A stretch of DNA of 64,000 nt from NCBI RefSeq assembly GCF_900113615.1, contig NZ_FOPZ01000008.1, positions 1-64,000 of the forward strand. The letters are read 5' to 3'. Under the pieces are notes generated by a model. It ran no database searches. It saw nothing but the letters and a program-made list of their open reading frames with translations, and was not told the DNA's origin. Source of the DNA: Halorubrum aquaticum. GTDB lineage: Archaea > Halobacteriota > Halobacteria > Halobacteriales > Haloferacaceae. A program made the translations under genes and the position numbers. Positions 1 through 64,000 of this stretch are shown here, piece after piece (within the stretch, counting starts at the first letter, position 1; each line of letters begins with the position of its first letter).

Positions 1-59
1 CTCCCTTCCGTGCCGGACGGTTAGTCGGTTTCGGGTCGACCTCGGTGCGACCGCGAGCG

Positions 60-395
60 CGAAACGGGAAGCACGTCCAACGACCGCGATCTCGACTATA
101 TGTCGTTCCGAGGCGAAGAACACGTCTAAATCCCCCGGCCGTAGGGCTCGCACGGCTCCCCCGTTGCGTCCCACCCGATCACACAGCCCCGCACCTCACG
201 CCTCCCCACCTCACGCCTCCCCACCTCACGCCTCCCCACCTCACGCCTCCCCACCTCACGCCTCCCCACCTCACGCCTCCCCACCTCACGCCTCCCCAGC
301 CTCGCGATTCGCGCTCTCCGAGCGCTCATCGCGTCCCTCGCGTTCCGTCTCGCGAGCCTTCGGCTCGCTCGCGGGAGCGCGCCACCACACTCGAT
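60..395 (-). repeat. Dispersed composite repeat, copy A (reverse orientation)
   Basis: Noncoding stretch filling the first 460 bases. Read on the minus strand it begins with a GGTGGCGCGC-like box, then hairpin I (352-368, stem GCGAGCC/GGCTCGC), hairpin II (311-325, stem GCGCTC/GAGCGC), a core box (182-305) and two copies of a terminal box around TTTAGACGTGTTCTTCGC (105-137) and TTGGACGTGCTTCCCG (62-82). The same order of boxes occurs at 33962-34320, and the terminal boxes also at 30651-30735. Copy A lacks the two later hairpins. Overlapping reading frames here are Pro/Thr/His-rich artefacts of the repeat. No transposase is present. Confidence 0.75.
193..297. repeat. Seven perfect 15-bp tandem repeats
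   Basis: Seven head-to-tail copies of ACCTCACGCCTCCCC. The unit occurs once, in the opposite orientation, in the core box of the related element at 34032-34065, so this array looks like an amplification of one unit inside copy A. There are no spacers, so it is not a CRISPR array. Array length may vary between strains (inference). Confidence 0.95.
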
Positions 396-462
396 CGAAC
401 GAGCGGAGCGACGGCCGATCGCCACGCCTACCTTTAGGTCGCCCGGCGTCGTACCGCCGCAC

Positions 463-1203
463 ATGGCGCGAATATCCGTTCTCGACGAGGAGGTGTCGCT
501 CTCGGAACCGACCCTGGTCGAGGGGTTCCCGGGCGTCGGGCTCGTCGGCAAGATCGCGACCGACCACATGATCGACGAACACGGGATGGTCCACTACGCG
601 AACGTCCACTGCGACGGGCTCCCGCCGGTCGCCGTCTACCTGGAGTCGGACTCGGCGGCGACGACGCCGGTGCGGCTGTACGCGGACCCGGAACGCGACC
701 TCGTCGCGCTGCGCAGCGACGTGCCGGTCCACCCGAGCGCCGCCGCCGAGGTCGCGAACTGCCTCGACGGCTGGCTCGACGAGACCGGAACCTTCCCCGT
801 GTTCCTCTCGGGGCTCGGCCGCGAGAAGGACGAGGATCCGCCGTCGCTGTACGGGATCGCGACCGGCGACGGCGGCGAAGCGCTGGCGCGCGCGGAGGTA
901 TCGGACCCGCCCGAGTCGGGGCTCGTCTCCGGGCCGACCGGCGCGATGCTCGCGGCGTCGTTGGAGCGGGACCGCGACGCGGTCGGGCTGATCGTGGAGT
1001 CCGACCCGCAGTTCCCCGACCCCGAGGCCGCACGGGTCCTCATCCGCGACGGGATCGACCCCGTCGCCGGGACGGAGACGCCGACCGACGGCCTCGTCGA
1101 CCAGGCGACGGAGATCCGCGACGCGAAACGACAGCTCGCCGAGCAAATGCGGCAGGCGACCGAGGAGAGCACGCAGGCGGAGCCGTTGAAGATGTTCCAG
1201 TAG
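463..1203 (+). CDS. PAC2 family protein (proteasome assembly chaperone-like)
   Basis: A 246-residue protein of the archaeal PAC2 family, whose eukaryotic relatives help assemble the 20S proteasome; the archaeal role is not firmly set. The N-terminal VEGFPGVGLVGKIATDHMI stretch (about residues 19-37) is the family's glycine-rich signature, and a later GPTGAML segment also fits. The C-terminus (about 205-246) is a charged, probably helical tail. The ATG follows a TATA-like CTTTAGGTC at 430-438 by about 30 bases, which suits a leaderless transcript. It is convergent with menF, with two bases between the stops. Confidence 0.85.
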   Translation: MARISVLDEEVSLSEPTLVEGFPGVGLVGKIATDHMIDEHGMVHYANVHCDGLPPVAVYLESDSAATTPVRLYADPERDLVALRSDVPVHPSAAAEVANCLDGWLDETGTFPVFLSGLGREKDEDPPSLYGIATGDGGEALARAEVSDPPESGLVSGPTGAMLAASLERDRDAVGLIVESDPQFPDPEAARVLIRDGIDPVAGTETPTDGLVDQATEIRDAKRQLAEQMRQATEESTQAEPLKMFQ

Positions 1204-1205
1204 CG

Positions 1206-2564
1206 CTATCGTTCGATCGACTCCGCCGCAGGGCCGGCCTCCAGTTCGTCGAGGATCGGCCGGTACTTGAGCTGGATCTCGTCCCACTCGCGGTCGGGGT
1301 CGGAGTCGCCGACGAGGCCGACGCCGGCGAAGAGGGTCGCCCGCCGCGGGCTCGCGACCGCGGAGCGGATCGCGACCGCGAACGCGCCGTTGCCGGCGGC
1401 GTCGATCCAGCCGACGGGAGCGGCGTACCACCCTCGGTCGAACGGCTCCGTCTCGTGGATCGTCTCGAGGGCGCGATCGGGCGGGAGGCCGCCGACCGCC
1501 GGCGTCGGGTGGAGCGCCTCGACGAGCTCGAGCACGTGCCGGTCCGCGTCCAGCTCCGCGGTGATCGGCGTGTGGAGGTGTTGGACCGTCGCGAGCCGCC
1601 GGACGCGACGGTCGCCCGCGGCGATCGACGCGGCGTACGGCTCCAGTTGCTCGCGCACCGTCTCGGCGACGAGCTCGTGCTCGTGGACGTTCTTCGCGTC
1701 GCCGAGCAGCTCCTCGGCGAGCCACTCGTCCTCCGCGGGCGTCTCGCCCCGGCCGGTCGTCCCGGCGAGCGCGTCGGTCTCGACGGTTCGGCCGCGAAGC
1801 GAGACGAGCCGTTCGGGCGTCGCCCCGAAGAAGACGCTTCCGCCGTCGTCGGGCTCGAAACAGTAGCGGTGGCAGTCGGGATACTTCGCGGCGAGCCGTT
1901 CGAGGGTCGCCGCTCGGGGGAACTCGTTCTCGAGGTCCGCCTCGAGCGCCTGCGCGAGCACCACCTTCCGCAGTTCGCCGCCGTCGATCCGCTCGAGCGC
2001 GGCGGCGACGCTCTCGCGCCAGGCCTCCCGGCTCGTCGTCCGCCGCTTCCCGCGGATCCCCGGCCGGTCGGGTCGCGGACCGTCGCTCGAGCGTCCCGCC
2101 AGTCGCTCGACCTCGCGGTCCAGGCGTCGCTCGACCGCCGCCGGCGACGCGTCGGATCCCGCGTCCGTCACCGTGAGCCAGGTCCCGTTGTCGGCGAACG
2201 TGACCTGGACGCGGGGCAGGACGAACCGCGCCTCCGGAAACGGCTTCCACGGGTCGCCGGCGCAGGCTCCCTCGTGGAAGGCGAACCCGCCGAACACGCG
2301 CGGCCGAGCCGCCTCCGTTCCGGCGTGGACGTCGCCGGAGTCGAACAGGTCGTCGGTCGCCTCGCGGATCGCGGCGAATCGATCGGTCCCGCTCGCGGCC
2401 AGCGTCGCGGCCGCGCCGCCGGCCAGGACGAGCGCGTCGTCGGGGGCGCTCCAGACCGTCCGCGGCGTCGGGAGCGCGTCGAACGCCGTCGCGAACGCGG
2501 GCGACTCGACCGCGGTCGTGCGGCTAACGAGCGTCGGCGACGACGTCGAACGCGCCGGTTCCAT
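1206..2564 (-). CDS. menF: Isochorismate synthase
   Basis: A chorismate-binding enzyme (452 residues) that converts chorismate to isochorismate, the first committed step of menaquinone synthesis. Family motifs include LRKVVLAQALE, FFGATPERLVSL, DALAGTTGRG near the middle, KNVHEHELV with the catalytic Glu region, and LHPTPAVGGLPPDRAL and GWYAAPVGWIDAAGNGAFAVA near the C-terminus. The Met at 2564 was chosen because the protein upstream of it (a further 36 codons) is not family-like and a TTAAG box lies just upstream. The other men genes are not adjacent except a possible menE at 8778. Confidence 0.9.
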   Translation of the reverse strand: MEPARSTSSPTLVSRTTAVESPAFATAFDALPTPRTVWSAPDDALVLAGGAAATLAASGTDRFAAIREATDDLFDSGDVHAGTEAARPRVFGGFAFHEGACAGDPWKPFPEARFVLPRVQVTFADNGTWLTVTDAGSDASPAAVERRLDREVERLAGRSSDGPRPDRPGIRGKRRTTSREAWRESVAAALERIDGGELRKVVLAQALEADLENEFPRAATLERLAAKYPDCHRYCFEPDDGGSVFFGATPERLVSLRGRTVETDALAGTTGRGETPAEDEWLAEELLGDAKNVHEHELVAETVREQLEPYAASIAAGDRRVRRLATVQHLHTPITAELDADRHVLELVEALHPTPAVGGLPPDRALETIHETEPFDRGWYAAPVGWIDAAGNGAFAVAIRSAVASPRRATLFAGVGLVGDSDPDREWDEIQLKYRPILDELEAGPAAESIER

Positions 2565-2690
2565 TGAAACGAGTTCGGGACCGGAGGCTCTTAAGCGTGT
2601 CAACTCCCCCCGCGTCCGGGAGGTCAAAAGGAGCGGGTCGTCGTCGAGCCGCGCTCGGTCGGCGGCGACCACGGTGTACCGCTCGCCGAC

Positions 2691-3302
2691 CTAGCTGTAC
2701 CGCTCCTCGTTCCACGGGTTCGCGGTGTCGCTGTAGCCGCGCTTCTCCCAGTAGCCCAGCTCGCGCTCGGTCAGGAACTCGATGCCGGAGACCCACTTCG
2801 CCCCCTTGTAGGCGTACTTGTGGGGCGTGACGACGCGGAGCGGCCCGCCGTGGTCCGGCGGGAGGTCCTCGCCGTCGTAGCCGTACGCGAGGAGGACGCC
2901 GTCGCGAGTACACTCCGACAGCGGGAGGTCCGTCGTGTAGCCGTCGAGCGCGTGGAACATGACGTGTTTCGCGTCCGCGTGGACGTCCGCGCGCTCCGCG
3001 ATCTCGGCGAACTCGACCCCGGTGAACTCGCAGTCGAACTTGCTCCAGCCGGTGACGCAGTGGAAGTCCTGTCGCTGGGTGACCGCGGGGAGTCGCTTGA
3101 AGCCCTCGAGCGACAACGAGAGCGGGTCGTCGACGGCACCCCAGACCTCGAAGGTCTCGTCGGGTCCCCACGAGGGGGTACCGCTCTTCGAGAGCACCGG
3201 GAACCGGTCCGTCTCCCGCTGTCCCGGCGGGAGTCGATCGTCGCCGTACTCGCGGTAGAGGCCGGTGAGGTCCTCGACCCCGTCCGTCCGTGTCTCGGTC
3301 AT
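2691..3302 (-). CDS. Sulfite oxidase-like molybdopterin-dependent oxidoreductase
   Basis: A 203-residue protein of the oxidoreductase molybdopterin-binding (sulfite oxidase/YedY-like) fold. Cys82 in DFHCVTGWSKFDC is the expected molybdenum ligand; GGPLRVVTPHKYAYKGAKW is a typical later segment. There is no Tat or Sec signal and no heme domain, so it is probably cytoplasmic with an unknown substrate. The start at Met 3302 gives the normal family length. The 45 codons before it lie in an AT-richer promoter region shared with the divergent gene at 3492. Confidence 0.88.
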   Translation of the reverse strand: MTETRTDGVEDLTGLYREYGDDRLPPGQRETDRFPVLSKSGTPSWGPDETFEVWGAVDDPLSLSLEGFKRLPAVTQRQDFHCVTGWSKFDCEFTGVEFAEIAERADVHADAKHVMFHALDGYTTDLPLSECTRDGVLLAYGYDGEDLPPDHGGPLRVVTPHKYAYKGAKWVSGIEFLTERELGYWEKRGYSDTANPWNEERYS

Positions 3303-3455
3303 ACTCCGGATACGGGCTCGGGAAACGTATGGGTACCGTTCCGGCCGCCGTCGAAGCGCCGTTTCGGAAACACCGCACCGATGATGTGTGATACGAAAAT
3401 ATCGTTTCGAAAGCAAACAGATCGAGTTTCGGATCACCCGAGTTTCGACGCTACA

Positions 3456-3463
3456 TTTATATA
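3456..3463 (+). promoter_or_regulatory. TATA box of the ribbon-helix-helix gene
   Basis: TTTATATA about 30 bases upstream of the ATG at 3492, in a locally AT-rich gap between divergent genes. The spacing is that of a haloarchaeal promoter with a short or no leader. Confidence 0.6.
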
Positions 3464-3491
3464 CACTATCCTGTTAGACGCGGCCAAGAGA

Positions 3492-3707
3492 ATGCCACGG
3501 GTGAAGATAACCGTCCCGGAACACTTGGAGATGCAGATCACACAGATGGTGGAACAGGGTGAGTTCCTCAACCGCGAGGAGGCCGTCGAGGAGCTCCTCT
3601 CGACCGGGATCAAGGCGTACAAGACCAGCGGACCCATGGAGGACGACGACTCCGGCGGGTTCGAGGACGAGGGGATGATGGGCCACGAGGACGAGTACGT
3701 CTTCTGA
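3492..3707 (+). CDS. Small CopG/ribbon-helix-helix-like protein
   Basis: A 71-residue protein. The first 45 residues (PRVKITVPEHLEMQITQMVE, then FLNREEAVEELLSTGI) have the strand-helix-helix pattern of ribbon-helix-helix DNA-binding proteins. The tail is very acidic with Gly and Met and ends in EDEYVF. The ATG is placed by the TATA box at 3456. It is probably a small DNA-binding regulator; its target is unknown. A longer in-frame reading that runs back through the neighbouring gene is a GC artefact. Confidence 0.8.
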   Translation: MPRVKITVPEHLEMQITQMVEQGEFLNREEAVEELLSTGIKAYKTSGPMEDDDSGGFEDEGMMGHEDEYVF

Positions 3708-3804
3708 ACGTCGCCGCCGCGCCGGTCGATTCCCGGTTCGGTCGCCGAACCGTGCGTAACACCCGCAACAACGCTTAAACAACCTCGGACACGTATTCGC
3801 CAGT

Positions 3805-4083
3805 ATGCACAAGGACGAACTGTTAGAGCTCCACGAACAGATGGTGACGATCATGGAACACTTCAGGGCACAGGAGACCGTCGACGAGGGGCTCTTCGAC
3901 CCGTACGACGAACTCGACGTCGACCCCTCACACGTCCACAAGTCCAAGAGCGAGCACAAACACGCCGTCTTCGTGCTCGGGAACGCGCTGGCGAACGCGA
4001 TGAGCGAGGACGAGTTCTCGCCCGCGGGCCGGGTCGGCAAGCGGATGAAGGAACTCGCCGACGACGCCGAGAACAAGATCTGA
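3805..4083 (+). CDS. UPF0058 family protein
   Basis: A 92-residue helical protein matching the archaeal UPF0058 family, of unknown function. Signature segments are MHKDELLELHEQMVTIMEHF at the N-terminus, HVHKSKSEHKHAVFVLG in the middle and EFSPAGRVGKRMKELADD near the end. A TTAAAC box at 3775-3780 lies about 27 bases upstream, consistent with leaderless transcription. It is monocistronic by spacing. Confidence 0.9.
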   Translation: MHKDELLELHEQMVTIMEHFRAQETVDEGLFDPYDELDVDPSHVHKSKSEHKHAVFVLGNALANAMSEDEFSPAGRVGKRMKELADDAENKI

Positions 4084-4160
4084 GGTCCCACGTCGGCTCC
4101 GCTCCACGGCCACCGCGTCGACCCGCGAATTGATATGCGATCAGTCGCTGTAGTGGGTGT

Positions 4161-5927
4161 ATGGCCCTCGAGGCGTTGCCGGCGGACGCCGTTCACCTGC
4201 TGATCGCGGGTGCGGCGGCGGCCGTCGCGCTCGCGGCGGTGTACGCCTCGGATCGACCCGCCGGGGCGTGGGGACGGCGGCTCCGCTCGCGGCTGCTTCT
4301 GGGCGTTCCGTGGGGAACCCTCCTCGCCGTCGGCTTCGTGATCGGCGTCTACCTCCTCGTACAGAGCGGGATCGAGAACCCGAACCGTCCGGTCGTGATC
4401 CCGTTTCGCGCGTGGTCGTACCTCTATCCCGAGGGGATGCTCTGGGCGGGCTTCTCACACGCGAGCCGGGGGCATATCACCGGCAACCTGCTTTCGACGC
4501 TCGTCGCCGGGACGCTCGCGGAGTACGCGTACGGGCACTTCCCGCGCGAGCGCGGGAGCGAGACGTTCGGATCGCTCCGGAGGAACCCGTACGTCCGGGC
4601 GTTCTGTGTCGTCCCCGGCGCGATCCTCGCTTTCGGAGTGGTCTCGTCGCTCCTCGCGCTCGGGCCGGTGATCGGCTTCTCGGGCGTCGTCTTCGCGCTG
4701 TGGGGGTTCGCGCTCGTCCACTACCCGGTCGGAACGATCGCCTCGTTGACGGCCGCGACGCTCGCGAGCGTCGTCTACGAGACGGTGCGAACGCCGGTGG
4801 AGATCGCGGAGGCGACCCCCTCGTTCGGCCCGCCGAGCTGGGCGAACATCGCGATCCAGGGACACGCGCTCGGGCTGATCGCCGGCGTGCTCGTCGGTGC
4901 CTGGCTCCTCCGACGGCGGTCCCGGAGACGGGCCTCGAAAGGCGATGCCTCGGGCGGACGCGTGAGTGGGCACCTTCCGAGGGGACGGTCCGGCCCGTCG
5001 TCCACGTCGGCGCTCGTCGTCTTCGCAGCCGTGCTGCTCTTCGGTGCGTCGCGTCGCTTGTGGGCGGTTTACTGGTATCTGGGCAACGCCCGGTACGAGC
5101 TGTACCGCGCGCTGGGGCTCGCCGGGGTCCTCGCGCTCGCCGCGATCGTCGCGGTCGCGGTCGCGGGGCGCGAGGAACCGCTCCGGCCGACGCTCGCGGT
5201 CCCGGAGCCGCGAACGATCCGCGGGAGCGTCGCGTCGGCGACGCCGGCGGCGGTAGGGTTGCTGTGTCTCCTCGCCGCCTTCGCGGCCGTGGCCGGCCCC
5301 GCGGTCGTCCCCAACCTCGTCACGGTCGGCGAGGGGGACCTCCCGGGCGACCCGGTCGAGGTGGAGGGGTACCAGGTGACCTACGCGGAGGACGTCGAGG
5401 ACCGGACGGTGAGCGCGATCGACATCGAGGCGTTCGGTCGCTCCACGTCGGTGCGGACTTCGGGGGTGATCGTCGCGAACCCGGACCGGGAGATCTGGAC
5501 CACGGCGGTCTCGAAGGGGAACCTCGCCTTCTGGGGCTACCGCGCCGTCGACGTGGGCGGGACGGGCTGGCGCGAGACGGTCTGGGTACAGCGCACCGGG
5601 TGGGTCGCCGTCGGCGGGAACGCCACCTACCGCGTCGACGCGGTCCGCGAGGAGAACCGGTCGACGCTGTTCGTGAGCGACGCGGCCGACGCGGAACCGC
5701 GTCTCGACGGCCGGAACGTCACGGTCGCGGCCGTCGAGGGCGGGTTCGAGCTCCGCGTCGCTCACGGGGGGACGAACGAGACCGCGCCGATCCCGCCGGG
5801 CAACGAGTCGGTGACGCTCCGCGGTGTCGAGTTCGTCCGCGAAGAGGAGGCGATCTACGCCGAGCGCGGCGACTCGCGAGTCCGAGTCGCCGACCGGGAG
5901 CGGTACGAGGGGCGCGAGCGGAGTTGA
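4161..5927 (+). CDS. Rhomboid family intramembrane serine protease with large C-terminal extension
   Basis: A 588-residue membrane protein. The N-terminal half is a rhomboid: H105-ITG-N109, the GFSG motif with catalytic Ser174 and the QGHALG helix with catalytic His235 are all present, so it should be active on transmembrane helices. Unusually, after about residue 255 there follow three further hydrophobic segments (about 275-345 and 370-395) and a roughly 190-residue domain rich in beta-strand-like sequence, probably exported (for example VEVEGYQVTYAEDVEDRTVS). The extension may present or recognise substrates (inference). A TATA-like element lies near 4128-4139. Confidence 0.85.
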   Translation: MALEALPADAVHLLIAGAAAAVALAAVYASDRPAGAWGRRLRSRLLLGVPWGTLLAVGFVIGVYLLVQSGIENPNRPVVIPFRAWSYLYPEGMLWAGFSHASRGHITGNLLSTLVAGTLAEYAYGHFPRERGSETFGSLRRNPYVRAFCVVPGAILAFGVVSSLLALGPVIGFSGVVFALWGFALVHYPVGTIASLTAATLASVVYETVRTPVEIAEATPSFGPPSWANIAIQGHALGLIAGVLVGAWLLRRRSRRRASKGDASGGRVSGHLPRGRSGPSSTSALVVFAAVLLFGASRRLWAVYWYLGNARYELYRALGLAGVLALAAIVAVAVAGREEPLRPTLAVPEPRTIRGSVASATPAAVGLLCLLAAFAAVAGPAVVPNLVTVGEGDLPGDPVEVEGYQVTYAEDVEDRTVSAIDIEAFGRSTSVRTSGVIVANPDREIWTTAVSKGNLAFWGYRAVDVGGTGWRETVWVQRTGWVAVGGNATYRVDAVREENRSTLFVSDAADAEPRLDGRNVTVAAVEGGFELRVAHGGTNETAPIPPGNESVTLRGVEFVREEEAIYAERGDSRVRVADRERYEGRERS

Positions 5928-5958
5928 GGGCGGGTGGAGAGGTCGACGAGAGGGGCGT

Positions 5959-6582
5959 TCAATCCCACTCGATCCGGTACACCTCGACGTCGAGTTCGCG
6001 GGACGTCTCGGCGTGGTGGTCGAACTGGGCGTCGACGGCGAAGTCGGCGGCGAACGCGTGGGTCACCTCGCCGCCGTTGTCGGCGGCGAACGCCTCGAGG
6101 AACTCGCGGCTCCCGGCGTTGTGGACGGAATAGGAGACGCTCGCGAGGTCGCTCGCGGTCGCGAGGAACGACCGGTCCGCGTTGCGGTTGCCGTCCTGCG
6201 CCCCGAACGGCGGGTTCATCACGACGGTGACCGGTTCCGTGAAGTCAACCGGCGGTCGCGTCGCGTCCCCCTGTATCCAGTGGACCGGGGCGCTCGCGGC
6301 GACCCGACGCTCGTTGCCCCGTGCGGTGGCCAACGCGGTGCGGTCGAGTTCGACGCCGACGACGCGCGCGGGACCGCGGAGCGCGGCCGCAAGCGCGAAC
6401 ATTCCCGTTCCGGCTCCGAGGTCGAGGACCGTCCGGCCGTCGACGTCTCCCTGGAGGTCGGCGAGGTGGACGACGTGGGCGGCGAGGTCGGGAGGGGTGG
6501 GGTACTGCTCGAGGGCCACGCGGGGGTTCTCGAACCCGGCGACGACGCCGAGTTTCGTCGCGAGCGAGCGCTTCGTCGCCAT
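5959..6582 (-). CDS. METTL5-like nucleic acid methyltransferase
   Basis: A 207-residue class I SAM-dependent methyltransferase. LDLGAGTGMFALA (about 54-66) is the SAM-binding motif I, and NPPFGAQ (123-129) is the N6-adenine type catalytic motif. The layout and N-terminal QYPTPPDLAAHVV segment match archaeal relatives of METTL5, which methylates small-subunit rRNA in eukaryotes; rRNA is therefore the likely substrate. The gene starts four bases after the stop of the upstream small gene at 6587, so the two are probably cotranscribed. Confidence 0.88.
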   Translation of the reverse strand: MATKRSLATKLGVVAGFENPRVALEQYPTPPDLAAHVVHLADLQGDVDGRTVLDLGAGTGMFALAAALRGPARVVGVELDRTALATARGNERRVAASAPVHWIQGDATRPPVDFTEPVTVVMNPPFGAQDGNRNADRSFLATASDLASVSYSVHNAGSREFLEAFAADNGGEVTHAFAADFAVDAQFDHHAETSRELDVEVYRIEWD

Positions 6583-6586
6583 GCGC

Positions 6587-7018
6587 TCAGGCGGCGGGGT
6601 GGTCGCCGTCGGCGTCGGTCGCGGCGTCGCCGACTCGAACGAACTCGACCCCCTCGCGACGGGCGCGCTCGGCGAGCGCCGACAGCGTCGGTTCGACGGC
6701 GTCGGCGTCCGCGACCTCGTCGAGCCGGACCTCGATCCGGCCGGCTCCGAGGAACGCGGCCGCGCGGACGAACCCGCGCAGCCGGTCCGCCTCCTCGCCC
6801 GTCGCGAGCGGACAGTCGTCCGCGAAGCAGGCGTCGACCGAAAGCGCCGCCGGGTGATATCCCCGCGCGGAGAGGCCGGACTTGAAGTCTCTGAGGTACT
6901 CGGGTGCGGTGCTCTCGAGGTCGGCCGCGTCGACGACGATCGGGTCTATCTCGGCCGGACGACAGCCGTCTATCGCCGCGTCGATCCCTCGTGGCTCCGT
7001 GGTGCTCATACGCGTCAT
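6587..7018 (-). CDS. Haloarchaeal hypothetical protein upstream of METTL5-like gene
   Basis: A 143-residue soluble protein without a family I can name. It has an alternating alpha/beta character, two cysteines in VDACFADDCPLATGEEADRL, and a C-terminal region ending in GDAATDADGDHPAA. It directly precedes the methyltransferase, suggesting a linked role in RNA modification (inference). The start is either 7018 (MTRMSTT) or 7009 (MSTT); a TATA-like TTGTATAAC lies about 20-28 bases upstream, so both are possible. Confidence 0.65.
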   Translation of the reverse strand: MTRMSTTEPRGIDAAIDGCRPAEIDPIVVDAADLESTAPEYLRDFKSGLSARGYHPAALSVDACFADDCPLATGEEADRLRGFVRAAAFLGAGRIEVRLDEVADADAVEPTLSALAERARREGVEFVRVGDAATDADGDHPAA

Positions 7019-7255
7019 AGTTTCTAGTTATACAAAAGCTTTGTTGAATGTCTAGTAGTAATAATACGGTCGCCGGCGGCGTCGGTCACGTTTCGTGTTC
7101 GGACGACGACGACGGAACCCGTCGTCCCGGCATCGGCACCGATTCGACACCGACGACGATCGGCGTTTTACGCGCATCAACGGGCGTGTGAGGCGTATCT
7201 TCTGGTTCCATCGGCATCGGGCGTTCGTGTTTTCTCTCCAACATCTGTGAAAAAG

Positions 7256-7263
7256 TCTTAAAT
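7256..7263 (+). promoter_or_regulatory. TATA box that fixes the TFB start
   Basis: CTTAAATA centred about 28 bases upstream of the ATG at 7288. An in-frame ATG at 7270 is too close to this box for a leaderless message, so 7288 is preferred. Confidence 0.6.
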
Positions 7264-7287
7264 ACGCCAATGACCAGAAACCTTATA

Positions 7288-8241
7288 ATGGAACGTCCGA
7301 GCCGGCAGCGCCAACGGGAGCGGGACACCGAGCGAGAATCGGACGAGGACGCGATCACCTGTCCCGAGTGTGACTCCGCCGAGATCGTCACCGACGCGGA
7401 CCAGGAACTGGTATGTGAGGACTGCGGGCTGGTCCTGGACGAACAGACGATCGACCGCGGTCCGGAGTGGCGGGCGTTCAACCACTCCGAGCGGCAGTCG
7501 AAGTCCCGGGTCGGCGCGCCGATCACGGAGACGATGCACGACAAGGGGCTGACGACCACGATCGACTGGAAGGACAAGGACGCGTACGGCCGGTCGCTCT
7601 CCTCGGAGAAGCGCTCGCAGATGCATCGGCTCCGGAAGTGGCAGGAGCGGATCCGGACGAAGGACGCGGGCGAGCGGAACCTCCAGTTCGCGCTCTCGGA
7701 GATCGACCGGATGGCGAGCGCCCTCGGCGTTCCCCGGTCGGTTCGCGAAGTGGCCTCCGTCATCTATCGGCGCGCGCTCTCGGAGGACCTCATCCGCGGG
7801 CGCTCCATCGAGGGCGTCTCCACCGCCGCCCTCTACGCCGCCTGCCGGCAGGAGGGGATCCCCCGCTCGCTCGACGAGGTCGCGGAGGTGTCCCGCGTCC
7901 CGCAAAAGGAGATCGGCCGGACGTATCGCTACATCTCCCAGGAGCTCGGCCTGGAGCTCAAGCCGGTCGATCCGAAACAGTTCGTCCCGCGGTTCGCCTC
8001 CTCGCTCGAACTCAGCGAGGAGGTCCAGTCGAAGGCGACCGAGATCATCGACGTCTCGGCCGAACAGGGGCTTCTCTCCGGGAAGTCACCGACCGGATTC
8101 GCCGCCGCCGCCATCTACGCCGCCTCGCTTCTGTGTAACGAGAAGAAGACTCAGCGTGAGGTCGCCGACGTCGCCCAGGTCACCGAGGTCACCATCCGAA
8201 ACCGCTATCAGGAGCAGATCGAGGCGATGGGCTTCCGCTAG
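7288..8241 (+). CDS. tfb: Transcription initiation factor TFB
   Basis: A 317-residue archaeal TFIIB homologue that recruits RNA polymerase to TBP-bound promoters. The N-terminal zinc ribbon uses C25-x2-C28 and C43-x2-C46. The B-finger/linker region follows with [15 protein letters not shown], and then two cyclin repeats (roughly 115-205 and 210-305), the second ending in the [23 protein letters not shown]. Haloarchaea carry several TFBs, and this one has all the standard parts. The start at 7288 is set by the upstream TATA box. An upstream AT-rich gap of 269 bases contains no other gene. Confidence 0.96.
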
Positions 8242-8312
8242 CCGGCCCGGACGGGGCGACCGTCGCCGGAGGATCGGGTTTTTAATCGACACCCGGCGTA
8301 GCGTCCGACGAG

Positions 8313-8747
8313 ATGTACGACGACATTCTGGTGCCGACCGACGGGAGCCCCGCCTCCGACGCCGCGATCGAACACGCGATCGATCTCGCGGAGCAGTACG
8401 GAGCCCGCCTCCACGCGCTCTACGTCGTCGACGGCTCCGCCTACTCGACGCTGGAGGCCGGATCGGAGATCGTCGTCGACGCGCTCGAATCGGAGGGCGA
8501 GGAGGCGACCGCACGCGTCGCCGACGCCGCGGCCGACGCGGGCGTCGAGGCGACGACGACGGTGAGCTCGGGAACCGCCTACCGATCGATCCGCGACTAC
8601 GTCGACGAACACGGGATCGACATGATCGTGATGGGTACACACGGCCGGAAGGGGCTCGACCGGTACCTGCTCGGGAGCGTGACAGAACGGGTGGTCCGGA
8701 CCGCCGACGTCCCGGTGTTGACCGTCCGACAGCCGAACGATGAGTGA
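8313..8747 (+). CDS. Universal stress protein (UspA family)
   Basis: A 144-residue single-domain Usp. ILVPTDGS at the N-terminus and G108-THGRKG with the later GS121-122 form the ATP-binding signature G-x2-G-x9-G(S/T), so this is the nucleotide-binding type. The role is probably stress-linked signalling or protection. A TTTTTAAT box at 8278-8285 lies about 30 bases before the ATG. The following ligase gene begins 30 bases after the stop and may be read through. Confidence 0.93.
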   Translation: MYDDILVPTDGSPASDAAIEHAIDLAEQYGARLHALYVVDGSAYSTLEAGSEIVVDALESEGEEATARVADAAADAGVEATTTVSSGTAYRSIRDYVDEHGIDMIVMGTHGRKGLDRYLLGSVTERVVRTADVPVLTVRQPNDE

Positions 8748-8777
8748 GTTCCGTCCCCGGCGGCCGCTCACTTGACC

Positions 8778-10973
8778 ATGCGCGACTGGCTCTCACACCG
8801 CGTCGTCTCCTCGCCCGACGAGATCGGACTGGTCCGCGCGGAGGACGGGGAGGCCTGGACGTACGCCGACCTCGATCGGCTCGTCTCCGAGACCGCGGGT
8901 CGGCTCGCCGCACACGGAATATCCGAAAACGACCGTCTCGGCGTGCTCACACCGCCGTACGTGGGAACCGTCGGACTCGTCCACGCGACGATGCGCGTCG
9001 GCGCGACGTTCGTCCCGCTGGGCGAGGACCTCACCCCGCGCGAGCTGGGTGAACGGGTCGAACGGGCCGACCTCGACGCGGTGGTCTGTGCGGAGTCGAC
9101 CGAGTCCGACGCGCTCGCCGCGGTCGAGGACGTTCCGCTCCTCTCCGTCGACGAACCCGGCGACGCGGCGGTCACCGCCGTCCACGACGTCGACCCCGAC
9201 CCGGTCGACGCAGTCGAGTGGACGTTCGACGACCCGCTCTGTATCCTCTTCACCTCGGGGACGACCGGCGTGCCGAAGCCGGTTCCGCTCACCGCGGGCA
9301 ACCTCTACGCCTCGGCGGTCGCCTCAGCGTTCCGTCTGGGCGTCGATCCGGACGACCGCTGGCTCGTCTCGCTCGCGCTCCACCACATGGGCGGGCTCGC
9401 GCCGGTGTACCGGGCGGTGCTCTACGGAACGACGCTCGTGCTCCGGGAGGGGTTCGACCCCGGCGGCACCGCGGACGACATCGACCGGTACGACGTGACC
9501 GGGGTCTCGCTCGTGCCGACGATGCTCGAGCGGATGCTCGACCGCCGGGGGACGCTCGCGGACTCGCTGCGGGTCGTCCTCCTCGGCGGCGCGCCGGCCC
9601 CCGAGGAGCTGATCGAGCGCTGTCGGGACTACTCGATCCCGGTCTACCCGACCTACGGGATGACCGAGGCCGCCTCACAGGTCACGACCGCCACCCCGAA
9701 GGCGACCCGCGATCGCCCCGATACGGTCGGTCGTCCGGTGTTCGGTACCGACGTCACCGTCGTCGACGAGGCGGGCGAGCCGGTCGGCGCCGGCGAGACC
9801 GGCGAGGTCGTCGTCGACGGGCCGACGATAACGCCGGGATACCTCGATCCGGACGCGACCGGCTCGGACGTGACCGACCCGGACGCGACCGACTCGGAGT
9901 TCGGGCCGTACGGCCTTCACACCGGCGACGTCGGTACCCTCGACGAGGAGGGCTACCTCTACGTGTTCAACCGGCTCGACGACCGGATCGTCACCGGCGG
10001 CGAGAACGTCGAGCCGGGCGAGGTGTCCGACGTGCTGGCGGGCCACGCCGCGGTCGACGACGTCGCCGTCGTCGGCCTCTCCGACGACGACTGGGGCGAA
10101 CGCGTCGCGGCGCTCGTCGAGGTCCGGGATCGACCGAGAGGCGGAGGCGTGAACCGGGAGGACGCGGCCCCGAACGACGAGCGTGACGGCCTCGATGACG
10201 AGGCCGAGACCGACGGGACCGAGGTCGACGACGTGGAGGCCGCCGATGACGAGGACGGTGCCGTCGACGGGAGGGACGACGTTTCAGGGAACGGGGCCGA
10301 CGGCGACGGGTCGGAAGCGGTCGACGAGCGGGACGACGACACGGGCGACGACGATCTCGGGATCGACCCCGAAGGGGCCACGGGGACCGGGAACGGAACC
10401 GACTCGGCGGGCGTCGACCCGGCACTCGACGACTCGCTCCTCGCGTTCGCCCGGGACCGGCTCGCCGGATTCAAGATCCCGAAAACGGTCGCGTACACCG
10501 ACGAGATCCCGCGAACCGTCTCGGGGACGATCGACCGCGACGCCGTCCGCGAGCGGCTCCGCGAGACGGGCCACGACCCGCGCGACGGGTTCGGGGTCGG
10601 CGGGTTCGAACCCGCCGACCCCGAACCCGCCGATTCCGAGTCCACCGACCCCGAACCGGCGGATCGGACCGACCCCGAGCGGGCCGGTCCAGCCGATCCC
10701 GGCGACACCGCCGGCTTCGAGGGAGCGGACGGGTCCCTCGACGCCCACGGCGTCGAACCGGAACGAGCGCGGACCGACCTCACCACGGAGGTCTTCAGCG
10801 GGGACGGTCCGGAGGGCTCGGCGGAACCCGAGGACGATCGCGTCGATCGATCGTCGAACGACGACGAGGGGGAAGACGGAGAGAACGGGGAGGACGGAAA
10901 CGACGGGAACGACGAGAAGAACGGAGACGACCGAGAGGGCGGGGACGACGACCCGCCCGAGCAGGAGCGATGA
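8778..10973 (+). CDS. menE: AMP-forming ligase, probably o-succinylbenzoate-CoA ligase, with acidic insertion and tail
   Basis: An ANL-superfamily adenylate-forming enzyme of 731 residues. FTSGTTGVPKPVPLT is the P-loop, YPTYGMTEAASQ the A5 motif, and HTGDVGTL plus FNRLDDRIVTGGENVEPGEV the hinge. FKIPKTVAYTDEIPRTVSGT carries the catalytic Lys region. LALHHMGGLAPVYRAVLYGT resembles MenE, the menaquinone-pathway ligase; other acyl substrates are possible. Two features are odd. An acidic stretch of about 95 residues (about 453-546) sits inside the small C-terminal domain. A further tail of about 130 Asp/Glu/Pro-rich residues follows the catalytic core. The reading frame is continuous. The ATG is chosen over an in-frame TTG two codons upstream. 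Confidence 0.75.
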   Translation: MRDWLSHRVVSSPDEIGLVRAEDGEAWTYADLDRLVSETAGRLAAHGISENDRLGVLTPPYVGTVGLVHATMRVGATFVPLGEDLTPRELGERVERADLDAVVCAESTESDALAAVEDVPLLSVDEPGDAAVTAVHDVDPDPVDAVEWTFDDPLCILFTSGTTGVPKPVPLTAGNLYASAVASAFRLGVDPDDRWLVSLALHHMGGLAPVYRAVLYGTTLVLREGFDPGGTADDIDRYDVTGVSLVPTMLERMLDRRGTLADSLRVVLLGGAPAPEELIERCRDYSIPVYPTYGMTEAASQVTTATPKATRDRPDTVGRPVFGTDVTVVDEAGEPVGAGETGEVVVDGPTITPGYLDPDATGSDVTDPDATDSEFGPYGLHTGDVGTLDEEGYLYVFNRLDDRIVTGGENVEPGEVSDVLAGHAAVDDVAVVGLSDDDWGERVAALVEVRDRPRGGGVNREDAAPNDERDGLDDEAETDGTEVDDVEAADDEDGAVDGRDDVSGNGADGDGSEAVDERDDDTGDDDLGIDPEGATGTGNGTDSAGVDPALDDSLLAFARDRLAGFKIPKTVAYTDEIPRTVSGTIDRDAVRERLRETGHDPRDGFGVGGFEPADPEPADSESTDPEPADRTDPERAGPADPGDTAGFEGADGSLDAHGVEPERARTDLTTEVFSGDGPEGSAEPEDDRVDRSSNDDEGEDGENGEDGNDGNDEKNGDDREGGDDDPPEQER

Positions 10974-10980
10974 GCACGTC

Positions 10981-12228
10981 GTGCGTCTCCGCCGCGGGAT
11001 CGCGAACGTGATCGATCCCACCGCCTTCCGCGGGCGGCTGCTCGCGACGCTCCGGGTACAGTATCCGGACGTGCTCGCCGACGCCGGCGTTCGACTGCTT
11101 CATCCCGTGACGGGGGACCCGTACACGGACGACCGGCGTCACCTCGTCGCCACCTGTCGGTCGGTCGCCAACTTCGCGACCGGCGCGGTCGCCGGGGGCC
11201 CCGACTGGTGCGTCGACGCCGCCGAACACGGGCTCGCGTTCCTCGAGTCGGCTCACCGGTCCGAGGCGGGGGGCTACCGCCTCGTCGTCGACGCCGACGG
11301 GGAGCCAGTCGATCGGACCCGGTCAGCCTACGGACACGCGTTCGCGTTGTTGGCGTACGCCAGGGCGGCCGAAGCCGGGATCGACGGGGCCACGACGGGA
11401 GTCGACGCGACCGCCGACCTCCTCGAGGAGCGCTTCCACGACGGGAGCGGCTGCCTCCGCAGCGACTGCGACCCGGACTGGCGGGAACGCGAGCCGTACC
11501 GGGGACAGAACGCGAACATGCACGCGTGTGAGGCGTACGTCGCGGCCTACGAGGCGACCGACGACCGGTCGTCCCTCGAGCGCGCGAGCCGGATCGCCCG
11601 CCGGATCACGGTCGATCTCGCGGCCGAGACCGACGGCCTGCTCTGGGAGCACTACACCGAAGACTGGGAACACGACCTCGACTACAACGCCGACGAGCCG
11701 CGCCATCGGTTCCGGCCGCCGGGATACCAGCCGGGACACCACCTCGAGTGGGCGAGGCTCCTCGCGCTGCTCGACCGATACGGCGCCGGAAACGCGCCGG
11801 ACCACGGGTGGGACGCGCGGGCGACGGAGCTCTTCGATGCCGCCGTCGACCTCGGCTGGACCGACGGCGGGTTCGCGTACACCTTCGGGGCCGACGGCGG
11901 GGTCCTCGTCCCCGACCGCTACGGGTGGGCGCTCGCGGAGGGGATCGGGGCGGCCGCGGCGCTCGCGGAGCGCGCCGCCGGGACTGGCGATGGAGGCGAG
12001 GACGGAGACGGAGGCGACCGGTTCCGGTCGTGGCTCGTCCGGTTCCTCGACGCCGCCGCGGACTACCGGGGGCCGGCCGGCGTGTGGTACGAGAAACGGC
12101 TCTCCCCCGACGACGGCGGCGACCCGGTCGCGCCGGAGCCGCCCGGCGTCGAGCCGGACTACCATCCGGCGAGCGCGTACTACGAGGGGTGGCGGTCGGG
12201 ACGGATCCGCGAGGAAGCGCCGGAGTGA
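10981..12228 (+). CDS. AGE family epimerase/isomerase
   Basis: A 415-residue protein of the N-acylglucosamine 2-epimerase fold, an (alpha/alpha)6 barrel that acts on mannose-type sugars or related compounds. GQNANMHACEAYVAAYEAT, LLWEHYTEDWEHDLDYNAD, FRPPGYQPGHHLEWARLLA and the His-rich C-terminal YHPASAYYEGW carry the conserved His, Glu and Trp residues of the pocket. The GTG at 10981 lies seven bases after the ligase stop, so the genes probably form one transcript. A substrate cannot be assigned; a mannose or glucose isomerase is the closest known activity. Confidence 0.82.
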   Translation: MRLRRGIANVIDPTAFRGRLLATLRVQYPDVLADAGVRLLHPVTGDPYTDDRRHLVATCRSVANFATGAVAGGPDWCVDAAEHGLAFLESAHRSEAGGYRLVVDADGEPVDRTRSAYGHAFALLAYARAAEAGIDGATTGVDATADLLEERFHDGSGCLRSDCDPDWREREPYRGQNANMHACEAYVAAYEATDDRSSLERASRIARRITVDLAAETDGLLWEHYTEDWEHDLDYNADEPRHRFRPPGYQPGHHLEWARLLALLDRYGAGNAPDHGWDARATELFDAAVDLGWTDGGFAYTFGADGGVLVPDRYGWALAEGIGAAAALAERAAGTGDGGEDGDGGDRFRSWLVRFLDAAADYRGPAGVWYEKRLSPDDGGDPVAPEPPGVEPDYHPASAYYEGWRSGRIREEAPE

Positions 12229-12320
12229 GGCGCCGACGCGGAGCGCGAACCCGGTCGGCGCCGGCGAGACCGGCGAGCCCGGCGAGCCCGTTTAGTCGCC
12301 GTGGACCGTACCGGCGCCCG

Positions 12321-12590
12321 GTGACACGCGTGTACGTCCCCGACGACCGACCGGAGACCTGCCCCGCCTGCGGCGACCCATACGAGTCGGCGTCGCGGCA
12401 CGCGGGCGGTTTCGCGGTCAACCTCCGCGACAACGAGCGCTACCGGCGGGTGTGTTTCCACCCGACGACGACCGCGGAGGGCGAGCCCGCGCTCGATTGC
12501 TTTCACCACACGCACGCGCAGGCGACCGGGGACGGTGTGGAATCGTCCGATGACGCCCCCGACTCCCCCGTCCCCGCGGAACGCTCTTGA
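12321..12590 (+). CDS. Small Cys/His-rich haloarchaeal protein
   Basis: An 89-residue protein starting at GTG 12321. CPAC near residue 14, then a single Cys in YRRVCFHP and CFHHTHAQ could bind one zinc ion. The C-terminal 25 residues are acidic and disordered-looking. No family name is offered. It precedes the macrodomain gene, whose start is 24 bases after its stop, and may share its transcript. Confidence 0.65.
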   Translation: MTRVYVPDDRPETCPACGDPYESASRHAGGFAVNLRDNERYRRVCFHPTTTAEGEPALDCFHHTHAQATGDGVESSDDAPDSPVPAERS

Positions 12591-12613
12591 CCGAGGCGGT
12601 CGATCGCTCGCGC

Positions 12614-13150
12614 ATGGAGTTCACCGTCGTTCGGGGCGACATCGCGGAGGCGTCGGCCGACGCGCTCGTGAACGCCGCGGGTACGAGCCTCCGGATGGGC
12701 TCGGGGGTCGCCGGCGCGCTCAGACGCGGGGCGAACGGCCCGATAAACGAGGCGGCGATGGAGCAGGGCCCGGTGGATCTCGGGGGCGTCGCCGTCACCG
12801 ACGCGTTCGACCTCGACGCCGAGGTCGTGGTCCACGCCGCGGCGATGCCCCACTACGGGGACGGTCGCGCGACCGCCGAGAGCATCCGGGACGCCACGCG
12901 GAACGCGCTCTCGGCGGCCGACGAGCGGGGCTGTACGTCGCTCGTGACCCCCGCGCTCGGCTGCGGCGTGGCCGGGTTCGACCTCGCGGAGGGCGCGCGG
13001 ATCATCGCCGAGGCGATCCGCGAGTACGACCCCGAGACCCTGCGGGACGTGCGGTTCATCGCCTACTCGACCGGGGAGTACGAGACGGTGAGCCGCGTCG
13101 CCGACGCGGTCCGCGGGGAGGACGGGGACGGAGACGAGGACGGGGAGTGA
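12614..13150 (+). CDS. Macrodomain protein
   Basis: A 178-residue single macrodomain, the fold that binds ADP-ribose and often removes it from proteins or O-acetyl-ADP-ribose. DALVNAAGTSLRMGSGVAGALR (about residues 16-37) is the ligand-binding loop, and TPALGCGVAGFDLAEGA the second glycine loop. The acidic C-terminus (GEDGDGDEDGE) is a haloarchaeal adaptation. ATG 12614 is chosen over an in-frame TTG nine codons upstream because family members begin at the first beta strand. Confidence 0.92.
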   Translation: MEFTVVRGDIAEASADALVNAAGTSLRMGSGVAGALRRGANGPINEAAMEQGPVDLGGVAVTDAFDLDAEVVVHAAAMPHYGDGRATAESIRDATRNALSAADERGCTSLVTPALGCGVAGFDLAEGARIIAEAIREYDPETLRDVRFIAYSTGEYETVSRVADAVRGEDGDGDEDGE

Positions 13151-13171
13151 GACGGGCCGAACCGACCGACC

Positions 13172-14146
13172 TCAGAAGTCCTCGCCGCTCGTGATCGAGG
13201 TGTACGCGCCGATCAGCGAGCCGGTGAGTTCGACCTCCTCGAGGACGGCGTGTTCGTCGACCACCGTGTTCTCGACGTCGCTGTCGGCGACGGTCGCCTC
13301 GGGGAAGACGACGGTGCGCTCGAGTTCGCTGTCCGTGACCTCGGCGCCGTCCATCACGTGGACCACGTCGCCGATCTCGGAGTTCTCGACGGTCGCGCCG
13401 TCGGCGACGAGGCTGTCGCCGTCGAGCGCGTACTCGACGGTGTCGAGGTAGCTGTCGGCGGTGCCGATGTCGAACCACGCGCCGTCGAAGGTGAACGCGT
13501 GGACCGGCTCGCGCGACTGGAGCCACTGGAGGAACCAGCCGGGCTCGTCCGGGTTGTTGTCGTTCTCGAGGTACGTGGCGAGGTCGGGGAGCGTCTCGGC
13601 GGGGAACGCGTAACACGCGATGGAGACGAGCGTGCTCTTGGGGTCCTCGGGCTTCTCCTGGAAGTCGACGACGCGGTCGCCCTCGAGCTCGACGAGCCCG
13701 TACGACTTCGCGCGCTCCAGCGACCCCACGTCGTAGGCGGCGAGCGTCGGCGTCCCCTTCCCCTCGAAGAAGTCGGTGAACTCGGCCAGATCGAAGCTGA
13801 TCAGGTTGTCGCCGGCGACGACGATCAGGTCGTCGTCGACGCCCTCGCGGTCGACGAGTTGCGCCAACGCGCCGACGACGCCGAACTTCTCGTCCTCCTC
13901 GACGGTCTCCTCGATCGAGAGGGTCGGCTTCTCGAACTCGCTCTCGGCGAGGTAGTCGTCGAAGGTGTCGGCGAAGCGCTCGTTGGTCGAGACGAACACC
14001 TCGTCGACCCGGTCGTCGGCCTCGAGGTCGGCGAAGATCTCGTCGATGACGGTCCGTTCGCCGACCGGGAGGAACATCTTGGGTCGGTCCTTGGTTATGG
14101 GCCAGAGCCTCGTCGCGTATCCACCGGCAAGTACCACTGCCTTCAT
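13172..14146 (-). CDS. Sugar nucleotidyltransferase (NDP-sugar synthase)
   Basis: A 324-residue nucleotidyltransferase. MKAVVLAGGYATRLWPIT with later DRPK holds the nucleotide-binding G-x-G-x-R and Lys. VVAGDNL is the metal-binding Asp segment, and DFQEKP and WFDIGTADSYL mark the sugar site. The C-terminal 80 residues form left-handed beta-helix-like hexapeptide repeats (VADGATVENSEIGDVVHV). It probably makes UDP- or dTDP-sugars for S-layer glycosylation or polysaccharide. It stands alone, divergent from the HTH gene at 14243. Confidence 0.88.
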   Translation of the reverse strand: MKAVVLAGGYATRLWPITKDRPKMFLPVGERTVIDEIFADLEADDRVDEVFVSTNERFADTFDDYLAESEFEKPTLSIEETVEEDEKFGVVGALAQLVDREGVDDDLIVVAGDNLISFDLAEFTDFFEGKGTPTLAAYDVGSLERAKSYGLVELEGDRVVDFQEKPEDPKSTLVSIACYAFPAETLPDLATYLENDNNPDEPGWFLQWLQSREPVHAFTFDGAWFDIGTADSYLDTVEYALDGDSLVADGATVENSEIGDVVHVMDGAEVTDSELERTVVFPEATVADSDVENTVVDEHAVLEEVELTGSLIGAYTSITSGEDF

Positions 14147-14242
14147 ACACCTACCCGTGAGGGCGAGCGACATACTTCTTGTGACTGTGTCACCGTCTCG
14201 AAACTCCGTCGTCGTTTTAATCCGCCCCGACGAGCGGGACAC

Positions 14243-14518
14243 ATGGAGACGACCCGCCAGCGGATCGCCGACGTGCTCCGCGAGGAACCGCGGACCGCGA
14301 GCGGGATCGCGGCCGAGCTCTCGGTACCGACGCCGACCGTCTACGAGCACCTCGAACACGTCTCCCGGTCGGTCGACGGGGAGGAGTCGTTCCTCGTGTC
14401 GCCGCCGACGTGTCGCGACTGCGGGTTCGACGGCTTCGACGACCCGCTCAACGCGCCGTCCCGCTGTCCGTCGTGTAAGAGCGAGCGGATCGACGAGCCC
14501 GCCTTCGTGATCCGGTAG
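14243..14518 (+). CDS. Small HTH/zinc-ribbon transcriptional regulator
   Basis: A 91-residue protein. Residues 1-50 form a winged-helix HTH (TRQRIADVLREEPRTASGIA, then PTPTVYEHLEHV). A C-terminal zinc ribbon follows, with CRDCGFDGF and CPSCKSER. This combination is common in archaeal regulators. A TTTTAATC box at 14214-14221 sits about 25 bases upstream, giving a leaderless start at 14243. It might control the divergent nucleotidyltransferase gene, which begins 96 bases away (inference). Confidence 0.85.
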   Translation: METTRQRIADVLREEPRTASGIAAELSVPTPTVYEHLEHVSRSVDGEESFLVSPPTCRDCGFDGFDDPLNAPSRCPSCKSERIDEPAFVIR

Positions 14519-14530
14519 GCTACCGACGGA

Positions 14531-15208
14531 TCAGAGCCGGTCGAGGAGCGCCGCCGCGGCCGCAGTCGAGGAGCCCGGCCCGCGCGCGGTGAGCAGGTCG
14601 CCGTCCTCGGTCACGCTCTCGTCGGCGTCGAGCTCGGCGTCCCACTCCGCACCGGCCAGCCGGACCTCGTCCTCGACCCAGTACGGGAGCTTCCGGCCGT
14701 CCGGCAGGACGTCCTCGTCGTCGACGATACCCTCCTCCCACTCGTTCGGGAAGCCGGTGACGGAGCGCCCCTCGACGAGCGGCGTCCCGTCGGCCTCGCG
14801 GGTGAACGCTAAGATCCCGACGGCGTGACAGACGACGAGCGCGACGCCCTCCTCGCCGGCGACCGCCTCGAGCAGGAGCTGTCGGGCGTGTCGGTCCTGG
14901 TTCACGTCCCAGACGGTGCCGTGGCCGCCCGGGAACACGACCGCGTCGTGGTCCGCGGCTGCGACCGTCGCGATCGGTTCGGGGTCGTTCAGTTCGGGGT
15001 GTTCCGCGTCGACCTCGCGGTACTCCTCGGCGACCGCCTCGCCGCCGGCGGCGTCCGGCTCCAGCGATCGCTCGTCGACGACGGGCGGCGAGCCGGAGGG
15101 CGTCGCGACGGTCACGTCGACGCCCTCCGATTCGAGCGTCGAAAGCGGCTCGATACACTCCTCGGCCCAGTACCCCTCCTCGCTCACGACGAACAGCACG
15201 CTTGTCAT
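14531..15208 (-). CDS. DJ-1/PfpI family protein (class I glutamine amidotransferase-like)
   Basis: A 225-residue protein of the Hsp31/DJ-1 group. Cys127-His128 in VVCHAVG is the nucleophile elbow, PGGHG (94-98) the oxyanion loop, and Glu16/17 in YWAEECIEP the acidic partner. The family includes glyoxalases, deglycases and chaperones, and Hsp31-like glyoxalase III activity is the best guess. Its start at 15208 follows the expected first beta strand. It is convergent with the gene ending at 14518. Confidence 0.87.
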   Translation of the reverse strand: MTSVLFVVSEEGYWAEECIEPLSTLESEGVDVTVATPSGSPPVVDERSLEPDAAGGEAVAEEYREVDAEHPELNDPEPIATVAAADHDAVVFPGGHGTVWDVNQDRHARQLLLEAVAGEEGVALVVCHAVGILAFTREADGTPLVEGRSVTGFPNEWEEGIVDDEDVLPDGRKLPYWVEDEVRLAGAEWDAELDADESVTEDGDLLTARGPGSSTAAAAALLDRL

Positions 15209-15339
15209 GTGTGTCCGGTCGTTCGGGCGCGCGACCCAAAAGGAGTCCGTGCCCGGCAGCGATCGGGGGCTATCGGGCGGGTCCGACCGCGACACCGGCG
15301 TCCACAAGACGTATGGCGCGGCTCGGCGAACCGCCACCG

Positions 15340-16047
15340 ATGCCCCGCACGACCCGCAGACGAGCCCTCCTCGCGGCGGCGTCCGGGATCGCGGCGCTGG
15401 CCGGCTGTGCCGGCTCCAGCGAGCACTCGGCGAGCGTCCCGGCGCCGATCGAGAACCGGATCGACGACTACGAGGTTCACCGCGTCCGCAACGAGGCCGG
15501 AACGCCGCTCTTCCACCGGGAGGACGCCCGGTCGGCCGACGACGCCGAGGACGACGGCGACGGAAACGACGATTCCGATGACGCCGACGGCGACGCAGGG
15601 GGTGACGAACCGCGCTACCGCGGCGGCCGACGCGTGCTCGTCTCCGCGGACGACGTCGCGGACCTCGCGTTCGCGGACGTGCCGGAGGCCGAGGAGCTAC
15701 GGAGCTTCGTCGCCGAGACGGACTTCGAGACCGCGTCGGTGTACCTCCTCTCGATGCCGATCGAGGAGTGTTACACGGTCAGTCTCCGATCGGTTTCGGT
15801 GGAGACGGACGAACTCGAAAACGGGGAGCTCCATCCTCACGCCCAGTTCTGTCAGAGCCTCCGACCGGCAGATGTCGAGTGTGAGACCGACCGGATCCAC
15901 GCCGTCGGGTTCGCGATCCGGCTGCCCATGGCGGCCGAACGGTCGACGGGCAGCGGCCGCGGAATGTCGGGGTCTTGCCCCTCGTCGCCCCGGGGCGAGC
16001 CGTTCGATCCGGAACTCGAGCCCGCGAACGGAGGTGACGGGGAGTGA
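15340..16047 (+). CDS. Tat-exported lipoprotein, haloarchaeal, unknown function
   Basis: A 235-residue protein with a Tat lipoprotein signal: TTRRRALLAAASGIAALAGC, with Cys as the first mature residue. The mature part has an acidic Asp/Gly linker (about 68-90) and a domain with several Cys residues (EECYTV, FCQSLR, VECET, GSCPSS). No family recognised. An alternative in-frame ATG lies at 15313. Its stop overlaps the GTG of the next lipoprotein gene by four bases, so the pair is translationally coupled. Confidence 0.72.
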   Translation: MPRTTRRRALLAAASGIAALAGCAGSSEHSASVPAPIENRIDDYEVHRVRNEAGTPLFHREDARSADDAEDDGDGNDDSDDADGDAGGDEPRYRGGRRVLVSADDVADLAFADVPEAEELRSFVAETDFETASVYLLSMPIEECYTVSLRSVSVETDELENGELHPHAQFCQSLRPADVECETDRIHAVGFAIRLPMAAERSTGSGRGMSGSCPSSPRGEPFDPELEPANGGDGE

Positions 16048-17354
16048 CCTCGCGCCGATCGGTGCTCGCCGGGCTCGGGAGCGCCGGCGTCGCCGCCCTC
16101 GCGGGCTGCGCCGGGTTGCGGTCGTCGAACGACGACGAGCCCGCCGGGACCGACGTCGACCTTCGGCCGGACGCGGTCGAGTCCGTCGAGTGGCCCGCCT
16201 CGCCGTTCCCGGTCGCGGTCCCCTCGTCGCTCGCGGCGGCCCACGAGGCGCGGGCCCGTGAACTGCTCGATGCGGTCCCGGCGGACCCGGGGGACCCGGA
16301 CGACTCGGAGGACCCTCCGATCCCCAACGCCGCCGTCGCCCGGGAGCTCCGCAACGAGCGCGAGCGCGCCGCCGAGCGGCTCGAGAGCGGTTCCGACCGA
16401 CCGTGGGCGACCGGGCGGCTCGCGGAGTGGCGCGGGATACGGAGCGCCGCCGCGACCGTCCGCGGTACCCACCGCGCGGCGACCGGCGAGGACGACGCGG
16501 CGGCGGTCCGTGAGCGGGGGCGCGCGGTGCGCGAGGACCTCGGGTCGTTCGTGGCCGACCACGAGTATCGCGCGCGCTCCCCACGGGAGGCGGTGCTCGC
16601 GCACGCGCCGGTCGAGGACCTGGTCGCGGCGTGTCGGCGTCGCGTCCGTCCGCGGCCGGAGTACCCCGCCGACCCGCTCGCTCGCCCGTTTCGAGCCGGC
16701 GAGGCCGTCGGCCGGGTCGAACGCGCTCGGGCGTCGCTCGACGACGCGACCGGACTGCTGGAGGCGTACCGCGTGGAACGCGCCGAGACGGCCTCACAGT
16801 GGGCGTCGCTGATCGGGTCCGCTCGGCGCCTCCGCGCCGCGGTCGGTCGCGAGCGGTCCACCGTCGGGGAGTTCCTCGCCCGCGACGATCCGCCCGTCGA
16901 CGACGACCTGCGCGGGACGGCCGCCGGCCGGCTGTTCACGGAGGCCAGCTACCGCGCCGAGTCGCTGGCCGAGGACGTCGAGGAGCACGTCGACGACGGG
17001 GCTCCCGCGACGGCCGTCGTCGAGGCCGGGCGGGCTCTCGTCGCGCTCGAGGCGCTCGGAACGGCGGTCGAGGGGATCCGGGACGGTGCCTATCGCGACG
17101 CGGTGACTGCCGAGTCCGTCGACCGGATGGACGACCGGGCGCGGGAGTCGCTCGCCGGCGTCGCAGAGAGCGACGACCCGCGGCTCGCGGCGCGGATCGC
17201 CCGGCCCGCCCTCGAGACGCACGCGTCCGCGGCGCGTCGCGTCGAGGAGAGCTACGCCGACCCGGCCCGCGTACAGGGCGATCTCGTGCTCGTCGACCTC
17301 TACGCTCGGGCCGTGCCCGTGGCGACGAGGTTCGTGCTCGACCGGATCGAGTGA
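16044..17354 (+). CDS. Second Tat-exported lipoprotein, unknown function
   Basis: A 436-residue protein starting at GTG 16044 in a GTGA overlap with the previous gene. SRRSVLAGLGSAGVAALAGC is a clear Tat lipoprotein signal. The mature protein is Ala/Arg/Glu-rich and predicted mostly helical, with long runs such as ARASLDDATGLLEAYRVERA that could form coiled coils. There are no catalytic motifs I recognise. The coupling suggests the two lipoproteins act together at the outer face of the membrane. Confidence 0.72.
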   Translation: MTSRRSVLAGLGSAGVAALAGCAGLRSSNDDEPAGTDVDLRPDAVESVEWPASPFPVAVPSSLAAAHEARARELLDAVPADPGDPDDSEDPPIPNAAVARELRNERERAAERLESGSDRPWATGRLAEWRGIRSAAATVRGTHRAATGEDDAAAVRERGRAVREDLGSFVADHEYRARSPREAVLAHAPVEDLVAACRRRVRPRPEYPADPLARPFRAGEAVGRVERARASLDDATGLLEAYRVERAETASQWASLIGSARRLRAAVGRERSTVGEFLARDDPPVDDDLRGTAAGRLFTEASYRAESLAEDVEEHVDDGAPATAVVEAGRALVALEALGTAVEGIRDGAYRDAVTAESVDRMDDRARESLAGVAESDDPRLAARIARPALETHASAARRVEESYADPARVQGDLVLVDLYARAVPVATRFVLDRIE

Positions 17355-17483
17355 CTCCGCGGCGATCGAGTCGGATCCGGCGGGAAAACGCGGTCGGCGT
17401 CGTGACGGCGGGCGGAAAACGTGACGGGTGCGAAACGAGGGTGCCGGGAGGGGTTGGGGGGAATCGTCTCGTCGTCAGACGGA

Positions 17484-18053
17484 CTACTCGTCGCCCTGGG
17501 CGTCGACGATCACGACCTCGCCGTCCTCGACGGTGACGTTGATCAGCGTCTTCACGTCGTAGTCGGTGTCGTCGAGCTCGTTCTCGCCGGCCTTCTTGAT
17601 CACGGCGACGACGTCGACGACCTCCGCGCCGACCTCCTTGGTGAGCGCGTCGAGGATCGCCTTCATCGTGCCGCCCGTCGAGAGCACGTCGTCGAGGACG
17701 AGCACGCGGTCGCCCTCCTCGACGTCGTTGATGTACATCTCCGACTCCGAGTAGCCGGTCTCCTGGAACAGCGGGACCTCGCCGTCGAGGCCGTACTGGC
17801 GCTTGCGGATGACGACGAGCGGGATGTCGGTCATCAGAGAGAGCGCGGTGGAGATGTGGATCCCCATCGCGGCGGGGGTGACGATCTTGTCGACGTTCTC
17901 AAGCTCCGCCTTCCGGATGATCCGGATGACGATCTCCCGGAGGAGCTCCGGTTTGAGCATCGGAACGCCGTCGCTGATCGGGTGGACGAAGTACTGGTAC
18001 TCGCCTTTCTCGATGATCGGCGCGTCGAGGAGCGACTGCCGCAACTGGTCCAT
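17484..18053 (-). CDS. hpt: Hypoxanthine/guanine phosphoribosyltransferase
   Basis: A 189-residue type I phosphoribosyltransferase for purine salvage. [14 protein letters not shown] (117-130) is the PRPP-binding loop, and [14 protein letters not shown] and [13 protein letters not shown] are typical of the archaeal HGPRTase-like group related to adenine phosphoribosyltransferase. The ATG at 18053 is preceded on the minus strand by a CTTTATTAAG box (about 18071-18080). It lies downstream of a small membrane protein gene with its own promoter. Confidence 0.9.
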
Positions 18054-18090
18054 GTCGCCGGTACTCGGGCGGCTTAATAAAGCGTGGCGA

Positions 18091-18312
18091 TCACACTTCC
18101 TCCCGGGCGTCGATCTCCGTGTAGATGTACCACGCCGCGGTGTACGCCGATAAGAAGAGCAGGTAACCGACGACGAGCCCGGCGGTGCGTCGCGCGTCGA
18201 GTCCGCCGGGAAGCGTCGCGGACAGGACCGCGAGCGCGACGAGGAACACGAGAAACGAGAAGAGCCCCGAGAGCGCGTAGACGCCGAGATCGGAGGTGAG
18301 TCGGTCGCGCAT
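18091..18312 (-). CDS. Small two-helix membrane protein
   Basis: A 73-residue protein with two hydrophobic helices (about 10-35 and 43-64) separated by [10 protein letters not shown], and a charged C-terminus EIDAREEV. Function unknown. It is divergent from aroC: the starts are 110 bases apart. Confidence 0.7.
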
Positions 18313-18422
18313 GACACGATCCACGGGAGCGCCCGGTAAACCGGCGTCGATTCGCCGGGGACGACCGTCCCGGAGCGTTCGCGGATTGCAACCCCTATAT
18401 GCCCCCGGGTTCACGAACGGGT

Positions 18423-19610
18423 ATGAACGGGAACCGGTTCGGTCGCCTCTTTCAGGTGACCACCTACGGCGAGAGCCACGGCGACGCGATGGGCGTGACC
18501 GTCTCGGGCGTGCCCGCGGGCGTCGAACTCGACGAGGACGCGATCCAGGCACAGCTCGACCGGCGCAAGCCGGGCCAGTCGATGATCACCACCTCGCGGG
18601 GCGAGCCCGACGAGGTCGTCGTCAACTCCGGCGTCCAGGACGGGTACACCACCGGTACCCCGATCGGGATGGTGATCCAGAACAAGGACGCGCGTTCGGG
18701 CAAGTACGAGCCGTACGTCACCGCGCCGCGGCCCTCTCACGGCGACTACACCTACTCCGCGAAGTTCGGGACGCGGAACTGGGGCGGCGGCGGCCGCTCC
18801 TCCGCCCGGGAGACCGTGAACTGGGTCGCCGCGGGCGCGGTCGCAGAGCAGGTGCTCGACGCCTCCGAGTACGACGTGGCGATCAAAGCCCACGTCAACC
18901 GCATCGGCGACGTCGAGGCCGACGAGGTGAGCTTCGATCAGCTTCTGGAGCGCTCGGAGGAGAACGACGTGCGGTGTGCCGACCCCGAGGCCGCAGCCGA
19001 GATGCAGGAGCTGATCGAGGAGTACCAGGAGGAGGGCGACTCCATCGGCGGCTCCATCTACTTCGAGTGTCGGGGCGTTCCGCGCGGGCTCGGCGCGCCG
19101 CGGTTCGACGGGTTCCCGAGCCGGCTGGGGCGGGCGATGTTCTCCATCCCGGCGACGACCGCCGTCGAGTTCGGCCTCGGGAAGGAGGCGGCCGCGGTGA
19201 CCGGCAGCGAGCGCAACGAGGACTGGACGTTCGACGACGGCGAGTCCTTCGAGCACGTCGAGAGCGAGGCGGACGACCCGGTCCCCGTCGGCAACGACCA
19301 CGGCGGGCTCCAGGGCGGGATAACGACCGGCGAGCCGATCTACGGCGAGGCGACGTGGCACGCGCCGACCTCGATCCCGAAGAAGCAGCGCTCGGCTGAC
19401 TGGGAGACCGGCGAGGAGAAGGAAATACAGGTCGTCGGACGACACGACCCCGTACTCCCGCCGCGGGCGGTTCCCGTCGTCGAGGCGATGCTCTACTGTA
19501 CGGTCCTCGACTTCATGCTGCTCGCCGGCCGGATCAACCCCGACCGCGTCGACGGGAACCCCGGCCAGTACGACACGGAGTACCACCCGAGCAGCCCGCG
19601 AAACGAGTAG
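18423..19610 (+). CDS. aroC: Chorismate synthase
   Basis: A 395-residue enzyme that makes chorismate from 5-enolpyruvylshikimate-3-phosphate with reduced FMN. GESHGDAMG, RRKPGQSMITTSRGEPDEV, RPSHGDYTY, RSSARET and NDHGGLQGGI are the family signatures in the expected order. The product feeds aromatic amino acids and the menaquinone branch begun by menF at 1206. A CCTATATG box at 18393-18400 lies about 25 bases before the ATG. Confidence 0.97.
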   Translation: MNGNRFGRLFQVTTYGESHGDAMGVTVSGVPAGVELDEDAIQAQLDRRKPGQSMITTSRGEPDEVVVNSGVQDGYTTGTPIGMVIQNKDARSGKYEPYVTAPRPSHGDYTYSAKFGTRNWGGGGRSSARETVNWVAAGAVAEQVLDASEYDVAIKAHVNRIGDVEADEVSFDQLLERSEENDVRCADPEAAAEMQELIEEYQEEGDSIGGSIYFECRGVPRGLGAPRFDGFPSRLGRAMFSIPATTAVEFGLGKEAAAVTGSERNEDWTFDDGESFEHVESEADDPVPVGNDHGGLQGGITTGEPIYGEATWHAPTSIPKKQRSADWETGEEKEIQVVGRHDPVLPPRAVPVVEAMLYCTVLDFMLLAGRINPDRVDGNPGQYDTEYHPSSPRNE

Positions 19611-19681
19611 TCCGCTCTTCACCGTCGTCTCTTCCCGGTCGTCTCCGATCATCACAAGCGATCCCGGCGCGCGTGAGACGA

Positions 19682-19790
19682 GGGGTGGAACCCCGAGGAA
19701 CGCGCGCGAGGGAGGCTGAGGGGACTCGCCGGATCTGCCGGCGAGTCACCGAGGCCGAGGTTGGGGAGGGATGAGGTGCGGTCGCGGTCG
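19682..19790 (+). repeat. Fragment D of the dispersed composite repeat
   Basis: In the 212-base gap after aroC. GAGGTTGGGGAGGGATGAGG (19757-19776) with the following TGCGG closely resembles the core box of copy B at 34035-34057. Before it lie a short hairpin (19682-19694, GGGGT/ACCCC around GGA) and a perfect 10-bp stem (19723-19732 with 19738-19747). No terminal box was found, so this looks like a decayed or partial copy. Confidence 0.55.
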
Positions 19791-19822
19791 TCGATCGCGT
19801 CGCGCCGGCTTACACCCTCGAC

Positions 19823-20035
19823 TCACGCGTCCGGCGACCACTCGCAGGCGTTCCCCGCGGTCAGGTCGTTCTCGTCGACGTGTGCGGAGAGACAGGCGTA
19901 GTTACAGAAGTAGGTCGGCGACCCGCAGTTGTCGGCACAGTCGCGCACGCAGATCGGGTCGTGATCGAAGATCCGCGACCCGCAGTAGGCACACGCCTCG
20001 TCCGGTTCGGGCGTCGAAACGGTAGTCGTGGACAT
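19823..20035 (-). CDS. Small Cys-rich zinc-finger-like protein
   Basis: A 70-residue protein with eight cysteines: CAYC, two in CVRDCADNC plus a third, then CNYAC and one in NACEW. The spacing suggests two zinc sites. Such small double zinc-finger proteins are common and functionally obscure in haloarchaea. The start at 20035 (MSTTTVS) gives a compact protein. The neighbouring zinc transporter gene at 20092 is transcribed in the same direction upstream. Confidence 0.75.
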   Translation of the reverse strand: MSTTTVSTPEPDEACAYCGSRIFDHDPICVRDCADNCGSPTYFCNYACLSAHVDENDLTAGNACEWSPDA

Positions 20036-20091
20036 GCCGAACCAGACGGCACCGTCCGGCGAAAACGTTTCGTGGTCGGTCGCGCGGGTCG

Positions 20092-20967
20092 TCACACCGT
20101 CACGACGGCGTCGACGACGACCAGCAGGACGAACCCCCCGAGGAAGGCGGCGGTCGCCGCGTCGGCGTGCCCGTGGCCGTGCGAGGAGGGGATCAGCTCG
20201 CGGAAGACGACCGCGAGCATCGCGCCCGCCGCGAACCCGGCCGCGACGGGAAAGAGCCCGGTCGAGAGCGAGACGAGCGAGAAGCCGACCGTCGCGGCGA
20301 TCACCTGCGGGACCGTCCCCGAGAGCGCCGTGTACGCCAACACCCGGAGGTTCCCCATCCCGGTCTCGGCCATGGGGATCGCGAACGCGAACCCGTCCGG
20401 GACGTTCTGGAGGCCGATCACGACCGCCAACACGAGCGCGACCTCCTCGAGCCCGGACGCGAACGCGACGCCGATCGCGAGCCCCTCGGGCGCGTTGTGG
20501 AGGGTGATCGCCCCGCCGACGAGCAGCGCCCGGCGGAGCGCGGCGTCGATGGTCGCGGGCGCCCCGTCCCCGCCGGAGTCGGCCCCGCCGCGGGCCTCCT
20601 CGCCGGAGCCGTCCTCGGCCGCTCTCCCGCTCCCCGCCATCCCCGCGACGTCCGCGCGGGTCGCGCCGCCCTCCGCGCGCCACCCGCGATACCGGGCGTG
20701 GAGGTGCGGGATGAGTCGGTTGCCGATGAGGAGGCCGAATCCCCCGACGAGGAGCCCCGAAAGCACCGCCGTGAGGCTTCCCTCCTCGGTTCCGGGGAGG
20801 ATCAGCCCGAACACGCTGGCGGCGACCATCAGTCCGGCGGCGAGGCCGAGGGCGGCGTCGTACGTCCGGTGGCTCACGCGAGCGCGGACGAACACCGGGA
20901 GCGCGCCGAGTCCGGTTACGAGCCCGGTCACGCCCGCGATCCCGATCACGGTCGGGAGGTCGGTCAT
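20092..20967 (-). CDS. ZIP family metal transporter
   Basis: A 291-residue membrane protein of the ZIP (ZupT-like) family, taking up zinc or another divalent metal. Eight hydrophobic segments are visible. The metal site is in TLHNAPEGLAIG (His157, Asn158, Glu161) and QNVPDGF in the next helix. The loop of about 45 residues before it is Gly/Asp/Glu-rich and variable, and the C-terminal loop has a HGHGHAD cluster. ATG 20967 is chosen over 21006 because transmembrane helix 1 follows directly. Confidence 0.9.
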   Translation of the reverse strand: MTDLPTVIGIAGVTGLVTGLGALPVFVRARVSHRTYDAALGLAAGLMVAASVFGLILPGTEEGSLTAVLSGLLVGGFGLLIGNRLIPHLHARYRGWRAEGGATRADVAGMAGSGRAAEDGSGEEARGGADSGGDGAPATIDAALRRALLVGGAITLHNAPEGLAIGVAFASGLEEVALVLAVVIGLQNVPDGFAFAIPMAETGMGNLRVLAYTALSGTVPQVIAATVGFSLVSLSTGLFPVAAGFAAGAMLAVVFRELIPSSHGHGHADAATAAFLGGFVLLVVVDAVVTV

Positions 20968-21072
20968 GGCGGGTGATTCCGGCGAGGAGACATAAACCCG
21001 CGTCACCCGGCGTCACTCGTGGCGCGTGAGTACTCCCCTCGCGCGGTATTCCGCCGGCGACCTCCTCGAGCG

Positions 21073-27276
<6,204 letters not shown>

Positions 27277-27358
27277 GCTCTTCTCGTGGCCGGCCTTCCG
27301 ATCGGAGACCGACGTTCAGGAAAGTTACTTACTGTCTCCGCGGAAACGGTCGGTCGAG

Positions 27359-29398
27359 ATGGACGAGTACGAGGCGACGTCCGAGGTGGTCCACGAGCCC
27401 GACCCCGAGTTCGCGGCGTCGACGAACGTCGCCGCGTTCATGTGGGAGTACGGGATCGACGACTACGAGGAGCTGATCGCGCGCACCACGTCCGACGTCG
27501 AGGGCGAGCCCGAGTCGGGCGTCGACTGGTTCTGGGACGAGGTCGTCGAGTACCTCGACATCGACTTCTACGCCGACTACGACGCGATACGCGATGACAC
27601 GAACGGCCCGCAGTTCACGGAGTGGTACCCCGGCGGCGAGATAAACGTCGCCCACAACGTGGTCGACCGGCACGCCGCCGTCGATTCGCCGAACCGGAAC
27701 CGCGTCGCCCTGATCTGGGAGGGTGAGCCGGGCGACGTCCGCGAGGTCACCTTCCACGAGCTCCACCGGCAGAGCAACCGCGTCGCGAACTACCTCGAGT
27801 CCGTCGGGATCGAAACGGGCGACACGGTCGGGCTGTACATGCCGATGGTCCCGGAGGTCGTCTCGATCCTCTACGGCTGTCTGAAGGTCGGCGCGATCGC
27901 CGTCCCGATCTTCTCGGGGTTCGGAAGGGAGGCGACCGCGACCCGGATCGACGACGCCGAGCCCGCGGTGTTCTTCACCGGCGACGGGTTCTACCGACGC
28001 GGGAGCGAGGTTCGGCTGAAAGCCGACGCCGACGCCGCGATCGAATCGACCGACGCCGTCGAACACACGGTGGTCTACGACCGGCTCGGCGCGACGCCCG
28101 AAAGCATGGACGGTGGGTCGGATCCGACCGACGGCGACGCCGATCCGGTCCCCTGGAACGCCGACCGCGACGCGACCTGGGAGGACGCCGTGGGGTCACG
28201 GTCGCCGGAGTACGAGACGAAACGGCTCCCCTCGAACGCGGAATCGATGCTGCTCTACTCCTCGGGAACGACGGGGACCCCGAAGGGGATCGTCCACACC
28301 CACGCGGGCGTGTTGCTCCAGTGTGCCAAGGAGATCCACTTCGGCTTCGATCGGAAGCCCGCGGACCGGTTCTTCTGGGTCTCGGACATCGGCTGGATGA
28401 TGGGTCCGTGGACGCTGATCGGCAATCACGCCTTCGGCGGGACGGTGTTCATGTACGAGGGCGCGCCCGACCATCCCGAACCCGACCGCTTCTGGGAACT
28501 GATCGACCGACACGGGATCACCACCTTCGGCGTCTCGCCGACGGCGATCCGGGCGCTTCGGAAACACGGGGACGAGTGGGTCGAGGACCACGACCTCTCG
28601 AGTCTCCGGATCTTAGGCTCCACCGGCGAGCCGTGGGACCCCGAGTCGTGGACGTGGTTCTACGAGGAAGTCGGCGGCGGCGAGTGCCCGATCGTCAACA
28701 TCTCGGGCGGGACGGAGATCTGCGGCTGCTTCCTGATGCCGATGCCGAACCAGCCGCTGAAGCCGTGTACCCTCGGCGGTCCCGGACTGGGGATGGACGT
28801 CGACATCGTCGACGAGAGCGGGGAATCCGTCAAGGACGCCGGCGAGCGCGGCTACCTCGTCGCGCGCGACTCGTGTCCCTCGATGACGAAGAGCCTCTGG
28901 TCGGGCGACGAGCGCTACCTCGAGGAGTACTGGTCGACGTTCGAGGGGCTGTGGAACCACGGCGACTTCGCCCAGCGGGACGCGGACGGCTTCTGGTTCC
29001 TCCACGGCCGCGCCGACGACGCGCTCAACGTCGCCGGCCGGAAGGTCGGTCCGGCGGAGATCGAGGGCGTGTTGATCGACCACGACGCGGTCAACCAGGC
29101 GGCAGCCGTCGGCGTGCCGGACGAGACGACCGGGACCGCCGTCGTCGCGTACGTCGTCCTGGAGCCCGGCGTCGAGCCGACGGAGGCCCTTCGCGAGGAA
29201 CTCACGGCGCTCGTCGGCGCGGAACACGGCAAACCCTTCCGCCCGCGGGAGGTGCTCTTCGTCGACGCCTTCCCGAAGACGCAGTCCGGGAAGGTCATCC
29301 GGCGGGCCATCGGGGCCGTCTACCGCGGTGAGGACCCCGGGGACCTCTCGTCGATGGAGAACCCCGAGGCGCTCGAGGGGCTCCGGGACCCCGACTGA
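27359..29398 (+). CDS. Acetyl/acyl-CoA synthetase (AMP-forming)
   Basis: A 679-residue ANL-superfamily ligase activating a short carboxylic acid to its CoA ester. Motifs are YSSGTTGTPKGIVHTH, SGGTEICGCF, WNHGDFAQRDADGFW and GRADDALNVAGRKVGPAEIE. PKTQSGKVIRRAI holds the catalytic, acetylatable Lys. The N-terminal WYPGGEINVAHNVVDRHA segment is typical of acetyl- and propionyl-CoA synthetases. Acetate or propionate is the likely substrate but cannot be decided here. The ATG follows a weak TTACTTACT element. Confidence 0.85.
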   Translation: MDEYEATSEVVHEPDPEFAASTNVAAFMWEYGIDDYEELIARTTSDVEGEPESGVDWFWDEVVEYLDIDFYADYDAIRDDTNGPQFTEWYPGGEINVAHNVVDRHAAVDSPNRNRVALIWEGEPGDVREVTFHELHRQSNRVANYLESVGIETGDTVGLYMPMVPEVVSILYGCLKVGAIAVPIFSGFGREATATRIDDAEPAVFFTGDGFYRRGSEVRLKADADAAIESTDAVEHTVVYDRLGATPESMDGGSDPTDGDADPVPWNADRDATWEDAVGSRSPEYETKRLPSNAESMLLYSSGTTGTPKGIVHTHAGVLLQCAKEIHFGFDRKPADRFFWVSDIGWMMGPWTLIGNHAFGGTVFMYEGAPDHPEPDRFWELIDRHGITTFGVSPTAIRALRKHGDEWVEDHDLSSLRILGSTGEPWDPESWTWFYEEVGGGECPIVNISGGTEICGCFLMPMPNQPLKPCTLGGPGLGMDVDIVDESGESVKDAGERGYLVARDSCPSMTKSLWSGDERYLEEYWSTFEGLWNHGDFAQRDADGFWFLHGRADDALNVAGRKVGPAEIEGVLIDHDAVNQAAAVGVPDETTGTAVVAYVVLEPGVEPTEALREELTALVGAEHGKPFRPREVLFVDAFPKTQSGKVIRRAIGAVYRGEDPGDLSSMENPEALEGLRDPD

Positions 29399-29450
29399 AG
29401 AGTCGCTGACCGAAGCCGGTCGAGTCGTCCGGTTCGATCGCGTCGACCGG

Positions 29451-29933
29451 TCAGTTCGGCACGACGACCTCGGACGCGGCGTCGGCGACCGCGGCGTAAT
29501 CGGGTTCCTGGCCGTGTTCGTCGGCCAGCCAGCGGTACGCGACGGTTCCGTCGGCGTCGATCACGAACACCGACCGGCGGGCGACGGTGTCGACGCCGTA
29601 GTGGTCGAAGTCCGCGATCGCGTCGTACGCCTCGATCGCGCGGTGGTCGGGGTCCGCGACGAGCCCGAAGGGGAGGTCGTACTCCTCGCGGTAGGCGGCG
29701 AGCGCGTGCGGGAGGTCCGTGCTGACGCCGAGGACGGTACACGCCTCCGGGAACCGGTCGAACTCGTCGCGGATCGTCCGCATCTCGTCGGTACAGGTGC
29801 TCGAGAACGCGGCCGGGAAGAACGCGAGCACGATCGGGCCGTCGCCGACCCGGTCGGCGAGCCGGAACGGTTCGATGTCGTCGGTCACGAGCGAAGCGGC
29901 GAAGTCTGGCGCGTCGTCGCCTACGTCGACCAT
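29451..29933 (-). CDS. Peroxiredoxin (AhpC/TSA family)
   Basis: A 160-residue thioredoxin-fold peroxidase. The peroxidatic Cys47 sits in FFPAAFSSTCTDEM, the P-x3-T/S-x2-C-like motif. A second Cys (64) lies in EACTVLG; no standard BCP resolving Cys is at the usual place, so resolution may need a partner. It reduces peroxides in the cytoplasm. A CTATATAC promoter lies at about 29959-29966, 26-33 bases upstream of the start at 29933. Confidence 0.9.
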   Translation of the reverse strand: MVDVGDDAPDFAASLVTDDIEPFRLADRVGDGPIVLAFFPAAFSSTCTDEMRTIRDEFDRFPEACTVLGVSTDLPHALAAYREEYDLPFGLVADPDHRAIEAYDAIADFDHYGVDTVARRSVFVIDADGTVAYRWLADEHGQEPDYAAVADAASEVVVPN

Positions 29934-30051
29934 ACCCGCGCATGGGTGCGAGCGCGTATATAGCGGACGATCGACGCGGCCCCGATGCGGCCGTAGGGAC
30001 CCCCCGAAGGCAAAAAGACTATAATCGCTACAGGGTTACGACCGGGTAGAG

Positions 30052-30363
30052 ATGGTAACCGCGATTCCACTGATCGGCGGCATTCCGGCGGGCCCGGAGC
30101 TCCTCATAATCCTGCTCGTGTTGGTCCTTCTGTTCGGCGCGAACAAGATCCCGAAGCTCGCGCGGTCGACGGGACAGGCGATGGGCGAGTTCAAGAAGGG
30201 CCGCGAGGAGGTCGAGGAGGAACTACAGAAGATGCAGGAGGGCGACATCGACACGGAGATGACGGAGCCGGCGGAGACCACGACGGAGCCGGCAGAGAGC
30301 ACGACGGAGCCGGCGACCGACGACGACGACGACCTCGAGACCGAGAAGGAACCGAGCACGTAA
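30052..30363 (+). CDS. tatA: Twin-arginine translocase subunit TatA
   Basis: A 103-residue TatA/E protein: a short extracellular N-terminus, one transmembrane helix (about 15-30, GPELLIILLVLVLLFG), the hinge FGANKIPKLARSTGQAMGEFK and an amphipathic helix. A long acidic, Thr/Glu-Pro repeat tail (TEPAETTTEPAESTTEPA) follows. It forms the pore for folded Tat substrates, such as NosZ and the lipoproteins in this window. An ACTATAATC box at 30018-30026 is about 30 bases upstream. Confidence 0.95.
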   Translation: MVTAIPLIGGIPAGPELLIILLVLVLLFGANKIPKLARSTGQAMGEFKKGREEVEEELQKMQEGDIDTEMTEPAETTTEPAESTTEPATDDDDDLETEKEPST

Positions 30364-30412
30364 CCGACGATCCGAAACGCTCTCGCTTCTATACCCCCTC
30401 TTTCCCCATCTC

Positions 30413-30485
30413 GGGCGCGTGGCCTAGCGGATAGGGCGAGGGGTTCCTAACCCCTCGATCGCGGGTTCGAATCCCGTCGCGCCCG
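30413..30485 (+). tRNA. tRNA-Arg (anticodon CCT)
   Basis: A complete 73-base cloverleaf: 7-bp acceptor GGGCGCG/CGCGCCC, D stem GCCT/GGGC, anticodon stem AGGGG/CCCCT with loop TTCCTAA (anticodon CCT, reading AGG), and T arm GCGGG-TTCGAAT-CCCGT. The discriminator is G30485, CCA is not encoded, and there is no intron. A dispersed repeat begins about 50 bases downstream. Confidence 0.95.
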
Positions 30486-30536
30486 TTTCCTCACTACGTC
30501 CAGTCACGGGCGCGACTGACCCACGCTCGCTTCGTC

Positions 30537-30735
30537 GCCGGCGCTTCGCGCCGGCTGCCGGAGGGACCGGAGGTCCCTCCCTGTTCGCGTGGATCCCGCC
30601 GTGTGCCCGCTATCTGCGAGCGACCGCGAGCACAGCGAGCGGGAATCGCGGCTGGGGCTTTGAAGCGTACTCCGCAGTCTTCTATTACACTTCGTGCAGC
30701 CGAACGGCTTGGACTTTGGACGTGTTCACCGCGCC
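30537..30735 (+). repeat. Dispersed composite repeat, copy C (3' part), downstream of tRNA-Arg
   Basis: In the 548-base gap between tRNA-Arg and dpsA. Hairpin III (30537-30555, 8-bp stem, TTC loop) and hairpin IV (30561-30579, 8-bp stem, GGA loop) are followed by GAGCACAGCGAGC. Two terminal boxes come next: GCTGGGGCTTTGAAGCGTAC (30651-30670) and GGCTTGGACTTTGGACGTG (30706-30724). The order and the roughly 56-base spacing of the boxes match copy B. The core box and hairpins I-II are missing. From 30736 to 30963 I see no gene or repeat. Confidence 0.7.
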
Positions 30736-30963
30736 AGCAACGATCGCGTTCTCATCAACCGATCACTCTCGAAACGCCCGTCATACGAGCACGCCGACTG
30801 CCTCGGTCGATTCGCAGTCGAATAGTTCGAGAAACGCGTGGTGAACCGTCCGATCACACGACGGCTCGAACGGAATCGAGAGGAGGGACGGAGAAACGTT
30901 CCAGAAGGGACAACTCCGGAGGAGTAACCGATCTCGGCGGGTCGAACTCGATGGATTCGGAGT

Positions 30964-30979
30964 TTTAGGTCGTACGAAA
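30964..30979. promoter_or_regulatory. DtxR-like box upstream of dpsA
   Basis: TTTAGG-TCGT-ACGAAA: the left half matches the two perfect palindromes at 32204 and 32802, and the right half matches at four of six bases. It lies 55 bases before the dpsA ATG, upstream of the TATA-like AGATATAAG (about 30998-31006), where an activator or antirepressor could sit. Confidence 0.5.
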
Positions 30980-31033
30980 AGTGTTTACATGTTGATAAGA
31001 TATAAGTAAGTACGGGCCGTAGGTGGAAACGAC

Positions 31034-31579
31034 ATGAGTACGCAAAAGGAGACGCGACAGCGCGCCGGCACCGTTGAGGAGAACGCCCTCAGGCTCGAGA
31101 CCGAGAAGGCCGAACAGATAATCGAGGCGTTGAACTCGGACCTCGCGGACGCGTACGTCCTCTATCACCAGCTCCACAAACACCACTGGAACGTCGAGGG
31201 TGCGGAGTTCCTCGACGTCCACGTGTTCCTCCAGGAGGTGTACGAGGACGTCGAGGCGGCCGCCGACGAGGTGGCCGAACGGCTCCAGGCGCTCGGCGGC
31301 GTTCCGCACGCCAGCATGACGACGCTCGCCGAGAACGCCACCGTCGAACCGGAGGACGAGGACGTCTACGACGTGCGCACCTCGCTCGCGAACGATCTGG
31401 AGATGATGGGCGACATCATCGAGAGCTATCGGCAGCACGTCGAACTCGCGGAGGGGCTCGGCGACTACGCCACCGGCGAGATGCTCCGTGAGCAGCTCGA
31501 GACCATCGAGGAACACGCCCACCACATCGAACACTACCTCGAGGACGACAGCCTCGTCGTCGAGTCAGCGACGAACTGA
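31034..31579 (+). CDS. dpsA: DNA-protecting ferritin-like protein DpsA
   Basis: A 181-residue Dps that stores iron as a dodecamer and uses peroxide to oxidise it, protecting DNA. The ferroxidase ligands are in YHQLHKHHWNVEG and FLDVHVFLQEVYEDVE. The C-terminal helix is His/Glu-rich (EEHAHHIEHYLEDD). The ATG is preceded by a DtxR-like box (30964) and a TATA element, so iron-dependent control is likely. A DtxR-type regulator gene lies 0.7 kb downstream. Confidence 0.95.
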   Translation: MSTQKETRQRAGTVEENALRLETEKAEQIIEALNSDLADAYVLYHQLHKHHWNVEGAEFLDVHVFLQEVYEDVEAAADEVAERLQALGGVPHASMTTLAENATVEPEDEDVYDVRTSLANDLEMMGDIIESYRQHVELAEGLGDYATGEMLREQLETIEEHAHHIEHYLEDDSLVVESATN

Positions 31580-31596
31580 CGCGAGTCCCCGAGCTC

Positions 31597-32019
31597 TCAC
31601 CGAACGTCAGGTGCGGTGTCGTCGGTTCGGCCGGGAAGCTCCACTTCTATCTCCAAACTCGGCTCTCCGGTCCCTTCGAAGTCGATCTCGAGTTCGACCG
31701 GCTCGCCGAACGCGAACGGTAGCTCCCACTCGTCGGTCGCGAGCTGGAGATCGTCGCCGTCCCTGAGCTTCTCGCCCAACTCGACCAGAAACGTCCCCGC
31801 ATCGCTCGCGTCGAGCCGGTACTCGCGCTCGAAGTTCCGGCCCGACCGGATGAGCGTCGGACCCGACGTCGTCGACGTCGATGGATCTGGCTCACCGTCC
31901 GGTTCGCTCTCACCGTCCGGTTCGCTCTCATGGCCCGGTTCGCTCTCGTGGCCCGGTTCGCTCTCGCCCTCGGCTCCGGGGGCGTCGTCGGCCTCGGGAG
32001 CGTCGTCGAGTCCGGTCAT
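31597..32019 (-). CDS. Amphi-Trp domain protein with repetitive acidic N-terminus
   Basis: A 140-residue protein. The C-terminal 80 residues (EREYRLDASDAGTFLVELGE and LATDEWELPFAFGEPVELEI) form the amphi-Trp domain, a small domain of unknown function found mostly in haloarchaea and bacteria. The N-terminus is a low-complexity stretch with four near-identical six-residue units of the SEPGHE/SEPDGE type (about 19-44), visible as tandem 18-base repeats in the DNA. Its ATG overlaps the stop of the small gene at 32016 (ATGA), so both are probably expressed from the promoter with the DtxR box. Confidence 0.82.
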   Translation of the reverse strand: MTGLDDAPEADDAPGAEGESEPGHESEPGHESEPDGESEPDGEPDPSTSTTSGPTLIRSGRNFEREYRLDASDAGTFLVELGEKLRDGDDLQLATDEWELPFAFGEPVELEIDFEGTGEPSLEIEVELPGRTDDTAPDVR

Positions 32020-32195
32020 CGGTTCACGTCGACGGGGTGATCCACGGCGATCCACCCGTCCGTGTTGCCGGATTCGATGAACACCGATCGGCCGGGACGA
32101 CCCTCACAGATCGTCACGTCCGGCTTCCGGGCCGATTCGGGTTCTCGGTCGGAACCGTGACGGGGCTCGCTGCGGGACTGAGCTCCTGTGGGCAT
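32016..32195 (-). CDS. Short haloarchaeal protein under a DtxR box
   Basis: A 59-residue ORF whose C-terminal half, from DVTICEGRPGRS through VFIESGNTDGWIAVDHPV, resembles small haloarchaeal hypothetical proteins that share an SGNTDGWIA-type motif (recollection, not searched). It has one Cys and a basic, disordered N-terminus. Its stop overlaps the next ATG by four bases and its ATG is nine bases from a perfect palindrome at 32204, with a CTTTTTGTTT TATA-like element beyond it. Both facts support a real, iron- or manganese-regulated gene. Confidence 0.7.
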   Translation of the reverse strand: MPTGAQSRSEPRHGSDREPESARKPDVTICEGRPGRSVFIESGNTDGWIAVDHPVDVNR

Positions 32196-32203
32196 CGAGT
32201 CCG

Positions 32204-32219
32204 TTTAGGCATGCCTAAA
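32204..32219. promoter_or_regulatory. Perfect DtxR-type palindrome (operator)
   Basis: TTTAGGCATGCCTAAA, a perfect 16-base palindrome, between the TATA-like element and the start codon of the small gene at 32195. A bound repressor here would block transcription start. The half-site TTTAGG is like that of metal-dependent DtxR/SirR/Idr regulators. Confidence 0.75.
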
Positions 32220-32291
32220 ACAAAAAGGGTCCGGTCGAGGACGACGAGCGCGCGGGCGAGACGCGTGACTCGCACGTCTCGGACCGTCGAT

Positions 32292-32747
32292 TCACTCCCG
32301 TGACGGCAAGGGGGTCGGCACGTCCGGGGAAGCGTTCCCGTCGCTCCGGGTCTCGCGGTCGACGAGGTGGTCAACGAGCCGATCCGCGACGTCCGAGCTC
32401 AGCAGCCCGGCCATCTCCATCGCCTCGCGCTCGTGTGCGTCGAGATCGAGGACGTCGCGGAAGAACCACGAGAGCGCGACGTACGTCTCGTGGAGAGCGG
32501 CCGCGCGCTCGCGACCCGCGGCGGTCAGGGTCGCCCCGTGGTACGGTTCGAGCTCGACGAGACCGTCGGCCTCGAGCCGCTGGAGCATCTCCGTCGCCGC
32601 GGCCGGGGAGCGGTCGACCACCTCCGCGACCCGCCCCGAGGCCACCGGCGGGGCCGATCGGTGTTCCGCGATGTACAACGCGAGGAGGTACTGCGCGGCC
32701 CGCGTCACGGGTGCTCGCCCCCTCGCGAGCGCGGGATCGGACCGCAT
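32292..32747 (-). CDS. DtxR family metal-dependent transcriptional regulator
   Basis: A 151-residue protein. The N-terminal winged helix is clear (TRAAQYLLALYIAEH, then SPAAATEMLQRLEADGLVEL). The following metal-binding/dimerization domain has LHETYVALSWFFRDVLDLDAHE. In the usual place of the ligand pair Glu-His (LEHVLS in relatives) this protein reads EMAGLLSS, so part of the canonical metal site seems replaced. There is no SH3-like third domain. The perfect box at 32802 lies 55 bases before its start, suggesting autoregulation. Likely effectors are iron or manganese. Confidence 0.83.
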   Translation of the reverse strand: MRSDPALARGRAPVTRAAQYLLALYIAEHRSAPPVASGRVAEVVDRSPAAATEMLQRLEADGLVELEPYHGATLTAAGRERAAALHETYVALSWFFRDVLDLDAHEREAMEMAGLLSSDVADRLVDHLVDRETRSDGNASPDVPTPLPSRE

Positions 32748-32801
32748 GCGTCGACTTCGAGCGACATCGAATCGAGCGGTATCGAATCCCTCGACACACG
32801 A

Positions 32802-32817
32802 TTTAGGCCAACCTAAA
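32802..32817. promoter_or_regulatory. DtxR-type palindrome upstream of the regulator
   Basis: TTTAGG-CCAA-CCTAAA with perfect arms, 55 bases upstream of the DtxR-type gene start, between it and the divergent methyltransferase gene. A likely autoregulatory operator. Confidence 0.7.
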
Positions 32818-32837
32818 CACACAAAACGGTTCCGGTT

Positions 32838-32853
32838 TTTAGGTCGGCCGAAA
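32838..32853. promoter_or_regulatory. Second, imperfect DtxR-type box
   Basis: TTTAGG-TCGG-CCGAAA, one mismatch in the right arm, 20 bases from the previous box and nested in a longer inverted repeat (CCGGTTT/AAACCGG). It could serve the regulator or the methyltransferase gene that starts at 32950. Confidence 0.5.
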
Positions 32854-32949
32854 CCGGAGCCAGTGGCGGAAGCGATCGGAGCGGTCACCCCGCACCGCGG
32901 TACCGACCCTCAACGGGGATTTTTCCCGGGTCGTGTCGTGGCACCCGGT

Positions 32950-33711
32950 ATGAGCGACGCCGAATCCGGTTCGGGTCCGGACGCCGACCCTCCCACCGCT
33001 CCCGACGCCTTCGGTCGGGCGATCCGCGATCACCACCGTGGCGATCGAACCGAACCCCTCCTCCACTCGGACGGCGCGGAGACCGTAGAGCACCCCATCG
33101 ACTCCTTCTACTTCACGCCGTTCGACCCCGAGGTGGGGACGAACGGGTGGCTCGGCTCCCACCTCCAGGGTCCGCTGCTCGACGTGGGTGCCGGAACCGG
33201 CCGACACGCGCTGTACTTCCAGGACCGGTTCGAGACCGTCGCGATCGAGCCGAGCCCGGCGCTCGTGGAGACGATGCGTGAGCGCGGCGTCGCGGACGCT
33301 CGCGAGGGAAGCATGTTCGAACTCAGGGAGGGATTCGAGCGCGACCGGTTCGGCTCCGCGCTGTTGAACGGGACCCACCTCGGGCTCGTCGGGTCGATGC
33401 GGGGGCTCTCGGCGTTCCTCGACGACCTCGCGTTCGTGACTCGGCCGGACGGGACCGCCGTGGTCGATTGCTACGACCCGGACCACCCCGCCACGAGCGA
33501 GGTGATCGGGTACCGGGAGGACCCGACGCCCGGGCTCGCCCACCGGGTGATGTTCTTCGAGTACGAGGGCGAGCGCGACCCGGTCCTCCAACTCCGGCTG
33601 TTCAGTCCCGACCGACTCCGGGAGGCTGCCGTCGGAACCGGCTGGGAGGTCGTCGACGTCGCCCGCGGCGACGACGGGTATCACTACCGGGCGGCGCTCT
33701 CGAAGCGGTAG
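32950..33711 (+). CDS. Class I SAM-dependent methyltransferase
   Basis: A 253-residue methyltransferase. LLDVGAGTGRHALYFQDRF is SAM motif I, VAIEPSPALVETMRERG motif II, and LLNGTHLGLVGSMRGLSAFL and PDGTAVVDCYDPD later motifs. The substrate is not evident; it looks like a small-molecule methyltransferase. Two DtxR-like boxes lie in the shared upstream region, so metal control is possible. The ATG is the first Met after an acidic, haloarchaeal-type N-terminus begins. Confidence 0.82.
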   Translation: MSDAESGSGPDADPPTAPDAFGRAIRDHHRGDRTEPLLHSDGAETVEHPIDSFYFTPFDPEVGTNGWLGSHLQGPLLDVGAGTGRHALYFQDRFETVAIEPSPALVETMRERGVADAREGSMFELREGFERDRFGSALLNGTHLGLVGSMRGLSAFLDDLAFVTRPDGTAVVDCYDPDHPATSEVIGYREDPTPGLAHRVMFFEYEGERDPVLQLRLFSPDRLREAAVGTGWEVVDVARGDDGYHYRAALSKR

Positions 33712-33961
33712 TAGTCGAGCCGGCTCCGTTGAAACCTCCAGTGGGAGACGTACACCGCCCGCCGGTGGTCGACACACCACCTTTTTCTCGTCGGATTCCC
33801 GGCGCTCACTGCGTTCGCTTCGGGAACCGCTCCTCGAAAACCCTGGAGGGAAAAAGCCGACTCCGCCGTCTTCGACGGCTCCGTCGGTGAACCGCTCACT
33901 TCGCTCGCGGATGCTCGATCCCCATTGTTCAATACAGACGAAGCAACGACCTCTTGTAGTG

Positions 33962-34320
33962 CGGTGGCGCGCCTCCGAGCGCCCGAACGGGCGCGAGGAG
34001 CCCGCGAGGGACGCTGCGAACGAAGTGAGCAGCGAGGCTGGGGAGGCGTGAGGTGCGGGGCTGTGCGGGGCGGGGTGGGACACAAAGGGGCAGTCGCCGG
34101 CGGCGGAGCCGCCGGCTGCCAGAGGCGCGGAGCGCCTCGCTGCCACGAGGACGAAGTCCGGCGAAGCAAGCACCGCAGGAGCGAACAAAGTGAGCGACGA
34201 GGAGCACAACGAGCCGCGCGAGTCCTCGTGGCTGGGGCTTTGACGGTGTTCTCCGCAGGTACGTTTCTTACGTCATACAACCGAGCGGCTGGGGCTTTGG
34301 ATGTGTTCTTCGCGTCGGAA
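33962..34320 (+). repeat. Dispersed composite repeat, copy B (fullest copy)
   Basis: Within a 716-base gap without genes. In order: GGTGGCGCGC box; hairpin I (33979-33994); GCGAGGGACGC; hairpin II (stems 34012-34017 and 34029-34034); core box with one GGGGAGGCGTGAGGT unit (34032-34065); GGGTGGGAC; hairpin III (34096-34116, 9-bp stem); hairpin IV (34122-34138, 7-bp stem); and two terminal boxes, GCTGGGGCTTTGACGGTG (34231) and GGCTGGGGCTTTGGATGTG (34287). The flanks 33712-33961 and 34321-34427 hold nothing I can assign. Confidence 0.75.
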
Positions 34321-34427
34321 ACGAATTCGTACTGTTAGCTCTCGACGTATATCGGCCGTTTCAGACGAGAACGTGTCCGGAGGGGATCTCAAGGAGCCGA
34401 ACTCTCCAGCCGCTACCCTCCAACCGC

Positions 34428-35648
34428 TTAATAGTCGACGTACGCGAGGACGAACGCCACGACGACGGCGCTCACCGCCGCGATCCCGATGAACCCCTCG
34501 TCGAAGTAGCCGCGGTCGGCGACCGCGCCGAAGGCCACGGGGCTCAACGCGCCGACCATGATGTAGACCGTGCGCAGCGCGCCCAGTTTCGTCCCCCGCG
34601 AGCCGTCCGGAAGCCGGTCGGTCAGGTTGGAAATGACGACGGTTTCGTAGCCGAGGATGGCGCTCGCGAGCACCGTGAGCGCGACGAACGACGGGAGCCC
34701 GCTCGCGAGCGGGAGCGCGGCGAGCGTCAGCGCGGTTATCCCCATCATGACCGCCAGCGGGTACCGAACGCCGACGCGGTCGTACGCCCGTCCAGCGACC
34801 GGCTTGATCAGGCTCCCGAGCGCGAAGAAGAACCCGAACAGGACGGTCGCGGTCGCCGAGGAGAACCCCTTCACGTCGATCAGGTACGTCGGATAGAAGC
34901 CGATGAACGCCTGGACGACCGTCGCCCACAGGACGAGCAGGACGATCGAGTGACGGACGACCGGCCGCCGGAACAGCGGCGCGAGGTCGCCCACCGAGAA
35001 CGCCTCGCGGAGCGACGCGGTCCCCGAGGGACTGGGCGGGACCGTGAGCCACAGCGCGACCGCCGCGACGACGAAGAGCGGGATCACGAACCCGAAGCCG
35101 TACTGCCAGGCGATCGCGCCCGCGAGCACGCCCGCCGCCGGCGGCATCACCGCGTTGCCCACGTCGCCCGCGGCCATCGTCACCCCGGTCGCCGTGCCGA
35201 GCCGGTCCGGATAGATGTCCTTGAGGACGGTGAACCTGGAGACGCCGTACGTCGCCGTCCCGAGCCCGAAGAGCGCGGTCCCGACGAACAACAGCGGCGG
35301 CGACTCGGCGGTCACGACGAGCGCGAGCATCGCGGCCGCGAGAAGCGAGCTCGCGACGAGCAGCCGCCGCTCGCCCGCCCAGTCGGCGAGCATCCCGCCC
35401 GGGAGCTGTCCGACGCCGTAGGCGATCCACAACACGGTCAAAAGCAGGCCCGCGGCCGTGAGCGTGAGCCCGTACGTCGACCGGATCGACGGGAGGAGCG
35501 CCGGGTAGATCATCCGGGTGCTGATCGAGAGGAACCAGCCGAACGCGACCGCCGAGAGCGCCCTGCCGCGGCCGTCACCTTGGAGGTCGGCGATCACCTG
35601 CCTCGGGACGGAGGCGTAGCGTGCGAGGGATCCCACGACCCGATACAC
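34428..35648 (-). CDS. MFS transporter
   Basis: A 406-residue major facilitator with 12 hydrophobic segments. The loop 2-3 signature GGMLADWAGERRLL and the mirrored loop 8-9 KPVAGRAYDRVGVRYPL are present. The substrate is unknown; it resembles nitrate/sugar-phosphate-type porters only in general layout. The start is a GTG at 35648, with another GTG four codons later, and a TTCAAG element lies upstream. It ends near the composite repeat. Confidence 0.85.
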   Translation of the reverse strand: MYRVVGSLARYASVPRQVIADLQGDGRGRALSAVAFGWFLSISTRMIYPALLPSIRSTYGLTLTAAGLLLTVLWIAYGVGQLPGGMLADWAGERRLLVASSLLAAAMLALVVTAESPPLLFVGTALFGLGTATYGVSRFTVLKDIYPDRLGTATGVTMAAGDVGNAVMPPAAGVLAGAIAWQYGFGFVIPLFVVAAVALWLTVPPSPSGTASLREAFSVGDLAPLFRRPVVRHSIVLLVLWATVVQAFIGFYPTYLIDVKGFSSATATVLFGFFFALGSLIKPVAGRAYDRVGVRYPLAVMMGITALTLAALPLASGLPSFVALTVLASAILGYETVVISNLTDRLPDGSRGTKLGALRTVYIMVGALSPVAFGAVADRGYFDEGFIGIAAVSAVVVAFVLAYVDY

Positions 35649-35750
35649 GACGGTTCGAGGCTTGAACGTTCCACTCCCTGAAAGGTTCGCCGGTGGTCGG
35701 CGTCTCGCGAACGCCCTCCACGCCGGCGCGTCCTCACCATCGCCACGTCC

Positions 35751-37034
35751 TCACCAGGTCGTCAACGCGGCCCGGCCGTGGTCGCGGGCCAGCATCGCGA
35801 GGAACGCGAGGACGCCGGTGAGCGCGAACGCGCCGCCGACGTGGAACACGGAGGCCATGCTCACTTCGACCATCAGCCACCCGGCGATGAGCGGCCCCGC
35901 GACGGATCCGGGCCGCCAGACGAGCTCGCGGATGCCGAAGCTGGAGGCGACGCCGCCCTCGTCGGTCCCCTCGTCCGCGAAGAGCGCCATGCTCGCGGGC
36001 TCGCGGAAGGAGTCGGCGACGCCGAGCAGTCCCGAGAACGCGACCAGCGGGAGGTACGCCGGCGGTAATTCGCCGAGGAACGGAAGCGTCACGTCGGTCC
36101 CGAGAGCGGTCCCGAGAGCGGGGGCGAAGGGGATACAGATCGCGACCAGCCCGTACGCGCCGCCGCCGGCGAAGACGAAAAGCGATCGGCCGTACCCGTC
36201 CGAGAGCCGGCCGGTGAAGAGCTGTCCGACCATGTTCGTCGCCTTCTCGATCGTGACGGTGACCGCGACCGCGGTCGCGCCGACGGCGAGTCCGCCCGAG
36301 GCCATCTCGGTCCCGGCGTAGATCGGCACCCACGTCCGGACCATCGTCACGGCGAAGGCGTACTGCGCGCGGAACGCCGTGATCGAGACGATCTTCCGGT
36401 TGAACGCGAGGTCGGTGAACGGAAACCCTTCGGTCCGCGTCGGGTCGTGGTCGAGGACGCCCCAGACGATCACCCACGCGAGGACCATGAGTACGGTGAT
36501 CACGGTGAAGATGGGGCCGAAGCCGACGGCGTCGTAGATCGCGCCGGCCGACAGCGATCCGACGATCGAGGCCGCGAACGAGGCCGCGTTTGCCTTGCCG
36601 ATCTTGTCGGCACGGGTGCCCACGTCGGCGATCTGGCCGACGATCGAGAGCGTCATCAGCGACGCGCCGGTGACCGCGACCCCCTGAAGCGCGCGGATCA
36701 GGACGAACGACCCGGAGGAGTCGACGATCGGGAACAGCGCGTAGACCGCCGCGCCGATCGCGAGGACAACGAGGAGGACCCGCCGCTTGTCGAACCGGTC
36801 GCCCGCCCACGCGAGCGGCACCACGGCCACGGTCTGGGCCAGCGTGAACCCGGTGGTGTACATCCCGATGACGAACCCCGCCGAGACGGTCACCCCGAGA
36901 ACCGTCGTCGCCTGCGGGTCGAGCGTGTTGATGTACGTCGGCAGCAGCGTCAGGAGCGTGATGAACCCGAACCCTTCCGCGAACCGCGTGAGGTAGAGCG
37001 CCCAGAACTGCGACCGGTTGTCGGCGTTGCTCAC
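35751..37034 (-). CDS. MFS transporter
   Basis: A 427-residue major facilitator with 12 transmembrane segments. Loop 2-3 reads AWAGDRFDKRRVLLV, and the mirrored loop is TGRLSDGYGRSLFVF. It starts with GTG (MSNADNRSQFWALYLTRF); a CTTTTGAAC box about 25 bases upstream suits a leaderless message. It is not closely similar to the neighbouring transporter, so they are not a recent duplication. Substrate unknown. Confidence 0.85.
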   Translation of the reverse strand: MSNADNRSQFWALYLTRFAEGFGFITLLTLLPTYINTLDPQATTVLGVTVSAGFVIGMYTTGFTLAQTVAVVPLAWAGDRFDKRRVLLVVLAIGAAVYALFPIVDSSGSFVLIRALQGVAVTGASLMTLSIVGQIADVGTRADKIGKANAASFAASIVGSLSAGAIYDAVGFGPIFTVITVLMVLAWVIVWGVLDHDPTRTEGFPFTDLAFNRKIVSITAFRAQYAFAVTMVRTWVPIYAGTEMASGGLAVGATAVAVTVTIEKATNMVGQLFTGRLSDGYGRSLFVFAGGGAYGLVAICIPFAPALGTALGTDVTLPFLGELPPAYLPLVAFSGLLGVADSFREPASMALFADEGTDEGGVASSFGIRELVWRPGSVAGPLIAGWLMVEVSMASVFHVGGAFALTGVLAFLAMLARDHGRAALTTW

Positions 37035-37123
37035 ACCTCTACGCCGATCACGGGTTCAAAAGGGGTTACGGTTCGCGGCGGGACGCGCCGGGATTTTTGT
37101 CGTCGGGCCGCCTCGGGTCGGGC

Positions 37124-37237
37124 ATGGGAGACCCAGCCTGTGACCGCCGGTTCTGTCCGGAGTGTGACCTCGCCGTCTCGCGTTCCGACGCCGTCTGTCC
37201 CGAGTGCGGCGCGCGGATCGATCCCGACGTCGCCTGA
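37124..37237 (+). CDS. 37-residue double-CxxC zinc-ribbon protein
   Basis: A tiny ORF encoding 37 residues with C11-x2-C14 and C25-x2-C28, a single rubredoxin-knuckle zinc ribbon (FCPECDLAVS and VCPECGARID). A GGATTTTTG element at 37091-37099 lies about 30 bases upstream, so it has its own leaderless promoter. Haloarchaea carry many such micro zinc-finger proteins, mostly of unknown role. Confidence 0.65.
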   Translation: MGDPACDRRFCPECDLAVSRSDAVCPECGARIDPDVA

Positions 37238-37276
37238 TCCGCTATCTCGACGCCGCCTGATCTGCTCTCCGCCGGA

Positions 37277-38074
37277 TCAGAAGGTGTCGGCGAACTTGTC
37301 GCGCCGGAACAGGTCGACCTCCTGTGCGGTCGATCCGGGGCGCGTCGCCGCGAACGCGACCGCCTCGGCGACCTCCTCGGGCTCGGTGACGCTGCCGGGC
37401 TCGAACCGCTCCTCGAACGGCTCGCCCTCCTCGCTGCCGAACTCGGTGCGGACCTCCGAGGGGTTGATCACGGAGACCGCCACGTCGTCGTCGCCGACCT
37501 GCGCGGCGACGCTGTGGGCGAACCCCCGAACCCACCACTTGCTCGCGGCGTAGACCGGGTTGAACGGGCGTGGGAACTTCCCGGCGAAGCTCCCGACGAC
37601 GACGAGGGTCCCCGCGGCCTCCCGCAGGTGCGGGAGGGCCTCGCGGGTGAGGAAGAACGTCCCGTCGACGTTGGTCTCCTGCATCGCGAAGTACTCCTCG
37701 TCGGTCATGGTCTCCACGTCGCTCCCGCGGGCCAGTCCCGCGTTGGCGACGACGACGTCGATCCCGCCGAGGCGATCGACGGTCGTCTCGACCGCCGCCG
37801 TCGACGTCCCCGGCTCGCGAAGGTCGCCGTCGACGGCGATCGCTTCGACGCCGTACTCCCTTTCGACCGTCTCGGCGATGGCTTCGAGCCGCTCCCGTCG
37901 CCGCGCCAACAGCGCGAGGTCCGCGCCGCGGGCGGCGAGCGCGTGGGCGGTCGCCTCGCCGATCCCGGAGCTCGCGCCCGTGATCAGGGCCGTGGCGTCG
38001 TCGAGCGTCGTCCCCTCGAGTCCCGTTCCGTCGAACGTCGTAACGTCGGGCGTCGATGTGTCGTCGGTCGTCAT
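37277..38074 (-). CDS. Short-chain dehydrogenase/reductase
   Basis: A 265-residue classical SDR. TGASSGIG (about 33-40) binds NAD(P); ARRRERL after beta 2 hints at NADP. NAGLA, then the Ser in VVGSFAGKF, and YAASK with catalytic Tyr and Lys complete the site. SEVRTEFG is the C-terminal part. It probably reduces a small carbonyl compound. ATG 38074 fits a TATA-like GTTATGTC about 30 bases upstream; an alternative ATG at 38107 overlaps that element. Confidence 0.9.
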   Translation of the reverse strand: MTTDDTSTPDVTTFDGTGLEGTTLDDATALITGASSGIGEATAHALAARGADLALLARRRERLEAIAETVEREYGVEAIAVDGDLREPGTSTAAVETTVDRLGGIDVVVANAGLARGSDVETMTDEEYFAMQETNVDGTFFLTREALPHLREAAGTLVVVGSFAGKFPRPFNPVYAASKWWVRGFAHSVAAQVGDDDVAVSVINPSEVRTEFGSEEGEPFEERFEPGSVTEPEEVAEAVAFAATRPGSTAQEVDLFRRDKFADTF

Positions 38075-38142
38075 GGATGTGGGTCCCCCGTCGGGCGGCG
38101 AGGACATAACGGTCGGGTGTGTGGAAGCCCTCCCCCGTGGGT

Positions 38143-38781
38143 TCAGGAGTTTCGGGAGCCGAACCGACGCCGGACGAACCCCGAAAGCGGGACGAAGTAC
38201 CCGGAGCCACCGACGGCCACGATCAGCCCGCCGACCGTGTTGAACACCATGTCCGTGACGATGTCGTCGACACCGTAGACGACCAGCGGCGCGTTGATAC
38301 CGAGTACCTGTGATGCCTGTCCGGACGCGAACTCGAGGAGTTCCCAGACGACGGAGACGGCGAGGACGAACACGACGATGAACATGGGTCGGAAGCTGGC
38401 CGGGACGTGGAGTTCCTCCGAGTGCTGCTCGAACCCGTGGAAGGTCGCGTATCCCAGCCCGGCGACGACGATCGCTGAGACCGTGTGCGTCAGGCTGTCG
38501 AACCAGGAGAACCACGTGTACGGCCCGAGCGATCCGACGCTGTGGAGACAGACCGCGATGGTGATCCACAGGACCAGCGCGGGACTCATCGTGTACTCGT
38601 ACTCCCGGCGGATCGCGGCCGGGATCAGCGTGATCCCCAGACTGAACGCGCCGCCGACCGCCATCCCGAGGCGTAGCGTGACGAGCCCGGCGAGACAGAG
38701 ACCCACCAACACGAACTGTAGCAGCCGGGTCAATAGGCGCTGTTTCCGGTCCGAGAGGCCGACGGCCTCGGAGACGGTCAT
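38143..38781 (-). CDS. Membrane protein, DUF2238/YjdF-like
   Basis: A 212-residue protein with about six transmembrane helices. SWFDSLTHTVSAIVVAG, VSVVWELLEFASG and YGVDDIVTDMVFNTVGG hold conserved polar residues (Asp, His, Glu, Asp, Asn) inside helices, as in the DUF2238/YjdF family of unknown function. Its ATG overlaps the stop of the upstream gene by four bases, so it is translated with it. A transporter or membrane-embedded enzyme is possible. Confidence 0.68.
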   Translation of the reverse strand: MTVSEAVGLSDRKQRLLTRLLQFVLVGLCLAGLVTLRLGMAVGGAFSLGITLIPAAIRREYEYTMSPALVLWITIAVCLHSVGSLGPYTWFSWFDSLTHTVSAIVVAGLGYATFHGFEQHSEELHVPASFRPMFIVVFVLAVSVVWELLEFASGQASQVLGINAPLVVYGVDDIVTDMVFNTVGGLIVAVGGSGYFVPLSGFVRRRFGSRNS

Positions 38782-39368
38782 GATCTCTCCTCCGGGACGA
38801 CCGGTCGGTGACGCGAACCGACGTGTTCGATACGGTCGAAGTACCACATGAAGAGCTGACCCATGACGAGGCTGACGGCCATGACGGCGACGAGGTCCCA
38901 CTGGAGTTCAGCCTGTGAGCGGATGAACGAGGTGCCGACCAACTGGTCCGAATAGTAGGTGGCGATCGTCCACCACGACTGGAAGGCGATCGTCGTCATA
39001 ACGGCGAACCCCACCGCGAAGCGGCGACTCATCTCCACGCCGGTGAACGAGTCGAGCTCGACGACGACCGCGAGCGCGACGGACGAGATGGCGACGTATC
39101 CGGAGATCTCCGGAGCGACGCCGAACGTCCGCGCGGTCACGCCGACGGCGACGACCGACCCGAGCGGCCACGGGAGCATCACCCGCCAGTCCCGCCGCCA
39201 CACCGCCGGAACCACGAGGACGCCGGCAGCGATCAGTGCGAGCAACCCCCCGATCAGCGGCGCCATGAGGAGGCTAACGGCGGCGATCAGGGTCACGACC
39301 CCGACGAAGACCCATCCGAGCGTCGCGTTCGTCGTCACGTTTCGAGCGAGCGAGTGTGTGAGAGCCAT
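38778..39368 (-). CDS. Membrane protein related to its downstream neighbour
   Basis: A 196-residue protein with five to six transmembrane helices. Its outline matches the next gene: a P-AVWRRDW loop after two helices, an acidic helix pair (VVELDSFTGVEMSRRFAVGF) and an aromatic helix near QSWWTIATYYSD. The two may be diverged copies forming a heteromeric complex (inference). It shares a 248-base gap with the divergent Lrp gene. Confidence 0.62.
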   Translation of the reverse strand: MALTHSLARNVTTNATLGWVFVGVVTLIAAVSLLMAPLIGGLLALIAAGVLVVPAVWRRDWRVMLPWPLGSVVAVGVTARTFGVAPEISGYVAISSVALAVVVELDSFTGVEMSRRFAVGFAVMTTIAFQSWWTIATYYSDQLVGTSFIRSQAELQWDLVAVMAVSLVMGQLFMWYFDRIEHVGSRHRPVVPEERS

Positions 39369-39616
39369 GATCGGACGTCGTCAGACGACACTCGGTCGTC
39401 GCCGGGCGTGCGGACCTCCGAATACTCGCCCCGTCACGGTTCCTCGGCCCGCTGCCGGCCGCCGGTCAGGAGCGGAGTGTGTCGCCGATACATGTGTGGC
39501 CTTCGCTCCGAAGGGGTATACCACTGTCTCCGGAGAGCACCATCGGCGTGGCCCGTCTTCGCGGGGACGCTTGCACGCGTCGCCATATTCAAACCCTCAC
39601 CCCCTCACGTGTCGGT

Positions 39617-40105
39617 ATGGAAGCCGAGCGCGAGGTACTCGACGTGTTGGCGCGGAACGCTCGCGAGGACATCGAGGACATCGCGGCCCAGACGGGCCTC
39701 GACGCGGACGCGGTGGAGGCGGCCATCGCGTCGCTGGAGGCCGACGGCGTGGTCCACGGCTACCAGGCCGTCGTCGACTGGGACCGTACGGAGGACGGGA
39801 AGATCCGCGCGCTCGTCGAGATCAACGTGGAACTCGACCGCGAGACCGGCTACGAGCAGGTCGCCGACCGGATCGCCAAGTTCCCCGCGGTCGACGCCCT
39901 CCACCTCGTCTCCGGCGACTACGACTTCGCCGTCGAGGTGCTCGGCGGGTCGATGGACGACGTCTCGCGGTTCATCTCCGAGCAGGTCGCGCCGATGCCG
40001 GAGGTCACCCAGACGGTCACCCACTACATCATGGAGACGTACAAGGACGGCGGGGTCCGCTTCGCCGACGGCGACGACGACGACCGGCTGTCCGTCTCGC
40101 CATGA
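39617..40105 (+). CDS. Lrp/AsnC family transcriptional regulator
   Basis: A 162-residue regulator. The N-terminal HTH (MEAEREVLDVLARNAREDIE, then [19 protein letters not shown]) is followed by a RAM effector-binding domain (KIRALVEINVELDRETGYEQ, HLVSGDYDFAVEVLGGSMDD). A CATATTCAAAC box lies at 39581-39591. It overlaps the aminotransferase gene by four bases (ATGA), so it probably senses an amino acid and controls that enzyme. Confidence 0.93.
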   Translation: MEAEREVLDVLARNAREDIEDIAAQTGLDADAVEAAIASLEADGVVHGYQAVVDWDRTEDGKIRALVEINVELDRETGYEQVADRIAKFPAVDALHLVSGDYDFAVEVLGGSMDDVSRFISEQVAPMPEVTQTVTHYIMETYKDGGVRFADGDDDDRLSVSP

Positions 40106-41244
40106 GGACGGCCGAACGCGCCCGCGAGCTCCCCGAGTCCGGGATCCGGAAGTTCTTCGAACTGGCCGAGGCCCGCGACGACGTCATCTCGCTCGGCGTC
40201 GGCGAGCCCGACTTCTCCGCGCCGTGGGCCGCGAGAAACGCCGCGATCGGCGGGCTCGAGCGGGGACGGACCTCCTACACCGCCAACCGCGGAACTGCCG
40301 AGCTCCGCGAGGCGATCGCGACCCGCCACGAGGGGTACGACCAGTCGTACGACCCCGGCGAGGAGGTCCTCGTCACCACGGGTGCGAGCGAGGCGGTCGA
40401 TCTGGCGTTCCGGACGCTCGTCGACCCCGGCGACACGGTGGCGATCCACGAGCCCTCCTACATCTCGTACGCGCCGGGCGTCGAACTCGCCGGCGGCGAG
40501 CCGCTGTCGGTCCCGACGCGCGCCGCGGACGACTTCGCGCTCACCCCCGAGTGCCTGGAGGCCGCCGGCGCGGGCGAGACCGACCTGCTCGTCCTCTGTT
40601 ACCCGAACAACCCCACCGGGGCGACGATGACCGACGCCCAGTTGGCCGAGGTGGCGGCGTTCTGTCGCGAGCACGACCTCCGGGTCGTCGCCGACGAGAT
40701 CTACTCGGCGCTCACCTACGGGGCCGACCACGCCTCGATCGCCACCCAGCCGGGGATGCGCGAGCGCACCGTCGTCGTCAACGGCTTCTCGAAGGCGTAC
40801 GCGATGACGGGGCTCCGGCTGGGGTACGCGCTCGGCCCGGCAGACGCGATCGACGCGATGAACCGGATCCACCAGTACACCATGCTCTCAGCGCCGACGA
40901 CCGCGCAGATAGCCGCCCTGGAGGCGCTCCGGAGCTGCGACGACGAGGTCCGCGAGATGGTCGAGGAGTACAACCGCCGCCGCCGGCTCGTCGTCTCCCG
41001 GTTCAACGCGATGGGACTCGACACGTTCGAGCCCGGCGGGGCCTTCTACGCGTTCCCGGAGTGCGGCGGCGACGACGAGGCGTTCGCCGAGGAGCTGCTG
41101 GAGGCGGAGGGCGTCGCGGTCGTGCCCGGCTCCGTCTTCGGCGCGGGCGGCGAGGGACACCTCCGCGTCTCGTATGCGACCTCGATGCGCGAACTGAAGG
41201 AGGCCACGGACCGGATCGCGCGGTTCCTCGAGGAACGGGACTGA
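40102..41244 (+). CDS. Class I/II pyridoxal-phosphate aminotransferase
   Basis: A 380-residue fold-type I aminotransferase. GVGEPDFSAP, YTANRGTAELREAIA, CYPNNPTGATM, VVADEIYS and NGFSKAYAMTGLRLGY (with the PLP-binding Lys) and RVSYATS (the carboxylate-binding Arg) are present. The type resembles aspartate or aromatic aminotransferases of archaea; the exact substrate is not evident. Translation is coupled to the Lrp regulator. Confidence 0.93.
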   Translation: MRTAERARELPESGIRKFFELAEARDDVISLGVGEPDFSAPWAARNAAIGGLERGRTSYTANRGTAELREAIATRHEGYDQSYDPGEEVLVTTGASEAVDLAFRTLVDPGDTVAIHEPSYISYAPGVELAGGEPLSVPTRAADDFALTPECLEAAGAGETDLLVLCYPNNPTGATMTDAQLAEVAAFCREHDLRVVADEIYSALTYGADHASIATQPGMRERTVVVNGFSKAYAMTGLRLGYALGPADAIDAMNRIHQYTMLSAPTTAQIAALEALRSCDDEVREMVEEYNRRRRLVVSRFNAMGLDTFEPGGAFYAFPECGGDDEAFAEELLEAEGVAVVPGSVFGAGGEGHLRVSYATSMRELKEATDRIARFLEERD

Positions 41245-41307
41245 GAGGATGAGACTGAGAGAGCGGAACTGAGAGGGAGACGCTCGGAGACGCCTCTGGA
41301 CCCCGGC

Positions 41308-42264
41308 TCAGACCCGCTTTCGCCGGAGCGCGACCGCGGAGACGACGCCGGCGAGCGCGACCCACGCGGCGAGCGCGACGACGAGGAGCCCCGCCGAGAG
41401 GCCGCTTCCGTCGAGCGCGGCCGCGAGGCCGGCACTCGCCGCGTCCGTGGGCGCGAGCGCGAGCAGACGGTACGTCGCGACCGGGTTCGAGACGATCATG
41501 GCGGCGACGAGGTCCCCGGCCCCCTCGAACGCCGAGAGCACGCCCAACGCGAGCAGGTCGTGGACGAGCGCGGTCCACACCCAGACGAGGAGTGCCCCCG
41601 CCAGCGCGAACGTCGAGGTGGACGCGAGCGCGGATATCGCCACCCCGATCCCGAGGAGCGCGACCGCGACGGCGACCGTCGCGAGCAGGAACCCCGCGAA
41701 CGTCGGCCACCCCGCCAGCCCGAACTCGCGCAACAGGAGCAGCCCGGGGACGCCGAACCCGAGGACGACGGCGCTCGCGAGGACGGCCGCCCGCCCGACG
41801 AGGATCCCGAGCGCCGTCTCCGCCCGGGAGACGGGTAATGTCAGGAGTACCCCGAGCCGCCCGCGCTCGGCCGCGCCGACGATCGCGCCGTGGCCGAACG
41901 CCAACGCGGCGAGCGGCACGAGGTACGTCGCCAGCTCGACGTAGCTCGCGATCACGGGGTCGTACCCGGTCGGCGCGACGCTCGATCCGCTGAACGTCGC
42001 CAGCAGGACGGCGAAGACGGCGAGCAGGACCGTCAGCCCGAGGGCCCAGCCGCGCCGGACAGTGAGCCGGGCCTCCCGCCGCGCGAGACGGACGACGATC
42101 CCCGGTCGTGGGAGCCCGCCGACGAGGCGGTCGAGGGGGGACGCGGTCGCGGACGCTCCGTCCGCGGCCGTCCGCGTGTCGTCGACGGCGACGCCACCGT
42201 CGGGAACGCCCTCTCCCGTTTCCGGCTCGTCGTCCGCCGCGCTCGACCCGTCGGACTCAGGCAT
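41308..42264 (-). CDS. nosY: ABC transporter permease of the nitrous oxide reductase cluster (NosY)
   Basis: A 318-residue membrane protein: an acidic 45-residue N-terminus, then RRGWALGLTVLLAVFAVLLA as the first helix and five more. The ERGRLGVLLTLPVSR segment is the cytoplasmic coupling loop typical of NosY/ABC-2 permeases. With NosF and NosD it is needed for maturing the copper site of NosZ, probably by moving a sulfur species. It overlaps nosF by eight bases. Confidence 0.86.
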   Translation of the reverse strand: MPESDGSSAADDEPETGEGVPDGGVAVDDTRTAADGASATASPLDRLVGGLPRPGIVVRLARREARLTVRRGWALGLTVLLAVFAVLLATFSGSSVAPTGYDPVIASYVELATYLVPLAALAFGHGAIVGAAERGRLGVLLTLPVSRAETALGILVGRAAVLASAVVLGFGVPGLLLLREFGLAGWPTFAGFLLATVAVAVALLGIGVAISALASTSTFALAGALLVWVWTALVHDLLALGVLSAFEGAGDLVAAMIVSNPVATYRLLALAPTDAASAGLAAALDGSGLSAGLLVVALAAWVALAGVVSAVALRRKRV

Positions 42265-42994
42265 CACGACCACCCCCGGTGAGCGAGACGAACGCGCCCT
42301 CGAGCCCGTCCTCGTGGCCGTCGGCGAGCTCGTCCGGCGTCCCCTCCGCGAGGAGCCGGCCGCCGTCGACGACGCCGACGCGGTCACAGACGCGCTCGAC
42401 CTCCCGGAGCGCGTGCGACGCCAGCAGGACCGTGGCGTTCGTCTCGTCGCGGACGCGGGTCAGGACCTCCCTGAGCGCCGCCACGCCGTTCGGGTCGAGT
42501 CCCGCGGTCGGCTCGTCGAGGAGCAGCACCGAGGGGTTCGCCAACAGGGCGGCCGCCAGCCCGAGCCGCCGGCGCATCCCCTTCGAGTATCCCCCGATGG
42601 GTCGGTCGATCGCGTCCGCGAGCCCGACCGTCCCGGCTGCGCCGTCGATCCGCGCCGCCACGTCGTCGGGGCCGGATCCGATCCCGCGGACGTCCGCGTG
42701 GAACGCGAGCGTCTCGCGGCCCGTCTCGCCGGGCGGGAAGCCGGGGTCCTCCGGGAGGAAGCCGATCTCCTCGCGGACCCGCCAGCCGGCCGCCGCGGCG
42801 TCGCGGCCGCCGACCTCGACGCGTCCCGCGTCGGGGCGCTCGTGGCCGGCGATCAGCCGGAACAGGGTGGACTTGCCCGCGCCGTTGGTGCCGACGAGGC
42901 CGTACGCGTCGCCGGGCTCGACCGTGAAGTCGACCCCGGCGAGGGCCTCGAGGTCGCCGTACCGTCTGTGGACGTCGGTGATGTCGATTCGCAT
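42257..42994 (-). CDS. nosF: ABC transporter ATPase of the nos cluster (NosF)
   Basis: A 245-residue ATPase. Walker A GTNGAGKS (35-42), signature YSKGMRRRLGLA, Walker B LLLDEPTAGLDP, and the switch His in LLASHAL. The signature has YSKGM instead of LSGGQ, as in NosF-type and other ABC-2 ATPases. It powers the NosY permease in NosZ copper-site assembly. It starts two bases before the nosD stop. Confidence 0.92.
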   Translation of the reverse strand: MRIDITDVHRRYGDLEALAGVDFTVEPGDAYGLVGTNGAGKSTLFRLIAGHERPDAGRVEVGGRDAAAAGWRVREEIGFLPEDPGFPPGETGRETLAFHADVRGIGSGPDDVAARIDGAAGTVGLADAIDRPIGGYSKGMRRRLGLAAALLANPSVLLLDEPTAGLDPNGVAALREVLTRVRDETNATVLLASHALREVERVCDRVGVVDGGRLLAEGTPDELADGHEDGLEGAFVSLTGGGRDA

Positions 42995-42996
42995 GG

Positions 42997-44565
42997 TCAG
43001 TGGTGTTGGTCTCCGGGGTCGTCGTCGTACTCCACGGCCGGGTCGACGGCCGCGGCGTACGGGCGATACGGCTCGAGGTCGTGGCTCGGGCTCGCGAGCG
43101 GGCGGTGGTCGACCACGCCCGCGGTCTCGACGACGGGGAACCGGCTCTCGACCAGCCGGATCGCGTCGAAGGCCGGGCCGTTCGCGAAGACGGCGGCGGT
43201 CGGGTGCTCCTGGACCAGCCGCTCGGCCGCGCCGGCCGGCCGGTGTCTGGCCTCGCCGACGCCGTCGCCGTCGCTGTCGGCCACGCGGGCGTCCGACCAG
43301 TGGTTGCCGCGGGCCGTCCCGTTCCACGCCAGCAGCTCGCGGGTCGTCGTCAGCACCTGCTCCCCGTTGCCGACGAAGTCGTTGCCGACGACCGCGGTTC
43401 CCTGGGTGTCGGCGCTGTGGTGGACGCCGACCCCGTTCGCGTAGACGAGGTTCCCGCGGACCTCGTTGCGCTGGGCGTTATAGAGGAAGAGCCCGCGGTC
43501 GTTGGCGACGAGGTCGTTCCCGCGGACGACGCTGTCCTCGATCTCCTTGAACAGGACCCCGTGGCCGCTCTTCCCGCGGTTCGCGACCGCGGTGTTGTTC
43601 ACGACCTCGACGCCCTCGCTCACCATCAGCGCGTAGCCCACGTCGTTGCCGGCGGCGACGTTGTCGGCGAGGTAGTTGTCGTCGGAGTACATGTAGTGGA
43701 CGCCGTACCGCAGGTCCCACAGCGTGTTCCCCGTGGTTTCGACGTTCGACGCCCACGAGAAGTAGATCCCGTCGCGGACGCCGGTAATCTCGTTGTTCCG
43801 GATCTCGGAGCCCGCCGTCTCCCAGAGGTTGATCCCGTTGCCGCGGTCGACGAAGCGCGGATCCTCCGTCCCCTCGATCCGGGAGTCCCGCACGGTGACG
43901 CGGTCCGCGCCGTTCACCCAGACCCCGAAGGCGACGTCGGAGAGGTAGAGGTCGGCAAGCGTCGTCCCGTCGGCGTCCTCACCGAGGAAGACGCCCGCGT
44001 CCTCCGACTCGAGGTCCTCGCCGGAGTCGTGGATCCGGATCCCCTCGACCGTGACGTTCGGGGCGCGGACCGAGACGACGGTGTCGTCGCCGCCGTCGAT
44101 CATCGCGGCCTCGGCTCCCCCGCCGCGGACCGTCACGTTCCGCGCGTCGACGACGACGGTCTCCGCGGGCTCGAGGACGCCCGACACCTCGACGACGTCG
44201 CCCGGCTCCGCGGCGTCGACGGCGGCGGAGAGGTCGTCGTAGGTCTCGGGGTCGCCCCCGGCAGCGCCGTCATCCGCCGACGCGTTCCCGGCCGTGGCGT
44301 CCCCGTCGCTCACGACCCTGGCGACGCCGGGTTCAGTCGGTCGGTCGGGGTCGTAGTCGGAGACGTCGACGACGGCGTCGCCGGTGGCGTTCACCGCGTC
44401 GATCGAGCCGCTCCCGTCGACGCCGCTGCCGGTTCCGGCTCCCGCCTCCGTCCCGCCCTCGACGGCGGCGACGGCCCCGCCGAGGACGGCCGCGAGGACG
44501 ATCGCGGCCGCGAGGAACACCGCACGTGCCGGAACGAGCGCGCCGGGAGACGGGAGACGGCTCAT
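42997..44565 (-). CDS. nosD: NosD-like periplasmic copper/sulfur-processing protein
   Basis: A 522-residue exported protein. The N-terminus is a Sec-type signal or anchor (ARAVFLAAAIVLAAVLGGAV), followed by an acidic linker. Then come right-handed beta-helix repeats (CASH/NosD type), with runs such as GNGINLWETAGSEIRNNEIT, YGVHYMYSDDNYLADNVAAG and GHGVLFKEIEDSVVRGNDLV. NosD works with NosFY in building the copper-sulfide centre of NosZ. It lies between the membrane-protein gene and nosF in one direction. Confidence 0.92.
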   Translation of the reverse strand: MSRLPSPGALVPARAVFLAAAIVLAAVLGGAVAAVEGGTEAGAGTGSGVDGSGSIDAVNATGDAVVDVSDYDPDRPTEPGVARVVSDGDATAGNASADDGAAGGDPETYDDLSAAVDAAEPGDVVEVSGVLEPAETVVVDARNVTVRGGGAEAAMIDGGDDTVVSVRAPNVTVEGIRIHDSGEDLESEDAGVFLGEDADGTTLADLYLSDVAFGVWVNGADRVTVRDSRIEGTEDPRFVDRGNGINLWETAGSEIRNNEITGVRDGIYFSWASNVETTGNTLWDLRYGVHYMYSDDNYLADNVAAGNDVGYALMVSEGVEVVNNTAVANRGKSGHGVLFKEIEDSVVRGNDLVANDRGLFLYNAQRNEVRGNLVYANGVGVHHSADTQGTAVVGNDFVGNGEQVLTTTRELLAWNGTARGNHWSDARVADSDGDGVGEARHRPAGAAERLVQEHPTAAVFANGPAFDAIRLVESRFPVVETAGVVDHRPLASPSHDLEPYRPYAAAVDPAVEYDDDPGDQHH

Positions 44566-44569
44566 CGGG

Positions 44570-45385
44570 TCACACCTCCGTCCGCGGGTCCTCGGCGGTC
44601 GGCCCTCGATCCGACTCCGCCACGGTCGGGTCCCCCTCCGAATCGGCCGCGGCCGGGTCCCGCTCCGACTCCGCCGCGGCCGGATCCCGATCCGACTCGT
44701 CGGCGTCGCGACCCCCGAGCCGCTCCCGGAGCGCGCCGAGGGCCTCGGGGATCGTGACCCGCGAGTCGCGCAACAGGAACGCGACCACGAGCAGCAGGAA
44801 CCCCGCTCCGGCGAGGTAGCCGCCGGGGCCGAACCACGCCACGCCGCTGATGTTGGCGATCCGGTAACCACCCAGAAGCGGCGGGGTGAACTCCGCGACG
44901 CCGACGATCGGCGCGTCCTCGCCGAGGGCGTGACCCGCCTGATGGAGGCGGTACTGGACGATCGTGAACGTGCCGACGAACGCGACCGTGGCCCCGATCA
45001 GTTGGCCGAGCAGGCCGAGCCGGAGCTTTCGCTCCGTCGGCGCGACCGCGACGAACACCCCCGCGGCCGCCACCGCGAGGAACACCACCGGCCCCAGGAT
45101 CCACTCGGGGGCGGCGATCGCGTCCGGGTGGACCGCGTAGTTCGGGTCGACGAACACCGGGTCGGGGTAGTAGAACCCGACGTAGTGGTTGAGCGCCTGT
45201 ACCTCCGCGAAGTCGCCGCCGAGCCGCGGGTACGCGTACAGCGTGACGAGCAACCCGTCGGGGTACTGGGGCGCTTCGAAGGCGATCCGCCAGACGGGCA
45301 CCGTCAGCGCGACGACGAACATCGCCGCCGCCGTCACTGGCAGGGCCCGTCTGAGCTCCGTGAGTCGGTCGAATGGGGCTGTCAT
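44570..45385 (-). CDS. Membrane protein of the haloarchaeal nos cluster
   Basis: A 271-residue protein with about five hydrophobic helices and an outside loop rich in aromatic residues and Pro (LNHYVGFYYPDPVFVDPNYA). It has no family I can name, but the position between nosZ and nosD indicates a role in nitrous oxide reduction, perhaps electron supply or maturation. The last 55 residues are tandem acidic repeats of the SDRDPAAAESERDPAAAD type, probably disordered in the cytoplasm. Confidence 0.75.
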   Translation of the reverse strand: MTAPFDRLTELRRALPVTAAAMFVVALTVPVWRIAFEAPQYPDGLLVTLYAYPRLGGDFAEVQALNHYVGFYYPDPVFVDPNYAVHPDAIAAPEWILGPVVFLAVAAAGVFVAVAPTERKLRLGLLGQLIGATVAFVGTFTIVQYRLHQAGHALGEDAPIVGVAEFTPPLLGGYRIANISGVAWFGPGGYLAGAGFLLLVVAFLLRDSRVTIPEALGALRERLGGRDADESDRDPAAAESERDPAAADSEGDPTVAESDRGPTAEDPRTEV

Positions 45386-45456
45386 GGTGTGGATGGGGGG
45401 ATGGGTGGCGGGTGGCGGCCGCGTTCCGAACGGGCCGGGTGGTTCGTGGTCGGTGC

Positions 45457-47523
45457 TTACTCCCGCGGCTCCACGAGGATCCGCGAGCGCATCTCGAGGT
45501 GGAGCGCGCTACAGAAGTACGCGCAGTACGCCCAGTACACGCCGGGCTCGTCCGCGGTGAACGTCACCTCCCGGGTGTCCTGGGGCGCCAACGCGAGGTT
45601 GATGTCGTACTCCGGGATCGCGATCGAGTGGATCACGTCGCTCGTGGTCTCGACGTTGGATATCCGGATCGTGACCTCGTCGCCCTCCCGAACCGTGACC
45701 TCGGGGAAGGCGTACTCGTTGCGGCGCGCCCACATCTCGATCTCGACGGTGCTGTCGTCGATCCGCTCGAAGGACTCCTCGCCCTCGGGGACGAAATCGA
45801 GGTCGTAGTCGCTCGGGTCCCACGTCTTCGCCGGCTCGATCTTGTCCTTGTGGACGATGCTCGCGTCGTGCGGCTCGGGGTACGACGGCTTGTCCTTCAC
45901 CAGCTCCATCCCGGCGTCGTCGTCGCCGATGTAGAACATCTGGTCGTTCTCGGGATGGATCGGGCCGACCGGGAGGAACCGGTCCTTCGAGAGCTTGTTC
46001 AACGAGACGAGGTAATCGCCCTGCGGCGAGGCCGTGTACGACTCGGAGGCGATGAGGTGGCCGGGGTTGTAGTGGACGTCGTGTTTCTCGACGATCGGCT
46101 CCTCGGAGCCGGGATCCGCCTCCACCGCCGCCTCGTAGTCCCACTTGACGACCTGCGAGTCGATGAACAGCGTCGTGTACGCGTGGCCGCGGTCGTCGTA
46201 GGCGGTGTGGAGCGGTCCCATCCCGACCCGCGGCTGCCCGAGGATCGCGTCCGCCGGGTCGTCGACCTCCGCGATCTCCTCGACGCCGATGACCGTACAG
46301 GTCGGGTCGAGCTTGCCGGAGGCGATCGCGTAGTTCCCGTCGGGCGTGACGCTGACCCCGTGGGGGCTCTTCGGCGTCGGGACGTACCGGACGACCGGAC
46401 GGTCGCCCTCGTTGAGCGAACTGTCCATGGTGCCGTCGACGACCGGCACGCCACTTATCTCCTCGTAGTTCCCGGCCTCGACGGCGTCCCAGATCGCAGG
46501 GATGTCGAACGCCTTCATGTAGTCGCGGTCCGAGCGGGTCATCTCCCCTTGGGTGACGCCCTCCTCGCTGTTGTAGCCGGTCGCGAAGAACCAGCGGCCC
46601 TCCTTGCCGCCGTCGCCGTTGTCCATGTTGCCGTCGACCTCGACCTGCCACTCGACGTCCATCGTCTCGGGATCGATGGCGGTCAGGACGGAGCCGTACG
46701 CGTCGGGGTCGTCGACGTCGCGGCCGTCATTGGGCATCGGCACGCGGAACTCCCCGACGCCGAAGACGAGCTGGGTGTCGGGCAGCTGCATACACGCGCC
46801 GTGGACGGCCTGGCTGTTGGGGACGTTCGTGATCGCGTCCGTCTCGAAGTACTCGAGGTCGACGCGGGCCATCCGTCCGTTCGCCTTGTCGTTGACGAAC
46901 AGCCAGCGGCCGTCGTAGTCGTTGTCGGTCTGGGAGACGCGCGGGTGGTGGGTGTCACCCCACGTGTAGCCGCCGCCCTCCTCCAGGATCTCGCTCGATT
47001 TCGCGTCGTGGCCGAACCCGCGCGCGCTCTCGGTCTGGAACACCGGGATCCGCATGAGCTCGCGCATCGACGGGATCCCGACGACCCGGATCTCGCCGGT
47101 GTGTCCCCCGCTGAGGAAGCCGTAGTACTCGTCGTGTTCGCCCGGTGCGACGGAGTGCTCGCCGCTTCCGCCCGAGGACCCGTCGCTTCCGTTGCCCTCG
47201 TCCGAAAGGACGCTCGTACAGCCCGCGAGGCCGGTCATCGCGCCCACCGCGGCCCCGGCCTTCATGAAGTCGCGGCGGCCGAGTTCCAGCCGCGGGAGTT
47301 CGAGGTTCGGCCGCCGGGCGGCCGTGGCGTCTGTTCCCTCCGCGGTCGCGGCGATGTCGCGCTCGTGGTCGGTGATCAGGTGTTCGACGGTGCGCCCGTC
47401 GACGATCTCGGGACCGTCGTCGGCCGCCTCGTCACCGGTACCGGACGCGGTCTCCGTCGCGTCGTCTCGCTGTTCGTCGCTCCGTGCCTCCCGATCGTCG
47501 GTGGGATTCGGGTCAGTAGTCAT
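45457..47523 (-). CDS. nosZ: Nitrous oxide reductase (TAT-dependent)
   Basis: A 688-residue copper enzyme reducing N2O to N2, the last step of denitrification. The seven-bladed propeller holds CuZ histidines (DTHHPRVS, VHGACMQLP, KSPHGVSV, GPLHTAYDD, NPGHLIAS, SLNKLSKD region). The C-terminal cupredoxin has the CuA ligands Cys667, Cys671, His675 and Met678 in YCAYFCSALHLEM. The Tat motif RRDFMK and a lipobox-like LAGC lie at 83-102, after an acidic leader of about 80 residues, which is unusual. ATG 47523 overlaps the preceding regulator stop; a further in-frame start lies at 47595. Confidence 0.97.
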   Translation of the reverse strand: MTTDPNPTDDREARSDEQRDDATETASGTGDEAADDGPEIVDGRTVEHLITDHERDIAATAEGTDATAARRPNLELPRLELGRRDFMKAGAAVGAMTGLAGCTSVLSDEGNGSDGSSGGSGEHSVAPGEHDEYYGFLSGGHTGEIRVVGIPSMRELMRIPVFQTESARGFGHDAKSSEILEEGGGYTWGDTHHPRVSQTDNDYDGRWLFVNDKANGRMARVDLEYFETDAITNVPNSQAVHGACMQLPDTQLVFGVGEFRVPMPNDGRDVDDPDAYGSVLTAIDPETMDVEWQVEVDGNMDNGDGGKEGRWFFATGYNSEEGVTQGEMTRSDRDYMKAFDIPAIWDAVEAGNYEEISGVPVVDGTMDSSLNEGDRPVVRYVPTPKSPHGVSVTPDGNYAIASGKLDPTCTVIGVEEIAEVDDPADAILGQPRVGMGPLHTAYDDRGHAYTTLFIDSQVVKWDYEAAVEADPGSEEPIVEKHDVHYNPGHLIASESYTASPQGDYLVSLNKLSKDRFLPVGPIHPENDQMFYIGDDDAGMELVKDKPSYPEPHDASIVHKDKIEPAKTWDPSDYDLDFVPEGEESFERIDDSTVEIEMWARRNEYAFPEVTVREGDEVTIRISNVETTSDVIHSIAIPEYDINLALAPQDTREVTFTADEPGVYWAYCAYFCSALHLEMRSRILVEPRE

Positions 47524-47914
47524 CGTGTCGTGGTCGGGCTCCGGCGACGTCGGCGTCTCCGCCGTCGTCGCCGTCGCGTTCCGTTCGGACCGCACGGACG
47601 AGCCGCTCCGCCGCCGGTTCGCCGAGCACCTCCCGCAACTCGTCGGCGAACGCCGGAACGAGCCGGTCGCGAGCCGCTTCGACGTCGAAGCGGTACCGGT
47701 GGCGGGTCGTCCCGCGGTGCGTCTCGACGTCGCGCTCGACGAGCCCCTTCTCGACCAGCCGGTCGACCGTCCGCTTGACGGTCGTGTACGCGACCTCGTC
47801 GCCGCGGCGCCGTACCGCGTCGAGCAGGTCGCGAGCCGTGAGGGGGGCGTCCGCGCGCCGCAGGACGGCGAGGATCTCGCGTTCCCGCGGTCCGAGCTGT
47901 GTCCACTGGGTCAT
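47513..47914 (-). CDS. BlaI/MecI/CopY-type winged-helix regulator
   Basis: A 133-residue protein. Residues 5-75 form a winged helix (LGPREREILAVLRRADAPLT, VAYTTVKRTVDRLVEKGLV, RYRF), as in BlaI/CopY regulators. A tail ending in acidic and Gly residues follows. Its stop lies inside the start of nosZ (11-base overlap), so it is cotranscribed and may control the nos genes, perhaps in response to copper (inference from the family name CopY and the copper enzyme). Confidence 0.85.
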   Translation of the reverse strand: MTQWTQLGPREREILAVLRRADAPLTARDLLDAVRRRGDEVAYTTVKRTVDRLVEKGLVERDVETHRGTTRHRYRFDVEAARDRLVPAFADELREVLGEPAAERLVRAVRTERDGDDGGDADVAGARPRHDDY

Positions 47915-47940
47915 GGAATGGTCGGAGCCGAACGGGTACG

Positions 47941-47971
47941 TTCGACCCCGCTACTGATCACTACGGTCGAA
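47941..47971. promoter_or_regulatory. Inverted repeat in the nos promoter region
   Basis: TTCGACC (47941-47947) and GGTCGAA (47965-47971), perfect seven-base arms around a TGATCA centre, 27-57 bases upstream of the BlaI-type gene start. This is where the core promoter should be, so it is a candidate operator for either regulator. Confidence 0.5.
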
Positions 47972-47986
47972 TCCCCCGCATGCCTG

Positions 47987-48005
47987 CCGCCGAACTGTTC
48001 GGCGG
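47987..48005. promoter_or_regulatory. Perfect hairpin just after the Bat-type regulator
   Basis: CCGCCGAAC-T-GTTCGGCGG, nine-base arms with one central base, ending two bases from the stop of the gene at 48007. It could act as an operator or as a transcription end signal; there is no T-run on the minus strand side, which argues against a simple terminator. Confidence 0.45.
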
Positions 48006-48006
48006 T

Positions 48007-48798
48007 TTAAGTACCCTGCCCGTCCGCGAAGATCTGCGAGAAGAGCGACGCCGTCACGAGCCGGAGGTGCTCCGAGACGGTCGACTTCGCGACGTCGAGC
48101 TCGGCGGCGAGGTCGGCCGCGGACGCGCCATCGGGCTCGAAGTAGCCGTGCTCGGCGGCGGCGGCGGCCACCTCGGCCTGCCGGTCGGTCACGCCGGTGA
48201 GGTCGACGGGGACGACGTCACACCGCCCGTCGTCGGGGCACCGATCGACGAGGAGCCTGCGAAGTTCGACGTCGAGGCCCGCGTCCTCGAAGCCGTCGAC
48301 GACCGACTCGAGCTCCTCGTGTCCGCCCAGGACGAACGAGACGAGGAGCTCGCCGTCGTCCATTCGCGTCTCGCGTGGCGACACGGGGAAGTCCGCGAAC
48401 GCGGCCGTGAGTCCCCCGCACGAGCAGCCGGCACAGACGCCGTCGCCGGCGGCGTCGTCCCCGCCCGTCGCGTCGCCGACGCTCGCGACCGCCTCCGCGT
48501 CGGTCGGGGCGGTCACCCCGTCGGTCGCCGCCCCGACCGCGAGCCCCCCGTCGGTCGCCGGACGCGCGTGTTCGTTCGCGTCGTGGGTGATCTCGTATCG
48601 ACCGTGCGCGCGGCCGCCGAACTCGACGAACTCGAGATCGGACGGCGGGTCCTCGGGCGGGTCGGGCGCGACGAACTCGACCGTGTCGTCGACGGGGTCG
48701 ACGCGAAGGTCCTCCACCTCGGTCGCCGCCGAGAGCGCCGCCACGGGACAGCCGTCACAGGCGGACACCGTCAGTTGAACGTGGATCCCGTCGGTCAT
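48007..48798 (-). CDS. Cys-rich Bat-type HTH regulator, NarO/DmsR-like
   Basis: A 263-residue regulator. The C-terminus (203-256, TDRQAEVAAAAAEHGYFE, then LDVAKSTVSEHLRL) is the HTH_10 domain of bacterio-opsin activator-like proteins. Seven cysteines (14, 17, 122, 125, 127, 187, 193), including C-x2-C-x-C at 122-127, could bind an iron-sulfur cluster or metal. This resembles NarO, the haloarchaeal anaerobic denitrification regulator, though the exact Cys spacing was not matched. Its place upstream of nosZ supports redox control of the cluster. Confidence 0.78.
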   Translation of the reverse strand: MTDGIHVQLTVSACDGCPVAALSAATEVEDLRVDPVDDTVEFVAPDPPEDPPSDLEFVEFGGRAHGRYEITHDANEHARPATDGGLAVGAATDGVTAPTDAEAVASVGDATGGDDAAGDGVCAGCSCGGLTAAFADFPVSPRETRMDDGELLVSFVLGGHEELESVVDGFEDAGLDVELRRLLVDRCPDDGRCDVVPVDLTGVTDRQAEVAAAAAEHGYFEPDGASAADLAAELDVAKSTVSEHLRLVTASLFSQIFADGQGT

Positions 48799-48946
48799 GT
48801 CGGTCGAGGGTACGCCTCCCTCCCTGAAATAACGAGGACGGGGTTCCTACGGGGTGAAAACACGCCCGAGACCGCGTCCGGACCGGAGTTCCGACGTTCG
48901 TTTCCGGCTGGGGTGGGCTTTTCACCCGGCGGAGAGACGTGTGGGT

Positions 48947-49747
48947 ATGCCACCGATCGATCTCGACCTCGGGCTCGGAACGTCCGGACTCGACGACCCC
49001 GCGGAGTGTACGGAAACCGTCGTGACCGCGCTCGAGGCCGGCTACCGCCACGTCGACACCGCACAGATGTACGACAACGAGGCGGCGGTCGGCGAGGGGA
49101 TCGCGAGGGCCGACGTCGACCGCGACGACGTCGTCGTCGCCACGAAGGTACACCCGTCGAACCTCGCGCCCGAGGACGCCCGGGAGACGGCCCACGAGAG
49201 CCTCGATCGGCTCGGTCTGGTTCGCGTCGACCTCCTGTACGTCCACTGGCCCACGCGGGCGTACGACGCGGAGACGACCCTCCCGGTCTTCGACGAGCTC
49301 CGCGAGGAGGGAGTCACCGACCACGTCGCCGTCTCGAACTTCACGCCCGACCTGCTCCGTGAGGCCCGAGCGATCCTCGAGTCGCCGATCGCGGCCCACC
49401 AGGTCGAGTGTCATCCGCGGTTCCAGCAGCCGGCCCTTCGAGAACTGGCCGCCGAGTTCGACCACCACCTCGTCGGCTACTCGCCGCTCGGCGGCGGCGA
49501 ACTGCTCGACGACTCGACGCTCGCGGCGGTGGCGGAGCGGAACGGGACTTCGACGGCGGTCGTCGCGCTCGCGTGGGCGCTCGAGCGCGACGTGGTCCCG
49601 ATCCCGAAGTCGACCGGGGACCACGTGACCGAGAACCTCGAGGCGCTGGAACTCGACCTCACCGAGGAGGACCTCGCGGCGATCGACGGGATGGCCGGCG
49701 GAGCGCGGACGATCGACCCCGACGACGCGGCGTGGAACCGGGAGTAA
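48947..49747 (+). CDS. Aldo/keto reductase
   Basis: A 266-residue (beta/alpha)8 NADPH-dependent reductase. Catalytic Asp, Tyr, Lys and His are in GYRHVDTAQMYDNEAAVGEG, VVVATKVHP and LLYVHWP. VAVSNFTPDLL, then PIPKSTGDHVTEN at the cofactor site, follow. The substrate is unknown, possibly 2,5-diketogluconate- or methylglyoxal-like carbonyls. A GGGCTTTTCAC element lies about 30 bases before the ATG. Confidence 0.92.
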   Translation: MPPIDLDLGLGTSGLDDPAECTETVVTALEAGYRHVDTAQMYDNEAAVGEGIARADVDRDDVVVATKVHPSNLAPEDARETAHESLDRLGLVRVDLLYVHWPTRAYDAETTLPVFDELREEGVTDHVAVSNFTPDLLREARAILESPIAAHQVECHPRFQQPALRELAAEFDHHLVGYSPLGGGELLDDSTLAAVAERNGTSTAVVALAWALERDVVPIPKSTGDHVTENLEALELDLTEEDLAAIDGMAGGARTIDPDDAAWNRE

Positions 49748-49813
49748 CGAGGAGAGGGGCCATCCCTTTCCAGTAGCCGGGTCGGCTCCTCGGGTCGCCC
49801 CCCTCCGGATCGT

Positions 49814-50167
49814 TCATTCGGACCGTTCGAGCCGTTCCCGTCGGTGTTCGAACTCCTCGTCGGTGATCTCACCGCGGGCGTAGCGCTCACGGAGCACCGA
49901 TGGCGCTCGTGTCTCCTCCTCCCTAGACGCTCGATCAAGGAGCGACCGGGCGAGGAAGAACGGGACGGCGATCAGGAGTCCCATCCAGAGGAGTCCCCAG
50001 AGGCCCATTCCACCGCCGAAGAGCCCCCAACCGCCGCCCATCATACCGCCGCCGTAGCCACCGCCGCCGTGAGCGGCAGCGGTACCCGTTGCCGTAACCA
50101 GCAGCGGAACGCCGAGCATCACGATTCGACGAGTCGTCCGTTCGAGAGCGTTGGTGTCGTATGTCAT
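49814..50167 (-). CDS. Gly/Met-rich membrane protein with SHOCT domain
   Basis: A 117-residue protein. A signal-like or first helix (RIVMLGVPLLVTATGTAAAH) is followed by HGGGGYGGGMMGGGWGLFGG, a second helix (LWGLLWMGLLIAVPFFLA) and a C-terminal SHOCT motif (VLRERYARGEITDEEFEHRR). SHOCT is a short domain found at protein ends that probably mediates oligomerisation. The Met/His/Gly-rich loop facing outside suggests metal contact. It shares its direction with the next two genes. Confidence 0.82.
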   Translation of the reverse strand: MTYDTNALERTTRRIVMLGVPLLVTATGTAAAHGGGGYGGGMMGGGWGLFGGGMGLWGLLWMGLLIAVPFFLARSLLDRASREEETRAPSVLRERYARGEITDEEFEHRRERLERSE

Positions 50168-50231
50168 TGTGATCGTTTGTTGGATGGTTCGTGTGTCCGT
50201 CGTGCCGAACGAGTGCCCCGGACGGGGATCG

Positions 50232-50549
50232 TTAGCAGCCGTGCCTCCGTCCGTTCATCCCGACCGTGGTGTGATCGTCGTCCGTCATGTCCTGGGCCGT
50301 TTCATCGACAGTCACACCCATGTGCGATCCCATCTCGTCAACGGCATCCGGTCCCATGTGGTCGGTCATGTGACCGTCCATCCAGGCCGCCCAGTCCGCC
50401 GTATCACCATCGACTGGCATCCCTTCAGCTGCCGTCTCGTTCCCCTGGGCCGGTTCGTCACCGTGTGCGCTAACTACCGGGGCGGCGAACGCGAGGCCGA
50501 CGATCGCGAGCGCCACCACCAGCCATCGTCCGAGGTTTCGGTTGGTCAT
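50232..50549 (-). CDS. Secreted Met/His/Asp-rich protein
   Basis: A 105-residue protein with a Sec-like signal (LVVALAIVGLAFAAPVVSAH). The mature part has WMDGHMTDHMGPDAVDEMGS and a terminal HTTVGMNGRRHGC, so it is rich in Met, His and acidic residues with one Cys at the end. The pattern resembles copper- or silver-binding periplasmic proteins but no family is certain. Its ATG is preceded by an inverted repeat at 50616. Confidence 0.72.
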   Translation of the reverse strand: MTNRNLGRWLVVALAIVGLAFAAPVVSAHGDEPAQGNETAAEGMPVDGDTADWAAWMDGHMTDHMGPDAVDEMGSHMGVTVDETAQDMTDDDHTTVGMNGRRHGC

Positions 50550-50615
50550 CGTCTTTCGCCTCAGGTAGTCATACGGTGGGTTCGGGGTTATCGCCGAGGG
50601 TGAAAACTCAACGAT

Positions 50616-50636
50616 TAGACCGTCCTAGAACGTCTA
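50616..50636. promoter_or_regulatory. Inverted repeat upstream of the Met-rich protein gene
   Basis: TAGAC (50616-50620) and GTCTA (50632-50636) with CCTAG between them, in a locally AT-richer gap. A further ATTCTAAC follows. A candidate site for the membrane-anchored regulator encoded at 50730. Confidence 0.35.
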
Positions 50637-50729
50637 TGATCTATTCTAACCGTTTCGTTCCACGGAGATCGTTCATACCTCTCGAATTCGAGAGGATGGG
50701 TGTCCAACAGCTGGCCGCCATCGTCTCGG

Positions 50730-51317
50730 CTACTGCTGTTGAAGGTCCTCACTCGGATACACGCGGTAGGTCCGGCCCTGTCGTTCCCGGTACAGCAGCC
50801 CGCGCTTTTCGAGTGAACTCACGGTCTGACTCACCTTACTCTTCGAGAAATCGGACCGGTCCCGGAGTTCGATCTGTGTGATACCGGGGGAGTTCAGGAC
50901 CGGCTCGAGGACGCGCCGTTCGTCGTCCGGCAAGAGATCGAGAACACGCGCCCGCGGGTCCGATTCGGGATCGAGCGACTTCGATCGTGAGTTCTCGCCA
51001 CCCATCGACGCAGTCGTCTCCGTCGACGTCGGATCGGGATCGATACGCTCCGCCGAGTCGGTCGCTTCCGAGTCGGTGAGGTCCCCTCGGACCACGAGAT
51101 AGACGCCGCCGATACCGCCCACAACCAGCAGGGTTCCAACCGCGTACCAGAGTGGGTCCGGTCCGTGCATCGTCCCCATGGACGAGTCCATCATCGAACC
51201 CATCGACTGCTCGAAGGCGCGACGGCGTCGATAGGCCCGCCAACCGAGCGCCCCGCCGACCGAGAGGACGAACCCGAGGAACACACCGACGACCGTGTCC
51301 GCGCGACGTCGATTCAT
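50730..51317 (-). CDS. Membrane-anchored winged-helix regulator with Met-rich loop
   Basis: A 195-residue protein. Helix one (TVVGVFLGFVLSVGGALGW) and helix two (LWYAVGTLLVVGGIGGVYLV) flank an outside loop MGSMMDSSMGTMHG. A winged helix follows at about 125-190 (LPDDERRVLEPVLNSPG, SDFSKSKVSQTVSSLEKRG). This is the haloarchaeal membrane-HTH layout (DUF7343-like). The Met loop could sense copper outside and act on the nearby promoters (inference). Confidence 0.8.
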   Translation of the reverse strand: MNRRRADTVVGVFLGFVLSVGGALGWRAYRRRRAFEQSMGSMMDSSMGTMHGPDPLWYAVGTLLVVGGIGGVYLVVRGDLTDSEATDSAERIDPDPTSTETTASMGGENSRSKSLDPESDPRARVLDLLPDDERRVLEPVLNSPGITQIELRDRSDFSKSKVSQTVSSLEKRGLLYRERQGRTYRVYPSEDLQQQ

Positions 51318-51493
51318 GTGACGGCCCCCCGCTGCGAGATCTGACTGCTCATACCCCCGGTTCGGACGCGGCGGGTGTGACGATTGCGGATCGAAACGGC
51401 GATGCGACGTCGTCCACGGCGAACGAACCGCGGGACGGCATGAGCGGTCACGGTCGTGATCGCCGCGTGAATCCAGTGGGCTTCGTTCGACAT
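51314..51493 (-). CDS. Possible small basic ORF coupled to the membrane regulator
   Basis: A 59-codon ORF (MSNEAHWIHAAITTVTAHAV then Arg-rich) whose TGA overlaps the ATG of the regulator gene at 51317 (ATGA). The overlap is the only support; the sequence has no motif and the basic composition is unlike haloarchaeal proteins. It might be a decayed gene end or chance. An in-frame ATG also lies at 51532. Confidence 0.25.
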   Translation of the reverse strand: MSNEAHWIHAAITTVTAHAVPRFVRRGRRRIAVSIRNRHTRRVRTGGMSSQISQRGAVT

Positions 51494-51524
51494 ACCGGAG
51501 ACTGGGTCACCGAGAGGTGGTATG

Positions 51525-52571
51525 CTACTCACCTGCCGCCGCGAGCCGCGCGTCGAGCTCCGCGTCGATCCGGTCGACGAGGTCGTCCATCGGCTCGTCG
51601 AGGTACGTCACCCACTGGTCGAGAAACCCCGAACGGCCGAGGACCCGGACGACCCGATACACCGGCTGTCGCTCCGTGAACCCCTCGGGGAGGTCGCCGG
51701 CGCGGTCGCGGTATCCCCGGTACACCGCCTCGCCGAACCGTTCCGGGCCCTCGTAGTCGAAGCCGTTACAGAGCTGGTCGCGCGCGCGGACCAGATCGCG
51801 GGCGGGGTCCCCGACGTGCGCGAGCTCCCAGTCGAGAAGACCCACGCCGGGGTCGCCAGCCGCGCCGGCCGCAGCCGCCGCACTCGCCTCACCCGCCGCG
51901 CCGCCGTCGTCCTCCGCGAGGAACGCGTTCGGTGGCGCGACGTCACCGTGGAGCAGCGCCGCGGGCGCGCCGTCGAGGAGCGCCCGGTTCGACTCGACGC
52001 AGTCGATGACGGCGTCGAAGTGGCGGGCGAGCCGATCGGTCGTGCCGATCTCGCGGGTGTACTCGATCGTCGCGAGCAGCGTGTCGGTCCACGAGGCCGT
52101 CGCCACGTCGAGTTCGGGAGGATCCCCGACACCCCCCGCGTCCCCACCTCCGCCACGGATCTCGCCGTGGCTCTCGAACCGCTCCGCGTGGAGGGTCGCG
52201 AGCGCCTCGCCGACGCGATACGACAGCGCCTCGCGTCGGTCGTCGTCCGCTTCCTCGAGGACCTCGTGGAGGTCACGTCCCGGGGCCGGCGCGGTCGCGA
52301 GGTACGGCACCTGCGCGTCCGGATCGGCGGCGACGACCGCCGGAACCGGGATCGGCCGTCGGGCGGAGACGTACTCCAGGACCGCGCGTTCGCGGGCGAT
52401 CCGGCTCCCGTCGCCCGCGATCGCGACCTTGAGGTACGCGCGGCCGCCGTCGGCGAAGTCGACGCCGACGGTCTCGTTGCCGCCGTTCCAGGAGGGTCCG
52501 ACGCCGACGAGCCCCTCGACCGACCTGTCCGGAAAGGCGGCGGCGAGGGCCGTCTCGACGGACGCGTCCAT
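51525..52571 (-). CDS. APH-fold phosphotransferase
   Basis: A 348-residue protein of the aminoglycoside-phosphotransferase/choline-kinase fold. LLHGDVAPPNAFL is Brenner's motif with catalytic Asp and the metal Asn; LLDWELAHVGDPARDL is the following DFG-like segment. The N-lobe is AYLKVAI with the ATP Lys. The Ala-rich insert (GEASAAAAAGAAG) is a linker. Substrate unknown; families like this often phosphorylate sugars or small alcohols rather than antibiotics. Confidence 0.87.
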   Translation of the reverse strand: MDASVETALAAAFPDRSVEGLVGVGPSWNGGNETVGVDFADGGRAYLKVAIAGDGSRIARERAVLEYVSARRPIPVPAVVAADPDAQVPYLATAPAPGRDLHEVLEEADDDRREALSYRVGEALATLHAERFESHGEIRGGGGDAGGVGDPPELDVATASWTDTLLATIEYTREIGTTDRLARHFDAVIDCVESNRALLDGAPAALLHGDVAPPNAFLAEDDGGAAGEASAAAAAGAAGDPGVGLLDWELAHVGDPARDLVRARDQLCNGFDYEGPERFGEAVYRGYRDRAGDLPEGFTERQPVYRVVRVLGRSGFLDQWVTYLDEPMDDLVDRIDAELDARLAAAGE

Positions 52572-52701
52572 GCCACCGCTGGCCGGGCGTCGGGAAAAAG
52601 CGTTCCGCCCGACGCCACTCGGGGCGTGAACCGGACGGTCACGATCTCACGGTCCCGGATCGACCGACAGCGTCATACGCGCCGCGCGAGTCTCGTGTTC
52701 G

Positions 52702-54837
52702 ATGACTGGCTCGGACGACGGTCGGCGGGTGACCTTCGAGACGGCGGGCGAGACGCTGTACGTCCGCGACGTGCTCGAGGACGAACGGCTCGCGCTCCGG
52801 TTCGACCGGGAGCCGGACCCGCGGCCCGCGCTCACGGACCTGTTCGCGCTCCCCGTCGACCGGGCGGTGAGTTTCGAGGCGGAGTCGGTGTCGATCCCGG
52901 CGTACTCGCTGGTGAGCGTCCGGGAGTCCGGCGGCGAGTTCGTCGCCGACCTCACCGACGACCTCACGCTTCCGCGCGGGTCCTACTGTTTCGACGTCGT
53001 CGGGGTGACGAAGGCGTTCGTCCGCGCGGTCGACGTCGAGGTCTCGGCGACCGGGATGGCCGACGGCGGGGCCGTCGAGATCGAGTTCGACGGATCGACG
53101 ACCGTGACCGTCGGCGGGCGGTCGCTTCACACCCGCCCGGAGGCGACGATGACGGTCCCCGACGACCCGCACGCGCTGATGACGGCGGTGTCGGCGCTCG
53201 GCTCGTCGATCGCCGAGCAGTCGCCGGAGCGGTCCTGGCCCACGCTTCGCGGGTATCCACCGCGGATCGAGCGTGGGGACGAACTCGACGTCCCCGAACG
53301 CCTCGAGACCCCGGACACCGGCGTCGAGATCGCGGTTCCGGCGACGTACGCGGACGTCTACAGGATCGCGCCGCTGGCGTACTACCTCGGCTCGACCGTC
53401 GTGTCCGGCACCGATCCGGAGATCCGGCTCGAGACCGGGTACGTCGAACCGCTGCCGACCGAGGGAGTCGCGCTCGAACGCCGGGTCTCGGAGGTCCTCG
53501 GGACGACGCTGTTTCTGGACTCGCTGGCCCGGACGGAGGGGTACGTCCCCTCCGAGCGGTACGAGTACGAGGCGGTCGGCGGGGATCTGCCGTTCTACCC
53601 GCCGAATCTGGCCGACCGCTCGACGAGCGACCGACTGATGGAGTACCTCGAGGTCGACCCGGAGACGATCGGGCCGTCCCTCCCCGACTGGCCGACGACC
53701 GCGGTCCTCCGGCCGGGCCCGTCCGGGATGGAACTGCTCGGTCACCTCGCGCACCTGCTCGCGCCGATCCGGGTTCGCGGATCGCCGGTGACGGGAACGG
53801 CGTCGGGACCCGACGACCGGGGACGTGCCGCCGATCCCGACCCGCCGATCGCGGCCGGGACCTCGCCGTCGCTCGCGGTCGCGGAGGGGACGCCGAGCCC
53901 GGACGACGCCCCGCTGCCCACCGGGACCGCCGCCCTGAGCGTCGCCGGGTACGAGAACGGCCTCTCCCGGTCCCGACCGACGAAGGGCGACCTCCGGGTG
54001 GCGTTCGCGGCGGACTCGGACGAGCGAGCCCGAGTCATCGAGCGGGCGATGACGGAGCCGGAGCCGCCCGACGGGGTCGACGCGTGGGAGGTGTCCGTCC
54101 GCCCGACTCGCGAGGAGTTCCGCGGTCTGCTCGCCGACCCGAGCGTCGGCCTGTGTCTGTGTTCGCTTCCGACCGACGGGAGCCGCGTCGCCTGCGCCGA
54201 CGGCGTCGTCGACGTCGCGGACCTCGAGACCGTGCCGACGACGACGGCGTTCGAGCACGCCGGTCGCGTCGCGCCGGCCGCCGCGTCGGTGGAGGTCGGC
54301 TCGCTCGGGTCGATCGCCGTCGACGGCGCGCTCGGAGCGTCCCGGCTCCGGACGCTCGTCGGGCTGCTCGCGACCGCGACGCCGCTCGCGGCGAGCGTCG
54401 CGCTCGCGCGGGTCCGTGAGGTCACGGACGTCCGTCTCGCCGGGGACCCGTCGGTCATCGCGGTCACGCCGGAACGGGCGGGCGCACAGGGGGTGGTTCG
54501 GATCCGGTCCGTCTCCGAGACGGAACACGCCGTTTCGTGGCGGTCGCTCCCGTCGGTCGACGCGCGGGTCGGAACGGAGTACCATCCGCTCTTCGAGTGG
54601 GCGGACACCGTCCCGGAGCTCATCGGCGCGGACCGCGAGGGGCCGCGACCGCTCTCGACCGCGGAGGTCCTCGAGCTCGTCCCCGAGCCCGACAGCGTCG
54701 TCGACCTCAACGGGACGGTCGTCTTCGAACGCGACGAGACATCCGAGGCCGACGTGCGGCGGTCCGCCCGCCGGGCGCTCGCCGAGCGGTCGACGCCCCC
54801 GGAGGACGGGGTCTCCGTGGGGTTTGACGAGGGCTGA
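52702..54837 (+). CDS. Large haloarchaeal protein, possibly a degenerate CHAT-fold protein
   Basis: A 711-residue soluble protein. The N-terminal 175 residues look like beta-rich modules (LPRGSYCFDVVGVTKAFVRA). The middle (190-345) includes YADVYRIAPLAYYLGSTVV. The last 300 residues recall haloarchaeal CHAT (caspase-like) proteins: REEFRGLLADPSVGLCLCSL, then ACADGVVDVADLETV. Where relatives have the catalytic His (a HYxGH-like site) it reads LCLCSL (484-489), and where they have the Cys (LNAC) it reads FEHAG (517-521). If the match is right, both catalytic residues are gone. Unknown function otherwise. Confidence 0.5.
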   Translation: MTGSDDGRRVTFETAGETLYVRDVLEDERLALRFDREPDPRPALTDLFALPVDRAVSFEAESVSIPAYSLVSVRESGGEFVADLTDDLTLPRGSYCFDVVGVTKAFVRAVDVEVSATGMADGGAVEIEFDGSTTVTVGGRSLHTRPEATMTVPDDPHALMTAVSALGSSIAEQSPERSWPTLRGYPPRIERGDELDVPERLETPDTGVEIAVPATYADVYRIAPLAYYLGSTVVSGTDPEIRLETGYVEPLPTEGVALERRVSEVLGTTLFLDSLARTEGYVPSERYEYEAVGGDLPFYPPNLADRSTSDRLMEYLEVDPETIGPSLPDWPTTAVLRPGPSGMELLGHLAHLLAPIRVRGSPVTGTASGPDDRGRAADPDPPIAAGTSPSLAVAEGTPSPDDAPLPTGTAALSVAGYENGLSRSRPTKGDLRVAFAADSDERARVIERAMTEPEPPDGVDAWEVSVRPTREEFRGLLADPSVGLCLCSLPTDGSRVACADGVVDVADLETVPTTTAFEHAGRVAPAAASVEVGSLGSIAVDGALGASRLRTLVGLLATATPLAASVALARVREVTDVRLAGDPSVIAVTPERAGAQGVVRIRSVSETEHAVSWRSLPSVDARVGTEYHPLFEWADTVPELIGADREGPRPLSTAEVLELVPEPDSVVDLNGTVVFERDETSEADVRRSARRALAERSTPPEDGVSVGFDEG

Positions 54838-54946
54838 ACCGGAACGCGACCCGTCCCGCGGGCATCCCCCGGCGTCCCGTCAGGGTCCTCTCGGCGTCCC
54901 GGAGTCCGACCGTGCGCTTTTGAACCCGAGCGACGAACTCCCGGAC

Positions 54947-55096
54947 GTGCCCCAGATACACCTCGACGAGTCGACCGTCGAACGGCTCGACGCGCTCCGG
55001 ACGGACGACGAGGAGTACGGCGAGATCGTGAACGAGCTCATCGACATCAACGAGGCCGAGGAGCTGGCGCCGTTCCGCGGCAGCGACGTGGAGTAG
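54947..55096 (+). CDS. 49-residue antitoxin-like small protein
   Basis: A GTG-started protein (MPQIHLDESTVERLDALRTD, then EEYGEIVNELIDINEAEEL), predicted mostly helical after a first strand. It resembles a family of tiny haloarchaeal proteins (DUF7557 by recollection) with the look of ribbon-helix-helix antitoxins. No toxin gene is adjacent. The start is set by a CTTTTGAA box at 54916-54923, about 25 bases upstream. Confidence 0.7.
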   Translation: MPQIHLDESTVERLDALRTDDEEYGEIVNELIDINEAEELAPFRGSDVE

Positions 55097-55210
55097 CGTT
55101 CCGGACCGGGACCGACCCGGACGCCACCCGTCCGCCTCATACGCGACCGCTCCCCACCCTTCGACCGTCGAACGCGCGGTTTAACCGTCCAGACCCACGA
55201 TCCGATCGAC

Positions 55211-56251
55211 ATGAGCGGGTCCACGGAGGGCGACCTCACCAAGACGGGGATGTCGCTGAAACACGACCGAGAGTGGGACTACGAACTCGACCGGATCGTC
55301 GAGGCCATCGAGGAGCGCGACGCCAGCAAGGTCGGCCTCCAGTTCCCGGAGGGGCTCAAACGGCGCGGTCCGAAAGTCGCCGACGACCTCCGGGAGGCCG
55401 CCCCCGACGACGTGACGTTCATGCTGTCGGGCCAGCCGTGTTACGGCGCGTGCGACCTCGACACGTACCTGATGCGCCGGACCGACGTGTTCGTCCACTT
55501 CGGTCACACGCCGATGAAGGAGTCCGACAGCATCGTCTACGTGCCGCTGTTCTCGAACGTCGACCCCTTCCCGATCATGGAGGAGTCGCTCGAGGAGCTG
55601 CCCGACCCCGAGGAGGACCCCGACGTGGGGCTCGTCACGACGGCCCAGCACATGAACCGCTTCGAGGAGATGACCGACTGGCTCGAGGAGCGCGGCTACG
55701 AGGTCCACACCCGCCGGGGCGACGACCGGCTCACGAAGGAGGGGCAGGTGCTCGGCTGTAACTACGCCTCCGCGGACATCCCCGCCGACCAGGTCCTGTA
55801 CGTCGGCGGCGGCAAGTTCCACCCGGTCGGGCTCGCGATGGAACACCCCGAGAAGACGGTCGTCATCGCCGACCCCGTCAACAACGCGGTGTCGATCGCC
55901 GAACACGACCAGTTCCTCAAACAGCGGTACGCCTCGGTTCACAAGGCGATGGACGCCGAGAAGTGGGGCGTCATCTTCTGTACGAAGATCGGCCAGGGCC
56001 GCTGGGAGACCGCCCAGGAGATCGTCGAGAACAACGACGACGCCTACCTCATCACGATGGACGAGGTGACGCCGGACCGCCTGCGGAACTTCGACATGGA
56101 CGCGTTCGTCAACACCGGCTGTCCCCGGATCACCACCGACGACGGCCCCCGGTTCCACAAGCCCATGTTGACGCCGGGCGAGTACGAGGCCGCGATCGGC
56201 GAGCGACCGCTCGACCAGATCGAGTTCGACACGTTCCACGACACCTGGTAG
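55211..56251 (+). CDS. dph2: Diphthamide biosynthesis enzyme Dph2
   Basis: A 346-residue radical-SAM-like enzyme that starts the modification of a His in elongation factor 2 to diphthamide. The three iron-sulfur cysteines, one per domain, are Cys81 (YGACDLD), Cys183 (VLGCNYAS) and Cys304 (NTGCPRI). GLQFPEGLKRRG and KTVVIADPVNN are further signatures. The archaeal enzyme is a homodimer. A GGTTTAAC box lies about 25 bases before the ATG. It stands alone here. Confidence 0.97.
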   Translation: MSGSTEGDLTKTGMSLKHDREWDYELDRIVEAIEERDASKVGLQFPEGLKRRGPKVADDLREAAPDDVTFMLSGQPCYGACDLDTYLMRRTDVFVHFGHTPMKESDSIVYVPLFSNVDPFPIMEESLEELPDPEEDPDVGLVTTAQHMNRFEEMTDWLEERGYEVHTRRGDDRLTKEGQVLGCNYASADIPADQVLYVGGGKFHPVGLAMEHPEKTVVIADPVNNAVSIAEHDQFLKQRYASVHKAMDAEKWGVIFCTKIGQGRWETAQEIVENNDDAYLITMDEVTPDRLRNFDMDAFVNTGCPRITTDDGPRFHKPMLTPGEYEAAIGERPLDQIEFDTFHDTW

Positions 56252-56272
56252 GCGGCCGCCCCGACCGACCCG

Positions 56273-56431
56273 TCACTCGAATCCCGGCGGGTCGTGGTCG
56301 TCCCGGAGGAAGTAACTGTCCGCGTCGGGGTCGAAGTACACCTGTAGTGCCCGGATCGACCCGGCGAACGCGGCGAACGCCACCAGTCCGAACCCGACGA
56401 CGCCGTAGAGGAGGACTATCGCGATCGACAT
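56273..56431 (-). CDS. 52-residue single-helix membrane protein
   Basis: A short ORF: one transmembrane helix (MSIAIVLLYGVVGFGLVAFA) followed by a basic stop-transfer SIRALQ and an acidic tail ending DDHDPPGFE. A GAAAAAATG element at 56458-56466 lies about 30 bases upstream, giving a leaderless start. It is convergent with dph2. Function unknown. The size excludes it from most gene lists. Confidence 0.6.
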   Translation of the reverse strand: MSIAIVLLYGVVGFGLVAFAAFAGSIRALQVYFDPDADSYFLRDDHDPPGFE

Positions 56432-56477
56432 CGGGTCGACTTCTCGGTCGAGCCGATCATTTTTTCCGCCGATCCGG

Positions 56478-56981
56478 TCACGGGCCCGGTCCCGTCTCCG
56501 TGACGGCCCGTTCGGCGTACTCCGCCGCGGCCGCCGGCGAGTCGACCGCCTCCACGCCCTCCACGTCGTGGGTGTCGAGTCCGGCCACCGGTCGCCCGTG
56601 CGCGAGCGCGAGGCCGATCTCCGAGAGCGTCCCCGGACCGCCGTTCACCGCGATCGCGGCGTCGCCATTCATCACGACGAGCGCGTTGCGCGCGTGACCC
56701 AGCCCGGTCGCGATGGGGGTCGTGACGTGCGGGTTCGCGTCCGTCCGCCGGTCGGTCGGGAGGATCCCGATCGTCTCGACCCCGTCTCCTGGCTCGGCCT
56801 CGTCTCCAGTCTCGCTCCCGTCTCCCCCCTCGCGAGCGCCACGACACACCGCCTCCATCACGCCGCCGAGGCCGCCGCAGACGACGGTGTGGCCGCGTTC
56901 TGCGAGTTCGATCCCCAACTCCTCCGCGACCGCGGCCGTGTCCGGCGGAATCGAGCTTCCTCCGATGACGCTCACGCGCAT
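56478..56981 (-). CDS. LOG-like Rossmann protein (TIGR00725 type)
   Basis: A 167-residue protein of the lysine-decarboxylase-like/LOG fold: VSVIGGS at the start, VVCGGLGGVMEAVCRGA as the first glycine loop, and NGGPGTLSEIGLALAHG as the second. In LOG enzymes, which make cytokinin-type nucleotides or hydrolyse AMP derivatives, the second loop reads PGGxGTxxE; here the first residue is Asn, as in the smaller TIGR00725 group. An acidic insert (about 55-68) is haloarchaeal. ATG 56981 follows a GTTTTTGTG promoter. Confidence 0.82.
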   Translation of the reverse strand: MRVSVIGGSSIPPDTAAVAEELGIELAERGHTVVCGGLGGVMEAVCRGAREGGDGSETGDEAEPGDGVETIGILPTDRRTDANPHVTTPIATGLGHARNALVVMNGDAAIAVNGGPGTLSEIGLALAHGRPVAGLDTHDVEGVEAVDSPAAAAEYAERAVTETGPGP

Positions 56982-57100
56982 GTCGGAACTCCCCCGCGGA
57001 GGCACAAAAACCGGCGGTTTCACCGGACCGCCTCGATCGGCGTCGGCCGCGTCACTCCGGCCCGATCGGCACGGGGTCGTCGACCGGGCACGCGACGCGA

Positions 57101-57517
57101 CTACGAGTCGACTACCCTGATCTCGACGTCGTGGACGCCGTCGCGGAGCGTCGCCCGTTCGACCTCGCGAAGCTCCTCCGCGGTCGCGTCGACCGTCGCG
57201 AAGTGGTTGCCGGCGAGTTCGCCCGCGGGACTCTTGAAGCAGGTCGGTCCGCAGGGGAGGAGGATCTCCTGTTCGTTCCGATACCCCGGGTACAACAGGA
57301 GGTCGCCGCGCGACGGATAGACCGTGTGGTTCTCCCGGGGGATCTCCGGGAGGTCGATCTCGTCGATGTTGATCCAGGTGGCGATACCGCTCCAGCGAAC
57401 GTGCATGAGCTCCGACTCCAGCGGCAGGAACTCGCGAACCGCCGCGACCGACTCGGGCGCTCGATCCTCGTGGAGTTCGGCCGTGAACGTGGTTCCGTCG
57501 ATGTCGATCTCTATCAT
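57101..57517 (-). CDS. DUF3830/cyclophilin-like protein
   Basis: A 138-residue cyclophilin-like beta-barrel of the DUF3830 type: MIEIDIDGTTFTAELHEDRA at the N-terminus, HVRWSGIATWI in the middle and YPSRGDLLLYPGYRNEQEIL after it. These proteins often lie next to hydantoinase or amidohydrolase genes, as here (M20 hydrolase 61 bases upstream on the same strand). It may be a binding or cis-trans isomerase-like partner, but no activity has been assigned. Confidence 0.78.
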   Translation of the reverse strand: MIEIDIDGTTFTAELHEDRAPESVAAVREFLPLESELMHVRWSGIATWINIDEIDLPEIPRENHTVYPSRGDLLLYPGYRNEQEILLPCGPTCFKSPAGELAGNHFATVDATAEELREVERATLRDGVHDVEIRVVDS

Positions 57518-57578
57518 GGGTAGTTCGTGTCGTGTGTGCTGTCGGCGTCGCCGATCTTAACGGTGTCGTCGCCGTCGG

Positions 57579-58922
57579 TCACGGATCGTCGGGGTCGCTG
57601 GTGGTACCGTCGCCGTCGGTTACGGTGTCGCCGTCGGTCCCGGGCTCGTCGCCACCGGCGGTGCCGGTCGTCGCGAGCCGTGCGAGCGACTCCGCGAGTA
57701 CGGTCGCCGCGGCGGCGCAGTCCGCCCAGTCGGCCCGCTCCTTCGGCGAGTGGGAGTGGCCGTCCTCGGACGCGACGAAGAGCAACGCCGCGTCGGTCAC
57801 GTCGGCGACTCGCATCGTGTCGTGGCCGGCACCCGAATGGACGCTCAGCGTTTCGACGCCGGCGCGGCGCGCGGCCGCCTCGACGACCGCACGGCACCGG
57901 TCGGAAAGGGGCGTCGGCGGCACGTCGTACGGACACTCCAACGACGTGGAGACGCCGCGATCGGCCTCAACCGACTCCAGGACGCGCCGCACCGCGTCCA
58001 GCTGGCGGCGGATCTCCGAGCGATCCACGGAGCGAAGGTCGAGGCGAAGCGACGCCGACCCCGGAACGACGTTCACGGCGTTCGGGTCGACGTCGAACTC
58101 GCCGACCGTCCCGACCGCGGTCCCGCTCCCCGCCGCGGCCGTCTCGGCGGCACGCTCCTCCGTCGCGAGAACGACCTCGCTCGCCGCCGCGAGCGCGTCC
58201 GTCCGATCCGCCATGCTCGTCGTTCCGGCGTGGTCGGCCTCGCCCTCGATCCTCACGTGGCACCGGACGGTACCGGTGATGTCGGTCACGACGCCGAGCG
58301 GGACTCCCGCCTCCGCGAGTCGATCGGTCTGTTCGATGTGGACCTCCAGCCAGGCGTCCCACTCGCTCGCGTCGACTCGGCCGGTACCGCGGTAGCCGAT
58401 CCGCTCGAGCGCCTCCTCGAGCGTCACGTCGCCGTCCGACAGGGCCATCGTCTCGTCGACGCGTCGCTTGCCGGCGGCCACGGAGGACCCGAGGACGCCG
58501 TCGGCGAAGCGAGTCCCCTCCTCGCCGGTGAAACAGACGACGTCCATCGGACGGGCGGGAGAGACGTCCGCGTCGTGGACCGCGCGAACCGCCTCCAGCG
58601 CGGCGTAGACGCCGAGCGGTCCGTCGAAGATGCCGCCGCGAGGGACCGAGTCCAGGTGGCTGCCGGCCGCGACCGGGGCCGCCGCGGGGTCCGCGGTCGG
58701 CGGCGTCCAGCGCCCGACGACGTTACCCACGGCGTCGATGCGGACGTCGAGGCCGGCTTCGTCGAGCCGATCGACGAGGTAGTCCCGGGCTCGCGCGTTC
58801 GCGGCGTCGGCCGGGAGGGCGGTCCGTCCCTGGCCGTCATCCGCGTCCACGGCCCCGAACGCGGCGGTTCGTTCGAGGTGCGTTCGAAGGCGCTCGCCGT
58901 CGACCCGAACGCGGGACGTCAC
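57579..58922 (-). CDS. M20 family Zn-dependent amidase/carbamoylase
   Basis: A 447-residue M20/M28-fold hydrolase of the N-carbamoyl-L-amino-acid hydrolase, allantoate amidohydrolase and beta-ureidopropionase group. GSHLDSVPRGGIFDGPLGV has the bridging metal Asp and His, and FTGEEGTRF the catalytic Glu pair. EVHIEQTDRL, then DHAGTTSM, in the dimerisation lobe, and GAGHDTMRVA and SEDGHSHSPKE at the end follow. It cleaves carbamoyl or ureido groups. The start is a GTG at 58922. The tail is acidic and low-complexity. Clustered with DUF3830. Confidence 0.88.
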   Translation of the reverse strand: MTSRVRVDGERLRTHLERTAAFGAVDADDGQGRTALPADAANARARDYLVDRLDEAGLDVRIDAVGNVVGRWTPPTADPAAAPVAAGSHLDSVPRGGIFDGPLGVYAALEAVRAVHDADVSPARPMDVVCFTGEEGTRFADGVLGSSVAAGKRRVDETMALSDGDVTLEEALERIGYRGTGRVDASEWDAWLEVHIEQTDRLAEAGVPLGVVTDITGTVRCHVRIEGEADHAGTTSMADRTDALAAASEVVLATEERAAETAAAGSGTAVGTVGEFDVDPNAVNVVPGSASLRLDLRSVDRSEIRRQLDAVRRVLESVEADRGVSTSLECPYDVPPTPLSDRCRAVVEAAARRAGVETLSVHSGAGHDTMRVADVTDAALLFVASEDGHSHSPKERADWADCAAAATVLAESLARLATTGTAGGDEPGTDGDTVTDGDGTTSDPDDP

Positions 58923-59188
58923 GCGATCACCCGACGGAAAGCGGCCGATCCACGTCGGCCGGCGACCGGACGGCGATCCGCCCGCGAACCCACTCGTCGG
59001 CCGACCGAGGGCGGTCGCCTCGTCGACGGGTCACCGAAACCGGGACGCGACCGCGGGAGATGCCGGTTCACTCTATCACCGAAGCCAGCTATTTCAGCAC
59101 GCACTGAAAAGGATACCGGCCATCCGCCTCCGAGCGGCACCCGTTGCCGAGATGAAACGCTTTTAAGTATCGAGCGAGGACGGACCGT

Positions 59189-59848
59189 ATGAGATACGAT
59201 ACCGTCGTATTCGACAACGACGGTGTTCTCGTCGGTCGCACGCGCTTCGACGTGCTCCGGGAGGCGACCCGGGACGCGTTCGAGGAGTGCGGCGTCGACG
59301 ACCCCGACCCCGACGACGTAGAGCGGATGACGATCGGCGCGACCCCCGGCAGCGTGGGGACCGTCTGTCAAACGTACGACCTCGACCCGGGGTCGTTCTG
59401 GCGGACGCGCGACGACGTGGTCTCGAGAGCCCAACAGCAGGAGGCGCGCGCGGGCCGTAAGACCCCCTACGACGACCTCGACACGCTCGACGACCTCGAC
59501 GTGAAGATGGGCATCGTCTCCTCGAACCAGCAGGCGACCGTCGACTTCCTCGTCGACCACTTCGAGGGCTTCGAGGAGTTCGGCGCGGCCTACGGCCGCG
59601 AGCCCACGATCCACAGCCTCCAGCTCCGGAAGCCGAACCCGCACTATCTCGAGCAGGCGCTCGGCGACCTGGACGCCGACTCGGCGCTCTTCGTCGGCGA
59701 CAACGAGTCCGACGTGAAGGCCGCACAGAACGCCGGCGTCGACTCCGCGTTCATCCGGCGGCCCCACCGTCGCGACTGGGAGCTCAACGTCTGGCCCACC
59801 TGGGAGATCGAGACGCTGGACGACCTCTTCGACGTCTGTGGCGTGTGA
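59189..59848 (+). CDS. HAD family hydrolase (phosphatase-like)
   Basis: A 219-residue haloacid dehalogenase-fold protein. VFDNDGVLVG is motif I (a DxD variant with Asn), MGIVSSNQQ motif II, LRKPNPHYL motif III with the Lys, and FVGDNESDVKAAQNAGV motif IV. The cap is alpha-helical, as in phosphoglycolate phosphatase-like members. A CTTTTAAGT box at 59160-59168 suits a leaderless ATG. Substrate not known. Confidence 0.92.
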   Translation: MRYDTVVFDNDGVLVGRTRFDVLREATRDAFEECGVDDPDPDDVERMTIGATPGSVGTVCQTYDLDPGSFWRTRDDVVSRAQQQEARAGRKTPYDDLDTLDDLDVKMGIVSSNQQATVDFLVDHFEGFEEFGAAYGREPTIHSLQLRKPNPHYLEQALGDLDADSALFVGDNESDVKAAQNAGVDSAFIRRPHRRDWELNVWPTWEIETLDDLFDVCGV

Positions 59849-59908
59849 CGGCCGGGAGGGTTCCCGGCGGGCCGTGACCGGCTCCGGAGCCCGCCGACCC
59901 CGACCGGC

Positions 59909-61081
59909 ATGACGGGGAGGACCTTCGGCACGCTCTGCGGACTCGTTTTCCTCATCAATCTCGGACGCGTCGCGTTCGCGCCGCTCGTCCCGACGATCGG
60001 CTCGGAGTTCGGCGCGAGCCCCGCGGTCGTCGGCTCCGTCACGACGCTGGTGTGGGTAGGATCGGCGCTCCCGCGGATCCCGGTCGGCTACCTCCTCACG
60101 AGGGTCCCGAGACACTACGTCGTGTTGGGGTCCGGGATCGCGCTCGCCGCCGCCGCGACGGTCACCGGCAGCGCCGGCTCCATCCGGGCGCTCCAGGTCG
60201 GCGCCCTCTCCATCGGGCTCGCCTCGGGGGCGTACTTCGTCGCCGCGGTGCCGCTCGTCGCCGAGCTGTTCCCGAGCGGCCGCGGCCGCGCCATCGGGAT
60301 CCACGGGGCCGCGAGCCAGCTCGCGGCCGTGATCGCTCCCGGCGTCGTGGTCGGTATCCTCCTCGTCGCGGGCTGGAACGACGTCTTTCGACTGCTCGCG
60401 ATCACCGCGCTCGCCGTCACCGCCGTCCTGTTCGTCGTGCTCCGACGGGAACCGCTCCCCGAGAGCGCCGGCGCGGACCGCGACTTCCGGTCCGCGTTGC
60501 GCCACTGGCGGGTCATCCTCCTCGTGGTCGTCGTCGTGGCCGCACCGGGCTTCGTCTGGCAGGGCGTGTTCAACTTCTACGTCACGTATCTGACCGGGAC
60601 CAAGGGGCTCTCCACGGGGTTCGCGAACGCGCTTCTCACGGTCGTCTTCGCGGCCGGATTGCCGGCGTTCTGGTTCGGCGGTCAACTCGCCGACCGGCTC
60701 CCGCAGATCCCGTATCTCCTCGGGATCCTCGTCTCCTTCGGCGGCTCGATCCTCGCGCTCGTCGTCGCCGAATCGGCCGTAACGCTGGTGGTCGCCACCG
60801 TCGCGATCGGCTTCGTGGCCCACGCGATGTTTCCCGCAGCCGACACGTTCCTGCTCGATTCGCTTCCCGCCGACAACCGCGCGAGCGCCTACGCCGTCTT
60901 CAGCGGGATCGCCCTGCTCTTCGAATCGACGGGTAGCGGCACGCTCGGCGTCGCAGCCGAGCGGATCGGGTTCGACGCCGCGTTCGTCGCGGGCGGGGCC
61001 GGAGTCCTCGTGGTCGCCGCCGTCCTCGGGGCGCTCCACGCCAGCAGGGGGCTCCCCGGCGGGCGCGGGACTGCCGAGTGA
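59909..61081 (+). CDS. MFS transporter
   Basis: A 390-residue major facilitator with 12 hydrophobic segments. Motif A reads PRIPVGYLLTRVPRHYVVLG and the mirrored motif is FGGQLADRLPQIPYLLG. The family looks like nitrate/nitrite-type or general small-anion porters; substrate unknown. It follows the HAD gene by 60 bases and may be cotranscribed. Not obviously related to the two transporters at 34-37 kb. Confidence 0.85.
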   Translation: MTGRTFGTLCGLVFLINLGRVAFAPLVPTIGSEFGASPAVVGSVTTLVWVGSALPRIPVGYLLTRVPRHYVVLGSGIALAAAATVTGSAGSIRALQVGALSIGLASGAYFVAAVPLVAELFPSGRGRAIGIHGAASQLAAVIAPGVVVGILLVAGWNDVFRLLAITALAVTAVLFVVLRREPLPESAGADRDFRSALRHWRVILLVVVVVAAPGFVWQGVFNFYVTYLTGTKGLSTGFANALLTVVFAAGLPAFWFGGQLADRLPQIPYLLGILVSFGGSILALVVAESAVTLVVATVAIGFVAHAMFPAADTFLLDSLPADNRASAYAVFSGIALLFESTGSGTLGVAAERIGFDAAFVAGGAGVLVVAAVLGALHASRGLPGGRGTAE

Positions 61082-61145
61082 GTGACGTCGACCCGACGGA
61101 CGTGCCTCTGAAGGTTTAACCGGAATCGGGCGTAACCCGGTCGTA

Positions 61146-63512
61146 GTGACGAACGATCCGCCGTGGGCCGACGTCTTCGGCCACGAGGAACCGTACCCCG
61201 AACAGGCGGACGGCATCGACGCCGCGGTCGACGCCGCCGAGGACGGCGGGTTCCTCGCGCTCGAGGGCGCGTGCGGGACCGGCAAGACGATGTTGGCGCT
61301 GACCGCCGGGATCGACCGCGTCCGTGACCCCGATTCCGACTTCGAGCGCGTGTTCGTGCTCACCAGCGTCAAACAGCAGCTCCGGCAGTTCGAGACGGAC
61401 CTCGACACGATCAACGCGAACCTCCCCGACGACTACGACCCCGTCTCCGGGCTGACGCTCGTCGGCAAGGCGGACGTCTGCCCGTACGCCCGCGAGAACC
61501 GCGGCGGGATCGACCGCGAGAACGTCTACGAGCGGTGTGAGGGCCTCCGCGAACGCACCCGGAACCTCGTCGGCGAGGGCGGCGAGACGACCGCCGGAAC
61601 CCTCGCGAGCGAGGCGCGCAGCCAGCAGGTCGGCCTGATGGACTCGGGGACCGCGAGCGGCTCCGACGGCGGCCCGACCGGCGGCGGAGCCGCAGCCGAC
61701 TACCTGACCGTCGACGGCGAGCCGACGCCGTACCCTCCCGACACCGAGACGTTCGGGGAGACGGAGTTCTGTCCCTTTTACGCCGGCTTTCTCGACGACG
61801 TTCCCGACGACGGCGGCGATCCGGCCGAGGCGGTCCCGTTCGACGTGGCCGAGCTCGGCCACGTCGACGCCGACGAACTCGTCCGGCTCTCGGCGAGCCG
61901 CGGGTCGTGTCCCCACTCGGTGATGGGCGCGCTCGTGCCGGAAGTCGAGGTCGTGATCGGCAACTACTACCACGCGTTCGACCCGACCACGACCGCGACG
62001 TTCACGGGCGCGCTCATCGACGACGCGACGTTCCTCGTCTGTGACGAGGCGCACATGCTCGAGCCGCGCGTGCGTGACCTCGTCAGCGACGCGGTCGCCG
62101 ACGCGAGCCTCAGGGACGCCGTCTCGGAGATCACCCGCGTCGTTCAGCCGCTCTCGTTCGAACGCGAGGGGGCGGAGTCCGACGACGCCGAACTCGTCCG
62201 CGGGGAACTCGAGGACGGCGACGTGACCGTCGAGGAACTGGAGGCGGTCAGGGAGTTCTACGCGACCCTCCGCGAGGAGCTGGACCGTCGAGTCACCGCC
62301 CACCTCGACCGCGAACGTCCGGACTGGCGCGCGTCGATGCGCGAACTCGACGACGACGAGATCCCGCTTCGGGACCCCGAGGAGCCCGGCGAGGACGCGA
62401 TCACGACGTGGGCGAGCGAGGCGGGATACGGCGACCGGGTCTGGTCGCGCGCGCCCGCCGTCGGCGCGACCGTCAAGCGCGTCCTCGACTCGCTCTCCGA
62501 TGAGGACAAACGGCGGGCCGCCCCCGGCGTCGGGCGGACGCTCAACGCGTGGTATCGCGAGGGACACACGGACTTCTTCCGCGCGATCGACCTCGAACGG
62601 ACCTTCGACGAAACGGAGCCGCCCGACTCCTGGCGGCGCGCGTACAACGGGAGCCTCGCGCTGTACAACTGCCTCCCGAGCGAGCCGATCGGCGAGCGGC
62701 TCGGGGAGTTCGGCGGCGGCGTCGTGATGAGCGCGACGCTCGAACCGATGGACGTCTTCCGGGAGGTGACGGGTCTCGATCACCTCGCGGAGCGGGGTCG
62801 TCCCGTCGTCGAACGGACGTACGGGCTCTCGTTTCCCCCGGAGAACCGCGCGAGCTTCGCGGTCGACGCGCCGAAGTTCACCCACGCCAACCGCGGCGCG
62901 CCCGGCGAGCGGACCGATGCCCGGCTCGCCCATCTCGACGCGGCCGCGGCGGTCGCGAGCCGCGAGGGCAACGTGCTTGTCGGCGCGCCGAACTACGCCG
63001 AGGCGGCGTGGTTCGCCGAGGAGCTGGACGCGCGTCTCGAGAAGCCGGTGCTGCTCGACGAGTCCTCCGGCGACCGCGAGACCGAATCGCTCAAGGACGC
63101 CTTCTTCGCGGGCGAGGGGAAGGTCCTCGTCACCAGCCTCCGGGGAACGCTCACGGAAGGGGTCGACTACCGGGGCGACCGGCTCGCCGCGGCGGTCGTC
63201 TGTGGCGTCCCCCTCATCAACACCGCTCGGCCGCGAACGCGGGCGGTGATCGCGGCGTACGACCGACGCTTCGAGTCGGGCTTCGAGACCGCGCTCACCG
63301 TTCCCGCCGTTCGGAAGGCCCGACAGGCCGTCGGCAGGGTCATCCGCGGACCCGACGAGCGCGGCGTCCGCGTCCTCCTCGACGCGCGGTACGCTCGGGA
63401 GTCCTGGAATGGCGTCCGCGAATACCTCCCGGAACACGAACGCGAGGAGTTCCAGCCGGTCAGCACGGACATGCTCTCGGTCGCCCTCGACAGGTTCGAA
63501 ACGGGGAGATAG
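61146..63512 (+). CDS. XPD/Rad3-like ATP-dependent DNA helicase
   Basis: A 788-residue superfamily 2 helicase. Walker A GACGTGKT (41-48), DEAH box at 300-303, and motif VI QAVGRVIRGPDERGVRV near 730. Four cysteines, 112, 131, 209 and 255, sit where XPD/Rad3/DinG proteins bind a 4Fe-4S cluster between motifs Ia and II. It is likely a 5'-3' helicase for DNA repair. Starts at GTG 61146, 25-30 bases after an AGGTTTAAC box. Confidence 0.93.
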   Translation: MTNDPPWADVFGHEEPYPEQADGIDAAVDAAEDGGFLALEGACGTGKTMLALTAGIDRVRDPDSDFERVFVLTSVKQQLRQFETDLDTINANLPDDYDPVSGLTLVGKADVCPYARENRGGIDRENVYERCEGLRERTRNLVGEGGETTAGTLASEARSQQVGLMDSGTASGSDGGPTGGGAAADYLTVDGEPTPYPPDTETFGETEFCPFYAGFLDDVPDDGGDPAEAVPFDVAELGHVDADELVRLSASRGSCPHSVMGALVPEVEVVIGNYYHAFDPTTTATFTGALIDDATFLVCDEAHMLEPRVRDLVSDAVADASLRDAVSEITRVVQPLSFEREGAESDDAELVRGELEDGDVTVEELEAVREFYATLREELDRRVTAHLDRERPDWRASMRELDDDEIPLRDPEEPGEDAITTWASEAGYGDRVWSRAPAVGATVKRVLDSLSDEDKRRAAPGVGRTLNAWYREGHTDFFRAIDLERTFDETEPPDSWRRAYNGSLALYNCLPSEPIGERLGEFGGGVVMSATLEPMDVFREVTGLDHLAERGRPVVERTYGLSFPPENRASFAVDAPKFTHANRGAPGERTDARLAHLDAAAAVASREGNVLVGAPNYAEAAWFAEELDARLEKPVLLDESSGDRETESLKDAFFAGEGKVLVTSLRGTLTEGVDYRGDRLAAAVVCGVPLINTARPRTRAVIAAYDRRFESGFETALTVPAVRKARQAVGRVIRGPDERGVRVLLDARYARESWNGVREYLPEHEREEFQPVSTDMLSVALDRFETGR

Positions 63513-63573
63513 GGTATGGTTACCGGCCGATAACGGGCGCTTAATTAATCGGGTCGAGGTCGGAAGGGCGCGT

Positions 63574-63726
63574 ATGGAATCACCGAAGCGATCCCGATTG
63601 TACCACGCCGTCTGTCGCGAGTGTTTCCTCGAGGAGGTCTTCGACTCCGCGGACGCGGCCGACGCGTTCGTGACCCGCCACGTCGAGGAGACCGGCCACA
63701 CGGCGCTCGCGGAACGGGTGGACTGA
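63574..63726 (+). CDS. 50-residue Cys/His small protein
   Basis: A 50-residue protein with a C2H2-like pattern: CRECF, then HVEETGH about 20 residues later. It is preceded by a TTAATTAAT promoter at 63540-63548. Small zinc-finger proteins of this size are typical of haloarchaea; partner unknown. Confidence 0.68.
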   Translation: MESPKRSRLYHAVCRECFLEEVFDSADAADAFVTRHVEETGHTALAERVD

Positions 63727-63804
63727 CGAAAGACGGACTCGAGACGGAGTCGAAACGGATTCGAAAGGGTTCGGCCGCCGTCCCGACGCGTTCCGCGAGA
63801 GCCC

Positions 63805-64000
63805 TCAGTTCTCCCGGCGGGCGAACGCGAGGTTGCCCGAGACGTTCTTGATGTACGCTCGAACGGTGTCGCCCTCCTGCGCGCCGGGAACGAAGACGGT
63901 GTACTCGCCGCGCTCGGCGACGCCGTCGCCCTTGCGGCCCGTGCCGACGATCTCCAGCTCGTAGGTGTTGCCCTCCTCGATGGCTTCCTCCTGTCGCTGG
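63805..64000 (-). CDS. TRAM domain protein (5' end missing)
   Basis: The window ends inside this gene. The last 65 residues read (Q)[40 protein letters not shown] and [21 protein letters not shown], a TRAM domain: a small RNA-binding beta-barrel (KGDGVAxxG, VFVPGA). In archaea it occurs alone or fused to rRNA and tRNA modification enzymes such as RlmD/TrmA-like methyltransferases. The upstream part decides which, and is outside the window. Confidence 0.88.

Follow-up and report, generated by a model that had tools for sequence, protein, structure and literature searches.

Two convergent genes lie 717 bp apart in the window (the whole 64,000-nt stretch of Halorubrum aquaticum DNA that was analysed), and the space between them is occupied by a composite non-coding repeat on the forward strand, here called copy B. 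Its anatomy had been described in an earlier note from a reading of the sequence, and that description agrees with ours in the order of the parts; the list of parts had missed a fifth and larger hairpin, V, at about 34143-34231. Two further copies, A and C, and a fragment, D, lie elsewhere in the window. The features are as follows.

33960 to 34258, forward: copy B as a whole, comprising hairpin I, a GAGGGA linker, hairpin II, the G-rich core, nested hairpins III and IV, hairpin V and the first 3' box (full-length nhmmer match)
33966 to 34006, forward: hairpin I, with a conserved tandem GA/GA internal loop, CTCC-GA-GCGCCC..GGGCGC-GA-GGAG (sequence; helix covariation in 42 copies; count of the GA loop)
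34010 to 34036, forward: hairpin II, a variable stem with a GA tandem (sequence; Watson-Crick and G.A counts)
34034 to 34062, forward: G-rich core GAGGCTGGGGAGGCGTGAGGTGCGGGG (near-invariant columns)
34090 to 34142, forward: hairpins III and IV, a nested double-hairpin insertion missing in most family members (nhmmer model positions 139-184 absent in most copies)
34143 to 34231, forward: hairpin V, a large helix with a GA-rich inner stem (RNAalifold and pair counts; G-T versus A-C asymmetry)
34230 to 34258, forward: first 3' box CTGGGGCTTTGACGGTGTTCTCCGC, the 3' strand of the closing helix (sequence; pair analysis)
34287 to 34316, forward: second 3' box, which repeats the 3' end as a tandem tail unit (local alignment in the window; tail units in relatives)
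approx. 33739 to 34425, no strand: insertion that contains copy B and, on the left, a second repeat (comparison with five relatives)
110 to 391, reverse: copy A, with the 5' module, the core repeated as about seven 15-bp units (194-305), a shortened hairpin V and the 3' box (sequence, local alignment, profile match)
30534 to 30735, forward: copy C, with a III/IV-like doublet, what is left of hairpin V, and two 3' boxes, adjoining tRNA-Arg (sequence, local alignment)
19666 to 19790, forward: fragment D, the core preceded by hairpins I and II in degenerate form, as judged by eye (sequence; core match)

Elements within the window

The match to R1, the family model, inside copy B spans 34034-34242 (E 3e-11). 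Hairpin V is closed by what had been termed a 'terminal box', CTGGGGCTTTG, which forms the 3' strand of the helix with CAAAGGGGC as its partner. Hairpins III and IV had been counted with the family core and have to be taken out of it: in most copies of the genus, model positions 1-139 are followed immediately by 184-299, and we therefore regard the pair in copy B as a nested double-hairpin insertion. Similar doublets were found at other points in other copies. To the left of copy B, at 33770-33925, stands a second haloarchaeal repeat with hairpins of its own, CACCTTTTTCTCGTCGGGTTCCCGGCGCTCACTGCGTTCGC..GGAGGGAAAAAGCCGAC.., which also occurs at L311 and L251; in genome G000 it fills the gap at L251, the counterpart of which holds a main-family element in G019.

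The proposed kinship of copies A, C and D with copy B was confirmed by local alignments within the window (E 6e-11 to 0.004). Copy A aligns with B in the core (E 6e-11) and the terminal boxes (E 1e-3), copy C with the 3' part (E 2e-6) and fragment D with the core (E 0.004). Most of hairpin V is lost from copy A, in which about seven 15-bp G-rich tandem units are present (194-305); these units, GTGGGGAGGCGTGAG, are an expansion of the core, and L022 has a similar expansion with a longer unit. Fragment D is more than the bare core it was first taken for, as degenerate hairpins I and II can be recognized by eye in front of it (19666-19785). The fixed order of parts recurs in dozens of copies elsewhere, and no conserved ORF was seen in the copies.

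Form, distribution and setting of the family

The core form of about 245 nt consists of hairpin I, hairpin II, the G-rich core, hairpin V and the 3' box, followed by ~57-bp tandem units. Spelled out, it runs GCGGTGGCGCG.., hairpin I, GAGGGA, hairpin II, GAGGCTGGGGAGGYGTGAGGTGCGG, a variable G/T/C stretch, GGGACTCAAAGGGGCAG, hairpin V and CTGGGGCTTTGGAGGTGTTCACCG; this final box pairs with CAAAG, and one of the pairs is changed from A-U to G-C in 15 copies. Copies are about 240-390 bp long and, like PATEs, have no coding capacity for a transposase. Among the loci that were fetched there was no larger, autonomous version with a gene between its halves. The earlier note had asked for fixed ends, and one of the two exists: the 5' start is constantly GCGGTGG, while the 3' tail consists of variable tandem repeats. 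In the closed genome G050 this 3' side often runs on as one to seven of the ~57-bp units, each repeating the box and ending in TTTATAA. Many copies also have TTATAA 10-18 nt upstream of the start; as a promoter it is doubtful, since the spacing would put the transcription start inside the 5' strand of hairpin I.

Copies in other families are simpler, of the form GGGTGGGACTGAAAGGGGC - hairpin V - GGGGCTTTC, with the 5' module present or absent, and some stand in inverted pairs. Another structured repeat, about 85-110 nt long and separate from the family (CCGCGAGCGACCG..GGAGCACGGAAGTCGCAGCC..GCAGGACCGTCTTCCGG), is inserted in family copies at several different points (L133, L147, L091, L313:16728-17100 and L031). 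At L114:1810-1966, L142:4802-5025 and L159:7040-7487, the outer arms of hairpin V enclose a body in inverted orientation, with the conserved inner motif on the opposite strand. Because this body is inverted or missing in several copies, the fold is evidently not needed by every copy.

Further copies, whose absence from related genomes the earlier note would have taken as a refutation, are present throughout the genus and the class. R1 matches were obtained in 174 of 242 haloarchaeal genomes, representing 59 of 74 genera, and none beyond Halobacteria: all 23 positive genomes in a sample of the phylum belong to the same haloarchaeal order. A DNA search with copy B matched all 22 same-genus genomes among the relatives searched, and records with an organism name were mostly from Halorubrum, with others from Halobellus, Halorussus and Halobium. 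Copy number ranges from 1 to more than 150, with many haloarchaea having no detected copy, and reaches at least 150 (G050), 100 (G008) and 62 (G052) in closed Halorubrum genomes. In the window's own genome the same search gave 22 scored matches, several of them at contig ends, as would be expected if near-identical copies break the assembly.

The family appears to be a chromosomal one. In G008 and G052, 150/150 listed matches lie on the main chromosome, a pattern based on few closed genomes, while 3/16 and 7/13 TnpB genes, respectively, are on other replicons. Only four matches, weak and partial, came from a plasmid collection, one of them to a Halorubrum plasmid, and a phage collection gave none. 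Of 137 elements placed relative to the genes of a codon-based caller, 136 are intergenic, and there is essentially no overlap with called genes. Convergent gaps hold 51/136 elements, an excess over the 191/921 convergent pairs among neighbouring genes; where the upstream gene is co-oriented, its stop codon lies a short distance from the element. On the closed chromosomes of G050, G008 and G052, 16 of the 19 pairs of neighbouring copies less than 2.5 kb apart are convergent, and no orientation bias was found on the scale of replichores. In two Halorubrum species one and the same small gene, which by eye resembles a ferredoxin gene, stands between two convergent elements (L322:16988-17690 and L125:1012-1890).

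Conserved fold and turnover at individual sites

The forward strand keeps one intricate fold while its stem sequences get replaced. Across the core and hairpin V of 63 copies, 97.7% of cells are paired, with compensatory changes in 23 of 40 pairs; when the partner is slid by 1-3 columns, pairing falls to 27-41%. None of 500 shuffles of these copies matched the observed value on any measure, although the copies are related rather than independent, so that shuffle and binomial figures overstate significance and all fold counts are inflated. The helix of hairpin I is 97.3% paired with 7 compensated pairs in 42 copies; in the same test the register of hairpin II was fitted to one length class, which makes its result uninformative. 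Of 97 copies put through a blind scan, at least 71 have the GA/GA internal loop (2x2), between outer stems as different as TCC/GGA, TGC/GCA, GGT/ACC and GAC/GTC, among others, and next to 32 distinct inner stems. In the outer helix of hairpin V, G-T pairs outnumber A-C pairs by 35 to 8, and hairpin II has no such excess (11 versus 11). The conserved tandem G.A pairs, together with the G-T excess, point to the forward strand as the one that folds. The compensatory base changes in the helices, and the strength of the covariation in the stems, are features expected of a structured RNA.

Individual sites tell of gain and loss. In five relatives with 87-92% identity, 1-31 bp separate the two convergent genes that flank copy B, compared with 717 bp in the window, so copy B arrived with an insertion of roughly 690 bp that included the second repeat. 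At 16 further sites, compared with up to four relatives, the picture is mixed, in that some copies are common and others missing with their flanking genes intact; individual copies are missing in close relatives with no obvious replacement. This presence and absence at orthologous sites means that copies have been gained or lost. No target-site duplication was seen at the compared sites, where the intergenic flanks are too diverged for a decision.

At 16 sites of G050 the situation differs, in that the corresponding position carries a copy of matching orientation in most relatives. Missing copies in the G050 clade coincide with gene replacement or internal deletion; there are no clean empty sites, and boundaries are therefore not fixed there. 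The proportion of unchanged pairs is 77.7% between orthologues and 78.8% between paralogues within G050, and the comparison gave 13.3% changes on both sides and 3.9% broken pairs. In alignments at the shared sites, whole stems are exchanged between conserved single-stranded parts. Since the stems of orthologues are as different as those of paralogues, we infer recombination between copies; such replacement of stems at fixed sites could also reflect repeated insertion at one site. At L313:1690-1859, where G050 has an element, three relatives (L339, L359 and L368) have a small gene that looks glutaredoxin-like by eye, as if the two had replaced one another.

Relation to known repeats and possible function

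The nearest known elements in life style are the PATEs (palindrome-associated transposable elements) of Haloquadratum, which are likewise haloarchaeal, palindromic, free of a transposase and high in copy number, with up to about 190 copies per genome (PMC3119063). They are without terminal inverted repeats or target duplication, are related to IS605-type ends, and are targeted by other small repeats, with switched repeats at identical positions (PMC3119063). The link to IS605-type elements sets PATEs (PMC3119063) apart from the present family, in which none was found and in which a multi-hairpin forward strand is conserved across the class. At 32 TnpA/TnpB loci of the IS200/IS605 type, model R1 detected no family member at the ends, and the six matches within about 1.5 kb on either side were neighbours. 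Bacterial REP/REPIN sequences, which are associated with RAYT transposases, are also high-copy intergenic hairpin repeats on the chromosome, whereas the family described here is much longer and has a complex fold, G.A tandems and a G-rich core. It shares with the MITEs and SMRs of haloarchaea (PMC3119063) that it is short, non-coding and inserted in intergenic DNA, and that such repeats insert into each other; it differs from them in that no terminal inverted repeat is common to the family, in which the III/IV doublet of copy B resembles an SMR-like guest. Strong covariation and a conserved single-stranded core recall the structured RNAs of Rfam, where no family matched at the gathering cut-off and nothing credible appeared at E up to 10. 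Our literature search covered open-access papers and returned PATEs, MITEs and SMRs in Haloquadratum with no matching description; an earlier name in subscription papers or ISfinder is possible.

Several explanations compete for these observations. Each copy might be useful in place as a functional non-coding RNA or a cis-acting 3' UTR element, for example in the formation of transcript ends or in transcript stability, with host selection keeping site and fold and mobility being incidental. This would fit the common sites and orientations between species at most of the tested G050 sites, where pairing is kept, as well as the excess in convergent gaps, the short distance to the stop codon of a co-oriented upstream gene, the restriction to the main chromosome in the tested genomes, and the TTATAA 10-18 nt upstream of many copies. 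The spacing of this last motif tells against it as a promoter, however, and a copy number that varies from 1 to more than 150, with many haloarchaea devoid of a detected copy and individual copies absent from close relatives without obvious replacement, makes the explanation doubtful, if a serious one. Alternatively, in a strict PATE/REP scheme, single-stranded DNA hairpins would be recognized in trans by an HUH transposase of the IS200/IS605 type and their structure kept only by selection during transposition. The forward-strand hairpins with tandem GA motifs speak for it, as would a true lack of terminal inverted repeats and target duplications, described for PATEs (PMC3119063); here no family-wide inverted repeat and no duplication was seen. 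Yet genome G019 has no PF01797 match, and thus no RAYT/Y1 transposase gene, although at least 68 DNA matches of the family occur there and relatives lack several of the G019 copies, which weakens any strict reading in terms of present-day mobility; few R1 matches lie within 1.5 kb of TnpB/TnpA genes and none at element ends, there is no replichore orientation bias, and old shared copies still keep their pairing. We consider this scheme improbable.

Still less probable, and by a wide distance, is an ordinary MITE, whose copies would be carried in elements with terminal inverted repeats such as GGCTCTGTTGAAA. Some G050 copies do lie between such inverted repeats, and GGCTCCGTTGAAACC stands to the left of copy B, but on the right it has only a poor partner, and a sequence like it is present at the empty site of relative L176. 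The motif flanks only a handful of 35 copies on either side, there is no general terminal inverted repeat, and with GGCTCTGTTGAAA at few copies and no target-site duplication seen, carriers with these ends account for a minority of copies only; a MITE as the general vehicle was rejected. Finally, GC-rich hairpins could be kept by palindrome correction through template switching, or by chance, with no selection on the fold. Inverted loops and inverted hairpin bodies do indicate DNA processes at the level of palindromes, but against simple correction stand the G.A tandem mismatches and the internal loops that are conserved while the stems around them vary, as well as the near-invariant single-stranded core and the G-T excess on one strand, and we hold this explanation to be scarcely credible.

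The reading that we favour, with a probability of roughly 60%, is a non-autonomous dispersed chromosomal repeat of haloarchaea, REP/PATE-like in life style, whose forward strand has a conserved multi-hairpin fold of ~250 nt. In the choice first posed, between a structured RNA family and a miniature mobile element, each side gains support: the one from genus- and class-wide copies and covariation, the other from presence and absence at sites. Under our favoured reading, copies would occasionally reach new intergenic sites, sometimes within larger insertions as with copy B; ectopic recombination between copies would reshuffle stem cassettes, and selection would preserve the fold of the single strand. 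In all likelihood this strand would function as RNA, arising by read-through from the upstream gene or as a transcript of its own and bound by a putative host factor; recognition of single-stranded DNA during mobilisation would be a close alternative. No mobilising enzyme was identified. More tentatively, these may be large structured RNAs, present in up to 150 or more chromosomal copies per genome and kept by selection at fixed sites for a putative chromosomal function, in which recombination swaps stem cassettes, giving a conserved architecture with interchangeable sequence.

In some Halorubrum chromosomes the repeat accounts for about 1% of the sequence; it is present in most sampled genera and appears to be previously undescribed. 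It probably explains many of the assembly breaks in Halorubrum drafts, and its covariance model can be used on any haloarchaeal genome or transcriptome. It also raises a testable question, namely why copies hold their place and their fold while their stems are traded, and why they settle on the main chromosome to the exclusion of other replicons.
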